From the NCBI GenBank assembly GCA_002737365.1, contig NSIL01000018.1, positions 1 through 51,798 on the forward strand: a DNA stretch of 51,798 bases. The letters are read 5' to 3'. The notes below the pieces were generated by a model that saw nothing but the letters and a program-made list of their open reading frames with translations, did not search any database and was not told the DNA's origin. How positions within the stretch are numbered: position 1 is the stretch's first letter; the number at the start of each line of letters is the position of its first letter. Positions 1-51,798 of this stretch are shown in pieces. Made by a program: the position numbers and the translations under genes. The DNA is from Acidobacterium sp. Lineage in GTDB: Bacteria; Acidobacteriota; Vicinamibacteria; Vicinamibacterales; UBA2999.

Positions 1-1
1 C

Positions 2-1876
2 ACCGTCGACCGCCAGGGCAACTTGTGGATGACCGACGCCGGCAGCGCGCCAGGCAAGGGACACCAGGCCTTCAAGTTCAGTCCTGATGGCAAGATCCTG
101 ATGACACTCGGCAAGGCCGGCGTCAGCGGCTCCGGCCCTGGCCTTTTCGATCAACCCACCGATGTCGTCGTTGCGCCAAACGGCGACCTGTTCATCACTG
201 ACAGTCATCGCAACGGCAAGAACAACCGCGTGATGCACTTCACGAAAGATGGCAAGTTCATCAAGGAATGGGGACGCAAGGGAACCGGCCGCGGTGAACT
301 GAGCGAGCCGCACACCATGGCCATCGACTCGCGCGGGCGTCTGTTCGTGGGCGACCGCGAGAACAACCGCATCGTCATCTACAGCCAGGACGGCCAGGTG
401 TTGGACGAATGGCGCCAGTTCGGCCGGCCGAGCGGCATCGTGATTACGGCGGACGACACGATCTACGTGGCCGACTCCGAGTCGTGGGGCACCGACACCG
501 GCGCGCGTGAGCTGCCGGGGATCAAGAAGGGCATTCGCATCGGCAGCGCAAAAGACGGGCGGGTGACCGCGTTCATCGAAGACCAGGAATCGACCGCCGC
601 GGATCATGCCGGCGCCGAGGGCCTCGGCGTCGATGCGCAGGGCAACGTCTATGGCGGCGTGGTCCGGCGGCGAATGCTGGAGCGGCACGTCCTGATGGCC
701 AACCCGCTGGCGTCGCCCGAATCGGTGGGCTTCTCGGCCGACGGCCTCAAGGCATACCAACAGGCCATGCGCGCGCTAGTCGATGATGGCAAGCTGGCTG
801 GCGTCACCACACTCGTGGCGCGTCACGGCAAGGTGGTCCAGTTCGACGCCTACGGCGTCCAGGACCTCGACACCAAGAAGCCTGTGACCAAAGACACGAT
901 CTTCCGGATTGCCTCGATGACCAAGCCGATCGCCGGCGTCGCCATGATGATGCTGTGGGAACAGGGCAAGTGGACTCTCGACGATCCGGTCGCCAAGCAC
1001 ATCCCCCAATTCGCCAACCTCAAAGTCACGACGCCAAACGGCGAGGCCGCGCAGACGAGGCCCATGACGATGCGGCAGCTGATGAGCCATTCGGCCGGCT
1101 TTGACGTCAGTGCCGGCTACACCAAGGCCAACCTCAGAGAGGCCGACCTGCAGGCGATGATCGACAAGCTGGCCAAGCTACCCCTGGCCGCGCAGCCCGG
1201 CACCGACTGGCGCTACGGCCCGAGCGTCGACATCCAGGGCTACCTCGTCGAGAAGCTCTCGGGCCAGACGCTCGACGTCTTCCTGCGGACGAAGATCTTC
1301 GAGCCGCTCGGCATGACCGATACGGGTTTCTGGGTGGCGCCGTCGAAGGTCGATCGGGTGACGAAGATGTTCACCTACGGTCCTGACAAACGTCTCATGA
1401 CGGCGCCGACCCAGGGTGATCCGACGGTGAAGCCGGCGTTTCTGTCCGGCGGTGGCGGGTTGCTCTCGACGATGGACGACTACCGGCGGTTTGCGCAAAT
1501 GTTGCTCAACGGTGGCGAGGCCAACGGCAAGCGGCTGCTCAAGGTGTCAACCGTCGAGTTGATGCGCACCAACGTGCTGGCCGACGGCGTGACTGTCGAT
1601 CTCTACGGTCCGAATGTCAACATTGGGGGCATCGGCTTCGGCCTCGACTTCGCCGTCATTCTCGATCCGGCCAAGGCGAATACTCCGGAGGGCAAGAACT
1701 CGTTCTACTGGGGCGGCGCGTTCGGCACGTGGTTCTGGATTGATCCGGCCAATGATCTGATCGCGGTCGGCATGATGCAGAACCTGGCCGGCAGCTCACC
1801 GGCTGGCGGCTCGCCGCAGGTGAGGCCGCTGTCGCGCAAGCTGGTGTACCAGGCGCTGGTCGAGCCGAAGAAATGA
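2..1876 (+). CDS. NHL-repeat propeller fused to serine beta-lactamase/esterase-like domain (5' partial)
   Basis: The reading frame is already open at base 2, so the gene begins upstream; the TTG at 23 lies inside an NHL repeat and is not a convincing start. Bases 2-690 encode NHL repeats (DGKILMTLGKAG, NGDLFITDSH, RGRLFVGDREN, DGTIYVAD-like blades) ending in a VVRRRMLERHV segment that normally closes such proteins. From about 700 the frame continues straight into a class C beta-lactamase/esterase domain, with SMTK (SxxK nucleophile and base) at 914-925, a YGPSVD segment near 1214 and WGGAFGTW near 1712. That domain normally has its own signal peptide, which is missing here. An in-frame deletion that joined two exported proteins is the simplest reading. 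A natural two-domain secreted hydrolase is possible. Confidence 0.85.
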   Translation, partial: TVDRQGNLWMTDAGSAPGKGHQAFKFSPDGKILMTLGKAGVSGSGPGLFDQPTDVVVAPNGDLFITDSHRNGKNNRVMHFTKDGKFIKEWGRKGTGRGELSEPHTMAIDSRGRLFVGDRENNRIVIYSQDGQVLDEWRQFGRPSGIVITADDTIYVADSESWGTDTGARELPGIKKGIRIGSAKDGRVTAFIEDQESTAADHAGAEGLGVDAQGNVYGGVVRRRMLERHVLMANPLASPESVGFSADGLKAYQQAMRALVDDGKLAGVTTLVARHGKVVQFDAYGVQDLDTKKPVTKDTIFRIASMTKPIAGVAMMMLWEQGKWTLDDPVAKHIPQFANLKVTTPNGEAAQTRPMTMRQLMSHSAGFDVSAGYTKANLREADLQAMIDKLAKLPLAAQPGTDWRYGPSVDIQGYLVEKLSGQTLDVFLRTKIFEPLGMTDTGFWVAPSKVDRVTKMFTYGPDKRLMTAPTQGDPTVKPAFLSGGGGLLSTMDDYRRFAQMLLNGGEANGKRLLKVSTVELMRTNVLADGVTVDLYGPNVNIGGIGFGLDFAVILDPAKANTPEGKNSFYWGGAFGTWFWIDPANDLIAVGMMQNLAGSSPAGGSPQVRPLSRKLVYQALVEPKK

Positions 1877-2290
1877 CAGCCGCAGATTGAACGCCGATTC
1901 ATCGCCTCACGGCCGCTGACCGCGAGGTAATTGAGGACTTGCGCGTAGTCTGCCGGTGTCGGCGCCGAGCTGGCCTTGACCTGCACGACGACGCTGCCGA
2001 AGCAGACAAAGTCCAGTCGGTAAACTCCGTGGAGTCGCTGCCCCTTGTATTCGACCAAGCACGGTACTTGGGATGTGAAAGGGATGTCCCGAAGTGCGAA
2101 TTCGTGGGCCAACGCCTCGTAGTAGATGGCCTCGAGCAAGCCCCGTCGCCGCACGTGATTGCGTTGGCAGGCCGGGCAGGATCGGCGACCCTGATCCCAG
2201 GCGAGGAGATGGAAGAAATTGCAACACCGTGACGATTCGCCTATGGCAGTGTTCGCCACCGTGGTGAGTCGGCGTGAAATCTGCGGCTGT
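1876..2290. mobile_element. Candidate short element: GxxExxY pseudogene bounded by 13-bp perfect inverted repeats
   Basis: The left end at 1876-1888 reads ACAGCCGCAGATT and the right end at 2278-2290 reads AATCTGCGGCTGT, an exact 13-bp inverted pair 415 bp apart. The only recognisable content is a decayed GxxExxY gene on the minus strand. Further copies of AATCTGCGGCTG lie beside the intact paralogue (6933-6968) and a related unit lies at 38587. No flanking direct repeat (target duplication) was recognised, so mobility is inferred from the repeats and cargo alone. Confidence 0.5.
1900..2160 (-). pseudogene. GxxExxY family (PD-(D/E)XK-like) protein, degenerate copy
   Basis: The translated minus strand shows GLLEAIYYEA (the GxxExxY motif, about 2142 downward), VEYKGQRLHG, RLDFVCFGSVVVQVKA and ADYAQVLNYLAVSG. 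It closely matches the intact paralogue at 6518-6910. The nuclease-like D...ExK motif has become QVK (Glu to Gln). The N-terminal part lies in a different frame. The C-terminal INFG region is replaced by the repeat at 1876-1888. The product is therefore unlikely to be functional. Confidence 0.75.
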
Positions 2291-2299
2291 GGCCTCCGC

Positions 2300-4294
2300 C
2301 TATCGGCGCGCCCAGTCATAGTGGGTCGCCGCCCGCTGGCTCACCGCCGGGACGTCTTCCCCAAGCAGGAAGCCCTCATCGACCAGCGCCACGGCCGCGA
2401 GCGCGATGCGCCCCAGGTAGTCTTCGCGGCTCGCGAAGCGCTCGGCAATTGACTTGCGCCCATCGCCGGTTCGTTCTCGATCCGCGCGCGTGCCGGGCAG
2501 TGGCAGGTACGAGCCGATCTCGCTGGCCAGCCGATCGGGCGCGCCGATGGCCGCTCGGCGGTAGTTCCACCCGGTGTGGGTCGCCAGTGGCACCGAGATC
2601 TCCGGTAACCGGATGCCGGCGCGACCGTTGCCCGCCTCGTCCACTGCCGGCACCAGCCCGACAAACGCCTTGCCGATGTTCGGTGGCTCGATCGTGACGA
2701 TACCCTTGGACCAGTCCGGACCAAAGTCCAACCGGTACGTCGTCATCGGCGAGTTCGGGCGCGGATAGCCAGGGATTGTTGGCCACCCAGACGCGGCCAC
2801 CGTCGTCAGCGTGCCGTCAGCCAATTGCGGGTATCGACTCGACGGTGGCTCAACACCCTCGGCCACCCAGCGATCGAGGGCGCGGAAGAGCGCGCGAATC
2901 ACCGGCGTGTAGACCAGTGTGTTCATGTCGGCGCGGCCGACGAAGTCAGGGTCCGCGTACGGCGCCGGCGGAAAAACCCCGACGATGTGCGGGGCTGAGG
3001 CGATGAAGTAGATGCGGCTGGTCGTCGGCGGCGCGATGTCGCGGGTGCCGGTGACGTCGGTGTGCACCAGCGACCCAGCGCGGTTGAAATACTCCGAATC
3101 GGTGAGCACATGGAAGAACTTCGGGACCGTGCTGCTGCGAGTGGCCCTGCGCAGTACGCCGTCGGTGACGCCGGTCTCGGGATCGGTCTGGTCGGCATCC
3201 GTGAACGGAAACATGTCGACCGGGTAGAGGATGTTGAAGTGCTGCAGCTGGTCGCGCGACTGTTGCCCGAAGCGATGGTTGAACGAGCCCCGGCCGGCGC
3301 CGCCCACCTGGTCGAAGAGGCCGTCGAACACGATGCGCCCGCGCTCGTCTTCGTTGAAGCCTTCATAGACAAAGTGGCGCAGGAAGCGGCCGGTCTGCGA
3401 GACACCCCAGCCGATAGCGATCTTGATGCCTGGCAGGGGATTGCCGTCAGCAGCGGTGGCGTGCTTGAAGAAGCTGACGATGTCGCGGGTGCCGGCCAGG
3501 CCGACGCCGACGACCCGCGGGTCGCGGGCGCGATAGACCACGTCGTAGATCAAACCCGCTTCGAATCCGCGATCGAGCGTCACCGTGCCGGGTCCGGTGA
3601 AGCGCCAGGTGCTGCGCGCGATCTCTCTCGGCGTATCGGTGGGCAGCGTCCGCATGATCATCCGATTCTCAGGACTGGCTGGATCGAGAACCGGGTATGC
3701 CAGGTGTCCGCGATCAGCCACCGACGCGCTGGAAGCGTTCGCGCCCGGGATGAAGTTGCCACGCACCCAGCCGGTGATGGGCTGGCCGTTGCTCGTGGCG
3801 ATGGGGATCTCCATCCGCATGCGGCCTTCGGGCACGTCCCATTGCCACCCCATCCACAGCAGCGAGAAGCCCTGCAGCATTAGCGCACCGTTGCCGAACT
3901 CTTCCGCGGTGGACGGGTCGCTGGCGTTCGCGGCGTTCTGGAAGACGGGCAGAATCCGCTTGGTGCCGCGGTTGCCCGCTTCGTAGAACACGCGGCCGTT
4001 GCCGCGCGCGGGGTCGACTGGCTTCAGCAGGTAGAAGTCGGCGGAGAACTCAACGAGGCCTTGCGCATTACGCGGCGCGAGCGTCAGATCGACGATGCTC
4101 AGGTTCTGCGGAAGGGCAGGGTCGAGCGCGAAGTGGACCGTGCCGATCAGCTTCTCGTATGGACCGGCCGCGCCGAAAGGCTTGCCGCCGAGTATTGTCT
4201 CTCGGCGATCGATCTGCAGGCGCGTGACACCCGCCTCGGCGGCTGTGATGGCTGACTGGCTGAGGAGCACGACGACGAGCAGACGCCTGATCAT
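2300..4294 (-). CDS. Secreted alpha/beta hydrolase domain-containing protein
   Basis: The product has 664 residues. The ATG at 4294 was chosen because it gives a signal peptide (MIRRLLVVVLLSQSAITAAEAG); the longer open frame upstream only adds sequence antisense to the kinase relic. The centre holds a nucleophile-elbow-like GWGVSQTGR with the candidate Ser at about residue 299, and a GLFDQVGGAGRGSFNHRFG stretch. It belongs to the family usually called 'alpha/beta hydrolase domain-containing', which is frequent in Acidobacteria; the substrate is unknown. It is transcribed divergently from the kinase relic, with only about 40 bp between the starts. The DGRVWV-type segment expected before the C-terminal part is disordered or diverged here. 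Confidence 0.85.
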   Translation of the reverse strand: MIRRLLVVVLLSQSAITAAEAGVTRLQIDRRETILGGKPFGAAGPYEKLIGTVHFALDPALPQNLSIVDLTLAPRNAQGLVEFSADFYLLKPVDPARGNGRVFYEAGNRGTKRILPVFQNAANASDPSTAEEFGNGALMLQGFSLLWMGWQWDVPEGRMRMEIPIATSNGQPITGWVRGNFIPGANASSASVADRGHLAYPVLDPASPENRMIMRTLPTDTPREIARSTWRFTGPGTVTLDRGFEAGLIYDVVYRARDPRVVGVGLAGTRDIVSFFKHATAADGNPLPGIKIAIGWGVSQTGRFLRHFVYEGFNEDERGRIVFDGLFDQVGGAGRGSFNHRFGQQSRDQLQHFNILYPVDMFPFTDADQTDPETGVTDGVLRRATRSSTVPKFFHVLTDSEYFNRAGSLVHTDVTGTRDIAPPTTSRIYFIASAPHIVGVFPPAPYADPDFVGRADMNTLVYTPVIRALFRALDRWVAEGVEPPSSRYPQLADGTLTTVAASGWPTIPGYPRPNSPMTTYRLDFGPDWSKGIVTIEPPNIGKAFVGLVPAVDEAGNGRAGIRLPEISVPLATHTGWNYRRAAIGAPDRLASEIGSYLPLPGTRADRERTGDGRKSIAERFASREDYLGRIALAAVALVDEGFLLGEDVPAVSQRAATHYDWARR

Positions 4295-4336
4295 GGCGAG
4301 ATTATACGGCCGAGATAGACTCCTCCTGCTTCCCCA

Positions 4337-6375
4337 ATGCCCGCCCTCACCCCAGGCACACGCCTCGGTCCCTACGAAATTCTTGCCGCCATCGGCGCCG
4401 GCGGAATGGGCGAAGTCGATCGAGGCCGCGACACGCGCCTCGATCGCATCGTCGTCATCAAAGTGCTGGCGAGCAGCCTGGCCTCGGAGCCGCAGCCGCG
4501 CGAGCGCTTCGAGCGGGAAGCCACGGCCATCTCGTCGCTCACCCCCCCCCAACATCTGCGCGCTCTACGACGTGGGCCGCGAGCGGCCGGCGGGTGACGC
4601 GGGGGATGCGGGTGAGCCGGGCGCCGATGCCTCGCCCATCGACTTCCTGGTGATGGAGCATGTCGAAGGCGAGACGCTGACGGCGCGACTGGCCCGCAGG
4701 TCGTCGCGCGCCACGCGCAATGTGGTGCTGAGCCGCGGCGATCCGCCATCCGATCCCACCGCAGCGACGTCGCCTTCTGCCCCAGGCGCTTCAGTCCCGG
4801 CCTGGTGAGCCTGGCCGATACGAGATGCTCACCGGCCGGCGGCCATTCGAGGGCAAGAACCAGGCGAGCCTGATCGGCGCGATTTTCGATCATTGGCCGC
4901 CACCGGTGACGATGTTCCAGCCGGTGTCGCCGCCCATGCTCGACGAGATCGTGGCGCGTTGCCTGGCCACGGACCCCGACGAGCGCTGGCCGACCGCGCG
5001 CGATTTAGAACGACAGCTCGAGTGGGTGGCGAAGCAGTTGGCCGAAGGTGGCGCCAAGCGCCGCCGGCTGCTGTCACGACGCGGTTTTCGGTGGAGTTGC
5101 CAGAGGGACAGGCCTTCACGCGAACGGGTCGGCACGTGGTCGCGTTGTCGCCGGATGGCACGAGCCTGGTCTACGGCGCGAATCAACAGCTCTATCTGCG
5201 CAAGATGGGCAACCCCTTGGGAGGTTCGTGGATTGGTGATCGCCTGCTGTTGGGCCAAGCCTCGCCGCGCGGCCTCGTCGAGGTGCCGGCCGGCGGCGGG
5301 AGAGCGAAGCTCCTGGTCAGCGTGGATGAGAGCAAGTCGGAGTGGGCGCACGGTCCCCGGCTGATCGCAGGCGGACGGGCCCTGCGGTTCACACTGCGCA
5401 CCGGTTCGCAAGGGTGTGACGACTCGTCGATTGTGATCCACGAACTCGCGACCGGCCGGCGCACGGTGCTGGTCAACGGCGGTACCGACGCCCGGGTGTT
5501 GTCGACTGGCCACCTGGCGTACTTTCGTGAGGCCACCATGCCATTCGACGAGCACCAGATGATGGTGACCGGTAGCCTTCGTGCCCAGTGTAGCGACCAC
5601 CGTCGATCGAGAGCTCGTGTGGCTCAATCGCCAGGGACAACAGGAGCCTACGACTGCGCCTCAGCGAGGTTTTATGACTGGAGGCTCCGGGTTGGCCCTG
5701 TCGCCTGACGGCACCTAGGCGGCAGTCTCGGTCAACGACGGCACCAACGCCTCCGTGGGCTCCGACATCTTGGTGTGGACGATCGCCCAGGGTGCATTGA
5801 CTCGCCTGACGTTTACCGGTGCGGCCACATCACCGGTGTGGACTCCGGACGGCCGCCGCATCTGCTACATGCAGACCGGTGAAGCGTTTTGCCAAAAGGC
5901 TGATGGCAGCGAAAAGGCCCTGTCGCTGTTCATGTTTCCAGGACTGGAATCTCTGGATTCGCTCTCGCCAGACGGCCGCTGGATCGCGTGTCACTCGAAC
6001 GAATCTGAACCTAACGAGGTGTAGGTGCGGCCATTCCCCGAGGTGGACCAGGGGCGGTGGCAAGTGTCGATCGATGGCAGTACGGATCCGCGCTGGGCGA
6101 AGAACGGCCGCGAGTTGGTGTTCTCCCTGGGTGGGAATCCAAATCGGACGTTCTGGTCGAGTGTGGTCCAGCCAGGGACGAGCTTCGTCGCTGGCAAGCC
6201 TGCGCAGATCCCGACGTCAGCGCGGGCGAAGGCCAATGCGAGCGCTGCCTACGACGTTTCACCGGATGGGCGCCTTCTGGTCAGCATGCCCCTCCATACC
6301 GGAATCGTCGCCAACTCGTCGCAGCAGGTGGTGGTGCAGCACTGGTTCGACGAGCTGAAGGCGCGCGTGCCGGCC
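4337..6375 (+). pseudogene. Ser/Thr protein kinase with TolB/WD40-like propeller, multiply disrupted
   Basis: The start MPALTPGTRLGPYEI and the glycine loop IGAGGMGEV match Pkn-type kinases. VVIKVL supplies the ATP-binding Lys. At a nine-C run (4542-4550) the frame shifts, and PNICALYDVGRE continues in another frame up to DFLVMEHVEGETL. The catalytic core (HRD, DFG, activation loop) is absent. After about 4815 the C-lobe resumes (YEMLTGRRPFEGKNQASL, CLATDPDERWPTARDLE). The propeller domain (ALSPDGTSLVYGANQQLY, VWTPDGRRICYM, LSPDGRWIACHSNES) is spread over at least three frames, with in-frame TAG codons at 5716 and 6022. The family C-terminus VVVQHWFDELKARVP ends near 6375. Only the C9 frameshift looks like a possible sequencing error; the core deletion and the stops indicate real decay. 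Confidence 0.9.
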
Positions 6376-6517
6376 GCAGCTCGTCGGTGCGGCAATTTTT
6401 GCAACTTGACCGACCTCGCCCTTGTACCTATTTGGGGGCAACCGCGTCGGCACAGCGACTTACGCGGACGACACGGTGGTTACGCTGGTGGCACATCAAT
6501 TGGATGTTCTCGGCGGC

Positions 6518-6910
6518 ATGAACACGCCACAACCCGGAAGCGACGAACGCACCTTTGCCATCATCGGCGCGGCGATGGAGGTCCATCGGATCATGCGCAG
6601 GGGCTTTCTCGAGGCGATCTACTACGAGGCGTCGGCCATCGAGTTCAGGCTTCAGGACATACCGTTTGTGACCCAGGTGCCGTGCTCGGTTGAGTACAAG
6701 GGGCAACGACTCCACGGCTCCGACAGGCTGGATTTCGTCTGCCTCGACACCGTGGTCGTGGAAGTCAAGGCCAGCTTGGCCACGACGCCAGCTGACTACG
6801 CGCAGGTGTTGAACTATCTGGCGGTCAGCGGCCATGAGATCGCGTTGCTGATCAACTTCGGCCGGCCATCGCTGCAGTACCGCCGCTTCGCACTGAGTGA
6901 CTGCGTCTGA
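6518..6910 (+). CDS. GxxExxY family protein (PD-(D/E)XK nuclease-like)
   Basis: The product has 130 residues. The ATG at 6518 gives the normal family start (MNTPQPGSDERTFAIIGAAM); an upstream in-frame extension does not resemble the family. The defining motif GFLEAIY is present, followed by RLDFVCLDTVVVEVKA, which carries the D...ExK pattern of a PD-(D/E)XK fold, and ADYAQVLNYLAVSG and LLINFGRPSLQYRR. Biochemical function is unknown. It is inverted relative to the degenerate copy at 1900-2160, and the two bracket the hydrolase and the kinase relic. Its 3' flank carries several AATCTGCGGCTG repeats. Confidence 0.9.
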   Translation: MNTPQPGSDERTFAIIGAAMEVHRIMRRGFLEAIYYEASAIEFRLQDIPFVTQVPCSVEYKGQRLHGSDRLDFVCLDTVVVEVKASLATTPADYAQVLNYLAVSGHEIALLINFGRPSLQYRRFALSDCV

Positions 6911-6932
6911 GTGTGCGGCTGTCTGGTCTCTG

Positions 6933-6998
6933 AATCTGCGGCTGGCCGAGTATCGAAATCTGCGGCTGTTTGTTCTGAGAATGCTGAATCTGCAGCCG
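6933..6998 (+). repeat. Tandem cluster of AATCTGCGGCTG repeats
   Basis: Copies lie at 6933-6944 and 6957-6968 (exact) and 6987-6998 (AATCTGCAGCCG, diverged), with a partial TGCGGCTGT at 6914. The same 12-mer bounds the GxxExxY pseudogene at 1876 and 2278. Spacing is about 24-30 bp. The last unit runs into the stop codon of the NHL gene on the minus strand. Confidence 0.75.
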
Positions 6999-8963
6999 TC
7001 AGGGCGCTCCCACACGAACCGTGTGGTTGCCACGGTCGGCGACATAAATGCGCCCCGCGGCATCCGCGGCGATGCCCTTCGGATTGAAGAACCGCGCGGC
7101 CGTGCCGACGCCATCCGTCGAGCCGGAACTGGCCGCGCCGCCCACCGTCGTCACCTCGCCTGATGAAGTGATCTGTCGAATCACCTGGTTGTCAGTATCG
7201 GCCACAAACACATTGCCCTGGCGATCGACCGCCACGCCGGAGGGATACTTGAACCGGGCGGCCGCACCGCTGCCGTCCGTCGACCCGGCGCTGCCGGCGG
7301 TCCCCGCCAGGGTGGTGACGACGCCAGCGGAGGTGATCCGGCGAATCGTGTGATTGCCGTGGTCCACCACAAAGACGGTGCCGGTGGTGTCGACGGCGAC
7401 GCCGTAGGGGACGACGAACCGGGCGCTCGTGCCGGTGCCATCCGTGCTGCCGCCCGTACCGGCCAAGCCCGCAAAGGTCGAGACCACGCCGGCCGGCGTG
7501 ATCTTGCGGATGGCGTTGGCGGTCGCATCCGAGACGTAGACATTGCCGTTGGCATCGACGGCGATGCCGAAGGGCTGATCGAATCTGGCGGCGGAGCCGG
7601 TGCCGTCGGCGCTGCCTCGGGAACGCGCCGTCCCGGCCAGTGTCGTCACGACGCCACCGGCGGTGATCTTGCGGACCGTGCTGTTCAGGCTATCGGCGAC
7701 ATACACGTTGCCCGAGGTGTCGACCGCCACGCCGAACGGGGAATAGAAGCGCGCGGCCGATCCGGTGCCATCGGTGCTGCCAAACGACCCAGGTGAACCG
7801 GCCCAGGTGGTGACGGCCCCGTCGGGCGTGATGCGCCGGATGACGTGCGCGGCGCTATCGGCGATGTAGACGACGCCGTCGGCGTCAACCGCCGCCGAGA
7901 AGGGATCTTCGAATCGTGCCGCCGCACCGTGGCCATCGACACTGCTGGTGCGACCGGCCAGTCCTGCGATGGTGGTTACGGCGCCGGCGGTAGTCATAGC
8001 GCGCACGGTGTCGTTGTCGGTATCGGCGACGTAGATGGCGCCGGCGCTCGTGATCGCGACGCCGGATGGATAGTGAAACCGAGCTGCCGAGCCCGTGGCG
8101 TCAGTCGTGCCGGGACTCGACAGCGTGCCGGCGAATGTCGACACCACGCCGCTGGTCGAGATCGAGCGAATGGTGTGTGAGCCGTAGTCGGCCACGGTGA
8201 GCACACCCGCCGCGTCGACGGCAATGCCGCGCGGTTCGCTCAACATCGGGCCCGACAGCGTTCGCGTCGTCACCACGCCATCGGCAGAGATGCGGCGAAT
8301 GGCTCGGTTGCCGGTGTCGGCGACGTAGACGACGCCAGCCGCATCCACGGCAATTCCGTTCGGCCCGCGAAACGACGCCGCCGTGCCCACGCCGTCGGCA
8401 CTGCCGGGTACGTCCGCCTGGCCGGCGAGTGTCGTGACGACGCCAGCGCTGGTGATCTTGCGGATCAGGTGGTTGTCATAGTCGGCCACGTAGAGGGTGC
8501 CGTTGACGTCAATCGCGACGCCGCGCGGTTCGTCGAGGCGTGCCGCCGGACCGGTGCCGTCACTCGTTCCGGCGGTGCCGCCGCCAGCCAGCGTCGTGAC
8601 GACGCCGGCGGAGGTGATTTTCCGGATCGCGTTATTCGAGGCGTCGGCCACATAGACGTTATCCGCATCGTCTACGGCCACGCCAAAGGGTTCGTTGAAG
8701 CGGGCCGCGGCTCCGGTGCCGTCGCCTCGTCCCTCCGTTCCGGGCGTACCGGCGAGCGTCACCACCTCGCCGGATGGCGAGATCTTGCGGACGCTGTTGT
8801 TCAGCGTGTCTGCGACGTAGACATTGCCGGCCCGATCGACCGCCACCCCGCGCGGCGCGTCGAACTGGGCGGCCGCACCGGTGCCATCCTGACTGTTGAC
8901 CACGGTACCCGGCGTGCCCGCGAGCGTCGAGAAAGTGAAGGTGACGGCGGTCAGGATGCGCAT
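6999..8963 (-). CDS. 12-repeat NHL beta-propeller protein
   Basis: The product has 654 residues built almost entirely of about twelve repeats of roughly 55 residues. Each follows ARF-x2-P-x-GVAVD-x-AGNVYVADT-x-N-x2-IRKIT with GVVTTLAG linkers. Two six-bladed propellers would account for the number. The annotated ATG at 8963 starts inside a TLAG linker (MRILTAVTFTFSTLAGTPG). There is no clear signal peptide, although relatives are exported, so the 5' end may be lost or the start misplaced. No enzymatic motif is visible; binding or scaffolding is the likely role. Confidence 0.85.
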   Translation of the reverse strand: MRILTAVTFTFSTLAGTPGTVVNSQDGTGAAAQFDAPRGVAVDRAGNVYVADTLNNSVRKISPSGEVVTLAGTPGTEGRGDGTGAAARFNEPFGVAVDDADNVYVADASNNAIRKITSAGVVTTLAGGGTAGTSDGTGPAARLDEPRGVAIDVNGTLYVADYDNHLIRKITSAGVVTTLAGQADVPGSADGVGTAASFRGPNGIAVDAAGVVYVADTGNRAIRRISADGVVTTRTLSGPMLSEPRGIAVDAAGVLTVADYGSHTIRSISTSGVVSTFAGTLSSPGTTDATGSAARFHYPSGVAITSAGAIYVADTDNDTVRAMTTAGAVTTIAGLAGRTSSVDGHGAAARFEDPFSAAVDADGVVYIADSAAHVIRRITPDGAVTTWAGSPGSFGSTDGTGSAARFYSPFGVAVDTSGNVYVADSLNSTVRKITAGGVVTTLAGTARSRGSADGTGSAARFDQPFGIAVDANGNVYVSDATANAIRKITPAGVVSTFAGLAGTGGSTDGTGTSARFVVPYGVAVDTTGTVFVVDHGNHTIRRITSAGVVTTLAGTAGSAGSTDGSGAAARFKYPSGVAVDRQGNVFVADTDNQVIRQITSSGEVTTVGGAASSGSTDGVGTAARFFNPKGIAADAAGRIYVADRGNHTVRVGAP

Positions 8964-9047
8964 GTCGCCTGAGGTTAGACCGAGTTGGCGCCGAAGAGTG
9001 ACGTCAGGTGCATGATTCGACGCACATTTCTCCGGCCCGGTTGCGTC

Positions 9048-9536
9048 CTACTGGGTGTTCGGCAGGTAGATCGCCATCAATTGGACCGGGCTCTGGATGT
9101 CGACGAACTGGTGCGCGACCCCGGAGGGCACCAGCAGGAAGTCGCCCTTGCCAAACGCCTGGCGCGTGCCGCCATCGATGCCCGTGCCCGCGAGGTTCGC
9201 ACCAGTTCGGGTGGGAGTCACGAGTGTGCCGCCGGTCAGTAGTGTCGCGGCGCCCTCGATGACGTAGAACAACTCGGCCTGCGCCTCGTGCAGTGATGCG
9301 CCTTGCGGCTTTGCCAGTCTCCGCTCGACGTTGACGTTGTACGGTGCCAGCGTGAAGACGCGGACCGAGGCCGCCGCGCGGTCACCTGGCAACTTGGCCA
9401 CCCCGGCAGCCAGGTCGGCCGCGGAGAACACCGTCGCCTTCGTGCGGTCGGTCGGTGTTGGGGTAGCGGGGGCTTGTGCCCCCGCGGTGACCCCGATCGA
9501 AAGAAGTAGAGCCGTGAAGACGACGAGCCGGGACAC
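9048..9536 (-). CDS. Secreted cupin-domain protein
   Basis: The product has 162 residues starting at a GTG that overlaps the stop of the upstream creatininase-like gene (TAGTG), so the two are probably translationally coupled. Residues 1-20 form a signal peptide (MSRLVVFTALLLSIGVTAGA). The single cupin fold shows SLHEAQAELFYVIEGAATL (metal-binding motif 1, with H and E) and KGDFLLVPSGVAHQF (motif 2 with H). It could be a small periplasmic dioxygenase, isomerase or binding protein; the substrate cannot be inferred. Confidence 0.87.
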   Translation of the reverse strand: MSRLVVFTALLLSIGVTAGAQAPATPTPTDRTKATVFSAADLAAGVAKLPGDRAAASVRVFTLAPYNVNVERRLAKPQGASLHEAQAELFYVIEGAATLLTGGTLVTPTRTGANLAGTGIDGGTRQAFGKGDFLLVPSGVAHQFVDIQSPVQLMAIYLPNTQ

Positions 9537-10474
9537 TACTTCGTGCCGCCCTTCGCGGCAATCGCCTTGTTGATGGCCTCGCTGGTCTTGGTGGCGCGGA
9601 ACTCGACAATCTGCTTGGCCTGGGCGGTGGCCTTGGCGCGGTCAGCAATCGAGTGGCCGTTGATGGTCGCCTTGCTGGCCTTGACGCGTGCGTCGTAACG
9701 CACCGAGTGCGGGTCGTCGATGAACATGTTGAGCGTGATGATCGGGTCGTCGTGCATGTTGTCCGACTTGCCCTCGGCGATGCCGTTGCCCTGCATGTAC
9801 TTCGAGACGCTGGCGTAGTCGTAGTACTCGGGGATGTGCAGCGCCAGCGCCTTGCCGGCCCACTTCGCGGTCAGCGCCTCGGCCACGGCCTTCTGGCCGT
9901 TCTGGTTGCCGCCGCTGTCGCCGATGAAGATCACGTTCTTGAAGCCGTGTGCCTGCAGGCTTTCGGCCGCGTCGGTCAGCACCGCGCGGAAGGTCTCTTC
10001 ACGCATGGTCATGGTGCCGGGCGAGGTCATGTGGCCGGTCTTCGGCTCGATGCCGCCTTCGGGCACCAGCTTGATGATCGGCGCGCACAGGGCGTTGCCC
10101 ATCTTGCGGGCAATCGCCTCGCAGTTGGTGTGCAGCACGTAGTTGTGCTTGCCGGTGACCAGCCAGGGACCGTTCGGCTCCATGCCGCCGGTCGAGATGA
10201 TGATGTTGGTCTTGCCGGCCTTCAGCGCGTCGCGGACGTCGATCCAGGTCATCTCTTCGAGCCACACCGTGTTGGTGGCGGGCAGCGGATTGACGACGTC
10301 GTTGCAGTTATAGGGATTCTCGCGGCAGTCGCCGCCACCCATCGAGCGTGGATCCGGCGCGGGGCGCTGACGCTGCTGGCCGGCCGGCGCGCCGGCGGCA
10401 CCGGGCGGCTGAGCCGAGACATACATGCCACCGAGGGCGATGACGCTGATTGTGACGAGAGCGATGTTTTTCAT
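9536..10474 (-). CDS. Exported creatininase-family protein with altered metal-site motifs
   Basis: The product has 312 residues. The signal peptide is MKNIALVTISVIALGGMYVS, followed by a Pro/Gln/Arg-rich linker. The start is preceded by GAGGA. The creatininase fold is recognisable from TWIDVRDALKAGKTNIIIS, GGMEPNGPWLVTGKHNY, GHMTSPGTMTM and FIGDSGGNQNG. The usual E-x-H...GTD ligand motif reads E-P-N...GKH here, and NGHGGN reads GDSGGN. The metal site is therefore changed relative to canonical creatinine amidohydrolases, and creatininase activity should not be assumed. It is coupled to the downstream cupin gene. Confidence 0.88.
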   Translation of the reverse strand: MKNIALVTISVIALGGMYVSAQPPGAAGAPAGQQRQRPAPDPRSMGGGDCRENPYNCNDVVNPLPATNTVWLEEMTWIDVRDALKAGKTNIIISTGGMEPNGPWLVTGKHNYVLHTNCEAIARKMGNALCAPIIKLVPEGGIEPKTGHMTSPGTMTMREETFRAVLTDAAESLQAHGFKNVIFIGDSGGNQNGQKAVAEALTAKWAGKALALHIPEYYDYASVSKYMQGNGIAEGKSDNMHDDPIITLNMFIDDPHSVRYDARVKASKATINGHSIADRAKATAQAKQIVEFRATKTSEAINKAIAAKGGTK

Positions 10475-10489
10475 GGGTCCTCTGTGATC

Positions 10490-10517
10490 AAAAAACCGGC
10501 GGCACTGAAGCGCCGCC
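10490..10517 (-). terminator. Rho-independent-type terminator
   Basis: Read on the minus strand, a GGCGGC/GCCGCC stem with an 8-nt loop is followed by GG and six T (complement of 10490-10495). It lies between the haem-protein gene stop (10535) and the creatininase-like gene start (10474), so it would separate these two same-strand units. Confidence 0.6.
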
Positions 10518-10534
10518 CTTCCGGCACCAAAAAC

Positions 10535-11404
10535 CTATTGGCCCGTCTTCATTCGGAATGTGCCGTCTTCCATGCGCTCGCGGTACTTGCCGTGGCAGCT
10601 GGCGCAGGTGGCGCCGAGCGGCGTGACCGAGGTCTTCGCCGCATCGAAGTTGGCGTTGGCCACGTTCATCAACACCGAGTCGGCGTGACGCTTGCCGTCG
10701 GCCGCCCACTTGGTGGCCTCTTCATTGGCTTTTGCCTTGAAGAACGCCTCAATGTCGGTAAACGCGGTCTTCAGAATCGTCGCCTGTTCCTTGGTGAGGT
10801 CCGCGGACGAGCCGTCGAGCGCCTTGCGTAGCGCCGCCTGCGCAGGTGGCAGCTTGAGCATCATTTTCTGCAGCGTCAACTCGTCGGTCGACATGGGCGG
10901 AATCGGCTTCTTGGCAATGTCGACGCCCGCAGTGTTGATCACGGCAGTGGCGAGCACGACCGGCTTGCCCTTGAACCTGGCTTGGTCGTCAGGTGACAGA
11001 TCGATCTTGTAGTCCTTCAGCTTGGCCGCCACTTCGGCGGCATCGAACTTGATCAACTGGCCGATCACCGTGACGTAGCCGTTGGCGTCGGCCTGCTTCT
11101 GCAGCGTCGGCGCGAGCACCAGCACGTCCTTGCCAGTCGACTTGGTCTTGTCCTGGTCGACCGAGAACGAGGTCTTCGACAGGTTGGCTTCCACCGCGCC
11201 GGTCATCGTGACGAATTCGCCGACGTACTGATCGGGGTTGGCGGCGACGGAGCTGGCGGCGACGGGCACCAGCGGCTTGGGGGGCGTGTTGGCCGCCGGC
11301 GGTGGCGGCGGGCCACCCTGCGCGGTCAGCCCGGGGTAAGTGACAAGGAAAGAGGCGAGCGCGATACCGGCAACGGTAACGGTGGATTTCGTTGAACGCT
11401 TCAT
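10535..11404 (-). CDS. Exported OB-fold/c-type haem protein
   Basis: The product has 289 residues. The ATG at 11404 follows a good Shine-Dalgarno (AGGAG, 8 nt away) and gives a signal peptide (MKRSTKSTVTVAGIALASFL). A Pro-rich linker follows, then a domain resembling an OB-fold (YVGEFVTMTGAVEANLS, GKDVLVLAP, YVTVIGQLI). The C-terminal third is helical and ends with ATCASCHGKYRE, one CxxCH haem-attachment site, as in a cytochrome c'-like four-helix bundle. It probably acts as a periplasmic electron carrier or sensor. It appears monocistronic. Confidence 0.83.
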   Translation of the reverse strand: MKRSTKSTVTVAGIALASFLVTYPGLTAQGGPPPPPAANTPPKPLVPVAASSVAANPDQYVGEFVTMTGAVEANLSKTSFSVDQDKTKSTGKDVLVLAPTLQKQADANGYVTVIGQLIKFDAAEVAAKLKDYKIDLSPDDQARFKGKPVVLATAVINTAGVDIAKKPIPPMSTDELTLQKMMLKLPPAQAALRKALDGSSADLTKEQATILKTAFTDIEAFFKAKANEEATKWAADGKRHADSVLMNVANANFDAAKTSVTPLGATCASCHGKYRERMEDGTFRMKTGQ

Positions 11405-11504
11405 GATCTGAACTCCTGGCGGCACCCGGACGGAACGTCCCCGACCGAGCCCCGAACCGCGATATTGTAACCCGCACACGCAGATGGCGGACACTCAGGT
11501 CATG

Positions 11505-12611
11505 CGCATCGTCTTTGTTTGTAATCCAGGGCTACCAATGGCACCGATCACACCGGTCGCGAAGGCATGGCCAGGTAACTGGCCATGACCCAACTCAGGC
11601 GCACGCTCGTGTGCTGGTTGCGGTCGAGGAATACGCCCATCGCCTGTTCAAGGAGTGGGGCGTCGGCCAGAAGAAGACCGACAACGGCTGGTCGTGTCGT
11701 GTGAATCGAGCGTGGAGTTTGCGGAGATCGATCGGACCGGGCTCTTTGGTCATCACTTCTCGCCAGGGTTGGACGATGTGTCGATGGCGATTCGGCGTCG
11801 TCGCGAGGTGATTGAGGAGTTCGAGTTCTGGCCGCAGTGCCCTCAGTTCTGGGAGGTCCAGCAGGCGTCCGGGCCGCGATATCGCTATTGCGCCCATGCC
11901 GCCGAGGCGTCCCTTGTCGGTCAGCGTGAGATCACGCATTGCCGGAACTCGGGTCTGGGGTGGGCGCTGCTTTCGGTAACATGCCGAGGCCGAGAAACGC
12001 CGCCAGGCCGCTCATCAGTCCATCGAGGGCCTCCATTTGGATGCTGCCGCAGGATTTCCTGCAACTGCTCACGGACGGTGTCGGCATCGACCGGCGCCTG
12101 GTAGAGCGCGACGGGAGCCCCCGGCGCCGCTGTCGGCGCCGTCTGGGCCGCCAGTGCGGCCGTGGCAACCAGCGTCTCGGCGAGTACGACTCGTGATCAG
12201 CACCGGAATAGCCGTACTCACGTACAGCGCCGGCAAACCGCGCAGCGAAAGGTCCGGATTCACTCCCGGCGTCGAGGCGATGCGGTCCGATCCGGGGGCC
12301 CGGTCAGAACGAAGGCCGCCCACACGCGCGTCGGCATGCCGTCGGTGATGGCCACCCGCTTGGCCACCGCTGTGCTGAAAAGCGGTGGCGGCCTCGTTGC
12401 CGCTGAACGTGAGCGGACGCAGTGGCAGCGCGCTGTTCGACGCCAGGCGCGCATTCCGTGACGGCGGCGCCGACGTCCCGGTTCGACAGGTCAATGCCGC
12501 GCAACACCCGGCGGTTGGTGGCCTCGGGCGCGGGCTGGGCGGGTGCCAGCAGAGCACCGAGGCGCAGTAACGCGCTGGGCCTGGGGGCTGGTCGCATTGT
12601 ATGCTCCCCAC
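11505..12611. other. Gene-poor stretch with degraded coding remnants
   Basis: No intact gene is convincing in this 1.1 kb. Overlapping long frames on both strands have no family-like sequence. One fragment resembles a TPM domain (separate entry). On the minus strand about 12000-12230, a signal-peptide-like run (ETLVATAALAAQTA) leads into VREQLQEILRQHP and then breaks frame. On the minus strand about 12300-12600, short protein-like pieces (GIDLSNRDVGAAV, PTRVWAAFVLTG) lie in different frames. The region reads as at least two decayed genes. Confidence 0.6.
11600..11690 (+). pseudogene. TPM-domain protein fragment
   Basis: The translation VEEYAHRLFKEWGVGQKKT followed by DNG matches the conserved core of TPM (Psb32-like) domains, where the pattern is about EEYA..LF..WGIG...DNG. 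The sequence expected next does not follow in any frame, and no signal peptide or membrane segment is present. Only about 30 codons are recognisable. Confidence 0.45.
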
Positions 12612-13958
12612 ATGAAGTGGGGAATCGCGCTGTGCCTCGGTGTCGTCGTGGCTACGTCCGTCGCCGAGGGGCAAACCCTCTACGAAGGCGCGCGCGTGAT
12701 TGCTGGTGATGGCAGTGCCGTCATCGAGCGGGCCGCGGTGTTGGTCGATCAGCAGATGATTACGCGCGTGGGCGCGGCGGGTTCGTTCGCCGTGCCGGCC
12801 GCCACCACCAGAATCGACCTCACCGGCAAGACCATCATGCCGGCGTTGATCGCCACCCACGTTCATCCCGGATTCCAGCAGGGCCTGTCATATTCTGCTG
12901 CGAACTACACCCGCGAAACGGTCGTCGGCGATCTGGCACGTGCGCTCTACTTCGGTGTCAGCGTCGTCCAGTCGATGGGCATCGAGAGCGGGGACCTGCT
13001 CTACCAGATGCGCGACGAGCCGGTGAAGGGCCGTCCAAATGGCGCGCGTCTCCAAGTGACCGGGCGCGGCATTGGTTCTCCCAACGCGGGGCCGGGTGGT
13101 GCGGCCTACGCGGGCATTGCCTACGAAGTCACCACTGAAGAACAGGGCCGCAAAGCAGTGGCGGAGTTGGCGTCCCGCCGAGTGGACATGGTCAAGATTT
13201 GGGTCGACGACCGCAACGGCCGCGCGCCGAAATTGAGCGCGCCGCTCTATCGCGCGATCATCGACGAGTCCCACCAGCGCAAGCTGCGCGTGATCGCGCA
13301 CGTCTTCTATCACACCGATGCCGTGGATTTGGTGGACGCTGGCATCGACGCGTTCGCGCACTTGGTCCGCGACACGGTCATGGACGATGCGTTGGTGGCG
13401 GCCATTGTCAAGAAGAACGTGGTGGTGATGGGGAACCTGACCACTCCGCTGAAGCCCACCTTCGTGACGTTGCCGTCCTGGCTCACGGCCGGTGATCCGA
13501 TGGCGACACTTCTCGGCGCGGCGGTCACGCCCCCGGCGCTGGCGCGCATGCAGGGCTACTACGCGAAGAGGGAGCTACAGGCTGTTGAGGGCGCCCGCCA
13601 GCGCTACCGCATCCTGCAACAGAGCCTGGCCAAGCTGAATGCCGCCGGCGCGCGGATCGTGCTCGGCGCCGATACCGGCCTTGAGGACCATCCATTCGGC
13701 TTCGCCGAGCAACTGGAATTGCAGGCGATGGTCGAGGCCGGCATGACGCCCGCTCAAGCGATCGTCGCGGCGACGAGCCGCGCCGCGGCGTTCCTGAACC
13801 TGCGTGACACGGGCGTCCTCAGGGCCGGCCAGCGCGCCGACTTCCTCGTGCTCGACGCCAATCCCCTGGCCGATATCACCAACACCCGCCGCATCTCCCG
13901 CCTCGTGATTGGCGGTGTTGAGGTGGACCGCCCGTCGCTCATCCCGCTGATGCGCTAG
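12612..13958 (+). CDS. Secreted amidohydrolase (imidazolonepropionase-like family)
   Basis: The product has 448 residues. The ATG at 12612 gives the signal peptide MKWGIALCLGVVVATSVAEG. The metal-dependent amidohydrolase layout is complete: THVHPG (HxH) after KTIMPALIA, VDMVKIW (candidate carboxylated Lys), RVIAHVFYH, FAHLVRD and LGADTGLEDH (Asp), ending with the QRADFLVLDANPL segment typical of the composite beta-sandwich. Periplasmic hydrolysis of a cyclic amide, peptide or ester bond is likely; the substrate is unknown. It precedes the formate dehydrogenase operon by about 60 bp without evident functional connection. Confidence 0.9.
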   Translation: MKWGIALCLGVVVATSVAEGQTLYEGARVIAGDGSAVIERAAVLVDQQMITRVGAAGSFAVPAATTRIDLTGKTIMPALIATHVHPGFQQGLSYSAANYTRETVVGDLARALYFGVSVVQSMGIESGDLLYQMRDEPVKGRPNGARLQVTGRGIGSPNAGPGGAAYAGIAYEVTTEEQGRKAVAELASRRVDMVKIWVDDRNGRAPKLSAPLYRAIIDESHQRKLRVIAHVFYHTDAVDLVDAGIDAFAHLVRDTVMDDALVAAIVKKNVVVMGNLTTPLKPTFVTLPSWLTAGDPMATLLGAAVTPPALARMQGYYAKRELQAVEGARQRYRILQQSLAKLNAAGARIVLGADTGLEDHPFGFAEQLELQAMVEAGMTPAQAIVAATSRAAAFLNLRDTGVLRAGQRADFLVLDANPLADITNTRRISRLVIGGVEVDRPSLIPLMR

Positions 13959-14016
13959 ATTGGGATATGTCCCTGCCCGCCGAGGTCGGCATTGAAGTCT
14001 CGGTCGACATCTTGAA

Positions 14017-14265
14017 ATGCCGCTTTTGAGATCGGAAGTTCTGGACGAGCTGGCTCGGCATGGGCTGGCGCCCAAGGCAAGTACACCGCCTGAATTACTG
14101 CGCGAGCAGATCAACGACCTGTACCGGATCGAGATTCGCCGGCTGCGCGATCGCTGCCGCCTCGGTGAGTTCAGCATCCGCGAACTGCCCGGACAGGTAG
14201 TGGAGTTGCGCAAGCGCTACCTGCTGCTGTCCATCCCAATCGCTCACTGGACCGTACTACCGTAA
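14017..14265 (+). CDS. Conserved-looking small protein at the head of the formate dehydrogenase operon
   Basis: The product has 82 residues, is charged and helical, with no membrane segment. Landmarks are LDELARHGLAPKASTPPE, REQINDLYRIEIRRLRDR and LRKRYLLLSIPIAHW. It ends 7 bp before the catalytic-subunit start, so it is probably co-transcribed. An alternative frame from an ATG at 13968 encodes about 20 plausible residues before a stop, so the N-terminus may be frame-shifted. No known family was recognised with confidence; a role in formate dehydrogenase assembly is only a guess from position. Confidence 0.6.
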   Translation: MPLLRSEVLDELARHGLAPKASTPPELLREQINDLYRIEIRRLRDRCRLGEFSIRELPGQVVELRKRYLLLSIPIAHWTVLP

Positions 14266-14272
14266 CCACACG

Positions 14273-16079
14273 ATGAGTCGGATGACGCGCCTTGTCCATC
14301 CGCTCGTTCGTGATGCCCGCGGCGGCCCGCTTCGGCAGGCGACGTGGGACGAAGCGCTGCAGCGGGCGGCGACCGGGCTCCAGGCCGTGAAACACGCTCA
14401 CGGCAGCCAGGCCTTCGGCCTCTTCAGTTGCTCCAAGAGCACGAACGAGATGAATTACGCCGCGCAGAAGTTCGCGCGCGTGGTGATGGGCTCGAACAAC
14501 CTGGACAGCTGCAACCGCACCTGACATGCCCCGAGCGTCGCCGGTCTGGCGGCGGTATTTGGCATGGGGGGGCGGCACCAGCTCGTATCAGGAGATTGAA
14601 GAGACGGATTGCATCCTCTTGTGGGGCTCGAACGCCCGCGAGACGCATCCGATCTTCTTTCACCACCTGCTCGCGGGGCTGAAGCGAGGGGCGAAGCTCT
14701 ATGCGATCGACCCTCGTCGCACGGCGACCGCGCAGTGGGCCGAGGTGTGGGCGGGCCTCGACGTCGGCACCGACATCGCGCTGTCGAACACCATGGCCCG
14801 CGAGATCATCGCCAGTGGCCTGGCCAATCGCGAGTTCATCGACCACGCCACCACCGGGTTCGAGGCGTATCGCGACCTGGTGGAGCCGTGGACCCTCGAG
14901 CGCGGGGCGGCCGAAACCGGCGTGCCGGCCGCGGTCATTCGCGAGATGGCGCACACCTTCGCCACCGCGAGGCGCGCCATCATCTGCTGGACCCTCGGCA
15001 TCACCGAGCATCACACCGCCGTCGACAACGTGATGTCGCTCATCAACCTCGCGCTCTTGACCGGGCACGTCGGCCGCTGGGGTTCGGGCTTGAACCCGTT
15101 GCGCGGCCAGAACAACGTCCAGGGCGGCGGCGACATGGGCGCGCTGCCGGACCGTCTGCCTGGTTTCCAACACGTCGAGAACGACGCGGTGCGGGCGAAG
15201 TTCGATGCCTTCTACGGCGTGACGGTGCCGCCGAAGAAGGGCTGGCACCTGTCGGACATGTTCAACGCCATGGACCGCGGTGAACTGCGCGCGCTCTATG
15301 TGATTGGCGAGAACCCGGTGCAGTCGGAAGCCGATCAGCACCGCGCCACGCGGTTGCTCGAGGGACTCGAGCTGCTGGTGGTGCAGGACATCTTCCTGAC
15401 CGAGACCGCGCGACGGGCCGATGTGGTGTTCCCAGCGGCGGCGGGTGCGTTCGAATCGGCAGGCACCTTCACCAACAGCGAGCGCCGTGTGCAGCGTGTC
15501 CGCAAGACCCTGGATCCGCCCGGCGAGGCGCGTGAAGACCTGGCGATTATCTGCGACCTGGCCCGCAGGCTTGGTCATGACTGGACTCCCGACGCTGAGG
15601 TGATCTGGAACGAAGTGCGGCAGCTCTCGCCGGTTCATGCCGGCATGAGCTACGCCCGTCTCGATCAGCACTCGGGACTGCAGTGGCCGTGTTACGACGA
15701 CCAGCATCCGGGCGAGTTGTTCCTGCACGGCCGGCTGTGGGAGCGACCCGTGCGCGGGCCACGGGCGCCGTTCTCCCTGGTCAAGCACGAACTGCCGCTC
15801 GATCAGTTGAACGCGGAGTTTCCGCTGCGCTTGACGACCGGCCGCCGCCTGGCGGAATACAACACCGGCGTGCAGACCGGTTCTTATGCCTCGCCGACCC
15901 GTCGCGGCGCCGTGGTCGCTCCCGTTCATGTCGATCAGGGGCTGCGCCCTGGCCTGACCTTCATGACGTTCCATTTCCCCGATGACGTCGCCACCAACAT
16001 GCTGACGAGTGACGCGACCGACCCGCTGGTCAGCACCGCGGAGTTCAAGGCGACGGCCGTGCGAATCGAGCGCGCCTGA
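14273..16079 (+). CDS. Formate dehydrogenase catalytic (molybdopterin) subunit, selenocysteine-containing, with one frameshift
   Basis: This is the bis-MGD part of an NAD-dependent formate dehydrogenase alpha subunit, about 601 residues if two events are bridged. The frame from 14273 reads ATWDEALQRAA...NNLDSCNRT, then TGA (14522-14524), then HAPSVAGLAAVFGM. The TGA is exactly where the family has catalytic Cys or Sec followed by His. A SECIS-like hairpin follows. At a seven-G run (14566-14572) one base too many moves the frame; the rest (GGGTSSYQEIEETD, NARETHPIFFHHLL, CWTLGITEHH, NPLRGQNNVQGGGDMGALP with the conserved Arg, IGENPVQSEADQ, FTNSERRVQRVRK) is intact. The N-terminal [4Fe-4S] segment is not here but ends the gene at 17814. 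The stop overlaps the next ATG (TGATG). Confidence 0.9.
14522..14524 (+). other. UGA predicted to encode selenocysteine
   Basis: The context is SCNRT-UGA-HAPSVAGL, aligned to U140-H141 of E. coli FdhH (UHGPSVAGL). Homology continues without interruption on both sides of the codon. The downstream hairpin supports recoding. Confidence 0.8.
14525..14566 (+). promoter_or_regulatory. Bacterial SECIS-like element directly after the UGA
   Basis: The apical stem pairs 14536-14542 with 14548-14554 (7 bp, one G-U) around the loop GGUCU. The outer arms CAUGCC (14525-14530) and GGCAUG (14561-14566) are exactly complementary. E. coli fdhF has the same loop core GGUCU. Thirteen nucleotides separate the UGA from the key U in both cases (14538 here), and that U lies six positions before the G of the loop GU recognised by SelB in both. 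The U is in a G-U wobble here rather than bulged. Codon conservation (Gly-Leu, GGU CUG) contributes to the loop match. Confidence 0.75.
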
Positions 16080-17817
16080 TGGATCTGCACATCATCAGGG
16101 CCGAGGCGACAACCGCTCGGCAGCAGGTGGCCGCCAGCTGACGGGCAATCGGGATCAGTTACTCCCGGCGTTCCACGCTGTGCAGGATGCCATCAGCTGG
16201 ATCAGGCATGGCGCCCTCAACTACATCTGCACGCGGCTCTCGGTGCCGCCGGCGGAAGCGTGGGGTGTCGTCACCTTCTACCACCTGCTGGCCACCGGGC
16301 CGCGGCCTGCGGCCGTGGTCCACGTGTGCGATGACATCGCCTGCCGCCTGAACGGTGCGGACCAGTTGTGTCGTGACCTGGAGTCACGCCTGGGACACGC
16401 CGTGCACCGGTCGCCGTACCTTGGACAGTGCGACCAGGGTTCGGCGGCGCTGGTCACGAAGGCCGGACCGGACGCCGACCGATTCGTCCTCGCTCCCACA
16501 AGTGCCGACGACGTCGCGGGCGCATTGTCGGTGCGTACGGTGCCGACAGTGCCTAAGGTGCCGAGGGTTGGTGCTAGTGCGAGCGGTGCCCGGATCGTGC
16601 GTCGAATGACGGTGGTCGACGCCACCAGTCTCGCCAGCTATCGCCAGCACGGTGGCTACGCCGCGCTGGCGAAGGCGATCGCGATCGGGCCTGCCGCGGT
16701 GATCGCGGAGGTCTCGGCGGCGAGGCTGCTCGGGCGTGGCGGAGCAGCGTTTCCCACCGGCCGCAAGTGGGAGGCGGTCGCTCGCGAGCCGGCGCAGCCC
16801 CACTTCGTCGTCTGCAATGCGGACGAGTCTGAGCCGGGCACGTTCAAAGACCGCGTGTTGATGGAGCAGGATCCGTTTGCGGTGATCGAGGCGATGACCA
16901 TCTGCGGGATCGCGACGGGATCGGCATGCGGCTTCATCTACATCCGCGGCGAGTATCCCGAGTCGGAAGCTGCGATCGGCGAGGCCATCACGCAGGCGCG
17001 CGCCGCCGGACTGTTGGGCCCGCGAGTGGCGGGCTCCCACCATGCCTTCGAGATCGAGATTCGCCGTGGCGGCGGCGCCTACATCTGCGGCGAAGAGACC
17101 GCGCTGTTCAGTTCGATTGAAGGCAAGCGCGGTGAACCGCGGTCGAAGCCGCCGTACTCGGCACAGCACGGCCTGTTCGGCCAGCCGACCGTCGTCAACA
17201 ACGTCGAGACCCTCGTCAACGTGCTCGACATTCTGACCGAGGGCGGCGCGCAGTGGGCGAAGACCGGCACCGCGGGATCAACTGGAACTCGCATGTTTTG
17301 CCTGTCTGGCCATGTCGCCAGGCCGGGGCTGTACGAGATCGAGTGTGGCCAGACCCTTCGTCATGCCATCGAGTTGGCGGGTGGAGTTCCTGGTGGCCGC
17401 GCCCTGCAAGCCGTCCTGCTGGGAGGAGCCGCGGGCACGTTCGTCGGTCCCGATGCCCTCGAGATGCCGTTGTCGTTTGAAGGCGCCCGGGCGGCAAATG
17501 CGACCCTTGGCTCCGGCGTGATCATGGTGTTCGACGAGACGGCTGACCTGATGGACACCCTCGCGCGCATCGCGCAGTTCTTCCGCGACGAGTCCTGCGG
17601 CCAGTGCGTGCCTTGCCGAGTGGGCACGGTGCGGCAGGAAGAGCTGTTGAGGCGCCGGGATCCGGGATCCGGGACCGGGGATCCGGGCACGGTCCTGCTC
17701 AACGAGCTTGGCCAGGCCATGCGAGACGCGTCCATTTGCGGGTTGGGACAAACCGCGGCGTCGGCGATTGAATCGGCGTTTGCGAACATCTCCTCCTTGA
17801 AAGGCGCGAGGCCATGA
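16079..17817 (+). CDS. NuoE-NuoF-type fusion: NAD-reducing diaphorase subunit of formate dehydrogenase
   Basis: The ATG at 16079 overlaps the previous stop and encodes MDLHIIRAEATTARQQVAAS, a proper-looking NuoE start, but a stop follows. The rest lies in another frame from about 16141, so a frameshift or small deletion lies between. The NuoE part has ALNYICTRLSVPPAEAWGVV and VCDDIAC, but the second cluster motif reads SPYLGQC where CxxxC is expected, so one [2Fe-2S] ligand is Tyr. From about 16608 the NuoF part has LLGRGGAAFPTGRKW (FMN/NAD), NADESEPGTFKDR, GGGAYICGEETAL, ESCGQCVPCRVGT and SICGLGQTA ([4Fe-4S]). It would pass electrons from the Fe-S chain to NAD+ through FMN. The stop overlaps the next start (ATGA). 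Confidence 0.88.
16539..16566 (+). repeat. GGTGCC-rich repeat within the NuoE-NuoF linker
   Basis: A tandem of GGTGCCGACAGTGCC / AAGGTGCCGAGG encodes the low-complexity linker VRTVPTVPKVPRVG between the two domains. The unit looks like a dispersed intergenic repeat absorbed into coding sequence rather than conserved protein. Confidence 0.5.
17655..17687 (+). repeat. GGGATCC-type tandem repeat within the NuoF C-terminal region
   Basis: Four near-copies of CCGGGATC/CCGGGACC lie between the VGTVRQEELL helix and LLNELGQAMRDASIC and encode RRRDPGSGTGDPG. A related GGGATCAGGGACC unit lies upstream of the gene at 43049, so this is probably a dispersed repeat. Confidence 0.55.
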
Positions 17818-18734
17818 GCCACGACGAGATCTCGTTCCACCTACCGCCGCCTGCCACCGCGATTCCCGCGCCGCCACCACAACCGGCGCCGACGATGGTA
17901 CCGCTGACCATTGATGGGCGAGCCATCGAGGTGGCCGCAGGATCGACGCTGATCGATGCGTGCAAGACACTCGACATCACCATCCCGACGCTGTGCTATC
18001 TCGAAACCCTCACCCCCGTGAACGCCTGCCGCGTCTGCGTGGTCGAAGTCGAAGGCGCGCGCGTGCTGGCGCCGGCCTGCTCACGCCAGGTCGAAGCGGG
18101 CATGGTCGTGCAGAGCCGCTCGGCTCGCGTCGACCTATCGAGAAAGGTTGTGCTCGAGCTATTGGGGTCATCCGTCGACCTGAGCACAGCACCCGGACTA
18201 AGCGAAATGATGGCGGAGTATGGGGCCCGGCCAGAGCGCTTCCAAGAGGTCATTGGTTCTGCGTCCGCGGTGTCCTCTGTGGCTAAACCCATCAAGATCG
18301 ACAACGACCTCTACGTCCGCGACTACGGCAAGTGTGTCCTTTGCTACAAATGCGTCGAGGCCTGCGGCACCGACGCGCAGCACACCTTTGCCATCGCCGT
18401 GGCCGGCCGTGGCTTCAACGCGCACATCTCGACCGAGCTCGACGTCCCGCTGCCCGATTCGGCGTGCGTCTACTGCGGCAATTGCATCGCCGTGTGTCCC
18501 ACCGGCGCCTTGATGGCGACGCCGGAGTTCGAGTTGCGGAAAGCGGGAGAGTGGCGGCCCGAGACCCAGGCCGTGACCGACACGATCTGTCCCTACTGTG
18601 ACGTCGGCTGCACGCTGACCGTGCACGTTCAGGACCAGCAGATCGTCAAGGTCACGTCGCCGTTTGACAACGACGTCACCCGCGGCAACTTGTGTGTGAA
18701 GGGCCGATTCGGCTTCGAGTACGTGAATAAATAA
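17814..18734 (+). CDS. HoxU/NuoG-type Fe-S subunit carrying the N-terminal [4Fe-4S] domain of the formate dehydrogenase alpha subunit
   Basis: The product has 306 residues. A Pro/Ala-rich leader is followed by a 2Fe-2S ferredoxin domain (ligands C61, C72, C75, C89). There is no NuoG-type HxxxCxxC cluster. Two [4Fe-4S] ferredoxin motifs follow, C174xxC177xxC180xxxC184 and C218xxC221xxC224xxxC228. The C-terminus (from about 255) is TDTICPYCDVGCTLTV...GNLCVKGRFGFEYV, the CxxCxxxC...C domain that normally opens a molybdopterin formate dehydrogenase alpha subunit. It ends just where the catalytic gene at 14273 begins in homology. It must therefore pair with that gene to complete one alpha subunit. 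It is cytoplasmic and last in the operon. Confidence 0.9.
   Translation: MSHDEISFHLPPPATAIPAPPPQPAPTMVPLTIDGRAIEVAAGSTLIDACKTLDITIPTLCYLETLTPVNACRVCVVEVEGARVLAPACSRQVEAGMVVQSRSARVDLSRKVVLELLGSSVDLSTAPGLSEMMAEYGARPERFQEVIGSASAVSSVAKPIKIDNDLYVRDYGKCVLCYKCVEACGTDAQHTFAIAVAGRGFNAHISTELDVPLPDSACVYCGNCIAVCPTGALMATPEFELRKAGEWRPETQAVTDTICPYCDVGCTLTVHVQDQQIVKVTSPFDNDVTRGNLCVKGRFGFEYVNK
18268..18287 (+). repeat. Coding copy of the CGGTGTCCTCTGTGGCTAAA repeat
   Basis: This 20-mer encodes AVSSVAK in the linker of the Fe-S subunit. Its first 18 bases equal the reverse complement of the left arm of the palindrome at 23841-23900, and the TAAA end also matches what follows the right arm there. Confidence 0.6.
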
Positions 18735-18764
18735 ACAGCAGTGGAAAAGCTGAGGAGAAACTCT

Positions 18765-20027
18765 TTAGCTCTTCGACTTCTGTGAAAGCTCGCGATTGAG
18801 GACGGCCCGGTCTAATTCGCCTTCCCAGCCCGCGACCACGATCGTCGCGACCCCATTACCGATGAAGTTGGTCAGCGACCGCGCCTCTGACATGAACCGA
18901 TCGACCCCGAGGATGAGCGCCAGCCCCGCGACGGGGACCGACGGGACCACGGCCAGCGTGGCAGCCAGTGTGATGAACCCGGCGCCGGTCACTCCCGAGG
19001 CGCCCTTCGACGTCAGCATGGCGACGCCCAGGATGGTGAGCTGCTGCCTCAACGTCAGGTCGATATTGAGCGCCTGCGCCACAAACAGCGACGCCATCGT
19101 CAGGTAGATATTGGTGCCGTCCAGGTTGAACGAATAGCCCGAGGGCACGACCAGGCCGACCACCGACTTGGAGCAGCCAAGACGCTCGAGCTTCTGCATC
19201 AGCGGCACCAGCGCTGATTCGGACGAGGACGTGCCCAGCACCGTCAGCAGCTCCTCCTTGATGTAGCCGATGAAGCGGATGATGCTGAAGCCGGTGAGTG
19301 CCGCAATGCCTCCCAGCACGAGCAGGATGAACAGCAGGCAGGTCAGGTAGAAGCTGCCCATCAGCATCGCCAGCGGCTTCAGCGCGGCCACGCCGTAGCG
19401 GCCGATCGTGAAGGCCATGGCGGCGCCGGCGCCAATCGGCGCCAGCTTCATCAGCGTGTTCATCATCGAGAAGAACAGGTGCGAGCTGGTCTCGATGACC
19501 TGGTGCACGACGTTACCTGCCACGCCCATGCGGGTCATGGCGTAGCCGAACAGCACCGCCACGAACAGCACTTGCAGCAGGTCGCCCTGGCCGGTGAACG
19601 CATCGAAGAACGTCCGCGGGATGATGTGCAGCATGAAGTCGGCGGTGGACTGGCTGGCGGCGACCTTGGCGTAGTCGGCGACGGCCTTGCCGTCGAGCGT
19701 GGCGGGATCGGCGTTGAAGCCGGCCCCGGGGCGGACCAGGTTGCCCACCAACAGCCCAATCACGAGCGCCACGGTCGAGACGACCTCGAAGTAGAGCAGA
19801 GCCTTGCCGCCGACGCGGCCGACCTTCTTCATGTCGCCGGCGCCGGCAATCCCGAGCACCACGGTGCAGAAGATGATCGGGCTGATCAGCATCTTCACCA
19901 GCGCGATGAACCCGTCGCCCAGCGGCTTGAGGGCGATGCCGGTGTCGGGTTGCGCGTAGCCGATGGTGCCGCCAATCACAATGGCGAGCAGCACCCAGAA
20001 GTACAGATGGTCGGTTAGTCGTTTCAA
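18765..20027 (-). CDS. dctA: DctA-type dicarboxylate:cation symporter
   Basis: The product has 420 residues from the TTG at 20027, chosen because it gives the family N-terminus ([19 protein letters not shown]) and normal length; the open frame further upstream overlaps the preceding gene. DAACS/DctA hallmarks are [34 protein letters not shown] (serine-rich re-entrant loop), [33 protein letters not shown] and [18 protein letters not shown]. These are expected to bind Na+/H+ and C4-dicarboxylates in the inner membrane. It lies 28 bp after the gamma-glutamyltranspeptidase gene, probably the same operon. A glutamate or aspartate substrate is the main alternative and would fit that neighbour. Confidence 0.93.
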
Positions 20028-20055
20028 CTTCTGATCTCTTGATCTCCCGTGTTTT

Positions 20056-21744
20056 CTATTTCCCGGCAGCGCCGCCATCCGCGGGACGGCGATCGACGCC
20101 GCCCTCGAGCATGTTGTCCTTCTGGTTGAAGACAATCACCTGGGCCGCGCCCTGGTTGCCGCCTTCCTGCACCGTGTGGCCCATGGCCTGCAGCAGCTTG
20201 ATGGTATCGGCCGAGAAGCCGAACCGTTCAATGCCGATGCGATCCGGTAACCACTGGTGGTGCATGCGGCCGGCGTCGACGGCTTCCTGCGCGTTCATGC
20301 CGTAATCAATCACATTCAGGATCGTCGTCAAGACGGTGTTGATGATGGTGCGGCCGCCCGGCGTGCCGGTGACCATGAACAACTGGCCGTCCTTGGCGAT
20401 GATGGTGGGTGCCATGCTCGACAGCATGCGCTTGCCGGGACGCGTCAGGTTCGGGTTGGTGCCGATCATGCCGCGCTCGTCGGTCAGCCCAGGCTGGCCG
20501 TTGAAGTCGCCCATCTCGTTGTTCAGCAGGAAGCCGGCGCCTGGCACGACAATGCGCGAGCCGTAGCCGTACTCGAGCGTGTAGGTCATCGACACGGCGT
20601 TGCGCTTGGCGTCGACGATCGACAGGTGCGTGGTCTCAGGTGATTCACTCGTCCACGTAAACGAGTTGGTCGCTGACTTCGACGCCTTCTTCGGGTCGAT
20701 GGTCTTGCGCAGGCCAGTGGCGTAGTCCTTCGAGATCAGCATCGGTATGGGGATGTCCTTCTCGAAGTCGGGGTCGCCGAGGTAACGGGCGCGATCCGCG
20801 AACGCGCGGCGCATGGCCTCTGCGGTGTAGTGGATGTTCTGCGCCGAGCCGTAGCCGCCGGCCTTGAGATCGAAGCCTTCGAGCACGTTCAGTATCTGCA
20901 CCACCGCTATGCCGCCTGAGCTCGGGGGCGGCATGCTGATGATGTCGTAGCCGCGATAAACGCCTTTCACGACGCCGCGCTTCTTGGCCTCGTAGGCCTT
21001 GAGGTCGCCGGCGGTGATCAGGCCACCGTTAGCCTTCATTTCTTTTTCGATCAGCGCGGCCGTCTCGCCCTGGTAGAACCCGGCGGGGCCCTGATCGGCA
21101 ATGCGCGTGAGGGTCTTGGCGAGGTCGGCCTGCTTCAGAATGTCGCCGGCCTCGTACGGTTGACCGTTCTTCGAGAACTGCACCAGCGAGGCGGGGTATT
21201 TCTTGAACTCAGGGATCATCGACGCGAGCGAGCGCGCCAGGCCGTGCGACACCTCGAAGCCGTCGCGTGCCAGCTTGATGGACGGCGCGACCAATGCTGT
21301 CCACGGCTTCGAGCCGGCTTCCTTCCACGCCAGGTGCAGGCCGGCCACGGTGCCGGGGACGCCGACCGAGAGGTGGCTGTTGTGATGTGTGTCGAAGTCG
21401 TACTTGCCGTCCTTCAGCCACATCTCCGGCGACGCGCGCGACGGCCCGACTTCGCGGAAGTCGTACGACACCGGTTCGCCGCTGGCCGGGCGAAATACGA
21501 TGAAGCCGCCGCCGCCGATGTTGCCGGCCGTCGGATGCGTCACGGCGAGCGCGAAGGCCGTGGCCACCGCAGCATCAATGGCGTTGCCGCCGCTCTTGAT
21601 GACCTCGAAGCCAACCTGCGATGCGATGTCGCTTTGGGTGATGACCATCCCCAGCTTGGCGCGGGCAGGGGTCGAACCGGCCTGGACCGTCAGCGACGTC
21701 AGGGCCAACGCGGCAATCACAATGAAAAATGCGCGGCGAATCAT
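20056..21744 (-). CDS. ggt: Gamma-glutamyltranspeptidase (glutathione hydrolase)
   Basis: The product has 562 residues with signal peptide [22 protein letters not shown]. It is a full-length Ntn hydrolase precursor. The large-subunit landmarks are [31 protein letters not shown] and DFREVGPS. The autoprocessing site is [11 protein letters not shown], with the second Thr as nucleophile, followed by [15 protein letters not shown] and [13 protein letters not shown]. It cleaves gamma-glutamyl bonds, mainly glutathione, in the periplasm. It sits between a periplasmic rhodanese and a dicarboxylate/amino-acid symporter, consistent with scavenging of glutathione-derived glutamate and sulphur. Confidence 0.96.
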
Positions 21745-21773
21745 GGAACAGCCTCCGCCGCGAATTATATCGC

Positions 21774-22643
21774 TTAAGGCACCTTAGTCTTTATTGGCGT
21801 ATCTTCTCGATTGCCCCATTCCTCCCAGGCGCCGTAGTAATTCGCCAGCTTGGTCAGGTCGTGGCCAATCAGGGCCAGGGTGAAGATGTCGTGTGAGGCG
21901 CGCATGCCGACCTGGCAGTACACCGTCACATTGTCGGTGGCCGTGATGCCCTTGTCGCGGTAGAGCTTCGCGATCTCGGCGGCCGGCTTGAAGGCCTTGG
22001 TCATCGGGTCCAGGGTGTCTTCCCAATACACCGGCACAGACGACTCGATGTAGCCGCCGCGCTTGATGCTGCGCAGGTCCTTGCCGTCGATCTCGCCCTG
22101 CGTGCGGGCGTCGATCAACTTCATGCCCGGTGTGTTGATGGCGGCTTTCACCTGGTCCGCGGTCGCGACCTTCACCGTGCCAGTTTTTACCTTGAAGGCG
22201 CGTGGCGCCACCACCGGGGCGGCCGCATTGGTCGGCCGCTGTTCCGCGGTCCACTTGACCCAGCCGCCGTCCACCAGCGCGACGTTCGAGTGGCCGTAGT
22301 AGTTGAGAATCCACCATAACCGCGCCGCGAAGATGCCGCCGCGCTCGTCGTAGACGACGACCTTGGTGTTGTTGCCGATCCCCAGGCCTGACATCAACGC
22401 CTCGAACTCTTCCGGCGTCGGCAGGAACGTGGGCGGCGCCTTGGGATTGCGGATCCAGTTGCTGTCCACGAACACCGCGCCCGGCACGTGGCTCTCGGCG
22501 TAGCCGCGGCCGCGGATGTCGATCACGCGCACGTCAACGTCGCCGGCATGCTGGGCGAGCCACGCCGTGTCGACCAGCAATTCGGGACGGGCATAGGCGG
22601 CAGGCGTCTGGACGCCGAGGAGCAGGGCGAAGAAAAATACCAT
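21774..22643 (-). CDS. Exported two-domain rhodanese (thiosulfate/3-mercaptopyruvate sulfurtransferase)
   Basis: The product has 289 residues. The ATG at 22643 gives the signal peptide MVFFFALLLGVQTPAAYA; the longer frame is antisense to the aminotransferase. The N-terminal inactive rhodanese domain has VDVRVIDIRGRGYAESHVPGA. The C-terminal domain has KLIDARTQGEIDG and the active-site loop TVYCQVGMRAS with catalytic Cys, a CxxGxR type. It transfers sulfane sulphur to thiol or cyanide acceptors in the periplasm. It is the first gene of a likely three-gene unit with ggt and dctA. Confidence 0.93.
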   Translation of the reverse strand: MVFFFALLLGVQTPAAYARPELLVDTAWLAQHAGDVDVRVIDIRGRGYAESHVPGAVFVDSNWIRNPKAPPTFLPTPEEFEALMSGLGIGNNTKVVVYDERGGIFAARLWWILNYYGHSNVALVDGGWVKWTAEQRPTNAAAPVVAPRAFKVKTGTVKVATADQVKAAINTPGMKLIDARTQGEIDGKDLRSIKRGGYIESSVPVYWEDTLDPMTKAFKPAAEIAKLYRDKGITATDNVTVYCQVGMRASHDIFTLALIGHDLTKLANYYGAWEEWGNREDTPIKTKVP

Positions 22644-22688
22644 GCCGGCGATTGTACCCCGTCGTCGTGTCACAATGACGGGACTGTC

Positions 22689-23843
22689 ATGACCTCGGCC
22701 GTTGCCGTCACCTCGAAGCTCCCCGATATCGGCGTCAGCATCTTCTCGGTGATGACCCGGCTGGCCAACGAGCACCAGGCCATCAACCTGTCGCAGGGGT
22801 TCCCCGATTTCGACTGCGACCCGGCGCTGGTGGAGGCCGTGGCCAGGGCCATGCGCGAGGGCCACAACCAGTACGCGCCCATGCCGGGCGTGCTGGCGCT
22901 GCGCGAGGGTATTGCCGCCAAGGTCGAACAACTCTACGGCCCCCGCTACGACCCGGTGACCGAGGTGATCGTGACCTCGGGCGCTACCGCCGGTCTGTAT
23001 GCGACGTTGACCGCGCTGGTGCAGCCGGGTGACGAAGTGCTGCTGTTCGAGCCGTGCTACGACTCGTACGTCCCGGTGATTCGCCTGAGCGGTGGCGTAC
23101 CGGTCTTCGTCAGCCTGCGCTATCCCGACTACACCGTGAACTGGGACGAGGTGCGCCGCGCGATCACGCCGAAGACGCGGCTCATCCTGGTCAACACCCC
23201 GCACAACCCGACCGGGATGATGTGGTCGGCCGACGACCTGCAGCAGTTGCAGTCGATCGTGGATGGCACTGACATCCTGCTGGTCGGCGATGAAGTCTAC
23301 GAGCACATCATCTTCGACGGCCGCCGCCACGAAAGCCTGCTGCGCTACGACAGCTTGCGCTCGCGGTCGATCGTGATCAGCTCGTTTGGTAAGACCTTCC
23401 ACACCACCGGCTGGAAAGTCGGCTACTGCGTTGGGCCGCAGGCGCTGATGGCCGAAGTGACGCGGGTTCACCAGTTCGTAACGTTCACCGTCCACACCCC
23501 ATCACAGATGGCGTTCGCCGAGTTCTTGCGCAATGACCCCGGCGCGAAAGAGCTGGCAGGGTTTTACCAGAACAAGCGCGATCTGTTTCTGCAACTGACC
23601 GAGAGATCGCGCTTCAAGCCATTGCCGTGCGGCGGCACCTACTTTCAGTTGATGGACTACTCGGCGATCTCCAGCGAAACCGACAAGGAGATTGCAAACC
23701 GGCTGATCATCGAACACGGTGTCGCGTCGATCCCCGTGTCGGCGTTCCTCTACAAGGACACCGGCGGGCCGGTGTTGCGATTCTGTTTTGCGAAGCGCGA
23801 CGAGACACTGACCGCCGCCGCCGAACGGCTTGTGAAAATCTAG
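22689..23843 (+). CDS. Class I/II PLP aminotransferase, methionine/kynurenine (YbdL-like) type
   Basis: The product has 384 residues. The ATG at 22689 is preferred because upstream sequence belongs to the divergent rhodanese promoter and coding region. Fold-type I motifs are INLSQGFPDFDCDP, QYAPMPGVLALREGIA, VTSGATAGLYATL, NTPHNPTGMMW, VGDEVYEHIIFDG and SSFGKTFHTTGWKVGY with the PLP Lys. The GFPDFD signature and HTTGWK match the YbdL/KAT branch, which transaminates methionine and aromatic residues. It is cytoplasmic. Its TAG stop is supplied by the end of the palindromic repeat at 23841. Confidence 0.93.
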   Translation: MTSAVAVTSKLPDIGVSIFSVMTRLANEHQAINLSQGFPDFDCDPALVEAVARAMREGHNQYAPMPGVLALREGIAAKVEQLYGPRYDPVTEVIVTSGATAGLYATLTALVQPGDEVLLFEPCYDSYVPVIRLSGGVPVFVSLRYPDYTVNWDEVRRAITPKTRLILVNTPHNPTGMMWSADDLQQLQSIVDGTDILLVGDEVYEHIIFDGRRHESLLRYDSLRSRSIVISSFGKTFHTTGWKVGYCVGPQALMAEVTRVHQFVTFTVHTPSQMAFAEFLRNDPGAKELAGFYQNKRDLFLQLTERSRFKPLPCGGTYFQLMDYSAISSETDKEIANRLIIEHGVASIPVSAFLYKDTGGPVLRFCFAKRDETLTAAAERLVKI

Positions 23844-23900
23844 CCACAGAGGACACCGAGCCGAACTTCAGCTCTGCGCCCTCGGTGTGCTCTGTGGCTA
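23841..23900. repeat. Long palindromic repeat between convergent genes, providing both stop codons
   Basis: The left arm 23841-23860 and right arm 23881-23900 are inverted complements over 20 positions with one mismatch, separated by 20 nt. Each arm ends outward in TAG on the relevant strand, so both convergent genes stop inside the repeat. The core (CCTCTGTGGCTA) recurs at 18268. It probably folds as a bidirectional terminator. Confidence 0.8.
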
Positions 23901-24710
23901 AAGAATTCGACGCAGGTAGTGTTCGAGTCCGCGGGACTGGTTCCACTGCTTCGGGTAGCCCAGCGACACTTCCTCAAACTTCACGCCGTCGATCTCGCGC
24001 GATGAGCGTAGATGCAGGTGGCCGTAGATCGCCGCTTCGATGTTGTAACGCCGGTGCCACTCGTTGGTCTTCATCGTTCCACACCAGATTGAGAAGCGCG
24101 GGATGCGGGGCAGCACGGCCAGGTCACGTCGCAACGGGAAGTGGTTCACGATAATCAGCTTCGCGTCGCTGGGCAGGGCGTTGAGCCGCGTTTCGGTGGC
24201 GGCGACGCGCGCGGCGCACCACGCATCGCAGGTGGCATAGGGAGCCGGCGCCAGCAGATCTTCATCGGCTGAACGTACGCCGCTGTCTGCGGCCCAGGCA
24301 ACGGCGTCCTCGCGCGCAATGTTGTCAGGCCGGAACGAGTAATCAAACAGTGTGAAGGTGGGGACGATGGCGCGCAGCGGGCCGTCACCGGGCCACTGGG
24401 GATACGGATCCTCTGGTGTGAAGACGCCGTAGCGGCGGCACCGCGCGACCAGGCGCTCGTAGTTAGCGGCGCCGCGTTGTGCTGGCGGCAGAGTCTTCGG
24501 CGTCCACAGATCGTGATTGCCCGGAGTCCAGATCACCTGCGCGAACTTCGGCGCCAGGCTGCGCAGCACTAGGTCCAAATGCGCGGGCGTCTCGCCCGTG
24601 TCGCCGGCGACGATCAGCCAGTCGCCGTCAAAGATGGCGGGCAACGCCTCGACGGCGCGCCGGTTCTCCTCGTAGCCGACGTGGAGGTCGCTGATGGCCC
24701 ATAGCTTCAC
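23898..24710 (-). CDS. Calcineurin-like metallophosphoesterase
   Basis: The product has 270 residues. All five metal-site motifs are visible: SDLHVGYEENR (DxH), VAGDTGE (GD), PGNHDLW (GNHD), VNHFPL and YGHLHLR (GHxH). Cytosolic hydrolysis of a phosphomonoester or diester is expected. It overlaps the upstream phosphopantetheinyl transferase gene by 4 bp (ATGA), so the two are translated together. It might remove or recycle phosphopantetheine, but that is only inferred from the coupling. Confidence 0.92.
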   Translation of the reverse strand: MKLWAISDLHVGYEENRRAVEALPAIFDGDWLIVAGDTGETPAHLDLVLRSLAPKFAQVIWTPGNHDLWTPKTLPPAQRGAANYERLVARCRRYGVFTPEDPYPQWPGDGPLRAIVPTFTLFDYSFRPDNIAREDAVAWAADSGVRSADEDLLAPAPYATCDAWCAARVAATETRLNALPSDAKLIIVNHFPLRRDLAVLPRIPRFSIWCGTMKTNEWHRRYNIEAAIYGHLHLRSSREIDGVKFEEVSLGYPKQWNQSRGLEHYLRRIL

Positions 24711-25429
24711 GGCACGACTTGACGCAGGCGCACCGGCAGGTCATCACCGGTCCGGCGAATGGCCAGGCCCAGCCGATGAATGGGCGTCGGCCACTCTTGA
24801 CAGAACTGCCAGCTGGCGGGGTCATCGTTCAGGGACGGCTCGATGCGGATCGAGGGTGGGCCGTCCGGCGACAAGTGAAACGCGAAATCGCCGAGCGGCA
24901 GCGCCAGGCCAAAGCCGCGGGCCTTGATGTAGGCCTCTTTCAGCGTCCAGTAGTCAAAGAACAGGCGCTCTTGTTCTTCCTCGGACAGGGACTGGAGGTG
25001 CGCGACTTCCGCCGGCGCGAAGAATCGCGCCGCCACATCCTGCGTCAGCCGGCGGCCGACGTGCTCGACATCCACCCCCACCTCGCGGCCCACCGTGACC
25101 GCGCAGGCAATCAGACCATCGGTGTGGGAGATGTTGAAGCGCAAGTCAGGGACGCCGGCGGGAGCATCGAGAATCTCGGGACGGCCATGCGCATTGGCGA
25201 TGAACTGCCAGTCAGCGGGTGCGACCTGGGCGTAGCGCGACAGCATGGTGCGCACCAGCGCGCGGGTGAGCAGGAAGCGGTGCCGATCGCGCTCGAAGAT
25301 CAGCCGCGCCATGCGTGCGTGCTCGTCAGGAGAGAGCAGGGTCAGGTAGCGCGCCCGCCGCGCGAGGGCCTCGGCGCCATCGGTCAGCACCAGGTCGACA
25401 TGCACCGCCTGAAAGGGGAGCAGGTCCAT
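24707..25429 (-). CDS. 4'-phosphopantetheinyl transferase, Sfp superfamily
   Basis: The product has 240 residues. Sfp-type motifs are GRPEILD, LRFNISHTDGLIACAV, VGVDVEHVGR (Mg-binding Asp and Glu) and FFDYWTLKEAYIKARGFGL (WxxKEAxxKxxG). It would activate carrier proteins of fatty-acid, polyketide or non-ribosomal pathways with the CoA-derived arm. No carrier-protein or synthase gene is in the window. It starts one base before the stop codon of the DedA-like gene ends, so the block is tightly packed. Confidence 0.93.
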   Translation of the reverse strand: MDLLPFQAVHVDLVLTDGAEALARRARYLTLLSPDEHARMARLIFERDRHRFLLTRALVRTMLSRYAQVAPADWQFIANAHGRPEILDAPAGVPDLRFNISHTDGLIACAVTVGREVGVDVEHVGRRLTQDVAARFFAPAEVAHLQSLSEEEQERLFFDYWTLKEAYIKARGFGLALPLGDFAFHLSPDGPPSIRIEPSLNDDPASWQFCQEWPTPIHRLGLAIRRTGDDLPVRLRQVVP

Positions 25430-26029
25430 TTACGCCGCCGCCTGCCTTCGACGGCGCAGCATCACCAGGCCGAGCCCACCGACCAGCGCAAGCACGGCCA
25501 GGCCGACACCGATCTCGGCGCCGTGCTCCTGCATGAAGTCGAGGGCGTGTTCCCCATACATCACCGCCAGATAGCCTTGCCCGAAGTAGCGGATGCCGCG
25601 GCCGATCGCGATCGCCACGGCAAAACGCCACACGGCGACATCGGCGGCACCGGCGAGCAGCACGAACACCTTGAACGGCACCGGCGGCGGCAGCAGCGCC
25701 GGCACGATCACCGCCAGCAGACCAAAACGCTGATACAGCTTGAGCGCGCGATCGACGTGCGCGCCCTGCAGGCGCTTGCGCATGAACACTTCACCGCCGC
25801 GACGCGCCACGGCGAACAACGCGAAGCAGCCCGCCATCGACCCCGCCATCGTCAGGCCGGCGTAGTACGGCATGCGTTCCGGATACTTGGCGCTGAGCAC
25901 AATCACCAGCACGTCGTTGACCTGCGGAAACGACAGGAACGACGAGTCGAGCGCGGCGATGATGAACAGGCCGACGCCCCCGAGCTGCGTGGCCCAATCG
26001 GTAATGGCTGCGATCATCTGGGCAAACAT
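25430..26029 (-). CDS. VTT/DedA-like inner-membrane protein (YqaA type)
   Basis: The product has 199 residues. Hydrophobic helices are interrupted by the VTT (SNARE-associated) pattern: LDSSFLSFPQVNDVLVI, a Gly-rich GSMAGCFALFAVAR, FMRKRLQG, and VPALLPPPVPFKVFVLLAGAA with GRGIRYFGQGYLAV. Proteins of this type move undecaprenyl phosphate or other lipids across the membrane. The C-terminal helix ends in RRRR. Its start overlaps the upstream flippase-like gene by 16 bp. Confidence 0.85.
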   Translation of the reverse strand: MFAQMIAAITDWATQLGGVGLFIIAALDSSFLSFPQVNDVLVIVLSAKYPERMPYYAGLTMAGSMAGCFALFAVARRGGEVFMRKRLQGAHVDRALKLYQRFGLLAVIVPALLPPPVPFKVFVLLAGAADVAVWRFAVAIAIGRGIRYFGQGYLAVMYGEHALDFMQEHGAEIGVGLAVLALVGGLGLVMLRRRRQAAA

Positions 26030-27024
26030 CCCGGCACCTCTGCCGCGGGTGCGGCGGTCACGGTGTCGCGCGGATACATCGCCAGGCCGATGGTCGCAAA
26101 TATCAGGCTGCGCACCCGGCGGAACAGCGCCAGCGAGCCACCACCAACCAGGCCGAGTGCCTGGACCACGGCCACGTTCGAGGCTTCGAGCGCGCCCAGG
26201 TTGCCGGGGATGGCGCCGCTGGCCACGCTGGCCGAGCGCGTAAACGTCTCGACGATGATGCCGAGCCAGAGGGAAATCGGTTGGCCGATGGCCCAGAACA
26301 CCAGGTACACCTCAAGCGCCATCACCACGTAACACGCCACACTGAGCGCGACCAGGGCCTCGATCCGCTGCGAGTCGGTGCGTGCCAGTTTCAGGAACAG
26401 ATCTTCAACGGCGCTGATGATGCGCACCGTGCGGCCTCCCGCCCAGTGCCAGCCGGTGCGGGTGTGGATCTGTTCAATCAACGGTCCAAAGTAACGGCCC
26501 GATCGCATCAGGAACAGCAGGGAGAACCCGAGGACGATCAACGCCGTGAAGGCAATGCCGCGAAACACGCTTTGCCAGGCAGTCGGCAGCATGTCGGACG
26601 ACACGGCGAACGCCGCGAACAGGCCGACGCCGACGACGCTCATGATGCCCATGGCGGTGCGTTCGAGCACGGTCGCCGCCGCCGAGACCACCGGCGGCAC
26701 GCGGCCCATCAACAGGACGACGCGCAACGGTTCGCTGGCGCCGCCGCGAATGGTGAAGTAGCCGACGGCATCGGCGGCGAGGCGTACTTGGAACACGCGC
26801 CAGTAGGACGGCCGGAACTCGGGTGGGAAGCAGATCCACCAGCCGGCGGCCCGCATCAGGTGCCACAGCACGCTGGGGATCAGCACGATCGGGAACGCCA
26901 GCCCCAGTTCGCGCGCCTGCCGGATGGTCTGCTCGCGGTCGAGCCCCAGCATCGTATCGATGAACAGGGCGACGCCGAGAAGCAGCGCCACCAGGGAGAT
27001 CAGTTGTGGGACGGTCCGTCTCAT
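26014..27024 (-). CDS. LPG-synthase-like transmembrane protein (UPF0104 family)
   Basis: The product has 336 residues. The ATG at 27024 overlaps the GNAT stop by one base (TGATG). About eight membrane helices are visible with family motifs FTIRGGASEPLRVVLLM, VLERTAMGIMSVVG and ASGAIPGNLGALEASNVAV. This resembles the flippase/synthase membrane half of MprF; the cytosolic transferase half is absent. It may transport or handle a lipid, together with the overlapping VTT gene. Confidence 0.85.
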   Translation of the reverse strand: MRRTVPQLISLVALLLGVALFIDTMLGLDREQTIRQARELGLAFPIVLIPSVLWHLMRAAGWWICFPPEFRPSYWRVFQVRLAADAVGYFTIRGGASEPLRVVLLMGRVPPVVSAAATVLERTAMGIMSVVGVGLFAAFAVSSDMLPTAWQSVFRGIAFTALIVLGFSLLFLMRSGRYFGPLIEQIHTRTGWHWAGGRTVRIISAVEDLFLKLARTDSQRIEALVALSVACYVVMALEVYLVFWAIGQPISLWLGIIVETFTRSASVASGAIPGNLGALEASNVAVVQALGLVGGGSLALFRRVRSLIFATIGLAMYPRDTVTAAPAAEVPGCLPR

Positions 27025-27521
27025 CAGCGCACGTTCTCGGGAATGATGCGCTCCACGATCACCGCGTCGCGCCACACCCCGTCGAGCTTGCCGTGCTTCT
27101 CGTAAATACCAACCTCGCGGAACCCGACGCGTGCCATCAACGACCGACTCGCGGTGTTCTCCACGAAGATCCGCGACACCAGCTTCCAGTAGCCGGCCTG
27201 AGCCGCGGCCGCGATCAGCGCCTCCATCGCCACTCGTCCAGCGCCCTGTCCGCGCATGGCCCGCAACACGTAGACCGAAAACTCTGCGATGCCGGCATAG
27301 CAGTCGCGACTACGATAAGACGAGGTCGACCCGAAGGCGACCAGCCGTCCGTCGCGTTCGACCACGACCAGCGGATGCACGCCATCGAACCACGCGCGCA
27401 CGTCGTCGTGCGATCGGGGACGGGTTTCGAAGGTGCCGACGCGGTCTTCGATGCCTTCGTTGTAGATTTGGGTCATCGCCGGGATATCGTCCAGGGATGC
27501 CATTCGCGCAGACAACGTCAT
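27024..27521 (-). CDS. GNAT acetyltransferase, phosphinothricin-acetyltransferase-like
   Basis: The product has 165 residues. It starts at ATG 27521; MASLDD at 27503 is an alternative. Landmarks are RMASLDDIPAMTQIYNEGIE, GTFETRPRS, AEFSVYVLRAMRGQGAGRVAM (acetyl-CoA loop QGxG) and FVENTASRSLMARVGFREVG followed by EKHGKLDGVWRD. These match the PAT/YncA type, which N-acetylates amino-acid-like compounds. It is the first gene of a five-gene overlapping chain ending at 23898. Its start overlaps antisense with the divergent methyltransferase leader. Confidence 0.92.
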   Translation of the reverse strand: MTLSARMASLDDIPAMTQIYNEGIEDRVGTFETRPRSHDDVRAWFDGVHPLVVVERDGRLVAFGSTSSYRSRDCYAGIAEFSVYVLRAMRGQGAGRVAMEALIAAAAQAGYWKLVSRIFVENTASRSLMARVGFREVGIYEKHGKLDGVWRDAVIVERIIPENVR

Positions 27522-27540
27522 GAGAATAGGGAAGCTCTTC

Positions 27541-28212
27541 ATGTTAACCCGGACCACCGCGCTCGTCTTGGCTCTCTCGGTCGGATTTGTGGCGCTGGTC
27601 GAGGCGCAGCGCCGGCACCCCGTCAGCGGCCGCGTGTTTGCGCCGGTAATGGGGGTGGGCGGGGCCGGCTGGCTCGAGCGGCCCGAACGGGAGTCGGAAG
27701 AGGCGCCATCGAAGGCGCTGGCGGCCCTCGAGCTCAAACCGGGGATGACGGTGGCCGACATCGGCGCCGGTTCCGGCTATTACACCGCACGCATGGCGAA
27801 GCTGGTCGGCGCCACCGGCCGGGTGTATGCCACCGACATCCAGCCCGGCATGCTCGAGCTGCTGAACCGCCGTATCAAGGCCGAGGCGCTGACCAACGTG
27901 ACGCCGGTGCTCGGCGGCATGGACGACCCGAAGCTGCCCGACGCGGCCATCGACCTGGCCATCATGGTTGACGTCTATCACGAGCTCCAGACCCCTCAGG
28001 TGTTCCTGCAGAAGCTGCGGCAGGTGTTCAAGCCGGGTGGACGGCTGGTATTGGTCGAGTTCCGGAAAGAGGACCCGAACGTGCCGATTCTCGCCGTCCA
28101 CAAGATGAGCGTGGCCGAAGTGAAGATGGAACTGGAGGCCGAAGGGTTCGTGCTGGACAAGGTGATCGACGTCCTGCCCTGGCAGCACATCATCGTGCTC
28201 CGCGTGAAGTAG
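27541..28212 (+). CDS. Exported class I SAM-dependent methyltransferase
   Basis: The product has 223 residues from ATG 27541, with AGGGAAG upstream; an ATG at 27520 is in frame but overlaps the GNAT start. It has a signal peptide (MLTRTTALVLALSVGFVALVEA), which is unusual for a SAM enzyme. The Rossmann motifs are intact: VADIGAGSGYYTARMA (motif I), VYATDIQPGM (acidic loop), LAIMVDVYHELQTP and KPGGRLVLVEF. Related signal-peptide methyltransferases are common in Acidobacteria and Planctomycetes. The substrate is unknown. Confidence 0.88.
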   Translation: MLTRTTALVLALSVGFVALVEAQRRHPVSGRVFAPVMGVGGAGWLERPERESEEAPSKALAALELKPGMTVADIGAGSGYYTARMAKLVGATGRVYATDIQPGMLELLNRRIKAEALTNVTPVLGGMDDPKLPDAAIDLAIMVDVYHELQTPQVFLQKLRQVFKPGGRLVLVEFRKEDPNVPILAVHKMSVAEVKMELEAEGFVLDKVIDVLPWQHIIVLRVK

Positions 28213-28222
28213 AATCCCGCGC

Positions 28223-29005
28223 ATGCTTAAAGGCACAGCGCGGGAAGCGGCGGCGGAGTTCTTCGGCACCTTTGTTCTGATCGCCTTCGGCGTCGGCGTC
28301 GTCGCCCAGAACGTCCTCAGCAATGGGGCCAATGGTTCGTACCTGGCCATCAACCTCGGGTGGGGCCTGGCGGTGACCCTCGGCATCTACACCGCGGCGG
28401 GGGTCTCTGGCGCCCATCTGAACCCGGCCGTCACGGTGGCACTGGCCGTGCATCGCGCCTTGCCGTGGAGCAAGGTGCTGCCGTATGTGCTGGCACAGAC
28501 CGCCGGCGCGTTCGTCGCCGCGGCCCTGGTGTTCATCAACTATCGCGAGGCCTTCACCGCGTTCGACGGCGGCACGCGCCTGATCGAAGGCGCCACTGCG
28601 ACCGCCAGCATCTTCGCGACCTATCCGCAGCCGTTCCTGTCGCTCTCCGGCGGTTTCGTCGATCAGGTGATCGGCACCATGCTGCTGATGGCTGGGGTGA
28701 TGGCGGTGACGGACCAGAAGAACGTCGCACCGCCGGCGTGGCTGACGGCACCGCTCGTGGGCGCGCTGGTTGTCGCGATTGGCGTCGCGTTTGGCTTCAA
28801 CGCCGGCTACGCCATCAACCCGGCGCGTGACTTGGGGCCGCGCCTGTTCACCGCGATTGCCGGGTGGGGACCTGGCGTGTTCACGGCTGGCGGGGGATGG
28901 TGGTGGGTGCCGGTCGTGGCGCCCTGTGTCGGCGCCATTCTCGGCGCGTGGCTGTATGACACCTTCATTAACAAGCATCACGTGGCGCCGGAGGCCGGCA
29001 AATGA
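28223..29005 (+). CDS. glpF: Glycerol uptake facilitator (aquaglyceroporin)
   Basis: The product has 260 residues with six helices and two half-helices: [15 protein letters not shown] (first NPA) and [15 protein letters not shown] (second NPA followed by Arg-Asp). The NPARD with a following D-L-G-P-R is the GlpF signature that distinguishes glycerol facilitators from water-only aquaporins. It overlaps glpK by 4 bp (ATGA) and would deliver glycerol across the inner membrane for phosphorylation. Confidence 0.95.
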
Positions 29006-30492
29006 CCCAGTTTGTTCTTGCCCTTGATCAGGGCACCACGTCCAGTCGCGCCATCGTCTTCGATCGAGCGGGCAAGGCCGTCTCTATTGCGCAGCAGGAG
29101 TTCCCGCAGATTTTTCCGGGGCCTGGCCACGTCGAGCACGATCCCGAAGCGATTTGGGCGACGCAGTTGCAGACGGCGAAGGATGCACTGAGCAAAGCGG
29201 GGCTTACCGCCGCCGACATTGCCGCCATTGGCGTGACCAACCAGCGCGAGACGACGGTTCTGTGGGACAAGGCCACCGGCAAGCCGATCGCCAACGCCAT
29301 CGTCTGGCAAAGCCGGGTGACCGCGCCGATTTGCGATCGCCTGAAGGCTGATGGCCACGAGGCGACGTTTCGCAAGAAGACCGGCCTGGTCGTCGACGCC
29401 TACTTCTCGGGCACCAAGATCAAGCACCTGCTCGATTCGCACGATGGTTTGCGGGCGCGCGCCGCGCGCGGTGAAGTGCTATTCGGCACCATCGACACGT
29501 TTCTGATCTGGCGGCTCACTGGCGGCACGGTCCACGTCACCGACGTCAGCAATGCCAGCCGCACCTTGCTGTTCAACATCCACACGCTGCAGTGGGATGA
29601 CGAGCTGCTGATGCTGCTGGATGTGCCGCGCGCGATGTTGCCCGAGGTGAAGTCGTCCAGCGAGGTCTACGGTCACACCGACCCGTCGCTGTTCGGCGCG
29701 GCGATTCCGATCGCCGGCGATGCCGGCGATCAGCAGGCGGCGCTCTTCGGCCAGGCGTGCTTCGAGGCCGGCTCCGCGAAGAACACCTACGGCACCGGCT
29801 GTTTCATGCTGCTCAATACTGGCGCCAAGGCGGTGCCATCGGAGAAGGGCCTGTTGACGACGGTGGCGTGGAAGATTGGCGGCAAGACGACTTATGCGCT
29901 CGAGGGCTCGGTGTTCGTGGCGGGTGCCGCCGTGCAGTGGCTGCGCGATGGCCTCAAGGCGATTCAGTCGTCGGCCGACGTCGAGCGTCTGATGGGGGAA
30001 GTGTCTGACACCGACGGGGTCTACCTGGTGCCGGCGTTCGTCGGCCTCGGCGCGCCGTATTGGGATCCACGTGCGCGTGGCGTGATTATCGGCCTGACCC
30101 GCAACACGCAGATGGCGCACATCGCCCGCGCCGCCGTGGATGCGATGGCGTATCAGACCCGCGACGTGCTGGAGGTGATGCAGCTCGAGTCGAGCCTGCC
30201 GCTGACGACGCTGAAGGTCGATGGGGGAGCCGCCGCCAACGCCACGCTGCTGCAGTTCCAGGCTGATCTCCTCAACGTCACCGTCCGTCGTCCTGTGGTG
30301 GCGGAAACCACCGCACTCGGTGCCGCGTATCTCGCCGGATTGGCTGTGGGCTACTGGAAGAGCATGGACGACGTGGCGGCGAACTGGGCGCTCGATCGCG
30401 AGTTCCGTCCGGCCATGCCGAAGGCGCAGAGCGAGAAGCTCTACACGGGGTGGAAGAGGGCCGTCGGCCGGTCACTGGATTGGGAAGCGTAG
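29002..30492 (+). CDS. glpK: Glycerol kinase
   Basis: The product has 496 residues, the normal length for the FGGY family. It starts [19 protein letters not shown] (ATP-binding phosphate 1) and continues with [78 protein letters not shown] and [19 protein letters not shown]. It converts glycerol and ATP to glycerol-3-phosphate in the cytoplasm. It forms an operon with glpF; no glpD or regulator follows. Confidence 0.98.
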
Positions 30493-30544
30493 GGCGTTGG
30501 CGTTGCTGCCTGACATTGCCGGCGCGAACCCTTAGCTTCAACTC

Positions 30545-30622
30545 ATGAACAGCCTTCCGGTGAAGCCTGAACGGTTGGTGGAGTTGGAGGAGTTCGCGCG
30601 AAAGCATGGCCTTCCGCGTTGA
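30545..30622 (+). pseudogene. Short antitoxin-like fragment
   Basis: Twenty-five codons beginning NSLPVKPERLVELEEFARKH resemble the N-terminus of small antitoxin-type proteins that read LPLKPERLAALEAYA. The frame stops at 30620-30622, far short of the usual length. It lies just upstream of the VapBC operator. The rest of 30493-30750 shows no gene. Confidence 0.35.
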
Positions 30623-30750
30623 GCCCGGGGGGCACGACCAGTCCCGCCGTATTCGTGAGCCTGTTTGACGTGATGCCCGACGGCGCGCGGTTTGTTGCCG
30701 TTCGCCCGACCCGCGCGTCTCCGCTTGACGGCGGAGTCGTGAGTCGTAAT

Positions 30751-30785
30751 CATGAATGCATCGAATCCACGATGGTGCATTCATG
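30751..30785. promoter_or_regulatory. Palindromic VapBC operator candidate
   Basis: CATGAATGCA (30751-30760) and TGCATTCATG (30776-30785) are perfect 10-bp inverted repeats around a 15-nt spacer. The right arm contains the vapB start codon. VapB/VapBC dimers autorepress through palindromes at this position in many systems. Confidence 0.65.
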
Positions 30786-31103
30786 AAGACACTGACGATT
30801 CGGAACGTGCCCAGGCGCCTCGCGGAGGCCCTCGATCGTGAACGGCGGCGCAACGATGCCTCGCTGAACAGCACCGTCCTCGACCTGCTCGGCCGCAGCC
30901 TCGGCGCCGACGGTCACGGCCCTCGTCGCAACGGGCTGGCGAAGCTCTCGGGAACGTGGGACGCCGACCAACAGCGTCGGTTCGAGGCCGCCGTCGCCCC
31001 CTTCGAGAGAATTGATGACGACATGTGGGCGCGATGCGGATCTGCCTGGACACGTCGGCCTACAGCCACTTCAAGCGGGGCGACCCGCAAGTCGTCGATC
31101 TGA
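30783..31103 (+). CDS. vapB: VapB-type antitoxin, C-terminally extended by frame drift
   Basis: ATG 30783 opens MKTLTIRNVPRRLAEAL, the N-terminal DNA-binding region of VapB/FitA-like ribbon-helix-helix antitoxins. The toxin-binding tail NGLAKLSGTWDADQQRRFEAAVAPFERIDDDMW follows in pieces. Relatives usually stop a residue or two after this tail. Here the frame runs about 24 more codons through the start of vapC, suggesting loss of the native stop. The product is 106 residues. The first 80 residues look functional. Confidence 0.8.
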   Translation: MKTLTIRNVPRRLAEALDRERRRNDASLNSTVLDLLGRSLGADGHGPRRNGLAKLSGTWDADQQRRFEAAVAPFERIDDDMWARCGSAWTRRPTATSSGATRKSSI

Positions 31104-31399
31104 TCGATCGCGCCGATTGGCTGGGAGTCCCGGTCATCGTCCTGGGGGAACTCGCGGTCGGCTTCAGGCAAGGGAAGCGCCGCCACGAGAATCAATCGGC
31201 GCTTGACGACTTTCTGGCCAACCCGGTCGTTGACGTCCTAGCGGTCGAAGAAGACATGGCCGGCACACCGCTGCCGGCGAACGATATCTGGATTGCCACG
31301 GTGGCTGTGCGGCATGGGGCCACGGTGCTGACCTACGACCAGCACTTCGGTTCGATCGCTCGAGTGGGGGCGACGATTCTCACGGCCCCGAATGGCTGA
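31034..31399 (+). CDS. vapC: VapC-type PIN-domain toxin with an internal deletion
   Basis: ATG 31034 gives MRICLDTSAYSHFKRG, with the first PIN acidic residue in LDTSAY. VIVLGELAVGF carries the second, and TPLPANDIWIATVAV and LTYDQHF carry the later acidic sites. Between VLAVEEDMA and GTPLPANDIW about 12-15 residues of the usual helix (Y-A-x-I-x3-LR) are missing. This shortens the product to 121 residues. VapC enzymes cleave RNA; this copy may be weakened or dead. It overlaps the antitoxin frame. Confidence 0.82.
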   Translation: MRICLDTSAYSHFKRGDPQVVDLIDRADWLGVPVIVLGELAVGFRQGKRRHENQSALDDFLANPVVDVLAVEEDMAGTPLPANDIWIATVAVRHGATVLTYDQHFGSIARVGATILTAPNG

Positions 31400-31412
31400 C
31401 TCGGCGTCCGAC

Positions 31413-32354
31413 CTACCCGGCTGGAAACAGCAACGCACGCGCCCATTCGTTCTTCGCCGACAGGTGATACACCAGCGCGCGCGATAACTCCGGCACCCAC
31501 GCCGCGGCCGGGATGAAACCCGTGAACATCAACCCGTGCTCGTCATCGACGCACCATGCACCGGGCTGATGCGCATCGGGTTCAAGACACTCGTTCGCGT
31601 TCAAGCGCTGCGCGACCACCGGATCGGGCTCGACCGGCAGCTTCAACCGCATCAGCAGGCCGCTGCCCAGTGAGGGGTGCTTCGTTTCCGCATTCAGCTC
31701 CAGTCGCGCGTGCACGTCGCCGGCGGCAAACTCCAGGTCGGCATCGATGCGATGCAGGCCGTTCGCCGCCATGAGCCACGGACGGGGTTCAAGGTGGACC
31801 AGCTGCGCGAGCTCTTCTGGCGTGAACGGGGAGTCGGCCTCACCGCGCTGTTGGTAGGTGTCAAGAATCCCCACCATCTCGTCCGGCGTGGTGCGCATGC
31901 CCTGTGTGGGATGGGGAGACGAGGCGACCTGTCCGCCAAAAGCCTTGGCGAGCTCAGCAGCTTCGGCGTAAGCATCGGCCATCTGCAACGCCATGGCGTG
32001 CAGCGCAATGGTCTGGGCCATTCGATAGTTGTCGGCGGTCAGCGATACCGATGAGTGCAGGCTGATCGTGTGCGCCACCGGATCGGCGACGTGGGCGCTG
32101 AGCGACGCGAAACGGTTGACGGCGGCCAGCCGCGCCCACGTCGATTCGTCCATCGGCACATCGGCGATCAGGTCGGTCTCGACGTGAAGCGTGGTCAGCT
32201 GGACACCCTGGAACTCGCGCGGCTCGGCCACCCATACGCGCTGTCGAAGCGACGATGCCCACCAGGTGAACGAGGTCTTCTCTTGCACGGCCCACTCCGC
32301 CTCGATCTGCATGCGGGCGGTGAGGAACCTCAGGACATCTTCAACGAATTCCAC
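31413..32354 (-). CDS. Uncharacterised protein, possibly two YbjN/secretion-chaperone-like halves
   Basis: The product has 313 residues, without signal peptide or membrane helix. The first half (MEFVEDVLRFLTARMQ, LTTLHVETDLIADVP, ISLHSSVSLTADNYRMAQTI) and the second (PRPWLMAANGLHRIDADLEF, DVHARLELNAETKHPSLGSG) look like repeats of an alpha/beta chaperone-like fold. This is a low-confidence fold impression, not an identification. It is the last of three minus-strand genes, 9 bp after the SPOUT methylase gene. Confidence 0.75.
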   Translation of the reverse strand: MEFVEDVLRFLTARMQIEAEWAVQEKTSFTWWASSLRQRVWVAEPREFQGVQLTTLHVETDLIADVPMDESTWARLAAVNRFASLSAHVADPVAHTISLHSSVSLTADNYRMAQTIALHAMALQMADAYAEAAELAKAFGGQVASSPHPTQGMRTTPDEMVGILDTYQQRGEADSPFTPEELAQLVHLEPRPWLMAANGLHRIDADLEFAAGDVHARLELNAETKHPSLGSGLLMRLKLPVEPDPVVAQRLNANECLEPDAHQPGAWCVDDEHGLMFTGFIPAAAWVPELSRALVYHLSAKNEWARALLFPAG

Positions 32355-32363
32355 TGGTGGCGA

Positions 32364-33158
32364 CTACTCCTGCCAGCAATGGTACATTGCAATCGACGCG
32401 GCGGTTGTGACGTTCAGCGAATCCATCGTCGCGATCATGGGGATGCAGACGCGGACCGCTGAGGCGGCGATGGCGGATTGCGTGAGGCCATCGCCCTCGG
32501 CACCGACCAGCAGCGCCAGCTTCGCGTGGCAGGGAAGGTTCCTCAATGGCAACGCGTCATGACTCGGCGTCAAGGCCGCCACCGTGAAACCATCGGCCCG
32601 CAGGTCGGTGATGGCTCCGGGCCACTGCGAGGCGGTCACATACGGCACCGCCAGCGTGGCGCCCATCGACGTGCGGATGGCCTTGCGGTACAACGGGTCG
32701 CCGCACGATGGGCCCAAGACCACGAGGTCGGCGCCAAAAGCGGCGGCCGTGCGGAACAGGCCACCCACGTTATCGGGGTTGTTGACGCCCTCCAGCAGCA
32801 AGACGCGCGACAGCGAGCGGTCGGCGAGGCGATCGAGGGGTTCCACTTTCAGCCGGTGCGCGAGCGCGAGGCAGCCGCGATGAATGTTGAAGCCGGCAAT
32901 GGCGTTCATCAACGCCTGGTCGACGAGATAAATTGGCGCTTCGCTCAGGTGCAGCACGTCGCTCAGGTTGTCGGCCGCCGCGCTGGAGAGCAGGAGCGAC
33001 TCGACGCGCCAATGTCGAAGATCAAGCAAGCGCCTGACGACCAGGCGGCCTTCGGCGATGAACAGCCCCTGTTCCAGCATGTGCTGGTGATCGGCGATGT
33101 GCTGGTAGTCGGCGACGCGGGGATCGTCGAGCGCCGCGATGGTGACGGGCAGCAGCAT
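32364..33158 (-). CDS. TrmH/SpoU-family RNA 2'-O-methyltransferase
   Basis: The product has 264 residues. An N-terminal substrate-binding segment (FIAEGRLVVRRLLD) precedes the SPOUT knot. Motif 1 is LEGVNNPDNVGGLFRTAAAFG. Motif 2 is LALLVGAEGDGLT. Motif 3 is CIPMIATMDSLNVTTAASIAM, with the changed tail typical of the family (N-V-x-x-A-x-x-I-x-L-Y-like). It would methylate a ribose in tRNA or rRNA using SAM. It lies 9 bp after the NAD synthetase gene. Confidence 0.93.
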   Translation of the reverse strand: MLLPVTIAALDDPRVADYQHIADHQHMLEQGLFIAEGRLVVRRLLDLRHWRVESLLLSSAAADNLSDVLHLSEAPIYLVDQALMNAIAGFNIHRGCLALAHRLKVEPLDRLADRSLSRVLLLEGVNNPDNVGGLFRTAAAFGADLVVLGPSCGDPLYRKAIRTSMGATLAVPYVTASQWPGAITDLRADGFTVAALTPSHDALPLRNLPCHAKLALLVGAEGDGLTQSAIAASAVRVCIPMIATMDSLNVTTAASIAMYHCWQE

Positions 33159-33167
33159 CTCCTGCCT

Positions 33168-35039
33168 CTAGTGCCACTCGTTCTTCTGCACGACCGGCAT
33201 CTGCAGGGCGCGTTCGCGATCGAGATCCAGTGACCCGACGTGCAGCGACAGGGGTGACTGCACCCACTTGTAGATCGACTGCGAGAAGAGCGCCGTGAAG
33301 CGCCTCGCGCACTTCTCCAGCCCTGCGGGTGCCATCTCGGGGAACAGCGCCTTCAACGCCAGGCCCACTTCGCCGGGCGACATTTTCTCGCCCGCGTAAA
33401 GGTGCAGGCACGCGTCGAGCACCGGGAAGGGCATCAGCTCGTGTTCTGCCACCTGCGCGTCGGCGAGTTCCGGGCCCGGGTCTGTGCCGAGCGTCGCGGT
33501 CACGCCCTTGAAGCCGAAGCGGCGCTCCAGGCGTTCAAGCAAGGCGACCACGACGGTCTTCGGCACGTTCGCGATCACTGACAAGGCGCCTTCCAGATCA
33601 CCGCCGATAGTGGTGTAGCCGACGGCCTTCTCGCTCATGTCGCCGGTCTGCAGGAACAGCGCCCCCGACGAGTTGGCCCAGTTCCACATGCGCTGGCCCC
33701 GCACCCGCGCCTGGACGTTCTGACGCGTCAGTTCCGTCAGCGGCTGGCCGCCCAGCATCTCGGTGGCGGCGGCCACTTCGCGGTCGGTGGCTTCGTCGAT
33801 CGAGATGGTCTTCAGTGACACGCCCAGTTCATCAGCCAGCGCTTGTGCCGCGTGCCTGGTCTCTGGCTGCGAGTGACGGCTGGGCATATAGAAGGTCAAA
33901 ATCGTCGCGCCGCCGTCGATCAACTGCGAGGCCCGCCACGCGACCAGCAAGGTGAGCATGGAGTCGCGGCCGCCCGACAGGGCGATCCCCAACGACTTGA
34001 ACGCGCCGGTCTTCTCGTAATAACTCTTCACGCCGAGCGCCAGCGCTTCGAACAAATCATCAAGCGCGCGCTCACGTGGATCAGCGGCCGGCCCGCGACT
34101 GGCGGGCAGGAAGAAGCTGCCACCGTCGGGCGACGGATAGGTCAGTTGCGACCGATCGGCTGTCGGCGCGAGCACGCGCACGGCGGGCACGTTCTCGCGC
34201 TGCAGGCGGAACGCTTCGCAGTCGCTGCGCCAGGTGGTGTTCTCCATGCGCAGGCGACGCGTGCGGTCGAGATCGACGACCGACGACCACCAGCCCTTCT
34301 CGAAGCGAGGCGCTTCGAACACCAGCCGGCCGTTCTGGAAGATGAAGCCGCCGCCGTCGTAGATCAAGCCGTCCTGGCCACCGACCGCATTGGCATACAG
34401 CAACACCGCCTGGTTGTCGGCGGCGCGGGTCGCCAGCATCTCTCGGCGCGTCGAGTCGATGCCCATCCGGTACGGTGACGCCGACACGTTCACGACGATT
34501 TCCGCGCCAGAGTAGCAACGGCGCCGCATGGGGCCGTCAGGCGACCACGCGTCTTCGCACACCTCGACCGCGACGTCGCCGAAGTCGAACGTAAACAGGT
34601 AATCGCCGAGCGGCACGCCGCCGGCGTCGAGTGCCAGGCCGGGGCCACCGCGCGAGAAGGTGCGGCCTTCGTAGAACACGTTGTAGGTGGGGAGCTTTTC
34701 TTTCGGCACCAGCCCGACGATCGCACCCCGATGCACCAGCGCGGCGCAGTTGAACAGCTGGCCGCCGACCGACACCGCGAGACCGAGCACGTAGACCGTG
34801 CTGAAGGCAGCGGTCTCACTGGCGAAGCGGTCGAGTTCGCGGCGCTGGCCGTCGAGGAACCCCCGCCACTGCACCAGGTCTTCGGGCGGGTAGCCGCCAA
34901 TGGCTTGTTCGGGAAAGGCGCCGATGGTGACACTGGCCTGGCCCATGGCGACGGCCACTTCGATCAGCCGATCCACATTGGAGGTGACGGCCCCCACCGT
35001 GGGGCTGACGCTGGCTACCGCCAGTTTGGCCAGACGCAT
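33168..35039 (-). CDS. nadE: Glutamine-dependent NAD(+) synthetase
   Basis: The product has 623 residues with two domains. Residues 1-280 are a nitrilase-type glutaminase with the Glu-Lys-Cys triad visible in FPEQAIGGYP, VPKEKLPTYNVFYEG and AVEVCEDAWSP. The rest is the synthetase domain with the ATP P-loop ALSGGRDSML, IGYTTIGGDLEGALSVI-like substrate loop and ANVPKT. It amidates deamido-NAD with glutamine nitrogen in the cytoplasm. It leads a three-gene minus-strand unit and is divergent from the DUF2177 gene. NAD supply is general; no specific link to the formate dehydrogenase is implied. Confidence 0.96.
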   Translation of the reverse strand: MRLAKLAVASVSPTVGAVTSNVDRLIEVAVAMGQASVTIGAFPEQAIGGYPPEDLVQWRGFLDGQRRELDRFASETAAFSTVYVLGLAVSVGGQLFNCAALVHRGAIVGLVPKEKLPTYNVFYEGRTFSRGGPGLALDAGGVPLGDYLFTFDFGDVAVEVCEDAWSPDGPMRRRCYSGAEIVVNVSASPYRMGIDSTRREMLATRAADNQAVLLYANAVGGQDGLIYDGGGFIFQNGRLVFEAPRFEKGWWSSVVDLDRTRRLRMENTTWRSDCEAFRLQRENVPAVRVLAPTADRSQLTYPSPDGGSFFLPASRGPAADPRERALDDLFEALALGVKSYYEKTGAFKSLGIALSGGRDSMLTLLVAWRASQLIDGGATILTFYMPSRHSQPETRHAAQALADELGVSLKTISIDEATDREVAAATEMLGGQPLTELTRQNVQARVRGQRMWNWANSSGALFLQTGDMSEKAVGYTTIGGDLEGALSVIANVPKTVVVALLERLERRFGFKGVTATLGTDPGPELADAQVAEHELMPFPVLDACLHLYAGEKMSPGEVGLALKALFPEMAPAGLEKCARRFTALFSQSIYKWVQSPLSLHVGSLDLDRERALQMPVVQKNEWH

Positions 35040-35102
35040 ATCTAGTTCAGCTTAGCAGGGTTGGGACCCCGGCTGCCGCCATGCGCGTCATAGTGAGCAA
35101 CC

Positions 35103-35513
35103 ATGGATGTTGCCAAGCAGTGGGGTATCGGGCTCGTCACCTTCATCCTCGTGGATGTGGTGTGGATCGGGTTGATCGCCAACGGGTTCTACAAGCGCGA
35201 GCTGGGGTCGCTGCTGCGCCAGCACCCTAGTGGCGATCTCGACCCGCGGTGGTTGCCGGCCCTGCTGCTGTATGCCCTGATTGTGCTGGGCCTTGCCCTG
35301 TTCGCCCTGCCGCAGGTCCGCACGAGTTCGGTGTTGGAAGCCGCTGGCTGGTGCGCCGTGTTCGGCGTGATTTGCTACAGCGTCTACGACCTCACCAACT
35401 ACGCCACCATGCAGGGCTTTCCGCTCAAGGTGGCAGTCGTCGACATGGTCTGGGGCGGGGTGGTCTGCGGCGCAGCCGGCGCGGCCATGCACGCCTTCGG
35501 CCGTCCTTCCTAG
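35103..35513 (+). CDS. DUF2177 family membrane protein
   Basis: The product has 136 residues with four hydrophobic helices. The family pattern is present: FILVDVVWIGLIANGFYKREL at the N-terminus, ALLLYALIVLGLALFALP, GVICYSVYDLTNYATMQGFP and VVDMVWGGVVCG. Function is unknown. It is a single-gene unit divergent from nadE. Confidence 0.9.
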   Translation: MDVAKQWGIGLVTFILVDVVWIGLIANGFYKRELGSLLRQHPSGDLDPRWLPALLLYALIVLGLALFALPQVRTSSVLEAAGWCAVFGVICYSVYDLTNYATMQGFPLKVAVVDMVWGGVVCGAAGAAMHAFGRPS

Positions 35514-35549
35514 GCTGTCGATTCACACCGAGCTGGCACTGACACGCTG

Positions 35550-36281
35550 TTAACGCTTTGGCATGGGCTTCTCGCCCAGCCAGCGCGACGCGCGCGGTCC
35601 CTGACGGCGTTTCAGTCCGAAATGCTGCACCGCATATTGCTCGAGGTGTGCCACCGCGTCGGGCACCGAGTCGGTCACCAGCATCAGGTCCAGATCGGTC
35701 GCCGACATCGTCCCGGCCTCCACCATCGTCCGCAGCATGGCGAGAAATGGCGCCCAGTAATCGCGACCCATCAGGACGATCGGGAACTGCAGGATTTTGC
35801 GGGTCTGGATCAGCGTCAGTGCCTCGGATAGCTCGTCGAGTGTGCCCAGGCCTCCGGGCATCACGACAAACGCATACGAGTACTTGAGCAGCAGCACCTT
35901 GCGGACGAAGAAGTAGTGACAGTCAACCCAGAGGTCCAGGTATGGGTTGTGACCTTGCTCCAGCGGCAGCTTGATGTTGCACCCGACCGAAAGGCCGCCG
36001 GCCTCGCGCGCCCCGCGATTGGCGGCTTCCATGATGCCCGGTCCGCCGCCGGTCATCACGGTGAAGCCCATCTTCGCCAGCGCCCCGCCCATCTCGCGGG
36101 CCAGGACGTAATAGCGATGATGTTCAGCAAACCGCGCGGACCCGAAGACCGTGACGCAGGCGCCAATGAAGTGCAGGGCCCGAAATCCGCGGATGAAATC
36201 GCGTCCCGCCCTCAGAACCATCATCAGTTCGCGGGCCCGGGACTGGGGGCCTTCCAGAAGTGTGCGATCCGGCTCTGGCAT
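35550..36281 (-). CDS. LOG-family (TIGR00730) Rossmann-fold protein
   Basis: The product has 243 residues from ATG 36281 (the longer frame adds unlike sequence). Motifs are CVTVFGSARF, GFTVMTGGGPGIMEAANRGA and VVMPGGLGTLDELSEALTLIQ, the PGGxGTxxE lysine-decarboxylase-like motif. These proteins hydrolyse nucleoside 5'-monophosphates such as cytokinin ribotides to base and ribose phosphate. It is divergent from the TonB receptor with a 28-bp gap. Confidence 0.92.
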   Translation of the reverse strand: MPEPDRTLLEGPQSRARELMMVLRAGRDFIRGFRALHFIGACVTVFGSARFAEHHRYYVLAREMGGALAKMGFTVMTGGGPGIMEAANRGAREAGGLSVGCNIKLPLEQGHNPYLDLWVDCHYFFVRKVLLLKYSYAFVVMPGGLGTLDELSEALTLIQTRKILQFPIVLMGRDYWAPFLAMLRTMVEAGTMSATDLDLMLVTDSVPDAVAHLEQYAVQHFGLKRRQGPRASRWLGEKPMPKR

Positions 36282-36309
36282 TGGGGGAATGGTGTACAGT
36301 CTACCTTCT

Positions 36310-38571
36310 ATGAACCGACAGGCTTGCTTTGTCCTTGCCGGCCTGGTGTCGGTCTTGCTCGTCTCGCCCACACCGGCTCTCTCTCAGACGACCGCACCCG
36401 CCGCTGCGCAGCCTGTTGCGACCACCACCCGGGGCAGCGTCACGGATCTTTCCGGCGGCATCATTCCCGACGCCGAAGTGGTCGCCACCACCGCAGACGG
36501 ACGCAAGGTCACCGTGCGCAGCGATGCGGGCGGCAACTTCAACGCCGGTGCGCTGGCGGCCACGGTGCGTGTGACCTCGGAGGGCTTCGAGCCGGCTGAG
36601 GTGAAGGTCAGCGGCTCCGAACCGGTCTATGTCGTCCTACGACCCCTGAACTTCGCCGACACGGTCGTGGTCACCGCGACTCGCGGCGCCGAACGCCTGC
36701 CGAGTGCGGCCAGTGCCACCGTCATTACCTCGGCCGAGTTGAATAACATGGCCGCCGGCGCCTTAGACGATGCACTGCGAGCGACGCCGGGGTTCACGCT
36801 GTTCCGTCGCAGTTCGTCGCGCGTCGCCAATCCCACGACGCAGGGCGTCACGCTGCGTGGCGTCTCGGGCTCGGGCGCCAGCCGGACGTTGGTCCTGGCC
36901 GACGGGGTGCCGCTGAACGATCCGTTCGGCAGTTGGGTGTATTGGAACCGCGTGCCGCAGGCCGCCGTAGATCGCGTCGAAGTGGTGCGCGGCGCCACCG
37001 GCGATCTCTACGGCGCCGGCGCCCTGGGCGGCGTGATCCAGGTGCTGACCGTGCAGCCGACCCGCTCGCGCGCGCGGGCCACCTTCGAGGGCGGGTCGCA
37101 CGACACGTTTCGTGGTTCGTTGTTCGGCGCAGCCGAGCGCGACGGCTGGTCGGCCACCGGCGCCTACGAAGGTGTCCGCACGGACGGTGCTTTCCTGGTT
37201 GCGCCCGAGTCGCGCGGCGCCGTCGACACCAAGGCCGAAAGCGACTACCAGACGGGTTTTGCGAGCGCGGGACGCCGTCGTGACAGCTGGCACGTGACGC
37301 TGCGCGGCTCGGCCTACACAGAAGAGCGTGGCAACGGCACGCCGGTGCAGGTGAACTCGACCGATTGGCAGCAGTTCTCGGCCGAGGGCGGCGGGCTGAT
37401 TGGCGGCGGCGTCTTGCAACTGCAGGCGGTGGGGAGCAGTCAGGATTACTACCAGACCTTTTCGTTCGTGCCCGCCTCGCGTGCGACCGAGCGCCTGACC
37501 TTCGAGCAGTTCATCGATACCTCGCACGCCATGGTTAACGGCCAGTGGACGCGCCCGTTCGGCCGCGTCACCATGATCGTCGGCGGCGACTACCGGCGCA
37601 CCGAGTCGGCGCAGGACGAGTTTCGCTATGTGCTCGTCACGGGCGTCAACACCAAGGGCGGCCCCTTCATTTCTGGCGGCACCGAAACAGTAGGCGCTGT
37701 TTATGCCCGCGCCAACATCGCCGCCAGCGACTCGCTGACGTTCGAAGTCGGCGCCCGTGGCGACCTGTGGAACTCGACGCCGATCAATCCAGCTGATCCG
37801 GTCAAGGACGTCAACTTCATCAGTCCGCGCGGCGCCGTGGCGTGGCGGAGCGGCCGCTTTCAGGTGCAGGCCGCGGCGTATCACGCCAATCGCACGCCCA
37901 GCCTGAACGAGTTGTATCGGCGCTTCGCGGCCGGCACGGCCATCACCAACGCCAACCCACTGCTTGCGCCCGAGACGCTGACCGGTGTCGAAGGTGGCGT
38001 GCTGACGCAGTTCGCGCGCGCGTCGTTTCGCGCCACGGCCTTCTTCAACCACCTCGATGGTGCGATTGCCAACGTCACGCTGTCGCAGACGCCGACGGCG
38101 ACCGTTCGCCAGCGCCAGAACTCCGACAGCATTCGCGCCACTGGCGTCGAGATGGAATTCGATAGCCGGTGGTCGAACGCCTTCAGCTTCAACGCGCAGA
38201 TGGTGCTGACCTCGAGCCACTTCCGCGGGTCGGTCGCCACGCCGGTGCTCGAGGGCAACACCGTGCCGCAGGTGCCGACGGTGCAGGGTGGTTTCGGTGT
38301 GACCTGGGCCGAGCCGCGCTGGTTCACCGCGGCCACGCAGGTGCGCTTCAGCGGTGAGTCGTTCGATGACGACCTGAATACCGAGTCGTTCATCCTGCGC
38401 CCGTACGCCGTGTGGGACGTCAGTGCGAATCGCGCGATCACGCGCGGCTTGAACGCGTTTGTCGCGGTCGAGAACATCCTCGACACGGAATACGACACGG
38501 CCCGGACGCCGCTGCGCCAGATTGGCTGGCCGCGGACGGTCCGCGTCGGCGCGAGGGTCAGCTGGCAATAA
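36310..38571 (+). CDS. TonB-dependent outer-membrane receptor with N-terminal carboxypeptidase-like domain
   Basis: The product has 753 residues from ATG 36310 with signal peptide MNRQACFVLAGLVSVLLVS. Residues 40-110 form a CarboxypepD-reg-like domain (TRGSVTDLSGGIIPDAEVV). The plug domain follows (DTVVVTATRGAERLPSAAS, TTQGVTLRGVSGSGASRTLV, DRVEVVRGATGDLYGAGALG). The barrel ends LDTEYDTARTPLRQIGWPR and a terminal W-Q. BtuB/CirA-like small barrels fit the length. The substrate (cobalamin, siderophore or other) cannot be inferred because no cognate periplasmic gene is adjacent. Confidence 0.94.
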   Translation: MNRQACFVLAGLVSVLLVSPTPALSQTTAPAAAQPVATTTRGSVTDLSGGIIPDAEVVATTADGRKVTVRSDAGGNFNAGALAATVRVTSEGFEPAEVKVSGSEPVYVVLRPLNFADTVVVTATRGAERLPSAASATVITSAELNNMAAGALDDALRATPGFTLFRRSSSRVANPTTQGVTLRGVSGSGASRTLVLADGVPLNDPFGSWVYWNRVPQAAVDRVEVVRGATGDLYGAGALGGVIQVLTVQPTRSRARATFEGGSHDTFRGSLFGAAERDGWSATGAYEGVRTDGAFLVAPESRGAVDTKAESDYQTGFASAGRRRDSWHVTLRGSAYTEERGNGTPVQVNSTDWQQFSAEGGGLIGGGVLQLQAVGSSQDYYQTFSFVPASRATERLTFEQFIDTSHAMVNGQWTRPFGRVTMIVGGDYRRTESAQDEFRYVLVTGVNTKGGPFISGGTETVGAVYARANIAASDSLTFEVGARGDLWNSTPINPADPVKDVNFISPRGAVAWRSGRFQVQAAAYHANRTPSLNELYRRFAAGTAITNANPLLAPETLTGVEGGVLTQFARASFRATAFFNHLDGAIANVTLSQTPTATVRQRQNSDSIRATGVEMEFDSRWSNAFSFNAQMVLTSSHFRGSVATPVLEGNTVPQVPTVQGGFGVTWAEPRWFTAATQVRFSGESFDDDLNTESFILRPYAVWDVSANRAITRGLNAFVAVENILDTEYDTARTPLRQIGWPRTVRVGARVSWQ

Positions 38572-38586
38572 GGGCCGCAGAAGAAT

Positions 38587-38620
38587 ACAGCCGCCGATTA
38601 GACGCAGATTAGACACAGAT
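38587..38620 (+). repeat. Dispersed CGCNGATT repeat unit
   Basis: The block starts ACAGCCGCCGATTAGACGC and continues with AGATTAGACACAGAT. It matches the left end of the GxxExxY element at 1876 with the CGCAGATT/CGCCGATT units in swapped order. No GxxExxY gene is present here, so this is a solo copy. Confidence 0.6.
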
Positions 38621-38654
38621 ATTGAACCCAGGCCCAAGCCACTACAATAGTGGC

Positions 38655-39044
38655 GTGCCTGCCACCATCCTGTTCGACGGCGAGTGCGCGTTTTGCGAGG
38701 GCTCGGTCAAATTCATCGCCCAACGCGACGGCGGCTATTTCCGTTTTGGCGCCTCGCAGTCGCCGGAGGCCGCGGCCCTGCTGACCTCGTACGGAACCAA
38801 CCGCGCCGCGACCCGCAGCATCGTGTTGATTGAAGATGGCCAGGTCTACCTGCGGTCCACGGCGTCTCTGAAGATCGCCCAACGGCTGTCGGCGCCCTGG
38901 CGTTGGGTAGGTGTGCTGCTGTGGGTGCCGCGCCCGATTCGTGACGCCGCCTATGACGTGGTGGCGGCGATCAGAATCCGCCTGGCGGGTCCCGCCAATG
39001 CCTGTGAGGTCCCGCCGCCTGAAATTCGCGCGCGCCTGATTTAG
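38655..39044 (+). CDS. DCC-family thiol-disulfide oxidoreductase (DUF393)
   Basis: The product has 129 residues from GTG 38655; an upstream TTG would extend it into the repeat. The N-terminus is ATILFDGECAFCEGSV, the DGxCxxC thioredoxin-like redox motif that names the family. GGYFRFGASQSPEA and SIVLIEDGQVYLRSTASL follow, then a basic, partly hydrophobic tail. It probably handles a disulphide or membrane-associated thiol. Its TAG stop overlaps the GTG start of the next gene. Confidence 0.9.
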   Translation: MPATILFDGECAFCEGSVKFIAQRDGGYFRFGASQSPEAAALLTSYGTNRAATRSIVLIEDGQVYLRSTASLKIAQRLSAPWRWVGVLLWVPRPIRDAAYDVVAAIRIRLAGPANACEVPPPEIRARLI

Positions 39045-40084
39045 TGGCTACGATGGCGGCGAACATGTTGAATTGCTCGGCGCGCCTGCTTCTGTTTCTA
39101 CTGACCGCCTCGGTCGCCGCGTGCGCCACCGACAACCCGACGGCGCCGACGGCCGTGGCATCGACGCCGCTACCGCCCGTGATCGTCCGGTTACCGACCA
39201 CCGTACCCGGCGTGTTGGGTTTGCGAATGCCGATCGATGCCTCGGACGCGGCGACGACGGCGTTTGGGCTGGCGCCGTTTGGGTATCACGGCGCGGACCA
39301 CGCCGCGGATGGGCACCCCGGCTGGGACGTCGAGTACCGCATCGGCGGCATCGTCCGCTCCGCCGCTGCGGGTACTGTGCAAAGCGTGTTCGCGGATCCG
39401 TCAGTGCTCGGCCGCAGCACCGTGCAGATCGAGCACGTGGTGGGCACGCACTTCTATCGCACCGTCTACACCAACCTCGCGACGGTCAGTCCTGGAATCG
39501 CGGCGGACGCGACGGTGCTTGCAGGACAGTCGATCGGCGTCGCGGGTATTGTGTCGCAGACCGTCGGCACCACGCCGATCACCTATGCGATGACGCATTT
39601 TCAGTTGGATGATTTCGAGTACTACCGGAACGTTCCCAACCCGAATGCGGTCACGCCAGAGCCGTTCCTGACCCCGGAAGCGAGGTCGTTCTTTGAGCGC
39701 GTGTGGAGTGCGGCGGTGTCCAGCACCGAGCTGATCGAGCCGTACGCCTCGAACCCGCGCGACCTGCGCTTTCCGGCGTCGCGCACCTGGACGCGGGTGA
39801 GTGGGGATGGCCCGGCGGGCATCCGTTTCACGCGCAGCGACGCACGCAATCCGAACTACGAATACGCGGTGCTGGCCGAGTCGGGCACCGCGGTCGAGAC
39901 CGGCACCGTCACGCTGGCCCTGACCGCGCGACCGTTCCCGACGATTGACCTCGTCGCTGCCACCGGCCGCAGGCTGGGCACCTACGACATCGTCTCAAAC
40001 CAGATGCGGCTGTCGTTGGCGAACGCCGGGTCGAGCCGGCCTGTCGATCTGGGTGCGGCGAGTTACTACCGCACGCCTCAGTGA
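39044..40084 (+). CDS. Lipoprotein with peptidase M23-like domain
   Basis: The product has 346 residues if the coupled GTG at 39044 is used; ATG 39053 or 39065 are alternatives. The lipobox is LTASVAAC. The middle region GYHGADHAADGHPGWDVEYR, followed by AAAGTVQSVFADP and IEHVVGTHFYRTVYTNL, recalls LytM/M23 endopeptidases (H...D and a later histidine strand). Where M23 has HxH the sequence is MTHFQLDD, so catalysis is doubtful. The C-terminal half is beta-rich and unassigned. It would be anchored to a membrane from the periplasmic side. Confidence 0.78.
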   Translation: MATMAANMLNCSARLLLFLLTASVAACATDNPTAPTAVASTPLPPVIVRLPTTVPGVLGLRMPIDASDAATTAFGLAPFGYHGADHAADGHPGWDVEYRIGGIVRSAAAGTVQSVFADPSVLGRSTVQIEHVVGTHFYRTVYTNLATVSPGIAADATVLAGQSIGVAGIVSQTVGTTPITYAMTHFQLDDFEYYRNVPNPNAVTPEPFLTPEARSFFERVWSAAVSSTELIEPYASNPRDLRFPASRTWTRVSGDGPAGIRFTRSDARNPNYEYAVLAESGTAVETGTVTLALTARPFPTIDLVAATGRRLGTYDIVSNQMRLSLANAGSSRPVDLGAASYYRTPQ

Positions 40085-40098
40085 CAACACCGCATCTC

Positions 40099-40156
40099 CG
40101 TAGAGGCGGGACTTCAGTCCCGCCTGATTAGGCGCGTCTAAAGACGCGCCTCTACG
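40099..40156. repeat. Cloverleaf-like palindromic repeat between convergent genes
   Basis: The outer stem CGTAGAGGCG (40099-40108) pairs with CGCCTCTACG (40147-40156). Inside lie two perfect 9-bp hairpins: GGCGGGACT/AGTCCCGCC (40105-40124) and GGCGCGTCT/AGACGCGCC (40131-40150). The inner and outer stems share bases, so alternative folds compete. It lies between the lipoprotein stop and the amidase stop and may act as a two-way terminator. Confidence 0.75.
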
Positions 40157-40164
40157 CTCGACCC

Positions 40165-42087
40165 CTAAGGCATTTTGATCTGTGTCCTCGCAGCGCCCAG
40201 CGGCGACTGTCGCGTATAGAAATGGGCGTAGAGCCTCCCCGCGACCAGGTCCTCACGGTCTCTCCCTCGCATCGTCAGGGTGCCGGCGCCGGTGATCTGG
40301 TTCGGCGCCAGGATGTGCGCGATGATCGGCCCCGGCTGGTCGCCGTCGCTGCGCTGCAGCGTTAACGCGATGATGCGATCGGTGCCCATCGCGGCAGTGC
40401 GGGCGTCATAGCGAAGCGCACCAGTGGTGCGGTCGTAGCTGAACTTGACGGTGCCGCCTCCCGTGGTGACCTCGAAACCGACTGGGGCGGGCGCTAGGCC
40501 ATTGACCAGTGGCGGCGTGCTGAACGGCGCGCGCCGCGGCTTGATCGCCTGCTCCCAGCCATACGCATACTTCAACAGCGTCGCTTCCGTGAACGCGCCC
40601 CCGAGCAATTCCACGCCGATCGGCAGTCCATCGGTCGTGAAGCCGGCCGGCATGCTGATCGCGGGCAGCCCGGTGGTGGCACTCAACTGGCAGTTGCTCC
40701 CAGCCTGCGGGTCGCCAATGAGCACGGGCTTGCGCCGCATGGTTGGGTAGGCGAGTGCGTCGAGGCGCTGCTCTTCGAGCGTTGCCAGCACGGCGGCGCG
40801 CAGCGCGCGGCGCTTCACGAACGCCTGGCGGTAGTGTTCAGTCTCCTTCTTCTCGGGGGCGTTACGGAGCCTGAACGTGGCGTCGAGCTGCTCGTGATGC
40901 AGCCCCCGCTCGATGATCTCGCCGAGCGACTTCACCGGCGCATTCGGTTGCTTCGCCAGGTAGGCGGCGAGGTCGAACTTGAACTCGTCGCCGATCACGC
41001 TGCTGTCACGCAGCAGGTCGTCCAGGCCGGGGACCGTGACCTCGACGACCTCCGCGCCTTGCGCCTGCATCCCGTCGAGCGCCTTGCGAACTAGTCCGGC
41101 GACCTCATCGTCCTCAGGCGCCGTGCCGAACAGGGTCCGCACGACACCGATGCGCGCGCCCTTCAGTCCCTCGGCCGCCAGCGCATCGCGATAGCTCCTG
41201 GGAATGCGCCCGGCGCCCTCAGCGGTGATTGGGTCGGTCGGGTCGGGCCCGACCGTCGCGTCCAACATGATCGCGAGGTCCGTCACCGTTCGCGCCAGGG
41301 GGCCGGCAATGTCTTGCGTGGATGACAGCGGCATCACGCCGGTGCGGCTCGACAGGCCGTGCGTGCCGCGCAGGCCCACCAGGTTCTGGTTGGCCGCCGG
41401 AATTCTGATCGAGCCACAGGTGTCACTGCCCATGCCGGCGGCGGCGAAGCTGGCGCCGATCGCGGCGCCGGTGCCACCACTGGAGCCGCCGGGCACGCGC
41501 ATCAGGTCGTAGGGATTACGCGTCTGGTTGGTGAGCGACGAGACGGTGGTGATGCCCGCGGCGAGCTCGTGCATGGTGGTCTTGCCGAGAATCACCGCGC
41601 CGGCCTGCCGCAGCTTGTGCACTTGAAACGCATCGGCTGCGGGCTGTAGCGTCGTCAGGCCGAGACTGCCGCCCGAGGTGGGCATGTCGGCAGTGTCGTA
41701 GTTGTCCTTGATGAGCACCGGGATGCCATGCAGCGGTCCGCGCGCACCCTTCTCGACGCGCTCGCGATCCAGCGCGTCAGCTTCTTCGCGCGCGCGTGAG
41801 TTGAGGGTCACGAGGGCGTTCAGGCGAGGGCCCTCCTGGTCGTAGGCCTGAATGCGCGCCAGGTACGAATCAACGAGTCTGCGCGAGGTGACCTTGCCGG
41901 CAGTCATCGCGGCCTGCAGTTCCGTGATCGACTGCTCGTGGACGTCATAGAAACTGAGCAGCGGCGCCAGCTGCAACCAAGCTGGCGGGTTGCGCCGCCC
42001 CTCAGCTGTCAACGTCCACTGACCGACCAGGATCACCACCGTGGCGATGACGCCCAACGTTCGTCGAAAATTCGCGTCGAACTGCAT
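40165..42087 (-). CDS. Amidase signature-family enzyme with C-terminal CHRD-like domain
   Basis: The product has 640 residues from ATG 42087, with an N-terminal signal or anchor helix (LGVIATVVILVGQW). The amidase domain has the Ser-cisSer-Lys triad: GIPVLIKDNYD (Lys), PGGSSGGTGAAIGASF (cis-Ser) and SDTCGSIRIPAAN (nucleophile Ser). GLPAISMPAGFTTDGLPIG and GWEQAIKPRRAP follow. The last 110 residues (VKFSYDRTTGALRYDART, GPIIAHILAPNQITGAG, HFYTRQSPLGAARTQI) look like a CHRD domain. Extracytoplasmic hydrolysis of an amide is likely, with CHRD perhaps for binding. Confidence 0.93.
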   Translation of the reverse strand: MQFDANFRRTLGVIATVVILVGQWTLTAEGRRNPPAWLQLAPLLSFYDVHEQSITELQAAMTAGKVTSRRLVDSYLARIQAYDQEGPRLNALVTLNSRAREEADALDRERVEKGARGPLHGIPVLIKDNYDTADMPTSGGSLGLTTLQPAADAFQVHKLRQAGAVILGKTTMHELAAGITTVSSLTNQTRNPYDLMRVPGGSSGGTGAAIGASFAAAGMGSDTCGSIRIPAANQNLVGLRGTHGLSSRTGVMPLSSTQDIAGPLARTVTDLAIMLDATVGPDPTDPITAEGAGRIPRSYRDALAAEGLKGARIGVVRTLFGTAPEDDEVAGLVRKALDGMQAQGAEVVEVTVPGLDDLLRDSSVIGDEFKFDLAAYLAKQPNAPVKSLGEIIERGLHHEQLDATFRLRNAPEKKETEHYRQAFVKRRALRAAVLATLEEQRLDALAYPTMRRKPVLIGDPQAGSNCQLSATTGLPAISMPAGFTTDGLPIGVELLGGAFTEATLLKYAYGWEQAIKPRRAPFSTPPLVNGLAPAPVGFEVTTGGGTVKFSYDRTTGALRYDARTAAMGTDRIIALTLQRSDGDQPGPIIAHILAPNQITGAGTLTMRGRDREDLVAGRLYAHFYTRQSPLGAARTQIKMP

Positions 42088-42169
42088 GGCCCATTCTAGC
42101 TGGATGGCGGCGTTTCCCTTGACACCGTTGTCGCCGACTGTCAGCATCTCGGCTGGGAGGCTGCTAACT

Positions 42170-43030
42170 GTGCCGAGAGCCGTCAGAGAGTGTTCAATCG
42201 CATTCGTGACCGCCGTTGTTGTGGCCGCGGCGTTCTGGGCCGCGACGCCCGCCACCGGTCAAGCGGCGCGCCCCGCGCGCCTGGCCGACGGCAAACCCAA
42301 CCTGAACGGTATCTGGCAAGCCCTGAACACGGCGAACTACGACGTGCTGTCGCACAACGCCAAGGCGGCCATGGCGTTGCGTCCCGGCCCCGTCGTCCCA
42401 GTGCCGGCGGCTGCCGTCATTGCCTTCGGCGCGATTGGCGCCGTCCCGGGTGGCATCGGCGTCGTCGAAGGCGACGAGATCCCGTACTTGCCCGAGGCCG
42501 CCAAGAAGCAGAAGGCCAATCAGGAAGACTGGGTCAACCTGGATCCCGAAATCAAGTGCTACCTGCCCGGTGTGCCGCGCGCCAACTACCTGCCGCATCC
42601 GTTTCAGATTCTTCACAGCGACAAGGCGATCTTCTTCTCCTACGAATTCGCCGGCGCGGTGCGCAACATCTATCTGAAGGATCCGGGTGAAGCTCCGATC
42701 GATTCGTGGATGGGGCAGTCGGTTGGTAAGTGGGAAGGCGACACCCTGGTGGTGACCGTCACCGGCATGAACGACCAGACCTGGTTTGATCGCGCCGGCA
42801 ACCACCACTCGGAGCAGATGAAAGTGGTCGAGCGCTACACGCCGCAGGGACCCGACCATCTGTGGTACGAGGCGACGATTGAGGACCCGGCGACCTTCAG
42901 CCGGCCGTGGAAGATTCGCATGCCGCTCTATCGGCACATTAATCCCAACGCGCGCCTCAACCAGTTCAAGTGCGTCGAGTTCGTGGAAGAGTTGATGTAC
43001 GGCAAGTTCCGAAAGCAACCGGTTCAGTAG
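42170..43030 (+). CDS. Exported protein of the DGKPxLxGIW family
   Basis: The product has 286 residues from GTG 42170, which has GGGAGG 9 nt upstream; the longer frame runs antisense to the amidase start. The signal peptide is CSIAFVTAVVVAAAFWAATPATG. Landmarks are LADGKPNLNGIWQALN, CYLPGVPRANYLPHPFQI, MGQSVGKWEGDTLVVTVTG, ERYTPQGPDHLWYEATIEDP. It is a paralogue of the next gene by these shared motifs. Function is unknown. Confidence 0.85.
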   Translation: MPRAVRECSIAFVTAVVVAAAFWAATPATGQAARPARLADGKPNLNGIWQALNTANYDVLSHNAKAAMALRPGPVVPVPAAAVIAFGAIGAVPGGIGVVEGDEIPYLPEAAKKQKANQEDWVNLDPEIKCYLPGVPRANYLPHPFQILHSDKAIFFSYEFAGAVRNIYLKDPGEAPIDSWMGQSVGKWEGDTLVVTVTGMNDQTWFDRAGNHHSEQMKVVERYTPQGPDHLWYEATIEDPATFSRPWKIRMPLYRHINPNARLNQFKCVEFVEELMYGKFRKQPVQ

Positions 43031-43048
43031 TTCAGGGATCAGGGACCA

Positions 43049-44110
43049 ATGATGGAGACGACGTTCAACGGGCAGTCAGCGGGCATGAGGGTGATCGTGG
43101 GACTCGTGGCGGCCGCCGGCCTGGCGGCGATCGGTATCGCGCCGCTGTCGGCAGAGCAGGCGGCCAGGCCGTGGGCGATGCCGCGCACGGCGGACGGCAA
43201 GCCAGACCTTCAGGGGATCTGGACCAACGCCACCATCACGCCGCTCGAGCGTCCCCAGGGGACCAGCAATCTGGTGCTCAGCGCGGCGGAGGCCGCGGCG
43301 CTGGAGAAGACGACCGCCGATCGCGTCGAGCGCCTGAACCAGAAGAGCGATCCGAATCGCACCGCGCCGCCTCAGGGTGGCGATGGTTCCACTGGCGCTG
43401 CCGGCAACGTGGGCGGCTACAACAATTTCTGGTTGGACCCCGGCGAGCGCGTCGCCGTGGTCGACGGCCAGTTCCGCAGCTCGCTGATTATCGATCCGCC
43501 CGATGGCCGCATACCGGCGACGACTCCAGAGGCACGGGCGCGGACCCAGGCGCGCATGAAGTTGATGGCGGGCCGCGGCCAATACGATCATCCCGAATTC
43601 CGGCCGCTGGCCGAGCGCTGCCTCCTGTCGTTCGGACCGACCACGCCACTGATGCCGAATTATTTCTACAACAACAATCTGCAGATCGTGCAGACCGCTG
43701 ACCACGTGATGATCCTGATGGAAATGGTGCACGATGCGCGGGTGGTTCGCATTGGTGGCACGCACGTGGCCAAGCACATCCGGCCGTGGCTGGGCGACTC
43801 AATCGGACACTGGGAGGGGGACACGCTGGTCGTCGAAACGACTAATTTCCCATTGCAGCAGCCCTTCCGTGGCGCCGCCGAAAACCTCAAGGTCACCGAG
43901 CGTTTCCGCCGCGTCGATGCCACGACCATCAACTACCGCTTCACGGTGGACGACCCGACGACCTTTGCCCAGCCTTTTACCGGAGAGATTCCCTTTCGGG
44001 CCACGGACGAGTTAATCTATGAGTACGCGTGCCACGAAGGCAATTACGCCTTGTCGAACGTGCTGAGCGGCGCGCGCAACGAAGAGAAACGCTTGGGGAC
44101 CAAGAAATGA
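43049..44110 (+). CDS. Exported protein of the DGKPxLxGIW family, second copy
   Basis: The product has 353 residues. ATG 43049 is used; ATG 43085 would place the hydrophobic segment MRVIVGLVAAAGLAAIG at the extreme N-terminus. Motifs shared with the upstream gene are TADGKPDLQGIWTN, GDSIGHWEGDTLVVETTNF and RVDATTINYRFTVDDPTTF. A distinctive NNFWLDPGERVAVVDGQFRS and PNYFYNNNLQIVQ are present. Function is unknown. A GGGATCAGGGACC repeat sits just before the start. It overlaps the DUF6152 gene by 4 bp. Confidence 0.87.
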   Translation: MMETTFNGQSAGMRVIVGLVAAAGLAAIGIAPLSAEQAARPWAMPRTADGKPDLQGIWTNATITPLERPQGTSNLVLSAAEAAALEKTTADRVERLNQKSDPNRTAPPQGGDGSTGAAGNVGGYNNFWLDPGERVAVVDGQFRSSLIIDPPDGRIPATTPEARARTQARMKLMAGRGQYDHPEFRPLAERCLLSFGPTTPLMPNYFYNNNLQIVQTADHVMILMEMVHDARVVRIGGTHVAKHIRPWLGDSIGHWEGDTLVVETTNFPLQQPFRGAAENLKVTERFRRVDATTINYRFTVDDPTTFAQPFTGEIPFRATDELIYEYACHEGNYALSNVLSGARNEEKRLGTKK

Positions 44111-44565
44111 CAACGCGATCAACGTTAAGTGTCCTGTTGCTCGGCGCGGGCCTCGTGCTCGCCGGCCGGACTGTCGTGGCCCATCATGCCTTTGGCGCTG
44201 AATTCGATCCGAATGCACCCATTCGCCTGCAGGGCAAGGTCGTCCGGCTCGAGTGGGTGAATCCGCACACCTGGATCCACGTCGAGGCCGTCAAGGACGG
44301 CAAGCCGGAAGTCTGGATGATCGAAGGTGGCACGCCGAACACGCTGCTGCGCCGTGGTGTGACCCGCGAAACCGTCAAGATTGGCACCGAGGTGGTGGTC
44401 GACGGCTACCAGACCAAGGACCACTCGCTGAAGCGCGCCAACGGCCGCGACATCACCTTCACCGACGGCCGCAAGCTGTTCATGGGGTCGTCGGGCACCG
44501 GCGCACCCAAGGACGGCCGCGACGCGACCGAGACCCCGGCGCCGAAAAAGCCGGGTGGCCGCTAG
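44107..44565 (+). CDS. DUF6152-like exported protein
   Basis: The product has 152 residues. It has a signal peptide (MTTRSTLSVLLLGAGLVLAG) and a family core: VVAHHAFGAEFDPNAPIRLQ, GKVVRLEWVNPHTWIHVEA and WMIEGGTPNTLLRRGVTRET. It looks like a small beta-barrel (OB-like) fold; the two His after the signal peptide could bind metal. Its stop overlaps the stop of the convergent membrane gene by two bases. It follows the two DGKPxLxGIW genes as a unit. Confidence 0.87.
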   Translation: MTTRSTLSVLLLGAGLVLAGRTVVAHHAFGAEFDPNAPIRLQGKVVRLEWVNPHTWIHVEAVKDGKPEVWMIEGGTPNTLLRRGVTRETVKIGTEVVVDGYQTKDHSLKRANGRDITFTDGRKLFMGSSGTGAPKDGRDATETPAPKKPGGR

Positions 44566-45035
44566 GAAAACCCGATCCACCGGCCGGCGACGGCCACGGT
44601 GACCCAGAGCGCGATTGACAGCGCGCCGACCAGTTGCTGGCGGCGCGCTGTGCCACGTACGGGATCCGCCAGTGCGACGCGCGCGCGCACCGTGAAGGCG
44701 AAGGCAAGGGCGATCGGCAGCGTGGTGATTTTGATCCAGAACGCAGTGCTGTAGTACAGCTTGATCGGCTCCGACAAGAACAGCGGAATGCCGGTGACGA
44801 CCATGATCGCCAGGCCCGTCAGCATCCAGCGCCGCGCATCGAGCGCCAGTTCCGACACCGCGCGGTCCTTCAGCCCCAGTCCGAGCAGCCGGAGATCGAC
44901 CAGCAGGACCGAGCCGCCAAGCAGCGCCAGCCCCAGCAGGTGCACCGACTCGATGACCGGAAACAGCCAGTTCGAGCCGATCACGAACTGGCCCAGCCAC
45001 AGCGTTTCGCACCACTCAAAAAATGGGAGAAGCAT
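44562..45035 (-). CDS. DUF6644-like four-helix membrane protein
   Basis: The product has 157 residues with four membrane helices. It starts FFEWCETLWLGQFVIGSNWLF; VIESVHLLGLALLGGSVLLVDLRLLGLGL and ARRWMLTGLAIMVVTGIPLF follow. The conserved helix-2 His and Arg pattern recalls small b-type haem-binding membrane proteins, but haem binding is only a guess. It is the second of two paralogues downstream of a haem lipoprotein gene. Confidence 0.83.
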   Translation of the reverse strand: MLLPFFEWCETLWLGQFVIGSNWLFPVIESVHLLGLALLGGSVLLVDLRLLGLGLKDRAVSELALDARRWMLTGLAIMVVTGIPLFLSEPIKLYYSTAFWIKITTLPIALAFAFTVRARVALADPVRGTARRQQLVGALSIALWVTVAVAGRWIGFS

Positions 45036-45041
45036 GCGGTC

Positions 45042-45608
45042 TCAGGGTGTGGGGAGCGGGACGACACAGCCGGCCGCCCAGTTGACGAATGCCGATTGCG
45101 GCTGAATGTCGCAGTCGAACCAGTTATAAGCAATCATCCGGCCGGCGATGATGATAGCGGCCCAGAGGACGAGCGACGCCAGCCCGGCCATCCGTACCGC
45201 CTTGGGCGTGATGAGCGCCAGGTCCCATTCGGCAATCCGCGTGAAGATGCGCGTATGGAAGAACCACACGTTCAGGCCGGCCAGGATCAGGAAAATCAGC
45301 TTGGCGCGGAAGAAGATGCTTTGGTAAGTCCGCACCGGGATGGCGTAGAACAGCAGCACGCCGGTGATTACCATGATGATGAAGCCGGCGACCGTCCAGG
45401 GCAGCAGGCGCTCGGCGACTTGCGATACCGGCACGCGTTTGAGCGTGAGGCCGAGCAGCCGCAGGTCGAGAATCGTCGCGAAGCCTACGAACAGCATCAG
45501 CGCCACCACGTGGGTGGACTCGACGATCGGGTACATGAACATCGATTCGTGGAGCGCGGTGCTCCAGTCGGTAGAGTCGAGCCACTCGCAAAACGCCAGC
45601 AACGACAT
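45042..45608 (-). CDS. DUF6644-like membrane protein, larger paralogue
   Basis: The product has 188 residues and shares with its neighbour the pattern FCEWLDSTDWSTALHES, YPIVESTHVVALMLFVGFATI, LDLRLLGLTL and PWTVAGFIIMVITGVLLF. A fourth helix and a Cys-containing tail (YNWFDCDIQPQ) are extra. Histidines in helices 1 and 2 are conserved between the two paralogues. It lies 3 bp after the haem lipoprotein and 6 bp before the smaller paralogue, so they are one unit. Confidence 0.85.
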   Translation of the reverse strand: MSLLAFCEWLDSTDWSTALHESMFMYPIVESTHVVALMLFVGFATILDLRLLGLTLKRVPVSQVAERLLPWTVAGFIIMVITGVLLFYAIPVRTYQSIFFRAKLIFLILAGLNVWFFHTRIFTRIAEWDLALITPKAVRMAGLASLVLWAAIIIAGRMIAYNWFDCDIQPQSAFVNWAAGCVVPLPTP

Positions 45609-45611
45609 GAG

Positions 45612-46091
45612 CTACGGCTTCACCGTGCCAGCCGGCGGCACAATGAACTTGTTGTGGCAACTGGTGCAGGCGTCATAGATGTCGCCGCCGATGGTGAAGA
45701 GCGCGTCCTTGTCCTTGGCCTCGATCGACTTGATCGCGCGAGTGCTCTGCGCAATCAGCGCTTGTGCGTCGGCAATCCATTCGGGGGAGCCGTTCGAGCG
45801 CGACGGTAGCATCAGCAGGTTGCCGGACTCAGCCAGCTGAATCGCGTAGCTGCGCACGCCGGCCCACTCGTCATCGGTGGCCGGGAATTTCTCAAAGGTA
45901 CCGTCCATGGTGATGACCGTGCCGACCGCGTCCCAGACGCCGTCGGCGGCTGGGTCGATGACGTTCAGCATCAGGTCCTTCATATTGACGGTGGTCTGGA
46001 ACGGGGGCGGTGCCGGCGGCGGAGTACTGCAAGCCGACGCGCCCACAACGACCAAGGGCAGGAGCCACGCAATCGAGCGCATAACCGGCAT
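45612..46091 (-). CDS. Lipoprotein with single c-type haem site
   Basis: The product has 159 residues from ATG 46091 (ATG 46082 is an alternative). The signal peptide ends with a lipobox (VVGASAC), followed by a Pro-rich spacer. The C-terminus has IYDACTSCHNKFIVPPAG, a CxxCH haem-attachment site, after a helical bundle-like region. It is likely a membrane-anchored periplasmic cytochrome working with the two membrane proteins encoded just downstream. Confidence 0.87.
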   Translation of the reverse strand: MPVMRSIAWLLPLVVVGASACSTPPPAPPPFQTTVNMKDLMLNVIDPAADGVWDAVGTVITMDGTFEKFPATDDEWAGVRSYAIQLAESGNLLMLPSRSNGSPEWIADAQALIAQSTRAIKSIEAKDKDALFTIGGDIYDACTSCHNKFIVPPAGTVKP

Positions 46092-46109
46092 CTTAGCCGA
46101 CCCGCGGTG

Positions 46110-47450
46110 TTAAGGGAATGCGATCGCGGTCGCCGGTGGTCCGGGCCTGGCGACAAACCACTGAATGAGCCCAACGGCCGGCATCCGCCGCTGATAGGCG
46201 CGGACCCATTCCTCGGCAAACGCCGGGGCGTCATGGCTGGCCGTGAGCGCCCACACGCTGCCGCCAAACCCTGCGCCGAAGCTGCTGGCGGCAAATGCGC
46301 CCGTCTCGCGGGCTAGGTGGGCCAGCGCCACGGTCTCAGGAATCTGGTTGCCGAGCAGTGACTCGGCTTCGAGCTGCGAGGCCAGCGACAGCCGACCGAG
46401 CGCCGCCCGGTCGATGTCGGCAAACGCCTGCGCGGCGGCCGGCGCGCGGCGATCTTCGTTCACGAAATGCCGCAGCCGTTTGCGCAAGTCATCCGGTGAG
46501 AACTCACCGGGCGCCGTGTCGAACAGGCGGTCGAAACGCGCCATCGCGTCCGGGGCGCCGGACAGGGCAGCGGCCAGCGAAGGGGCAGGAGTCTCAGCGG
46601 AGCGATTCCATAAGGCATGCAGCGTGCGGACGCCGTTGGCGGCGCGGTTGTAGCGTGTCATCACCGAGCCGGCCTTGTCGGCCTGGATGCCACTGGAGGC
46701 GATCACGAACGTCCACTCCGCCGGCATCGGCACGTCGCGCAGCGACGTGACCGGCATGAAGCGATACAGGCTGGTGTGGCCCAGGCGGCACGCGAGAATG
46801 GCCGTGTGGTCTTCACTGCCGCCATGCGTCCCCACGCCGGCCGCGCCGGGCAGCCCGTCGTAGTCGAGCCCGTTCTCTACGCAGCCCAGGTACCACGCCA
46901 GATGCTGCACGGTCGGCAAGTATCGGTGCCACTCGTCGCGCTCGGCCAGCCGCGCCCGGGCGATCAACGCCGCAGCAACACCCACCACCAGCGCGCTTGA
47001 ACTGCTCAGCCCCGAGGCGCGAGGCAGATCACTGGCAATCGCGATCTCGACACCCAGCTCGCAGCCCGGAAAATTGAGAAAAAGACGACGAGCGACGACG
47101 TGGACGTAGCGCCGGAGACCGCGATATTCGGGCGGCGCGTCGGCCGACGGATCGATCTCCACGATCAGGCCGTCGCGAATGTCGCCGACCCGCACCACTC
47201 CATCGGTGCGCGAACGGGCCACGAGCGCGATGCCACGCGGCACAGCGGCCAGCAGCGAATGTCCGCCCGCATAGTCGGTGTGTTTGCCGAAGATCTCGAT
47301 CCGCCCGGGCGAGAACCGGTACCACTCCGGTGGGCCATTCAATACCGTGCCGCCGCGCTCCTCGAGCTCCTGGAACAACGCCGCTCGGGATCGTGCTTCG
47401 TCGGCCGTCATGCCGATGCGCTCGAAGTGACTGGCGAACGCGTTGCTCAT
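46110..47450 (-). CDS. Galactokinase-like GHMP kinase
   Basis: The product has 446 residues. The GHMP order is GRIEIFGKHTDYAGGHSLLAA (sugar-binding motif, with Lys replacing the usual Glu of GEHTDY), ASGLSSSSALVVGVAAAL (ATP loop) and FAASSFGAGFGGSVWAL (C-terminal GHMP motif). ENGLDYDGLPGAAGVGTHGG matches the active-site Asp region of sugar kinases. It phosphorylates galactose or a related sugar at C1. It overlaps the upstream nucleotidyltransferase stop by 4 bp. The Glu-to-Lys change may signal a different sugar. Confidence 0.9.
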   Translation of the reverse strand: MSNAFASHFERIGMTADEARSRAALFQELEERGGTVLNGPPEWYRFSPGRIEIFGKHTDYAGGHSLLAAVPRGIALVARSRTDGVVRVGDIRDGLIVEIDPSADAPPEYRGLRRYVHVVARRLFLNFPGCELGVEIAIASDLPRASGLSSSSALVVGVAAALIARARLAERDEWHRYLPTVQHLAWYLGCVENGLDYDGLPGAAGVGTHGGSEDHTAILACRLGHTSLYRFMPVTSLRDVPMPAEWTFVIASSGIQADKAGSVMTRYNRAANGVRTLHALWNRSAETPAPSLAAALSGAPDAMARFDRLFDTAPGEFSPDDLRKRLRHFVNEDRRAPAAAQAFADIDRAALGRLSLASQLEAESLLGNQIPETVALAHLARETGAFAASSFGAGFGGSVWALTASHDAPAFAEEWVRAYQRRMPAVGLIQWFVARPGPPATAIAFP

Positions 47451-48256
47451 GGCCGCGGCTCCATCCCGGCAAGCCGGGCCGACACAAGGGGGATGTCGCT
47501 TTGTCGAGACAGGTCCAGGACGGCGCCATTGGCGCGGATCACCTGAAAGGGCACACCGCGTGAGCAGGCCAGGGCCACGGCCTCGGGCAACTCAAACTCG
47601 CCCCGCGCCGATCGCGGCACCTCGGCGCACGCCGCGTAGATCCGCGCATCGAATCGCCAGACGTTCATGCTCACGAGCGCGTGGCTGCCCGCGGCCGCGA
47701 GTTGTGCGGGTGACGGCTTCTCGACAATGCCGCGCAGGTCGCCGTTCGTGTCCACGTCGAGTAAGGCAAATGCCGCCACCCGCTCGGCGGGGAAGCCACT
47801 GTCGTGCACCAGGGCCGCACGGTCGAAGGCTGGCAATCCGGGACCAGCAAGGGCCACCAGGGCGCAGAGAACCTCAGCCGGGTACAGGTTGTCTGCGTTG
47901 AGAACCAGGAAGGGGTCATCACTCGTGAACGACTGCCCGGCCAGGACGGCGCGTGCCGTGCCGTCGGCATCGGGCTGCACGGCAAACGACAGTCGCACTC
48001 GTGACGGTGGTCCCACCTGCTGGTAATGGCTGCGGATAGTGTCGTGATTGGGCGCCACGATCAGGCACACGTCTCGACACCCGGCGTCAGCCAACGCGCT
48101 CAGCACGTGATCCAGAAAGAGCCGCCCGCTGCCGACGGGCATCATGCCTTTCGCGCCCGCCGCTGCGGCCACGGCCTGCGCAGCCGAGAGGGAAGCGCGG
48201 TCGCCGGCCGCTTGCATGCGACGACCAATCCCGCGGGCCAGCAGCAGCGCTTTCAC
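47447..48256 (-). CDS. Sugar-1-phosphate nucleotidyltransferase-like protein
   Basis: The product has 269 residues from GTG 48256; the open frame allows a TTG 27 bp upstream. The N-terminus reads KALLLARGIGRRMQAAG, a variant of the LAAGxGxRM nucleotide loop. FLDHVLSALADAGCRDVCLIV, VQPDADGTARAVLAG, FLVLNADNLYP and GIVEKPSP follow the NTP_transferase layout (Asp of LNADN binds Mg). It likely couples a sugar-1-phosphate made by the downstream kinase to an NTP. It is divergent from the exported aldolase. Confidence 0.88.
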   Translation of the reverse strand: MKALLLARGIGRRMQAAGDRASLSAAQAVAAAAGAKGMMPVGSGRLFLDHVLSALADAGCRDVCLIVAPNHDTIRSHYQQVGPPSRVRLSFAVQPDADGTARAVLAGQSFTSDDPFLVLNADNLYPAEVLCALVALAGPGLPAFDRAALVHDSGFPAERVAAFALLDVDTNGDLRGIVEKPSPAQLAAAGSHALVSMNVWRFDARIYAACAEVPRSARGEFELPEAVALACSRGVPFQVIRANGAVLDLSRQSDIPLVSARLAGMEPRP

Positions 48257-48294
48257 GGACTGTAATGTTACAGTGTGCGGCAAGGAGCCAGACC

Positions 48295-49383
48295 ATGAGT
48301 CTCAAGCACTTGTCTGCATTCGTTGCCGTTGTCCTGGCAGTTACGGCACTGACCGTGACGGCGCAGAATCCGCCGCCCCGGCCGGTGCCGCCTCAAACTC
48401 CCGCCCCGAGCGCGGATCCGTATGCCGCCAACCCGAATGCCGGCGCGACGCAGTTCCCCCTCGCCGCCGGCGCGGGCAAGGACAGCGGCGCGAAGGCCAC
48501 GCCTCCAGCAGGTGCGGTTAATCAAGGCGCGTTCGACCCCGCCACCTGGAAGTACGGTTCCGCGTTTGCGCCGCCCGTCGGCGCGAAGGTCTGGAACCCC
48601 GCCAAGCTGAAGCTGATGCAAGGTGGCAAGGTCACGGGCGGCACGTTGTTCGGGTCGACCGATCCGTCCACCTACTGCGCAATGGCGAACGCCGGCTACG
48701 ACTTCATCTGGACCGAAATGCAGCACGGCCAGACCGACTGGCAGGCGGTGGCGCGGATGTGGCGCACCTGCCCGAACGCCAAGGCTGTGCCTGGCGCGCG
48801 CGTCGCCTACACCGACGAGCGCGAGATTCAGCACGCGCTCGACGCCGGCGCGCTGGTGATCGTGGTGCCGACGGTGGATACCGTGGCCGAAGCGATTCAG
48901 GCCCGCGATTGGACTTACTTCCCGCCACTCGGCCGGCGCAGCAATGGCGGTGGGCAAGCCTTTGACGCGACGATGTGGGGTGGGGTGCCCGGCGGGTATC
49001 GCAACACCGCCAACGACAACATCGTCCTGGTGCTGATGATTGAGACGCTCGAGGGACTGAAGAATGCCGCTGAGATTGCGAAGGTGCCTGGGGTGAGCGC
49101 CATCTTCGCGGCGAGCGGTGACCTTGGCAACTTCACCGGGTACCGCCAGGGTGCGCCCGACTACGAGCGAGCCATCAACATCGTCCACGACGCGGCGATC
49201 GGTGCGGGCGTCCGGCTGTGTGGCCCCTTCGCGTGGCGCGACCGTCCGGACTTCACCTGCTTCCAGGCGGGCAGTGAGACGGCGGCCATTGCCCGTGGCG
49301 CGGCGGCCGAGCTGGGGCCGCTGACAAACACGCAGGGACAGCCGGAAGTGGGCCCTTTTGCTGCCCGGCCGAAGCCTCAGTGA
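48295..49383 (+). CDS. Exported HpcH/HpaI-type aldolase
   Basis: The product has 362 residues from ATG 48295, preceded by AAGGAG. The signal peptide is MSLKHLSAFVAVVLAVTALTVTA, then about 70 residues of Pro/Ala-rich linker. The class II aldolase barrel shows DFIWTEMQHGQTDW (His base; the usual Glu before it is Gln), ARVAYTDEREIQHALDAGA (Arg), LVLMIETLEGLKNAAEI (metal Glu) and AIFAASGDLGNFTG (metal Asp). It would cleave 2-oxo acids; acting outside the cytoplasm is unusual. It sits beside another exported enzyme gene. Confidence 0.9.
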   Translation: MSLKHLSAFVAVVLAVTALTVTAQNPPPRPVPPQTPAPSADPYAANPNAGATQFPLAAGAGKDSGAKATPPAGAVNQGAFDPATWKYGSAFAPPVGAKVWNPAKLKLMQGGKVTGGTLFGSTDPSTYCAMANAGYDFIWTEMQHGQTDWQAVARMWRTCPNAKAVPGARVAYTDEREIQHALDAGALVIVVPTVDTVAEAIQARDWTYFPPLGRRSNGGGQAFDATMWGGVPGGYRNTANDNIVLVLMIETLEGLKNAAEIAKVPGVSAIFAASGDLGNFTGYRQGAPDYERAINIVHDAAIGAGVRLCGPFAWRDRPDFTCFQAGSETAAIARGAAAELGPLTNTQGQPEVGPFAARPKPQ

Positions 49384-49446
49384 CCGAAAAAGTCTTCGCC
49401 ACCGGATGTCACATGGGTGTAGTATTTGCGTCGTGAGGGCTGACGT

Positions 49447-50850
49447 ATGTCACAAATGCATGGATTGAATCGACGCTCGTTCCTGAGAAACGCCGGACTG
49501 ACCGCACTCGCAGGAGCAGCGGCAGGTAGCAGTAATCCCCTGATGGCCGCGGCCGCAGGGTCGGCTTTTCAGGTCCCGGCCAACGGCAAGTATGACTTCG
49601 ATACCACGTACAACCGGTTCGGAAGTCACTCGACCAAGTTTGACCAGCAGATCCGCGTCTACGGCAAGGGCAGCGTGGATGTCGGCATGGGCATTGCGGA
49701 CATCGACTTCAAGGCCGCGCCGTGCATCACCGATGCGCTGAGCGCCCGCATGAAGCACGAAAACTGGGGCTACCTCGACATGGGCGAAGCCACGCCCATG
49801 ATGACCGAGGCCATCGCCGCCTGGAACAAGAAGCACTACGGCATCGACATCGACCCCAACACCATGGTGTTGTCGGCCGGCGTCCACCCCGGGCTGATTG
49901 CCGCCCTCATCACGTTCTCGCCCAAGGGCAGCCGAGTGCTGCTGCAGACGCCCACCTACAACGGCTTCTACTCGGACCTCGCCTTCTCACAGACCAAGGC
50001 CGAAGACGTGCCGCTCAAGTTCGTCGGCGGCAAGTTCGCCATGGACTTCGAGGAGTTCGAGAAGCGCATCGCGCACGACACGCACACCTTCATCCTCTGC
50101 AACCCGCAGAACCCGACCGGCAACTGCTGGTCGGCGGAAGACCTTACCAAGATTGGCGAGATCTGCCTTAGGCACCGCGTGATCGTGCTCTCTGACGAGA
50201 TTCACTGCGACTGGATCGGCAAGGGCCAGAAGTACACGCCGTTTGCCAGCCTGCCGAACAAGGCCATTGTCAACAACAGCTTGACGTTCAAGGCCGCCAG
50301 CAAGTCGTTTGGCCTCGCCGCCCACAAGCTGGCGTGGTTCCATTCGACCAACCCCGACTTGCTTGCGCGGGTGAAGGTCAATCACCGCGCCGACCTCAAC
50401 ACCATGGGCATTGTCGCCAACCAGGCCGCCATCACGCAGGGTGACGAGTGGTTGCGGCAGGCCAATGAGTATGTCGACGGCACGCACGACATGGTCGTCA
50501 ACTACATCAGCGACAAGATCCCGATGCTCAAGGTGCACCGCGCCCAGGGCACCTACCTGACGTGGCTCGATGTCACGGCGGTCGCCGAGAAGATCAACTC
50601 CAAGCAGTTGGCGGCGGATTACAACAAGAGCAAGGCCGCCAACATGCCCAACCTGACGCCGGAGCAGATGGTCGAGCGCTTCTTCGTGAAGAACGCGAAG
50701 GTGCACCTGAACTCTGGCACCGGCTACGGCACCGGTGGCGCCAACCACATGCGCATGAACATCGGCACGTCACGCAAGCTGGTGGAGACGGCGCTCAACA
50801 ACATGGCGAGCGCCTGCAAGAGCGCGAGCACGAACACCAACCTGTTCTAG
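49447..50850 (+). CDS. Tat-exported PLP aminotransferase/lyase (MalY/PatB-like)
   Basis: The product has 467 residues. The N-terminus LNRRSFLRNAGLTALAGAAA is a twin-arginine signal. The body is fold-type I PLP: VGMGIADIDFKAAPCITDAL, YLDMGEATPMMTEAIAAW, CNPQNPTGNCWS, LSDEIHCDWIGKGQKYTPF and FKAASKSFGLAAHKLAW with the PLP Lys. These match cystathionine beta-lyase PatB/MalY or related aminotransferases. A PLP enzyme folded in the cytoplasm and exported holo by Tat is consistent. The strong stem-loop at 50852 follows its stop. Confidence 0.92.
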   Translation: MSQMHGLNRRSFLRNAGLTALAGAAAGSSNPLMAAAAGSAFQVPANGKYDFDTTYNRFGSHSTKFDQQIRVYGKGSVDVGMGIADIDFKAAPCITDALSARMKHENWGYLDMGEATPMMTEAIAAWNKKHYGIDIDPNTMVLSAGVHPGLIAALITFSPKGSRVLLQTPTYNGFYSDLAFSQTKAEDVPLKFVGGKFAMDFEEFEKRIAHDTHTFILCNPQNPTGNCWSAEDLTKIGEICLRHRVIVLSDEIHCDWIGKGQKYTPFASLPNKAIVNNSLTFKAASKSFGLAAHKLAWFHSTNPDLLARVKVNHRADLNTMGIVANQAAITQGDEWLRQANEYVDGTHDMVVNYISDKIPMLKVHRAQGTYLTWLDVTAVAEKINSKQLAADYNKSKAANMPNLTPEQMVERFFVKNAKVHLNSGTGYGTGGANHMRMNIGTSRKLVETALNNMASACKSASTNTNLF

Positions 50851-50851
50851 C

Positions 50852-50885
50852 GGCCAGAAAGGGCCCTCCGGGGCCCTTTCTGGCC
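50852..50885 (+). terminator. Strong stem-loop terminator with UCCG tetraloop
   Basis: Fifteen-bp perfect arms GGCCAGAAAGGGCCC (50852-50866) and GGGCCCTTTCTGGCC (50871-50885) enclose TCCG closed by C-G, a UNCG-type very stable loop. It lies 2 bp after the aminotransferase stop. There is no T-run, so it may end transcription by another mechanism or protect the 3' end. Confidence 0.75.
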
Positions 50886-50925
50886 CCGGCCGGTCCTTTC
50901 TGGTAAACTCACCATCTGCCTTTAA

Positions 50926-51001
50926 GCCGGCGTAGCTCAGTTGGTAGAGCAGCTGATTCGTAATCAGCAGGTCGTCCGTTCAAGCCGGATCGCCGGCTCC
51001 A
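50926..51001 (+). tRNA. tRNA-Thr (anticodon CGT)
   Basis: Seventy-six nucleotides including encoded CCA. Acceptor GCCGGCG pairs with CGCCGGC. The D arm is GCTC-AGTTGGTA-GAGC. The anticodon stem is CTGAT/ATCAG around TCGTA with CGT at 50959-50961. The T arm carries TTCAAGC. It reads ACG threonine codons. Confidence 0.96.
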
Positions 51002-51088
51002 TTTTTCCTTAGGTAATTCAAGAGTCCTCTCCGGTGCGTGGCGTCTGGTCGGCTCTTTGACAGCCATTCTGACAGCCACAGCCTGCGC

Positions 51089-51798
51089 TCAGGCTCCAAT
51101 CTGTAGCACGCGGTTCATGACGCCCGCAGCCCGGCTCCGCCCCGCCTCGATCACGTGTGCGTAGGTGCTCAGCGTCAGCCGCACGTCGCTGTGGCCGAGG
51201 ATCTCCGCGACATCTCGTACCGGCACGCCCTGCGCGAGCAGAATGGAGGCGCAGCTATGTCGCAGGGCATGAAACGAGAGCGCCGGCAGGTGCTCTGCGT
51301 GGCAGTCCGCGCACTGACGATTGACCACCCGAGGGTGCTTGCACTCCTGCCGCCCGCCGATCCACGTCTGCGTTAGGAGTCGCTTGAGGTCACGAGTCAC
51401 ACCGCAGCCGTCGAGCGGGCGTCCATCGCGGGTCGTGAACACGAAGCTGGCCCCTTCGGCACGCCATTTCCCCCCGGCCAGGAGTTGGCGTTCCCGCTGA
51501 TGCTGCCGATGCTGAACTAGGGCCACTCGCACGAAGTCAGGCAGGTGGATGGTGCGACGGCTCTCTTTCGACTTCAACGCCACGAGCGAACGGTCACGGC
51601 CGATAGTTTCGAGACCGCGCTCGACGCGGATCACGCCTCCGTCGAGATCGACTTGAGGCCACTGCAGGCCCAGCACCTCACCGAGTCTCAATCCGACGGA
51701 CAACCCGATGGTGATGATCGGAGCCAGCCGAGTGCCCTGGATGCGCGAGAGAAACACGGGCGCTTCATCGGGGGACAAGATCGGCCCTTGCCGGCGGG
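51089..51798 (-). CDS. Tyrosine-type site-specific integrase (5' partial)
   Basis: The frame is open to the window edge, so the N-terminal SAM-like DNA-binding domain lies beyond 51798. The catalytic domain has GLSVGLRLGEVLGLQW (first Arg), LKSKESRRTIHLP, SFHALRHSCASILLAQG (HxxR), AEILGHSDVRLTLSTYAHV (His and nucleophile Tyr). A Cys-rich insertion (ECKHPRVVNRQCADCHAEH) before the HxxR box could bind zinc. It lies about 90 bp from tRNA-Thr and points toward it, typical of an integrated element using the tRNA 3' end as attachment site. Confidence 0.92.
   Translation of the reverse strand, partial: RRQGPILSPDEAPVFLSRIQGTRLAPIITIGLSVGLRLGEVLGLQWPQVDLDGGVIRVERGLETIGRDRSLVALKSKESRRTIHLPDFVRVALVQHRQHQRERQLLAGGKWRAEGASFVFTTRDGRPLDGCGVTRDLKRLLTQTWIGGRQECKHPRVVNRQCADCHAEHLPALSFHALRHSCASILLAQGVPVRDVAEILGHSDVRLTLSTYAHVIEAGRSRAAGVMNRVLQIGA

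Follow-up and report, generated by a model that had tools for sequence, protein, structure and literature searches.

GxxExxY genes, encoding a predicted small nuclease of unknown role, and the matching hairpin repeats of the genomes that carry them

The presence of a perfect 13-bp inverted pair around a degraded gene in a 51,798-nucleotide stretch of Acidobacterium sp. DNA (assembly GCA_002737365.1, contig NSIL01000018.1; hereafter, the window) raises the question of whether the gene, which belongs to the GxxExxY family, and the repeat are connected, and, if so, in what way. A first-pass annotation had described the gene as cargo of a short inverted-repeat element, and had suggested that GxxExxY proteins might be linked with such repeats in the way REP-associated transposases are linked with REPs. 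To address this question, the window was first examined in detail, and the analysis was then extended to the rest of the genome, to relatives and to other phyla. Throughout, G numbers denote genomes (G000 being that of the window), C numbers their contigs and L numbers individual loci.

The inverted pair was confirmed. The word AATCTGCGGCTGT is present at both ends of the 415-bp unit without a mismatch and, allowing up to 2 mismatches, the window holds 7 copies against 1.16 expected, a number reached in 0 of 100 shuffles. The arms run further, imperfectly, with a second unit in each of them. The gene remnant between the arms matches TIGR04256 with 72.8 bits over positions 18-96 of 116, so both ends are lost, whereas the intact paralogue scores above the curated cut-offs of the TIGR04256 / PF13366 PDDEXK_3 profiles (114.2 bits against 35 and 104 against 22) and is followed by four copies of the word. 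The region before the intact gene is split over several overlapping reading frames and may be a decaying gene. No Rfam family was found at gathering score in positions 1700-7200 of the window, and the neighbors are protein-coding. The features identified are compiled in Table 1.

Table 1. Coordinates of the GxxExxY genes, repeat units and related features.
Location	Strand	Feature
1876..2290	.	Whole 415-bp unit between two convergent hydrolase genes; site empty in G001, occupied in G006
1876..1900	-	Outer arm of the relic unit: ACAGCCGCAGATT plus a second unit ACGCCGATT
1876-1888	-	AATCTGCGGCTGT, first copy of the perfect pair
1891-1899		Second unit of the outer arm, ACGCCGATT
1909..2148	-	GxxExxY (TIGR04256/PF13366) remnant, profile positions 18-97 of 116 only
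2267..2290	+	Inverted partner arm: AGTCGGCGTGAAATCTGCGGCTGT
2267-2275		Second unit of the partner arm, AGTCGGCGT
2278-2290	+	AATCTGCGGCTGT, second copy of the perfect pair
4825-6358		Region split over several overlapping reading frames
6518..6910	+	Intact GxxExxY gene, 130 aa from ATG; predicted PD-(D/E)XK core D72, E82-x-K84, and Q96xxxY100; dN/dS 0.16 against the G004 copy
6910..6999	+	3' array of four AATCTGCGGCTG-like units, 23-30 bp apart, starting at 6910, 6933, 6957 and 6987 (2, 1, 0 and 2 mismatches); no upstream arm found
38587..38620	-	Gene-free three-unit array (ATCTGTG/ATCTGCG/ATCGGCG, 11-bp period) 3' of a gene end; copy at 38587 with 1 mismatch
G000:C11:5117-5171		Gene-free inverted pair of 55 bp
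G000:C25:3736-3785		Gene-free inverted pair of 50 bp

Profile searches with PF13366 and TIGR04256 identified only these two genes in the genome of the window, which is 97% complete, yet the exact 12-mer occurs 30 times in it (0 for a control pattern), including two gene-free inverted pairs. Some of these 30 copies may be chance matches inside genes: 21 of 30 have another unit within 45 bp, against 32% of random places in the window.

To determine whether this arrangement is general, we analyzed a set of 60 genomes (that of the window and 59 relatives), 34 of which carry TIGR04256, with up to 8 matches each. Inspection of their flanking regions revealed that most of these genes lie between inverted arrays of short units, but that the family does not use one fixed repeat, with units such as CACGGAGA, CACGAAGG, AACGGAGG, CACCGAGG, CGCAGAGG, CACAGAGA and CGCAGATT, among others. 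Most units seen read CRCNRA(G/T/A). Local alignment of the 600-bp upstream flank with the reverse complement of the downstream flank (score of 18 or more) detected this bracket in 46 of 61 loci, against 4.3% of mismatched pairs. Matches in the same orientation were obtained in 8 of 61 loci, and PIN genes in the same genomes, used as a control, yielded 1 of 30 (0.2% of mismatched pairs), indicating that the bracket is not a property of any small accessory gene. In named records, mostly from other phyla, the bracket was detected in 11 of 19 loci (1.5% of mismatched pairs). A prediction noted beforehand was then put to the test in new genomes, and held both in 16 genomes of mixed phyla (24 of 40 loci; 1.1% of mismatched pairs) and in the Verrucomicrobiota, where 46 of 96 genomes carry the family, with up to 12 matches, and 60 of 89 loci were bracketed (0.9% of mismatched pairs). 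The threshold of 18 was chosen after seeing data, the mixed-phyla loci overlap with those from named records, one of which (L133) is L036, and the Verrucomicrobiota loci comprise 29 selected automatically and 60 lower-scoring ones selected manually. Loci with under 150 bp (including one of 30 TIGR02436 loci) were excluded from the analysis of relatives, those with under 120 bp or a short match (3 of 43 mixed-phyla loci) from the later sets, and the fragment loci L095 and L096 were also left out. The bracket is not universal: 15 of 61 loci in relatives, 16 of 40 in mixed phyla and 29 of 89 in Verrucomicrobiota fall below the threshold, a Treponema locus (L346) showed no bracket, and the intact gene of the window and its nearest relative have the array only on the 3' side. 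Among 103 arms examined, 53 had a clear period, in all cases of 8-11 bp and in 26 of them of 9 bp.

Besides bracketing genes, the units are found in dispersed form. The 13 gene-free copies that were examined in detail are mostly inverted doublets, consisting of about three units, a short loop and about three inverted units, and three 100-base stretches fold as RNA at -51 to -53 kcal/mol. In several CACGAAG mini-elements (L200, L201, L206) the spacers between successive units are 1, 2 and 3 bases long in that order, and at L199 (G059:C62:17151-19100) mini-elements stand in a tandem of about 165-bp composite units, like a BIME cluster. Tandem CACGAAG pairs reach 419 in one genome and 0 in others, while the control is 0-2 in 56 of 60 genomes and at most 12. 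For CACRGAG the control is high in some genomes (up to 29+32), probably because the reversed pattern also fits the arrays. Genomes with TIGR04256 have a median of 70 dispersed G-type pairs (units ending in G) and those without it a median of 1 (n=34 and 26; p=7e-7), a difference that persists when a single genome per genus is considered (p=5e-5). The number of TIGR02436 genes correlates as well (rho 0.57 against 0.62), but the partial correlation controlling for TIGR02436 and PIN counts is still significant (0.38, p=0.003).

The variability of the unit prompted us to analyze whether it follows the phylogeny of the protein. On a first tree of 76 proteins, the ATCTGCG-type units form one clade (15 of 15 rows, SH-aLRT 99), and paralogs of one genome (G004, G007) carry different dialects according to clade. 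On a tree of 187 proteins, from which those under 95 aa or with stops were excluded, the last base of the unit separates the family across phyla: one clade of 80 (SH-aLRT 99) holds 39 of 40 genes with units ending in T, 7 of 9 ending in A and 0 of 67 ending in G, with 7 changes against 41.3 in shuffles. In this tree 71 of 187 rows had no usable unit label, and the last-base label was chosen after seeing the Verrucomicrobiota arrays (45 labeled rows, 3 changes), the prediction noted beforehand having referred to ATCTGCG-type units.

Since linkage of the arms to the gene explains part of this correlation, unlinked copies were also tested. T arrays (7 or more) occur in 10 of 11 genomes with a T-clade gene and in 3 of 49 without (p=4e-8; outside the genus of the window, 3 of 4 against 1 of 47, p=8e-4), and in the absence of a T-clade gene the presence of the G clade does not predict them (1 of 20 against 2 of 29). 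Conversely, G arrays (10 or more) occur in 24 of 26 genomes with a G-clade gene and in 10 of 34 without. Both array thresholds were chosen after seeing data, and genomes with only gene fragments (G003, G006, G031) were counted as having neither clade. There are exceptions to this pattern. The 10 genomes with 10 or more G arrays but no intact G-clade gene hold up to 179 of them and, although 7 of them are at most 92% complete, G000, G003 and G032 are 97-100% complete, so gene loss must be assumed. Furthermore, G013 has 40 T arrays and only a G-clade gene, G017 has a T-clade gene and no such arrays, and within the G type the finer match between bracket and genome dialect is weak (rho 0.41, n=22; p 0.03-0.06, 0.03 by permutation), with misfits such as G020, G021, G044 and G057. 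The existence of genomes with arrays but no detected GxxExxY could suggest that the hairpins are mobilized by another enzyme, such as a RAYT or a transposase, and that GxxExxY is a passenger sitting in the loop of some copies. However, the type of unlinked arrays follows the clade of GxxExxY present, for T and G types separately, and a passenger would not be expected to predict repeat type across phyla; this alternative is hence deemed unlikely, even though the presence of RAYTs was not assessed.

Comparison of orthologous sites provided evidence of change over time. In G001, a species of the same genus, the same convergent gene pair has 4 bp between stop codons and no unit, whereas in G006, which is nearer to the genome of the window (89% protein identity for the flanking hydrolase against 86%), the unit is present and one arm has grown to 20 copies of a 27-bp repeat (L210, G006:C270, 177-728). 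Deletion in G001 is not strictly excluded, and no target-site duplication was seen at this one resolved site. In G007, another gene-free inverted array with an 8-bp GATCTGGT-like unit lies just after the orthologous hydrolase gene, where the window has its unit (L187). Two further genomes, about 90% identical over some 43 kb compared, also differ at orthologous spacers: one has an inverted doublet where the other has none of that type, and at a second place one has a doublet and the other a single array. It could be argued that the arrays are host terminators or regulatory sites, which GxxExxY, as a host regulator or defense nuclease, reads as operators or self marks without moving them. Retention at the same site across families in 12 syntenic loci, purifying selection (dN/dS 0.08-0.19 in 8 of 11 pairs) and rarity on plasmids and in phages do suggest a settled host gene, but the differences at orthologous sites and the range of copy numbers among relatives, from 0 to hundreds, make this the least likely of the alternatives considered.

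At syntenic loci, comprising the aforementioned 12 and six added by eye, the two arms of a gene agree with each other better than with orthologous arms in 208 of 240, 17 of 20 and 5 of 6 comparisons in three sets (p 6e-7, 0.003 and 0.06), so the arms change together. This maintained complementarity could also be explained if the arms act as RNA, pairing in the transcript so that RNase III can cut out or insulate the insert, as in 23S rRNA intervening sequences, with mobility being incidental. In the Coxiella intervening sequence, terminal inverted repeats form a stem and tandem heptamers precede the S23 ORF (PMC4990558), and in one Sphingomonas parapaucimobilis record (L345, 880 kb) a GxxExxY gene with inverted arms lies between fabD and fabG of the fatty-acid operon. 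Nonetheless, this explanation does not account for tens to hundreds of gene-free copies, nor for the fact that unlinked copies follow protein clade, and the spacers between units often do not pair in the mini-elements that were read. It is therefore also considered unlikely.

The predicted structure of the window protein (pLDDT 92.8) presents N-terminal helices followed by a PD-(D/E)XK-like core. The closest solved fold is SSO0001 (Z 10.4, 101 residues, rmsd 3.3; next row 7.7), which is presumably a Cas4, and a named Cas4 follows at Z 7.0. Foldseek did not return any match at E<=0.001 (best 2.5e-3), no relative by sequence was found among solved structures and no PHROG was found for two proteins. 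The window protein shows a weak Cas4b sequence match (E 2e-4), but a second family member has none. The residues of the predicted active site are well conserved, with D, E/D and K kept in 183, 187 and 184 of 187 proteins, and Q and Y of the QxxxY pair in 175 and 182. Of the 11 pairs used for dN/dS, three gave no usable ratio (two were saturated, and L088/L092, 0.76, has an internal stop). The family shares its predicted fold and the D, ExK and QxxxY residues with Cas4 and RecB-type nucleases, but it has an extra conserved GxxExxY motif and no cysteine for an iron-sulphur cluster among the invariant or nearly invariant columns of 19 proteins. It is present on 8 of 72,556 plasmid records, all called non-mobilizable, and was not found in 50,697 phage records with a single query, although a GxxExxY protein is listed in an algal virus genome (PMC12085832).

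Taken together, the data are consistent with GxxExxY and its repeats being the two parts of one system, an explanation that we favor with reasonable, but not high, confidence. In this system, a predicted Cas4-like PD-(D/E)XK nuclease would recognize a short unit (general form [C/A]-[A/G]-C-N-[A/G]-A-[G/T/A]), used in groups of about three and in inverted pairs, with an element comprising array, gene and inverted array, and the dispersed form comprising array, short loop and inverted array, which can fold into a hairpin. It is inferred that the protein binds or cuts the hairpins, probably single-stranded, as during replication, and so causes them to be copied into new intergenic sites and kept uniform, that gene-free copies are mobilized in trans, and that the 415-bp unit of the window is a decayed gene-bearing copy. 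The first-pass interpretation is supported: the repeat is associated with both GxxExxY genes in the genome of the window, the link is general across relatives although the repeat word changes with the gene, and an empty site exists in a relative. Cargo, however, appears too weak a word, since the gene type predicts which unlinked repeats the genome holds.

The comparison with REPs and RAYTs made in the first-pass annotation holds in anatomy, genome-wide numbers and clade specificity. As described for REPIN-RAYT (PMC3116915, PMC8049555), the gene is flanked by its repeat, inverted doublets that form hairpins are dispersed between genes without the gene, copies are more numerous in genomes with the gene, repeat type follows protein type and inheritance is vertical, REPIN-RAYT not being seen on plasmids and GxxExxY being rare on them. 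In contrast, only PF13366 and TIGR04256 match the protein, which resembles PD-(D/E)XK nucleases and is not a Y1 HUH transposase, each arm is a tandem array of short units (8-11 bp where the period is clear) rather than one REP, and several paralogs with different dialects coexist in one genome. The system thus appears to work like REPIN-RAYT, but does not share its protein and appears not to share its repeat. Literature searches, which covered only part of the published record, did not identify any link between this nuclease family and dispersed repeats, and the papers consulted mention the family only in passing. Similarly, no account was found of the origin of intergenic arrays such as CTCCGTGTCTCCGTG or TTCGTGTCTTCGTG, although these sequences themselves were not searched for. 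Linking the two gives the gene a testable function and the repeats a likely source, and suggests that gene-plus-dispersed-hairpin systems need not use an HUH transposase. A broader reading, which remains possible but tentative, is that of a second, independently evolved class of repeat-making systems in bacteria, in which a Cas4-like PD-(D/E)XK nuclease with no transposase or polymerase of its own reads a short repeat code, with the final base set by the protein clade, and propagates hairpin arrays through genomes of many phyla. Under this same tentative reading, TIGR02436 four-helix-bundle proteins would run a third, parallel version with 7-bp units that could account for the long-known heptamer repeats.

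The genes encoding these TIGR02436 proteins (23S rRNA IVS protein), which are unrelated to GxxExxY and were initially taken as a control, were found to be bracketed as well (L103-L132; 23 of 29 loci; 4.7% of mismatched pairs), without a known nuclease. Their 7-bp units include GTAGCCA, CGGGATT and GCAGGGA, and 15 of 16 arms with a clear period show 7 or 14. Among the literature surveyed, which was incomplete, no paper was seen to link either family to such arrays in general. The 23S rRNA intervening sequences with the S23/IVP ORF share with the GxxExxY elements a short ORF between inverted repeats, but involve another protein family and 7-bp units, and the copies in the window are not in rRNA genes. 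The TIGR02436 units recall the heptamers before the S23 ORF of Coxiella (PMC4990558) and the heptameric repeats GGGGA(C/T)T and GGGAATC of Nostoc and Xanthomonas, which are short tandem units scattered between genes, able to form G-quadruplexes (PMC4692102), and are linked to no gene of their own in the text consulted. These dispersed heptamers resemble the arrays of TIGR02436 genes rather than those of GxxExxY.
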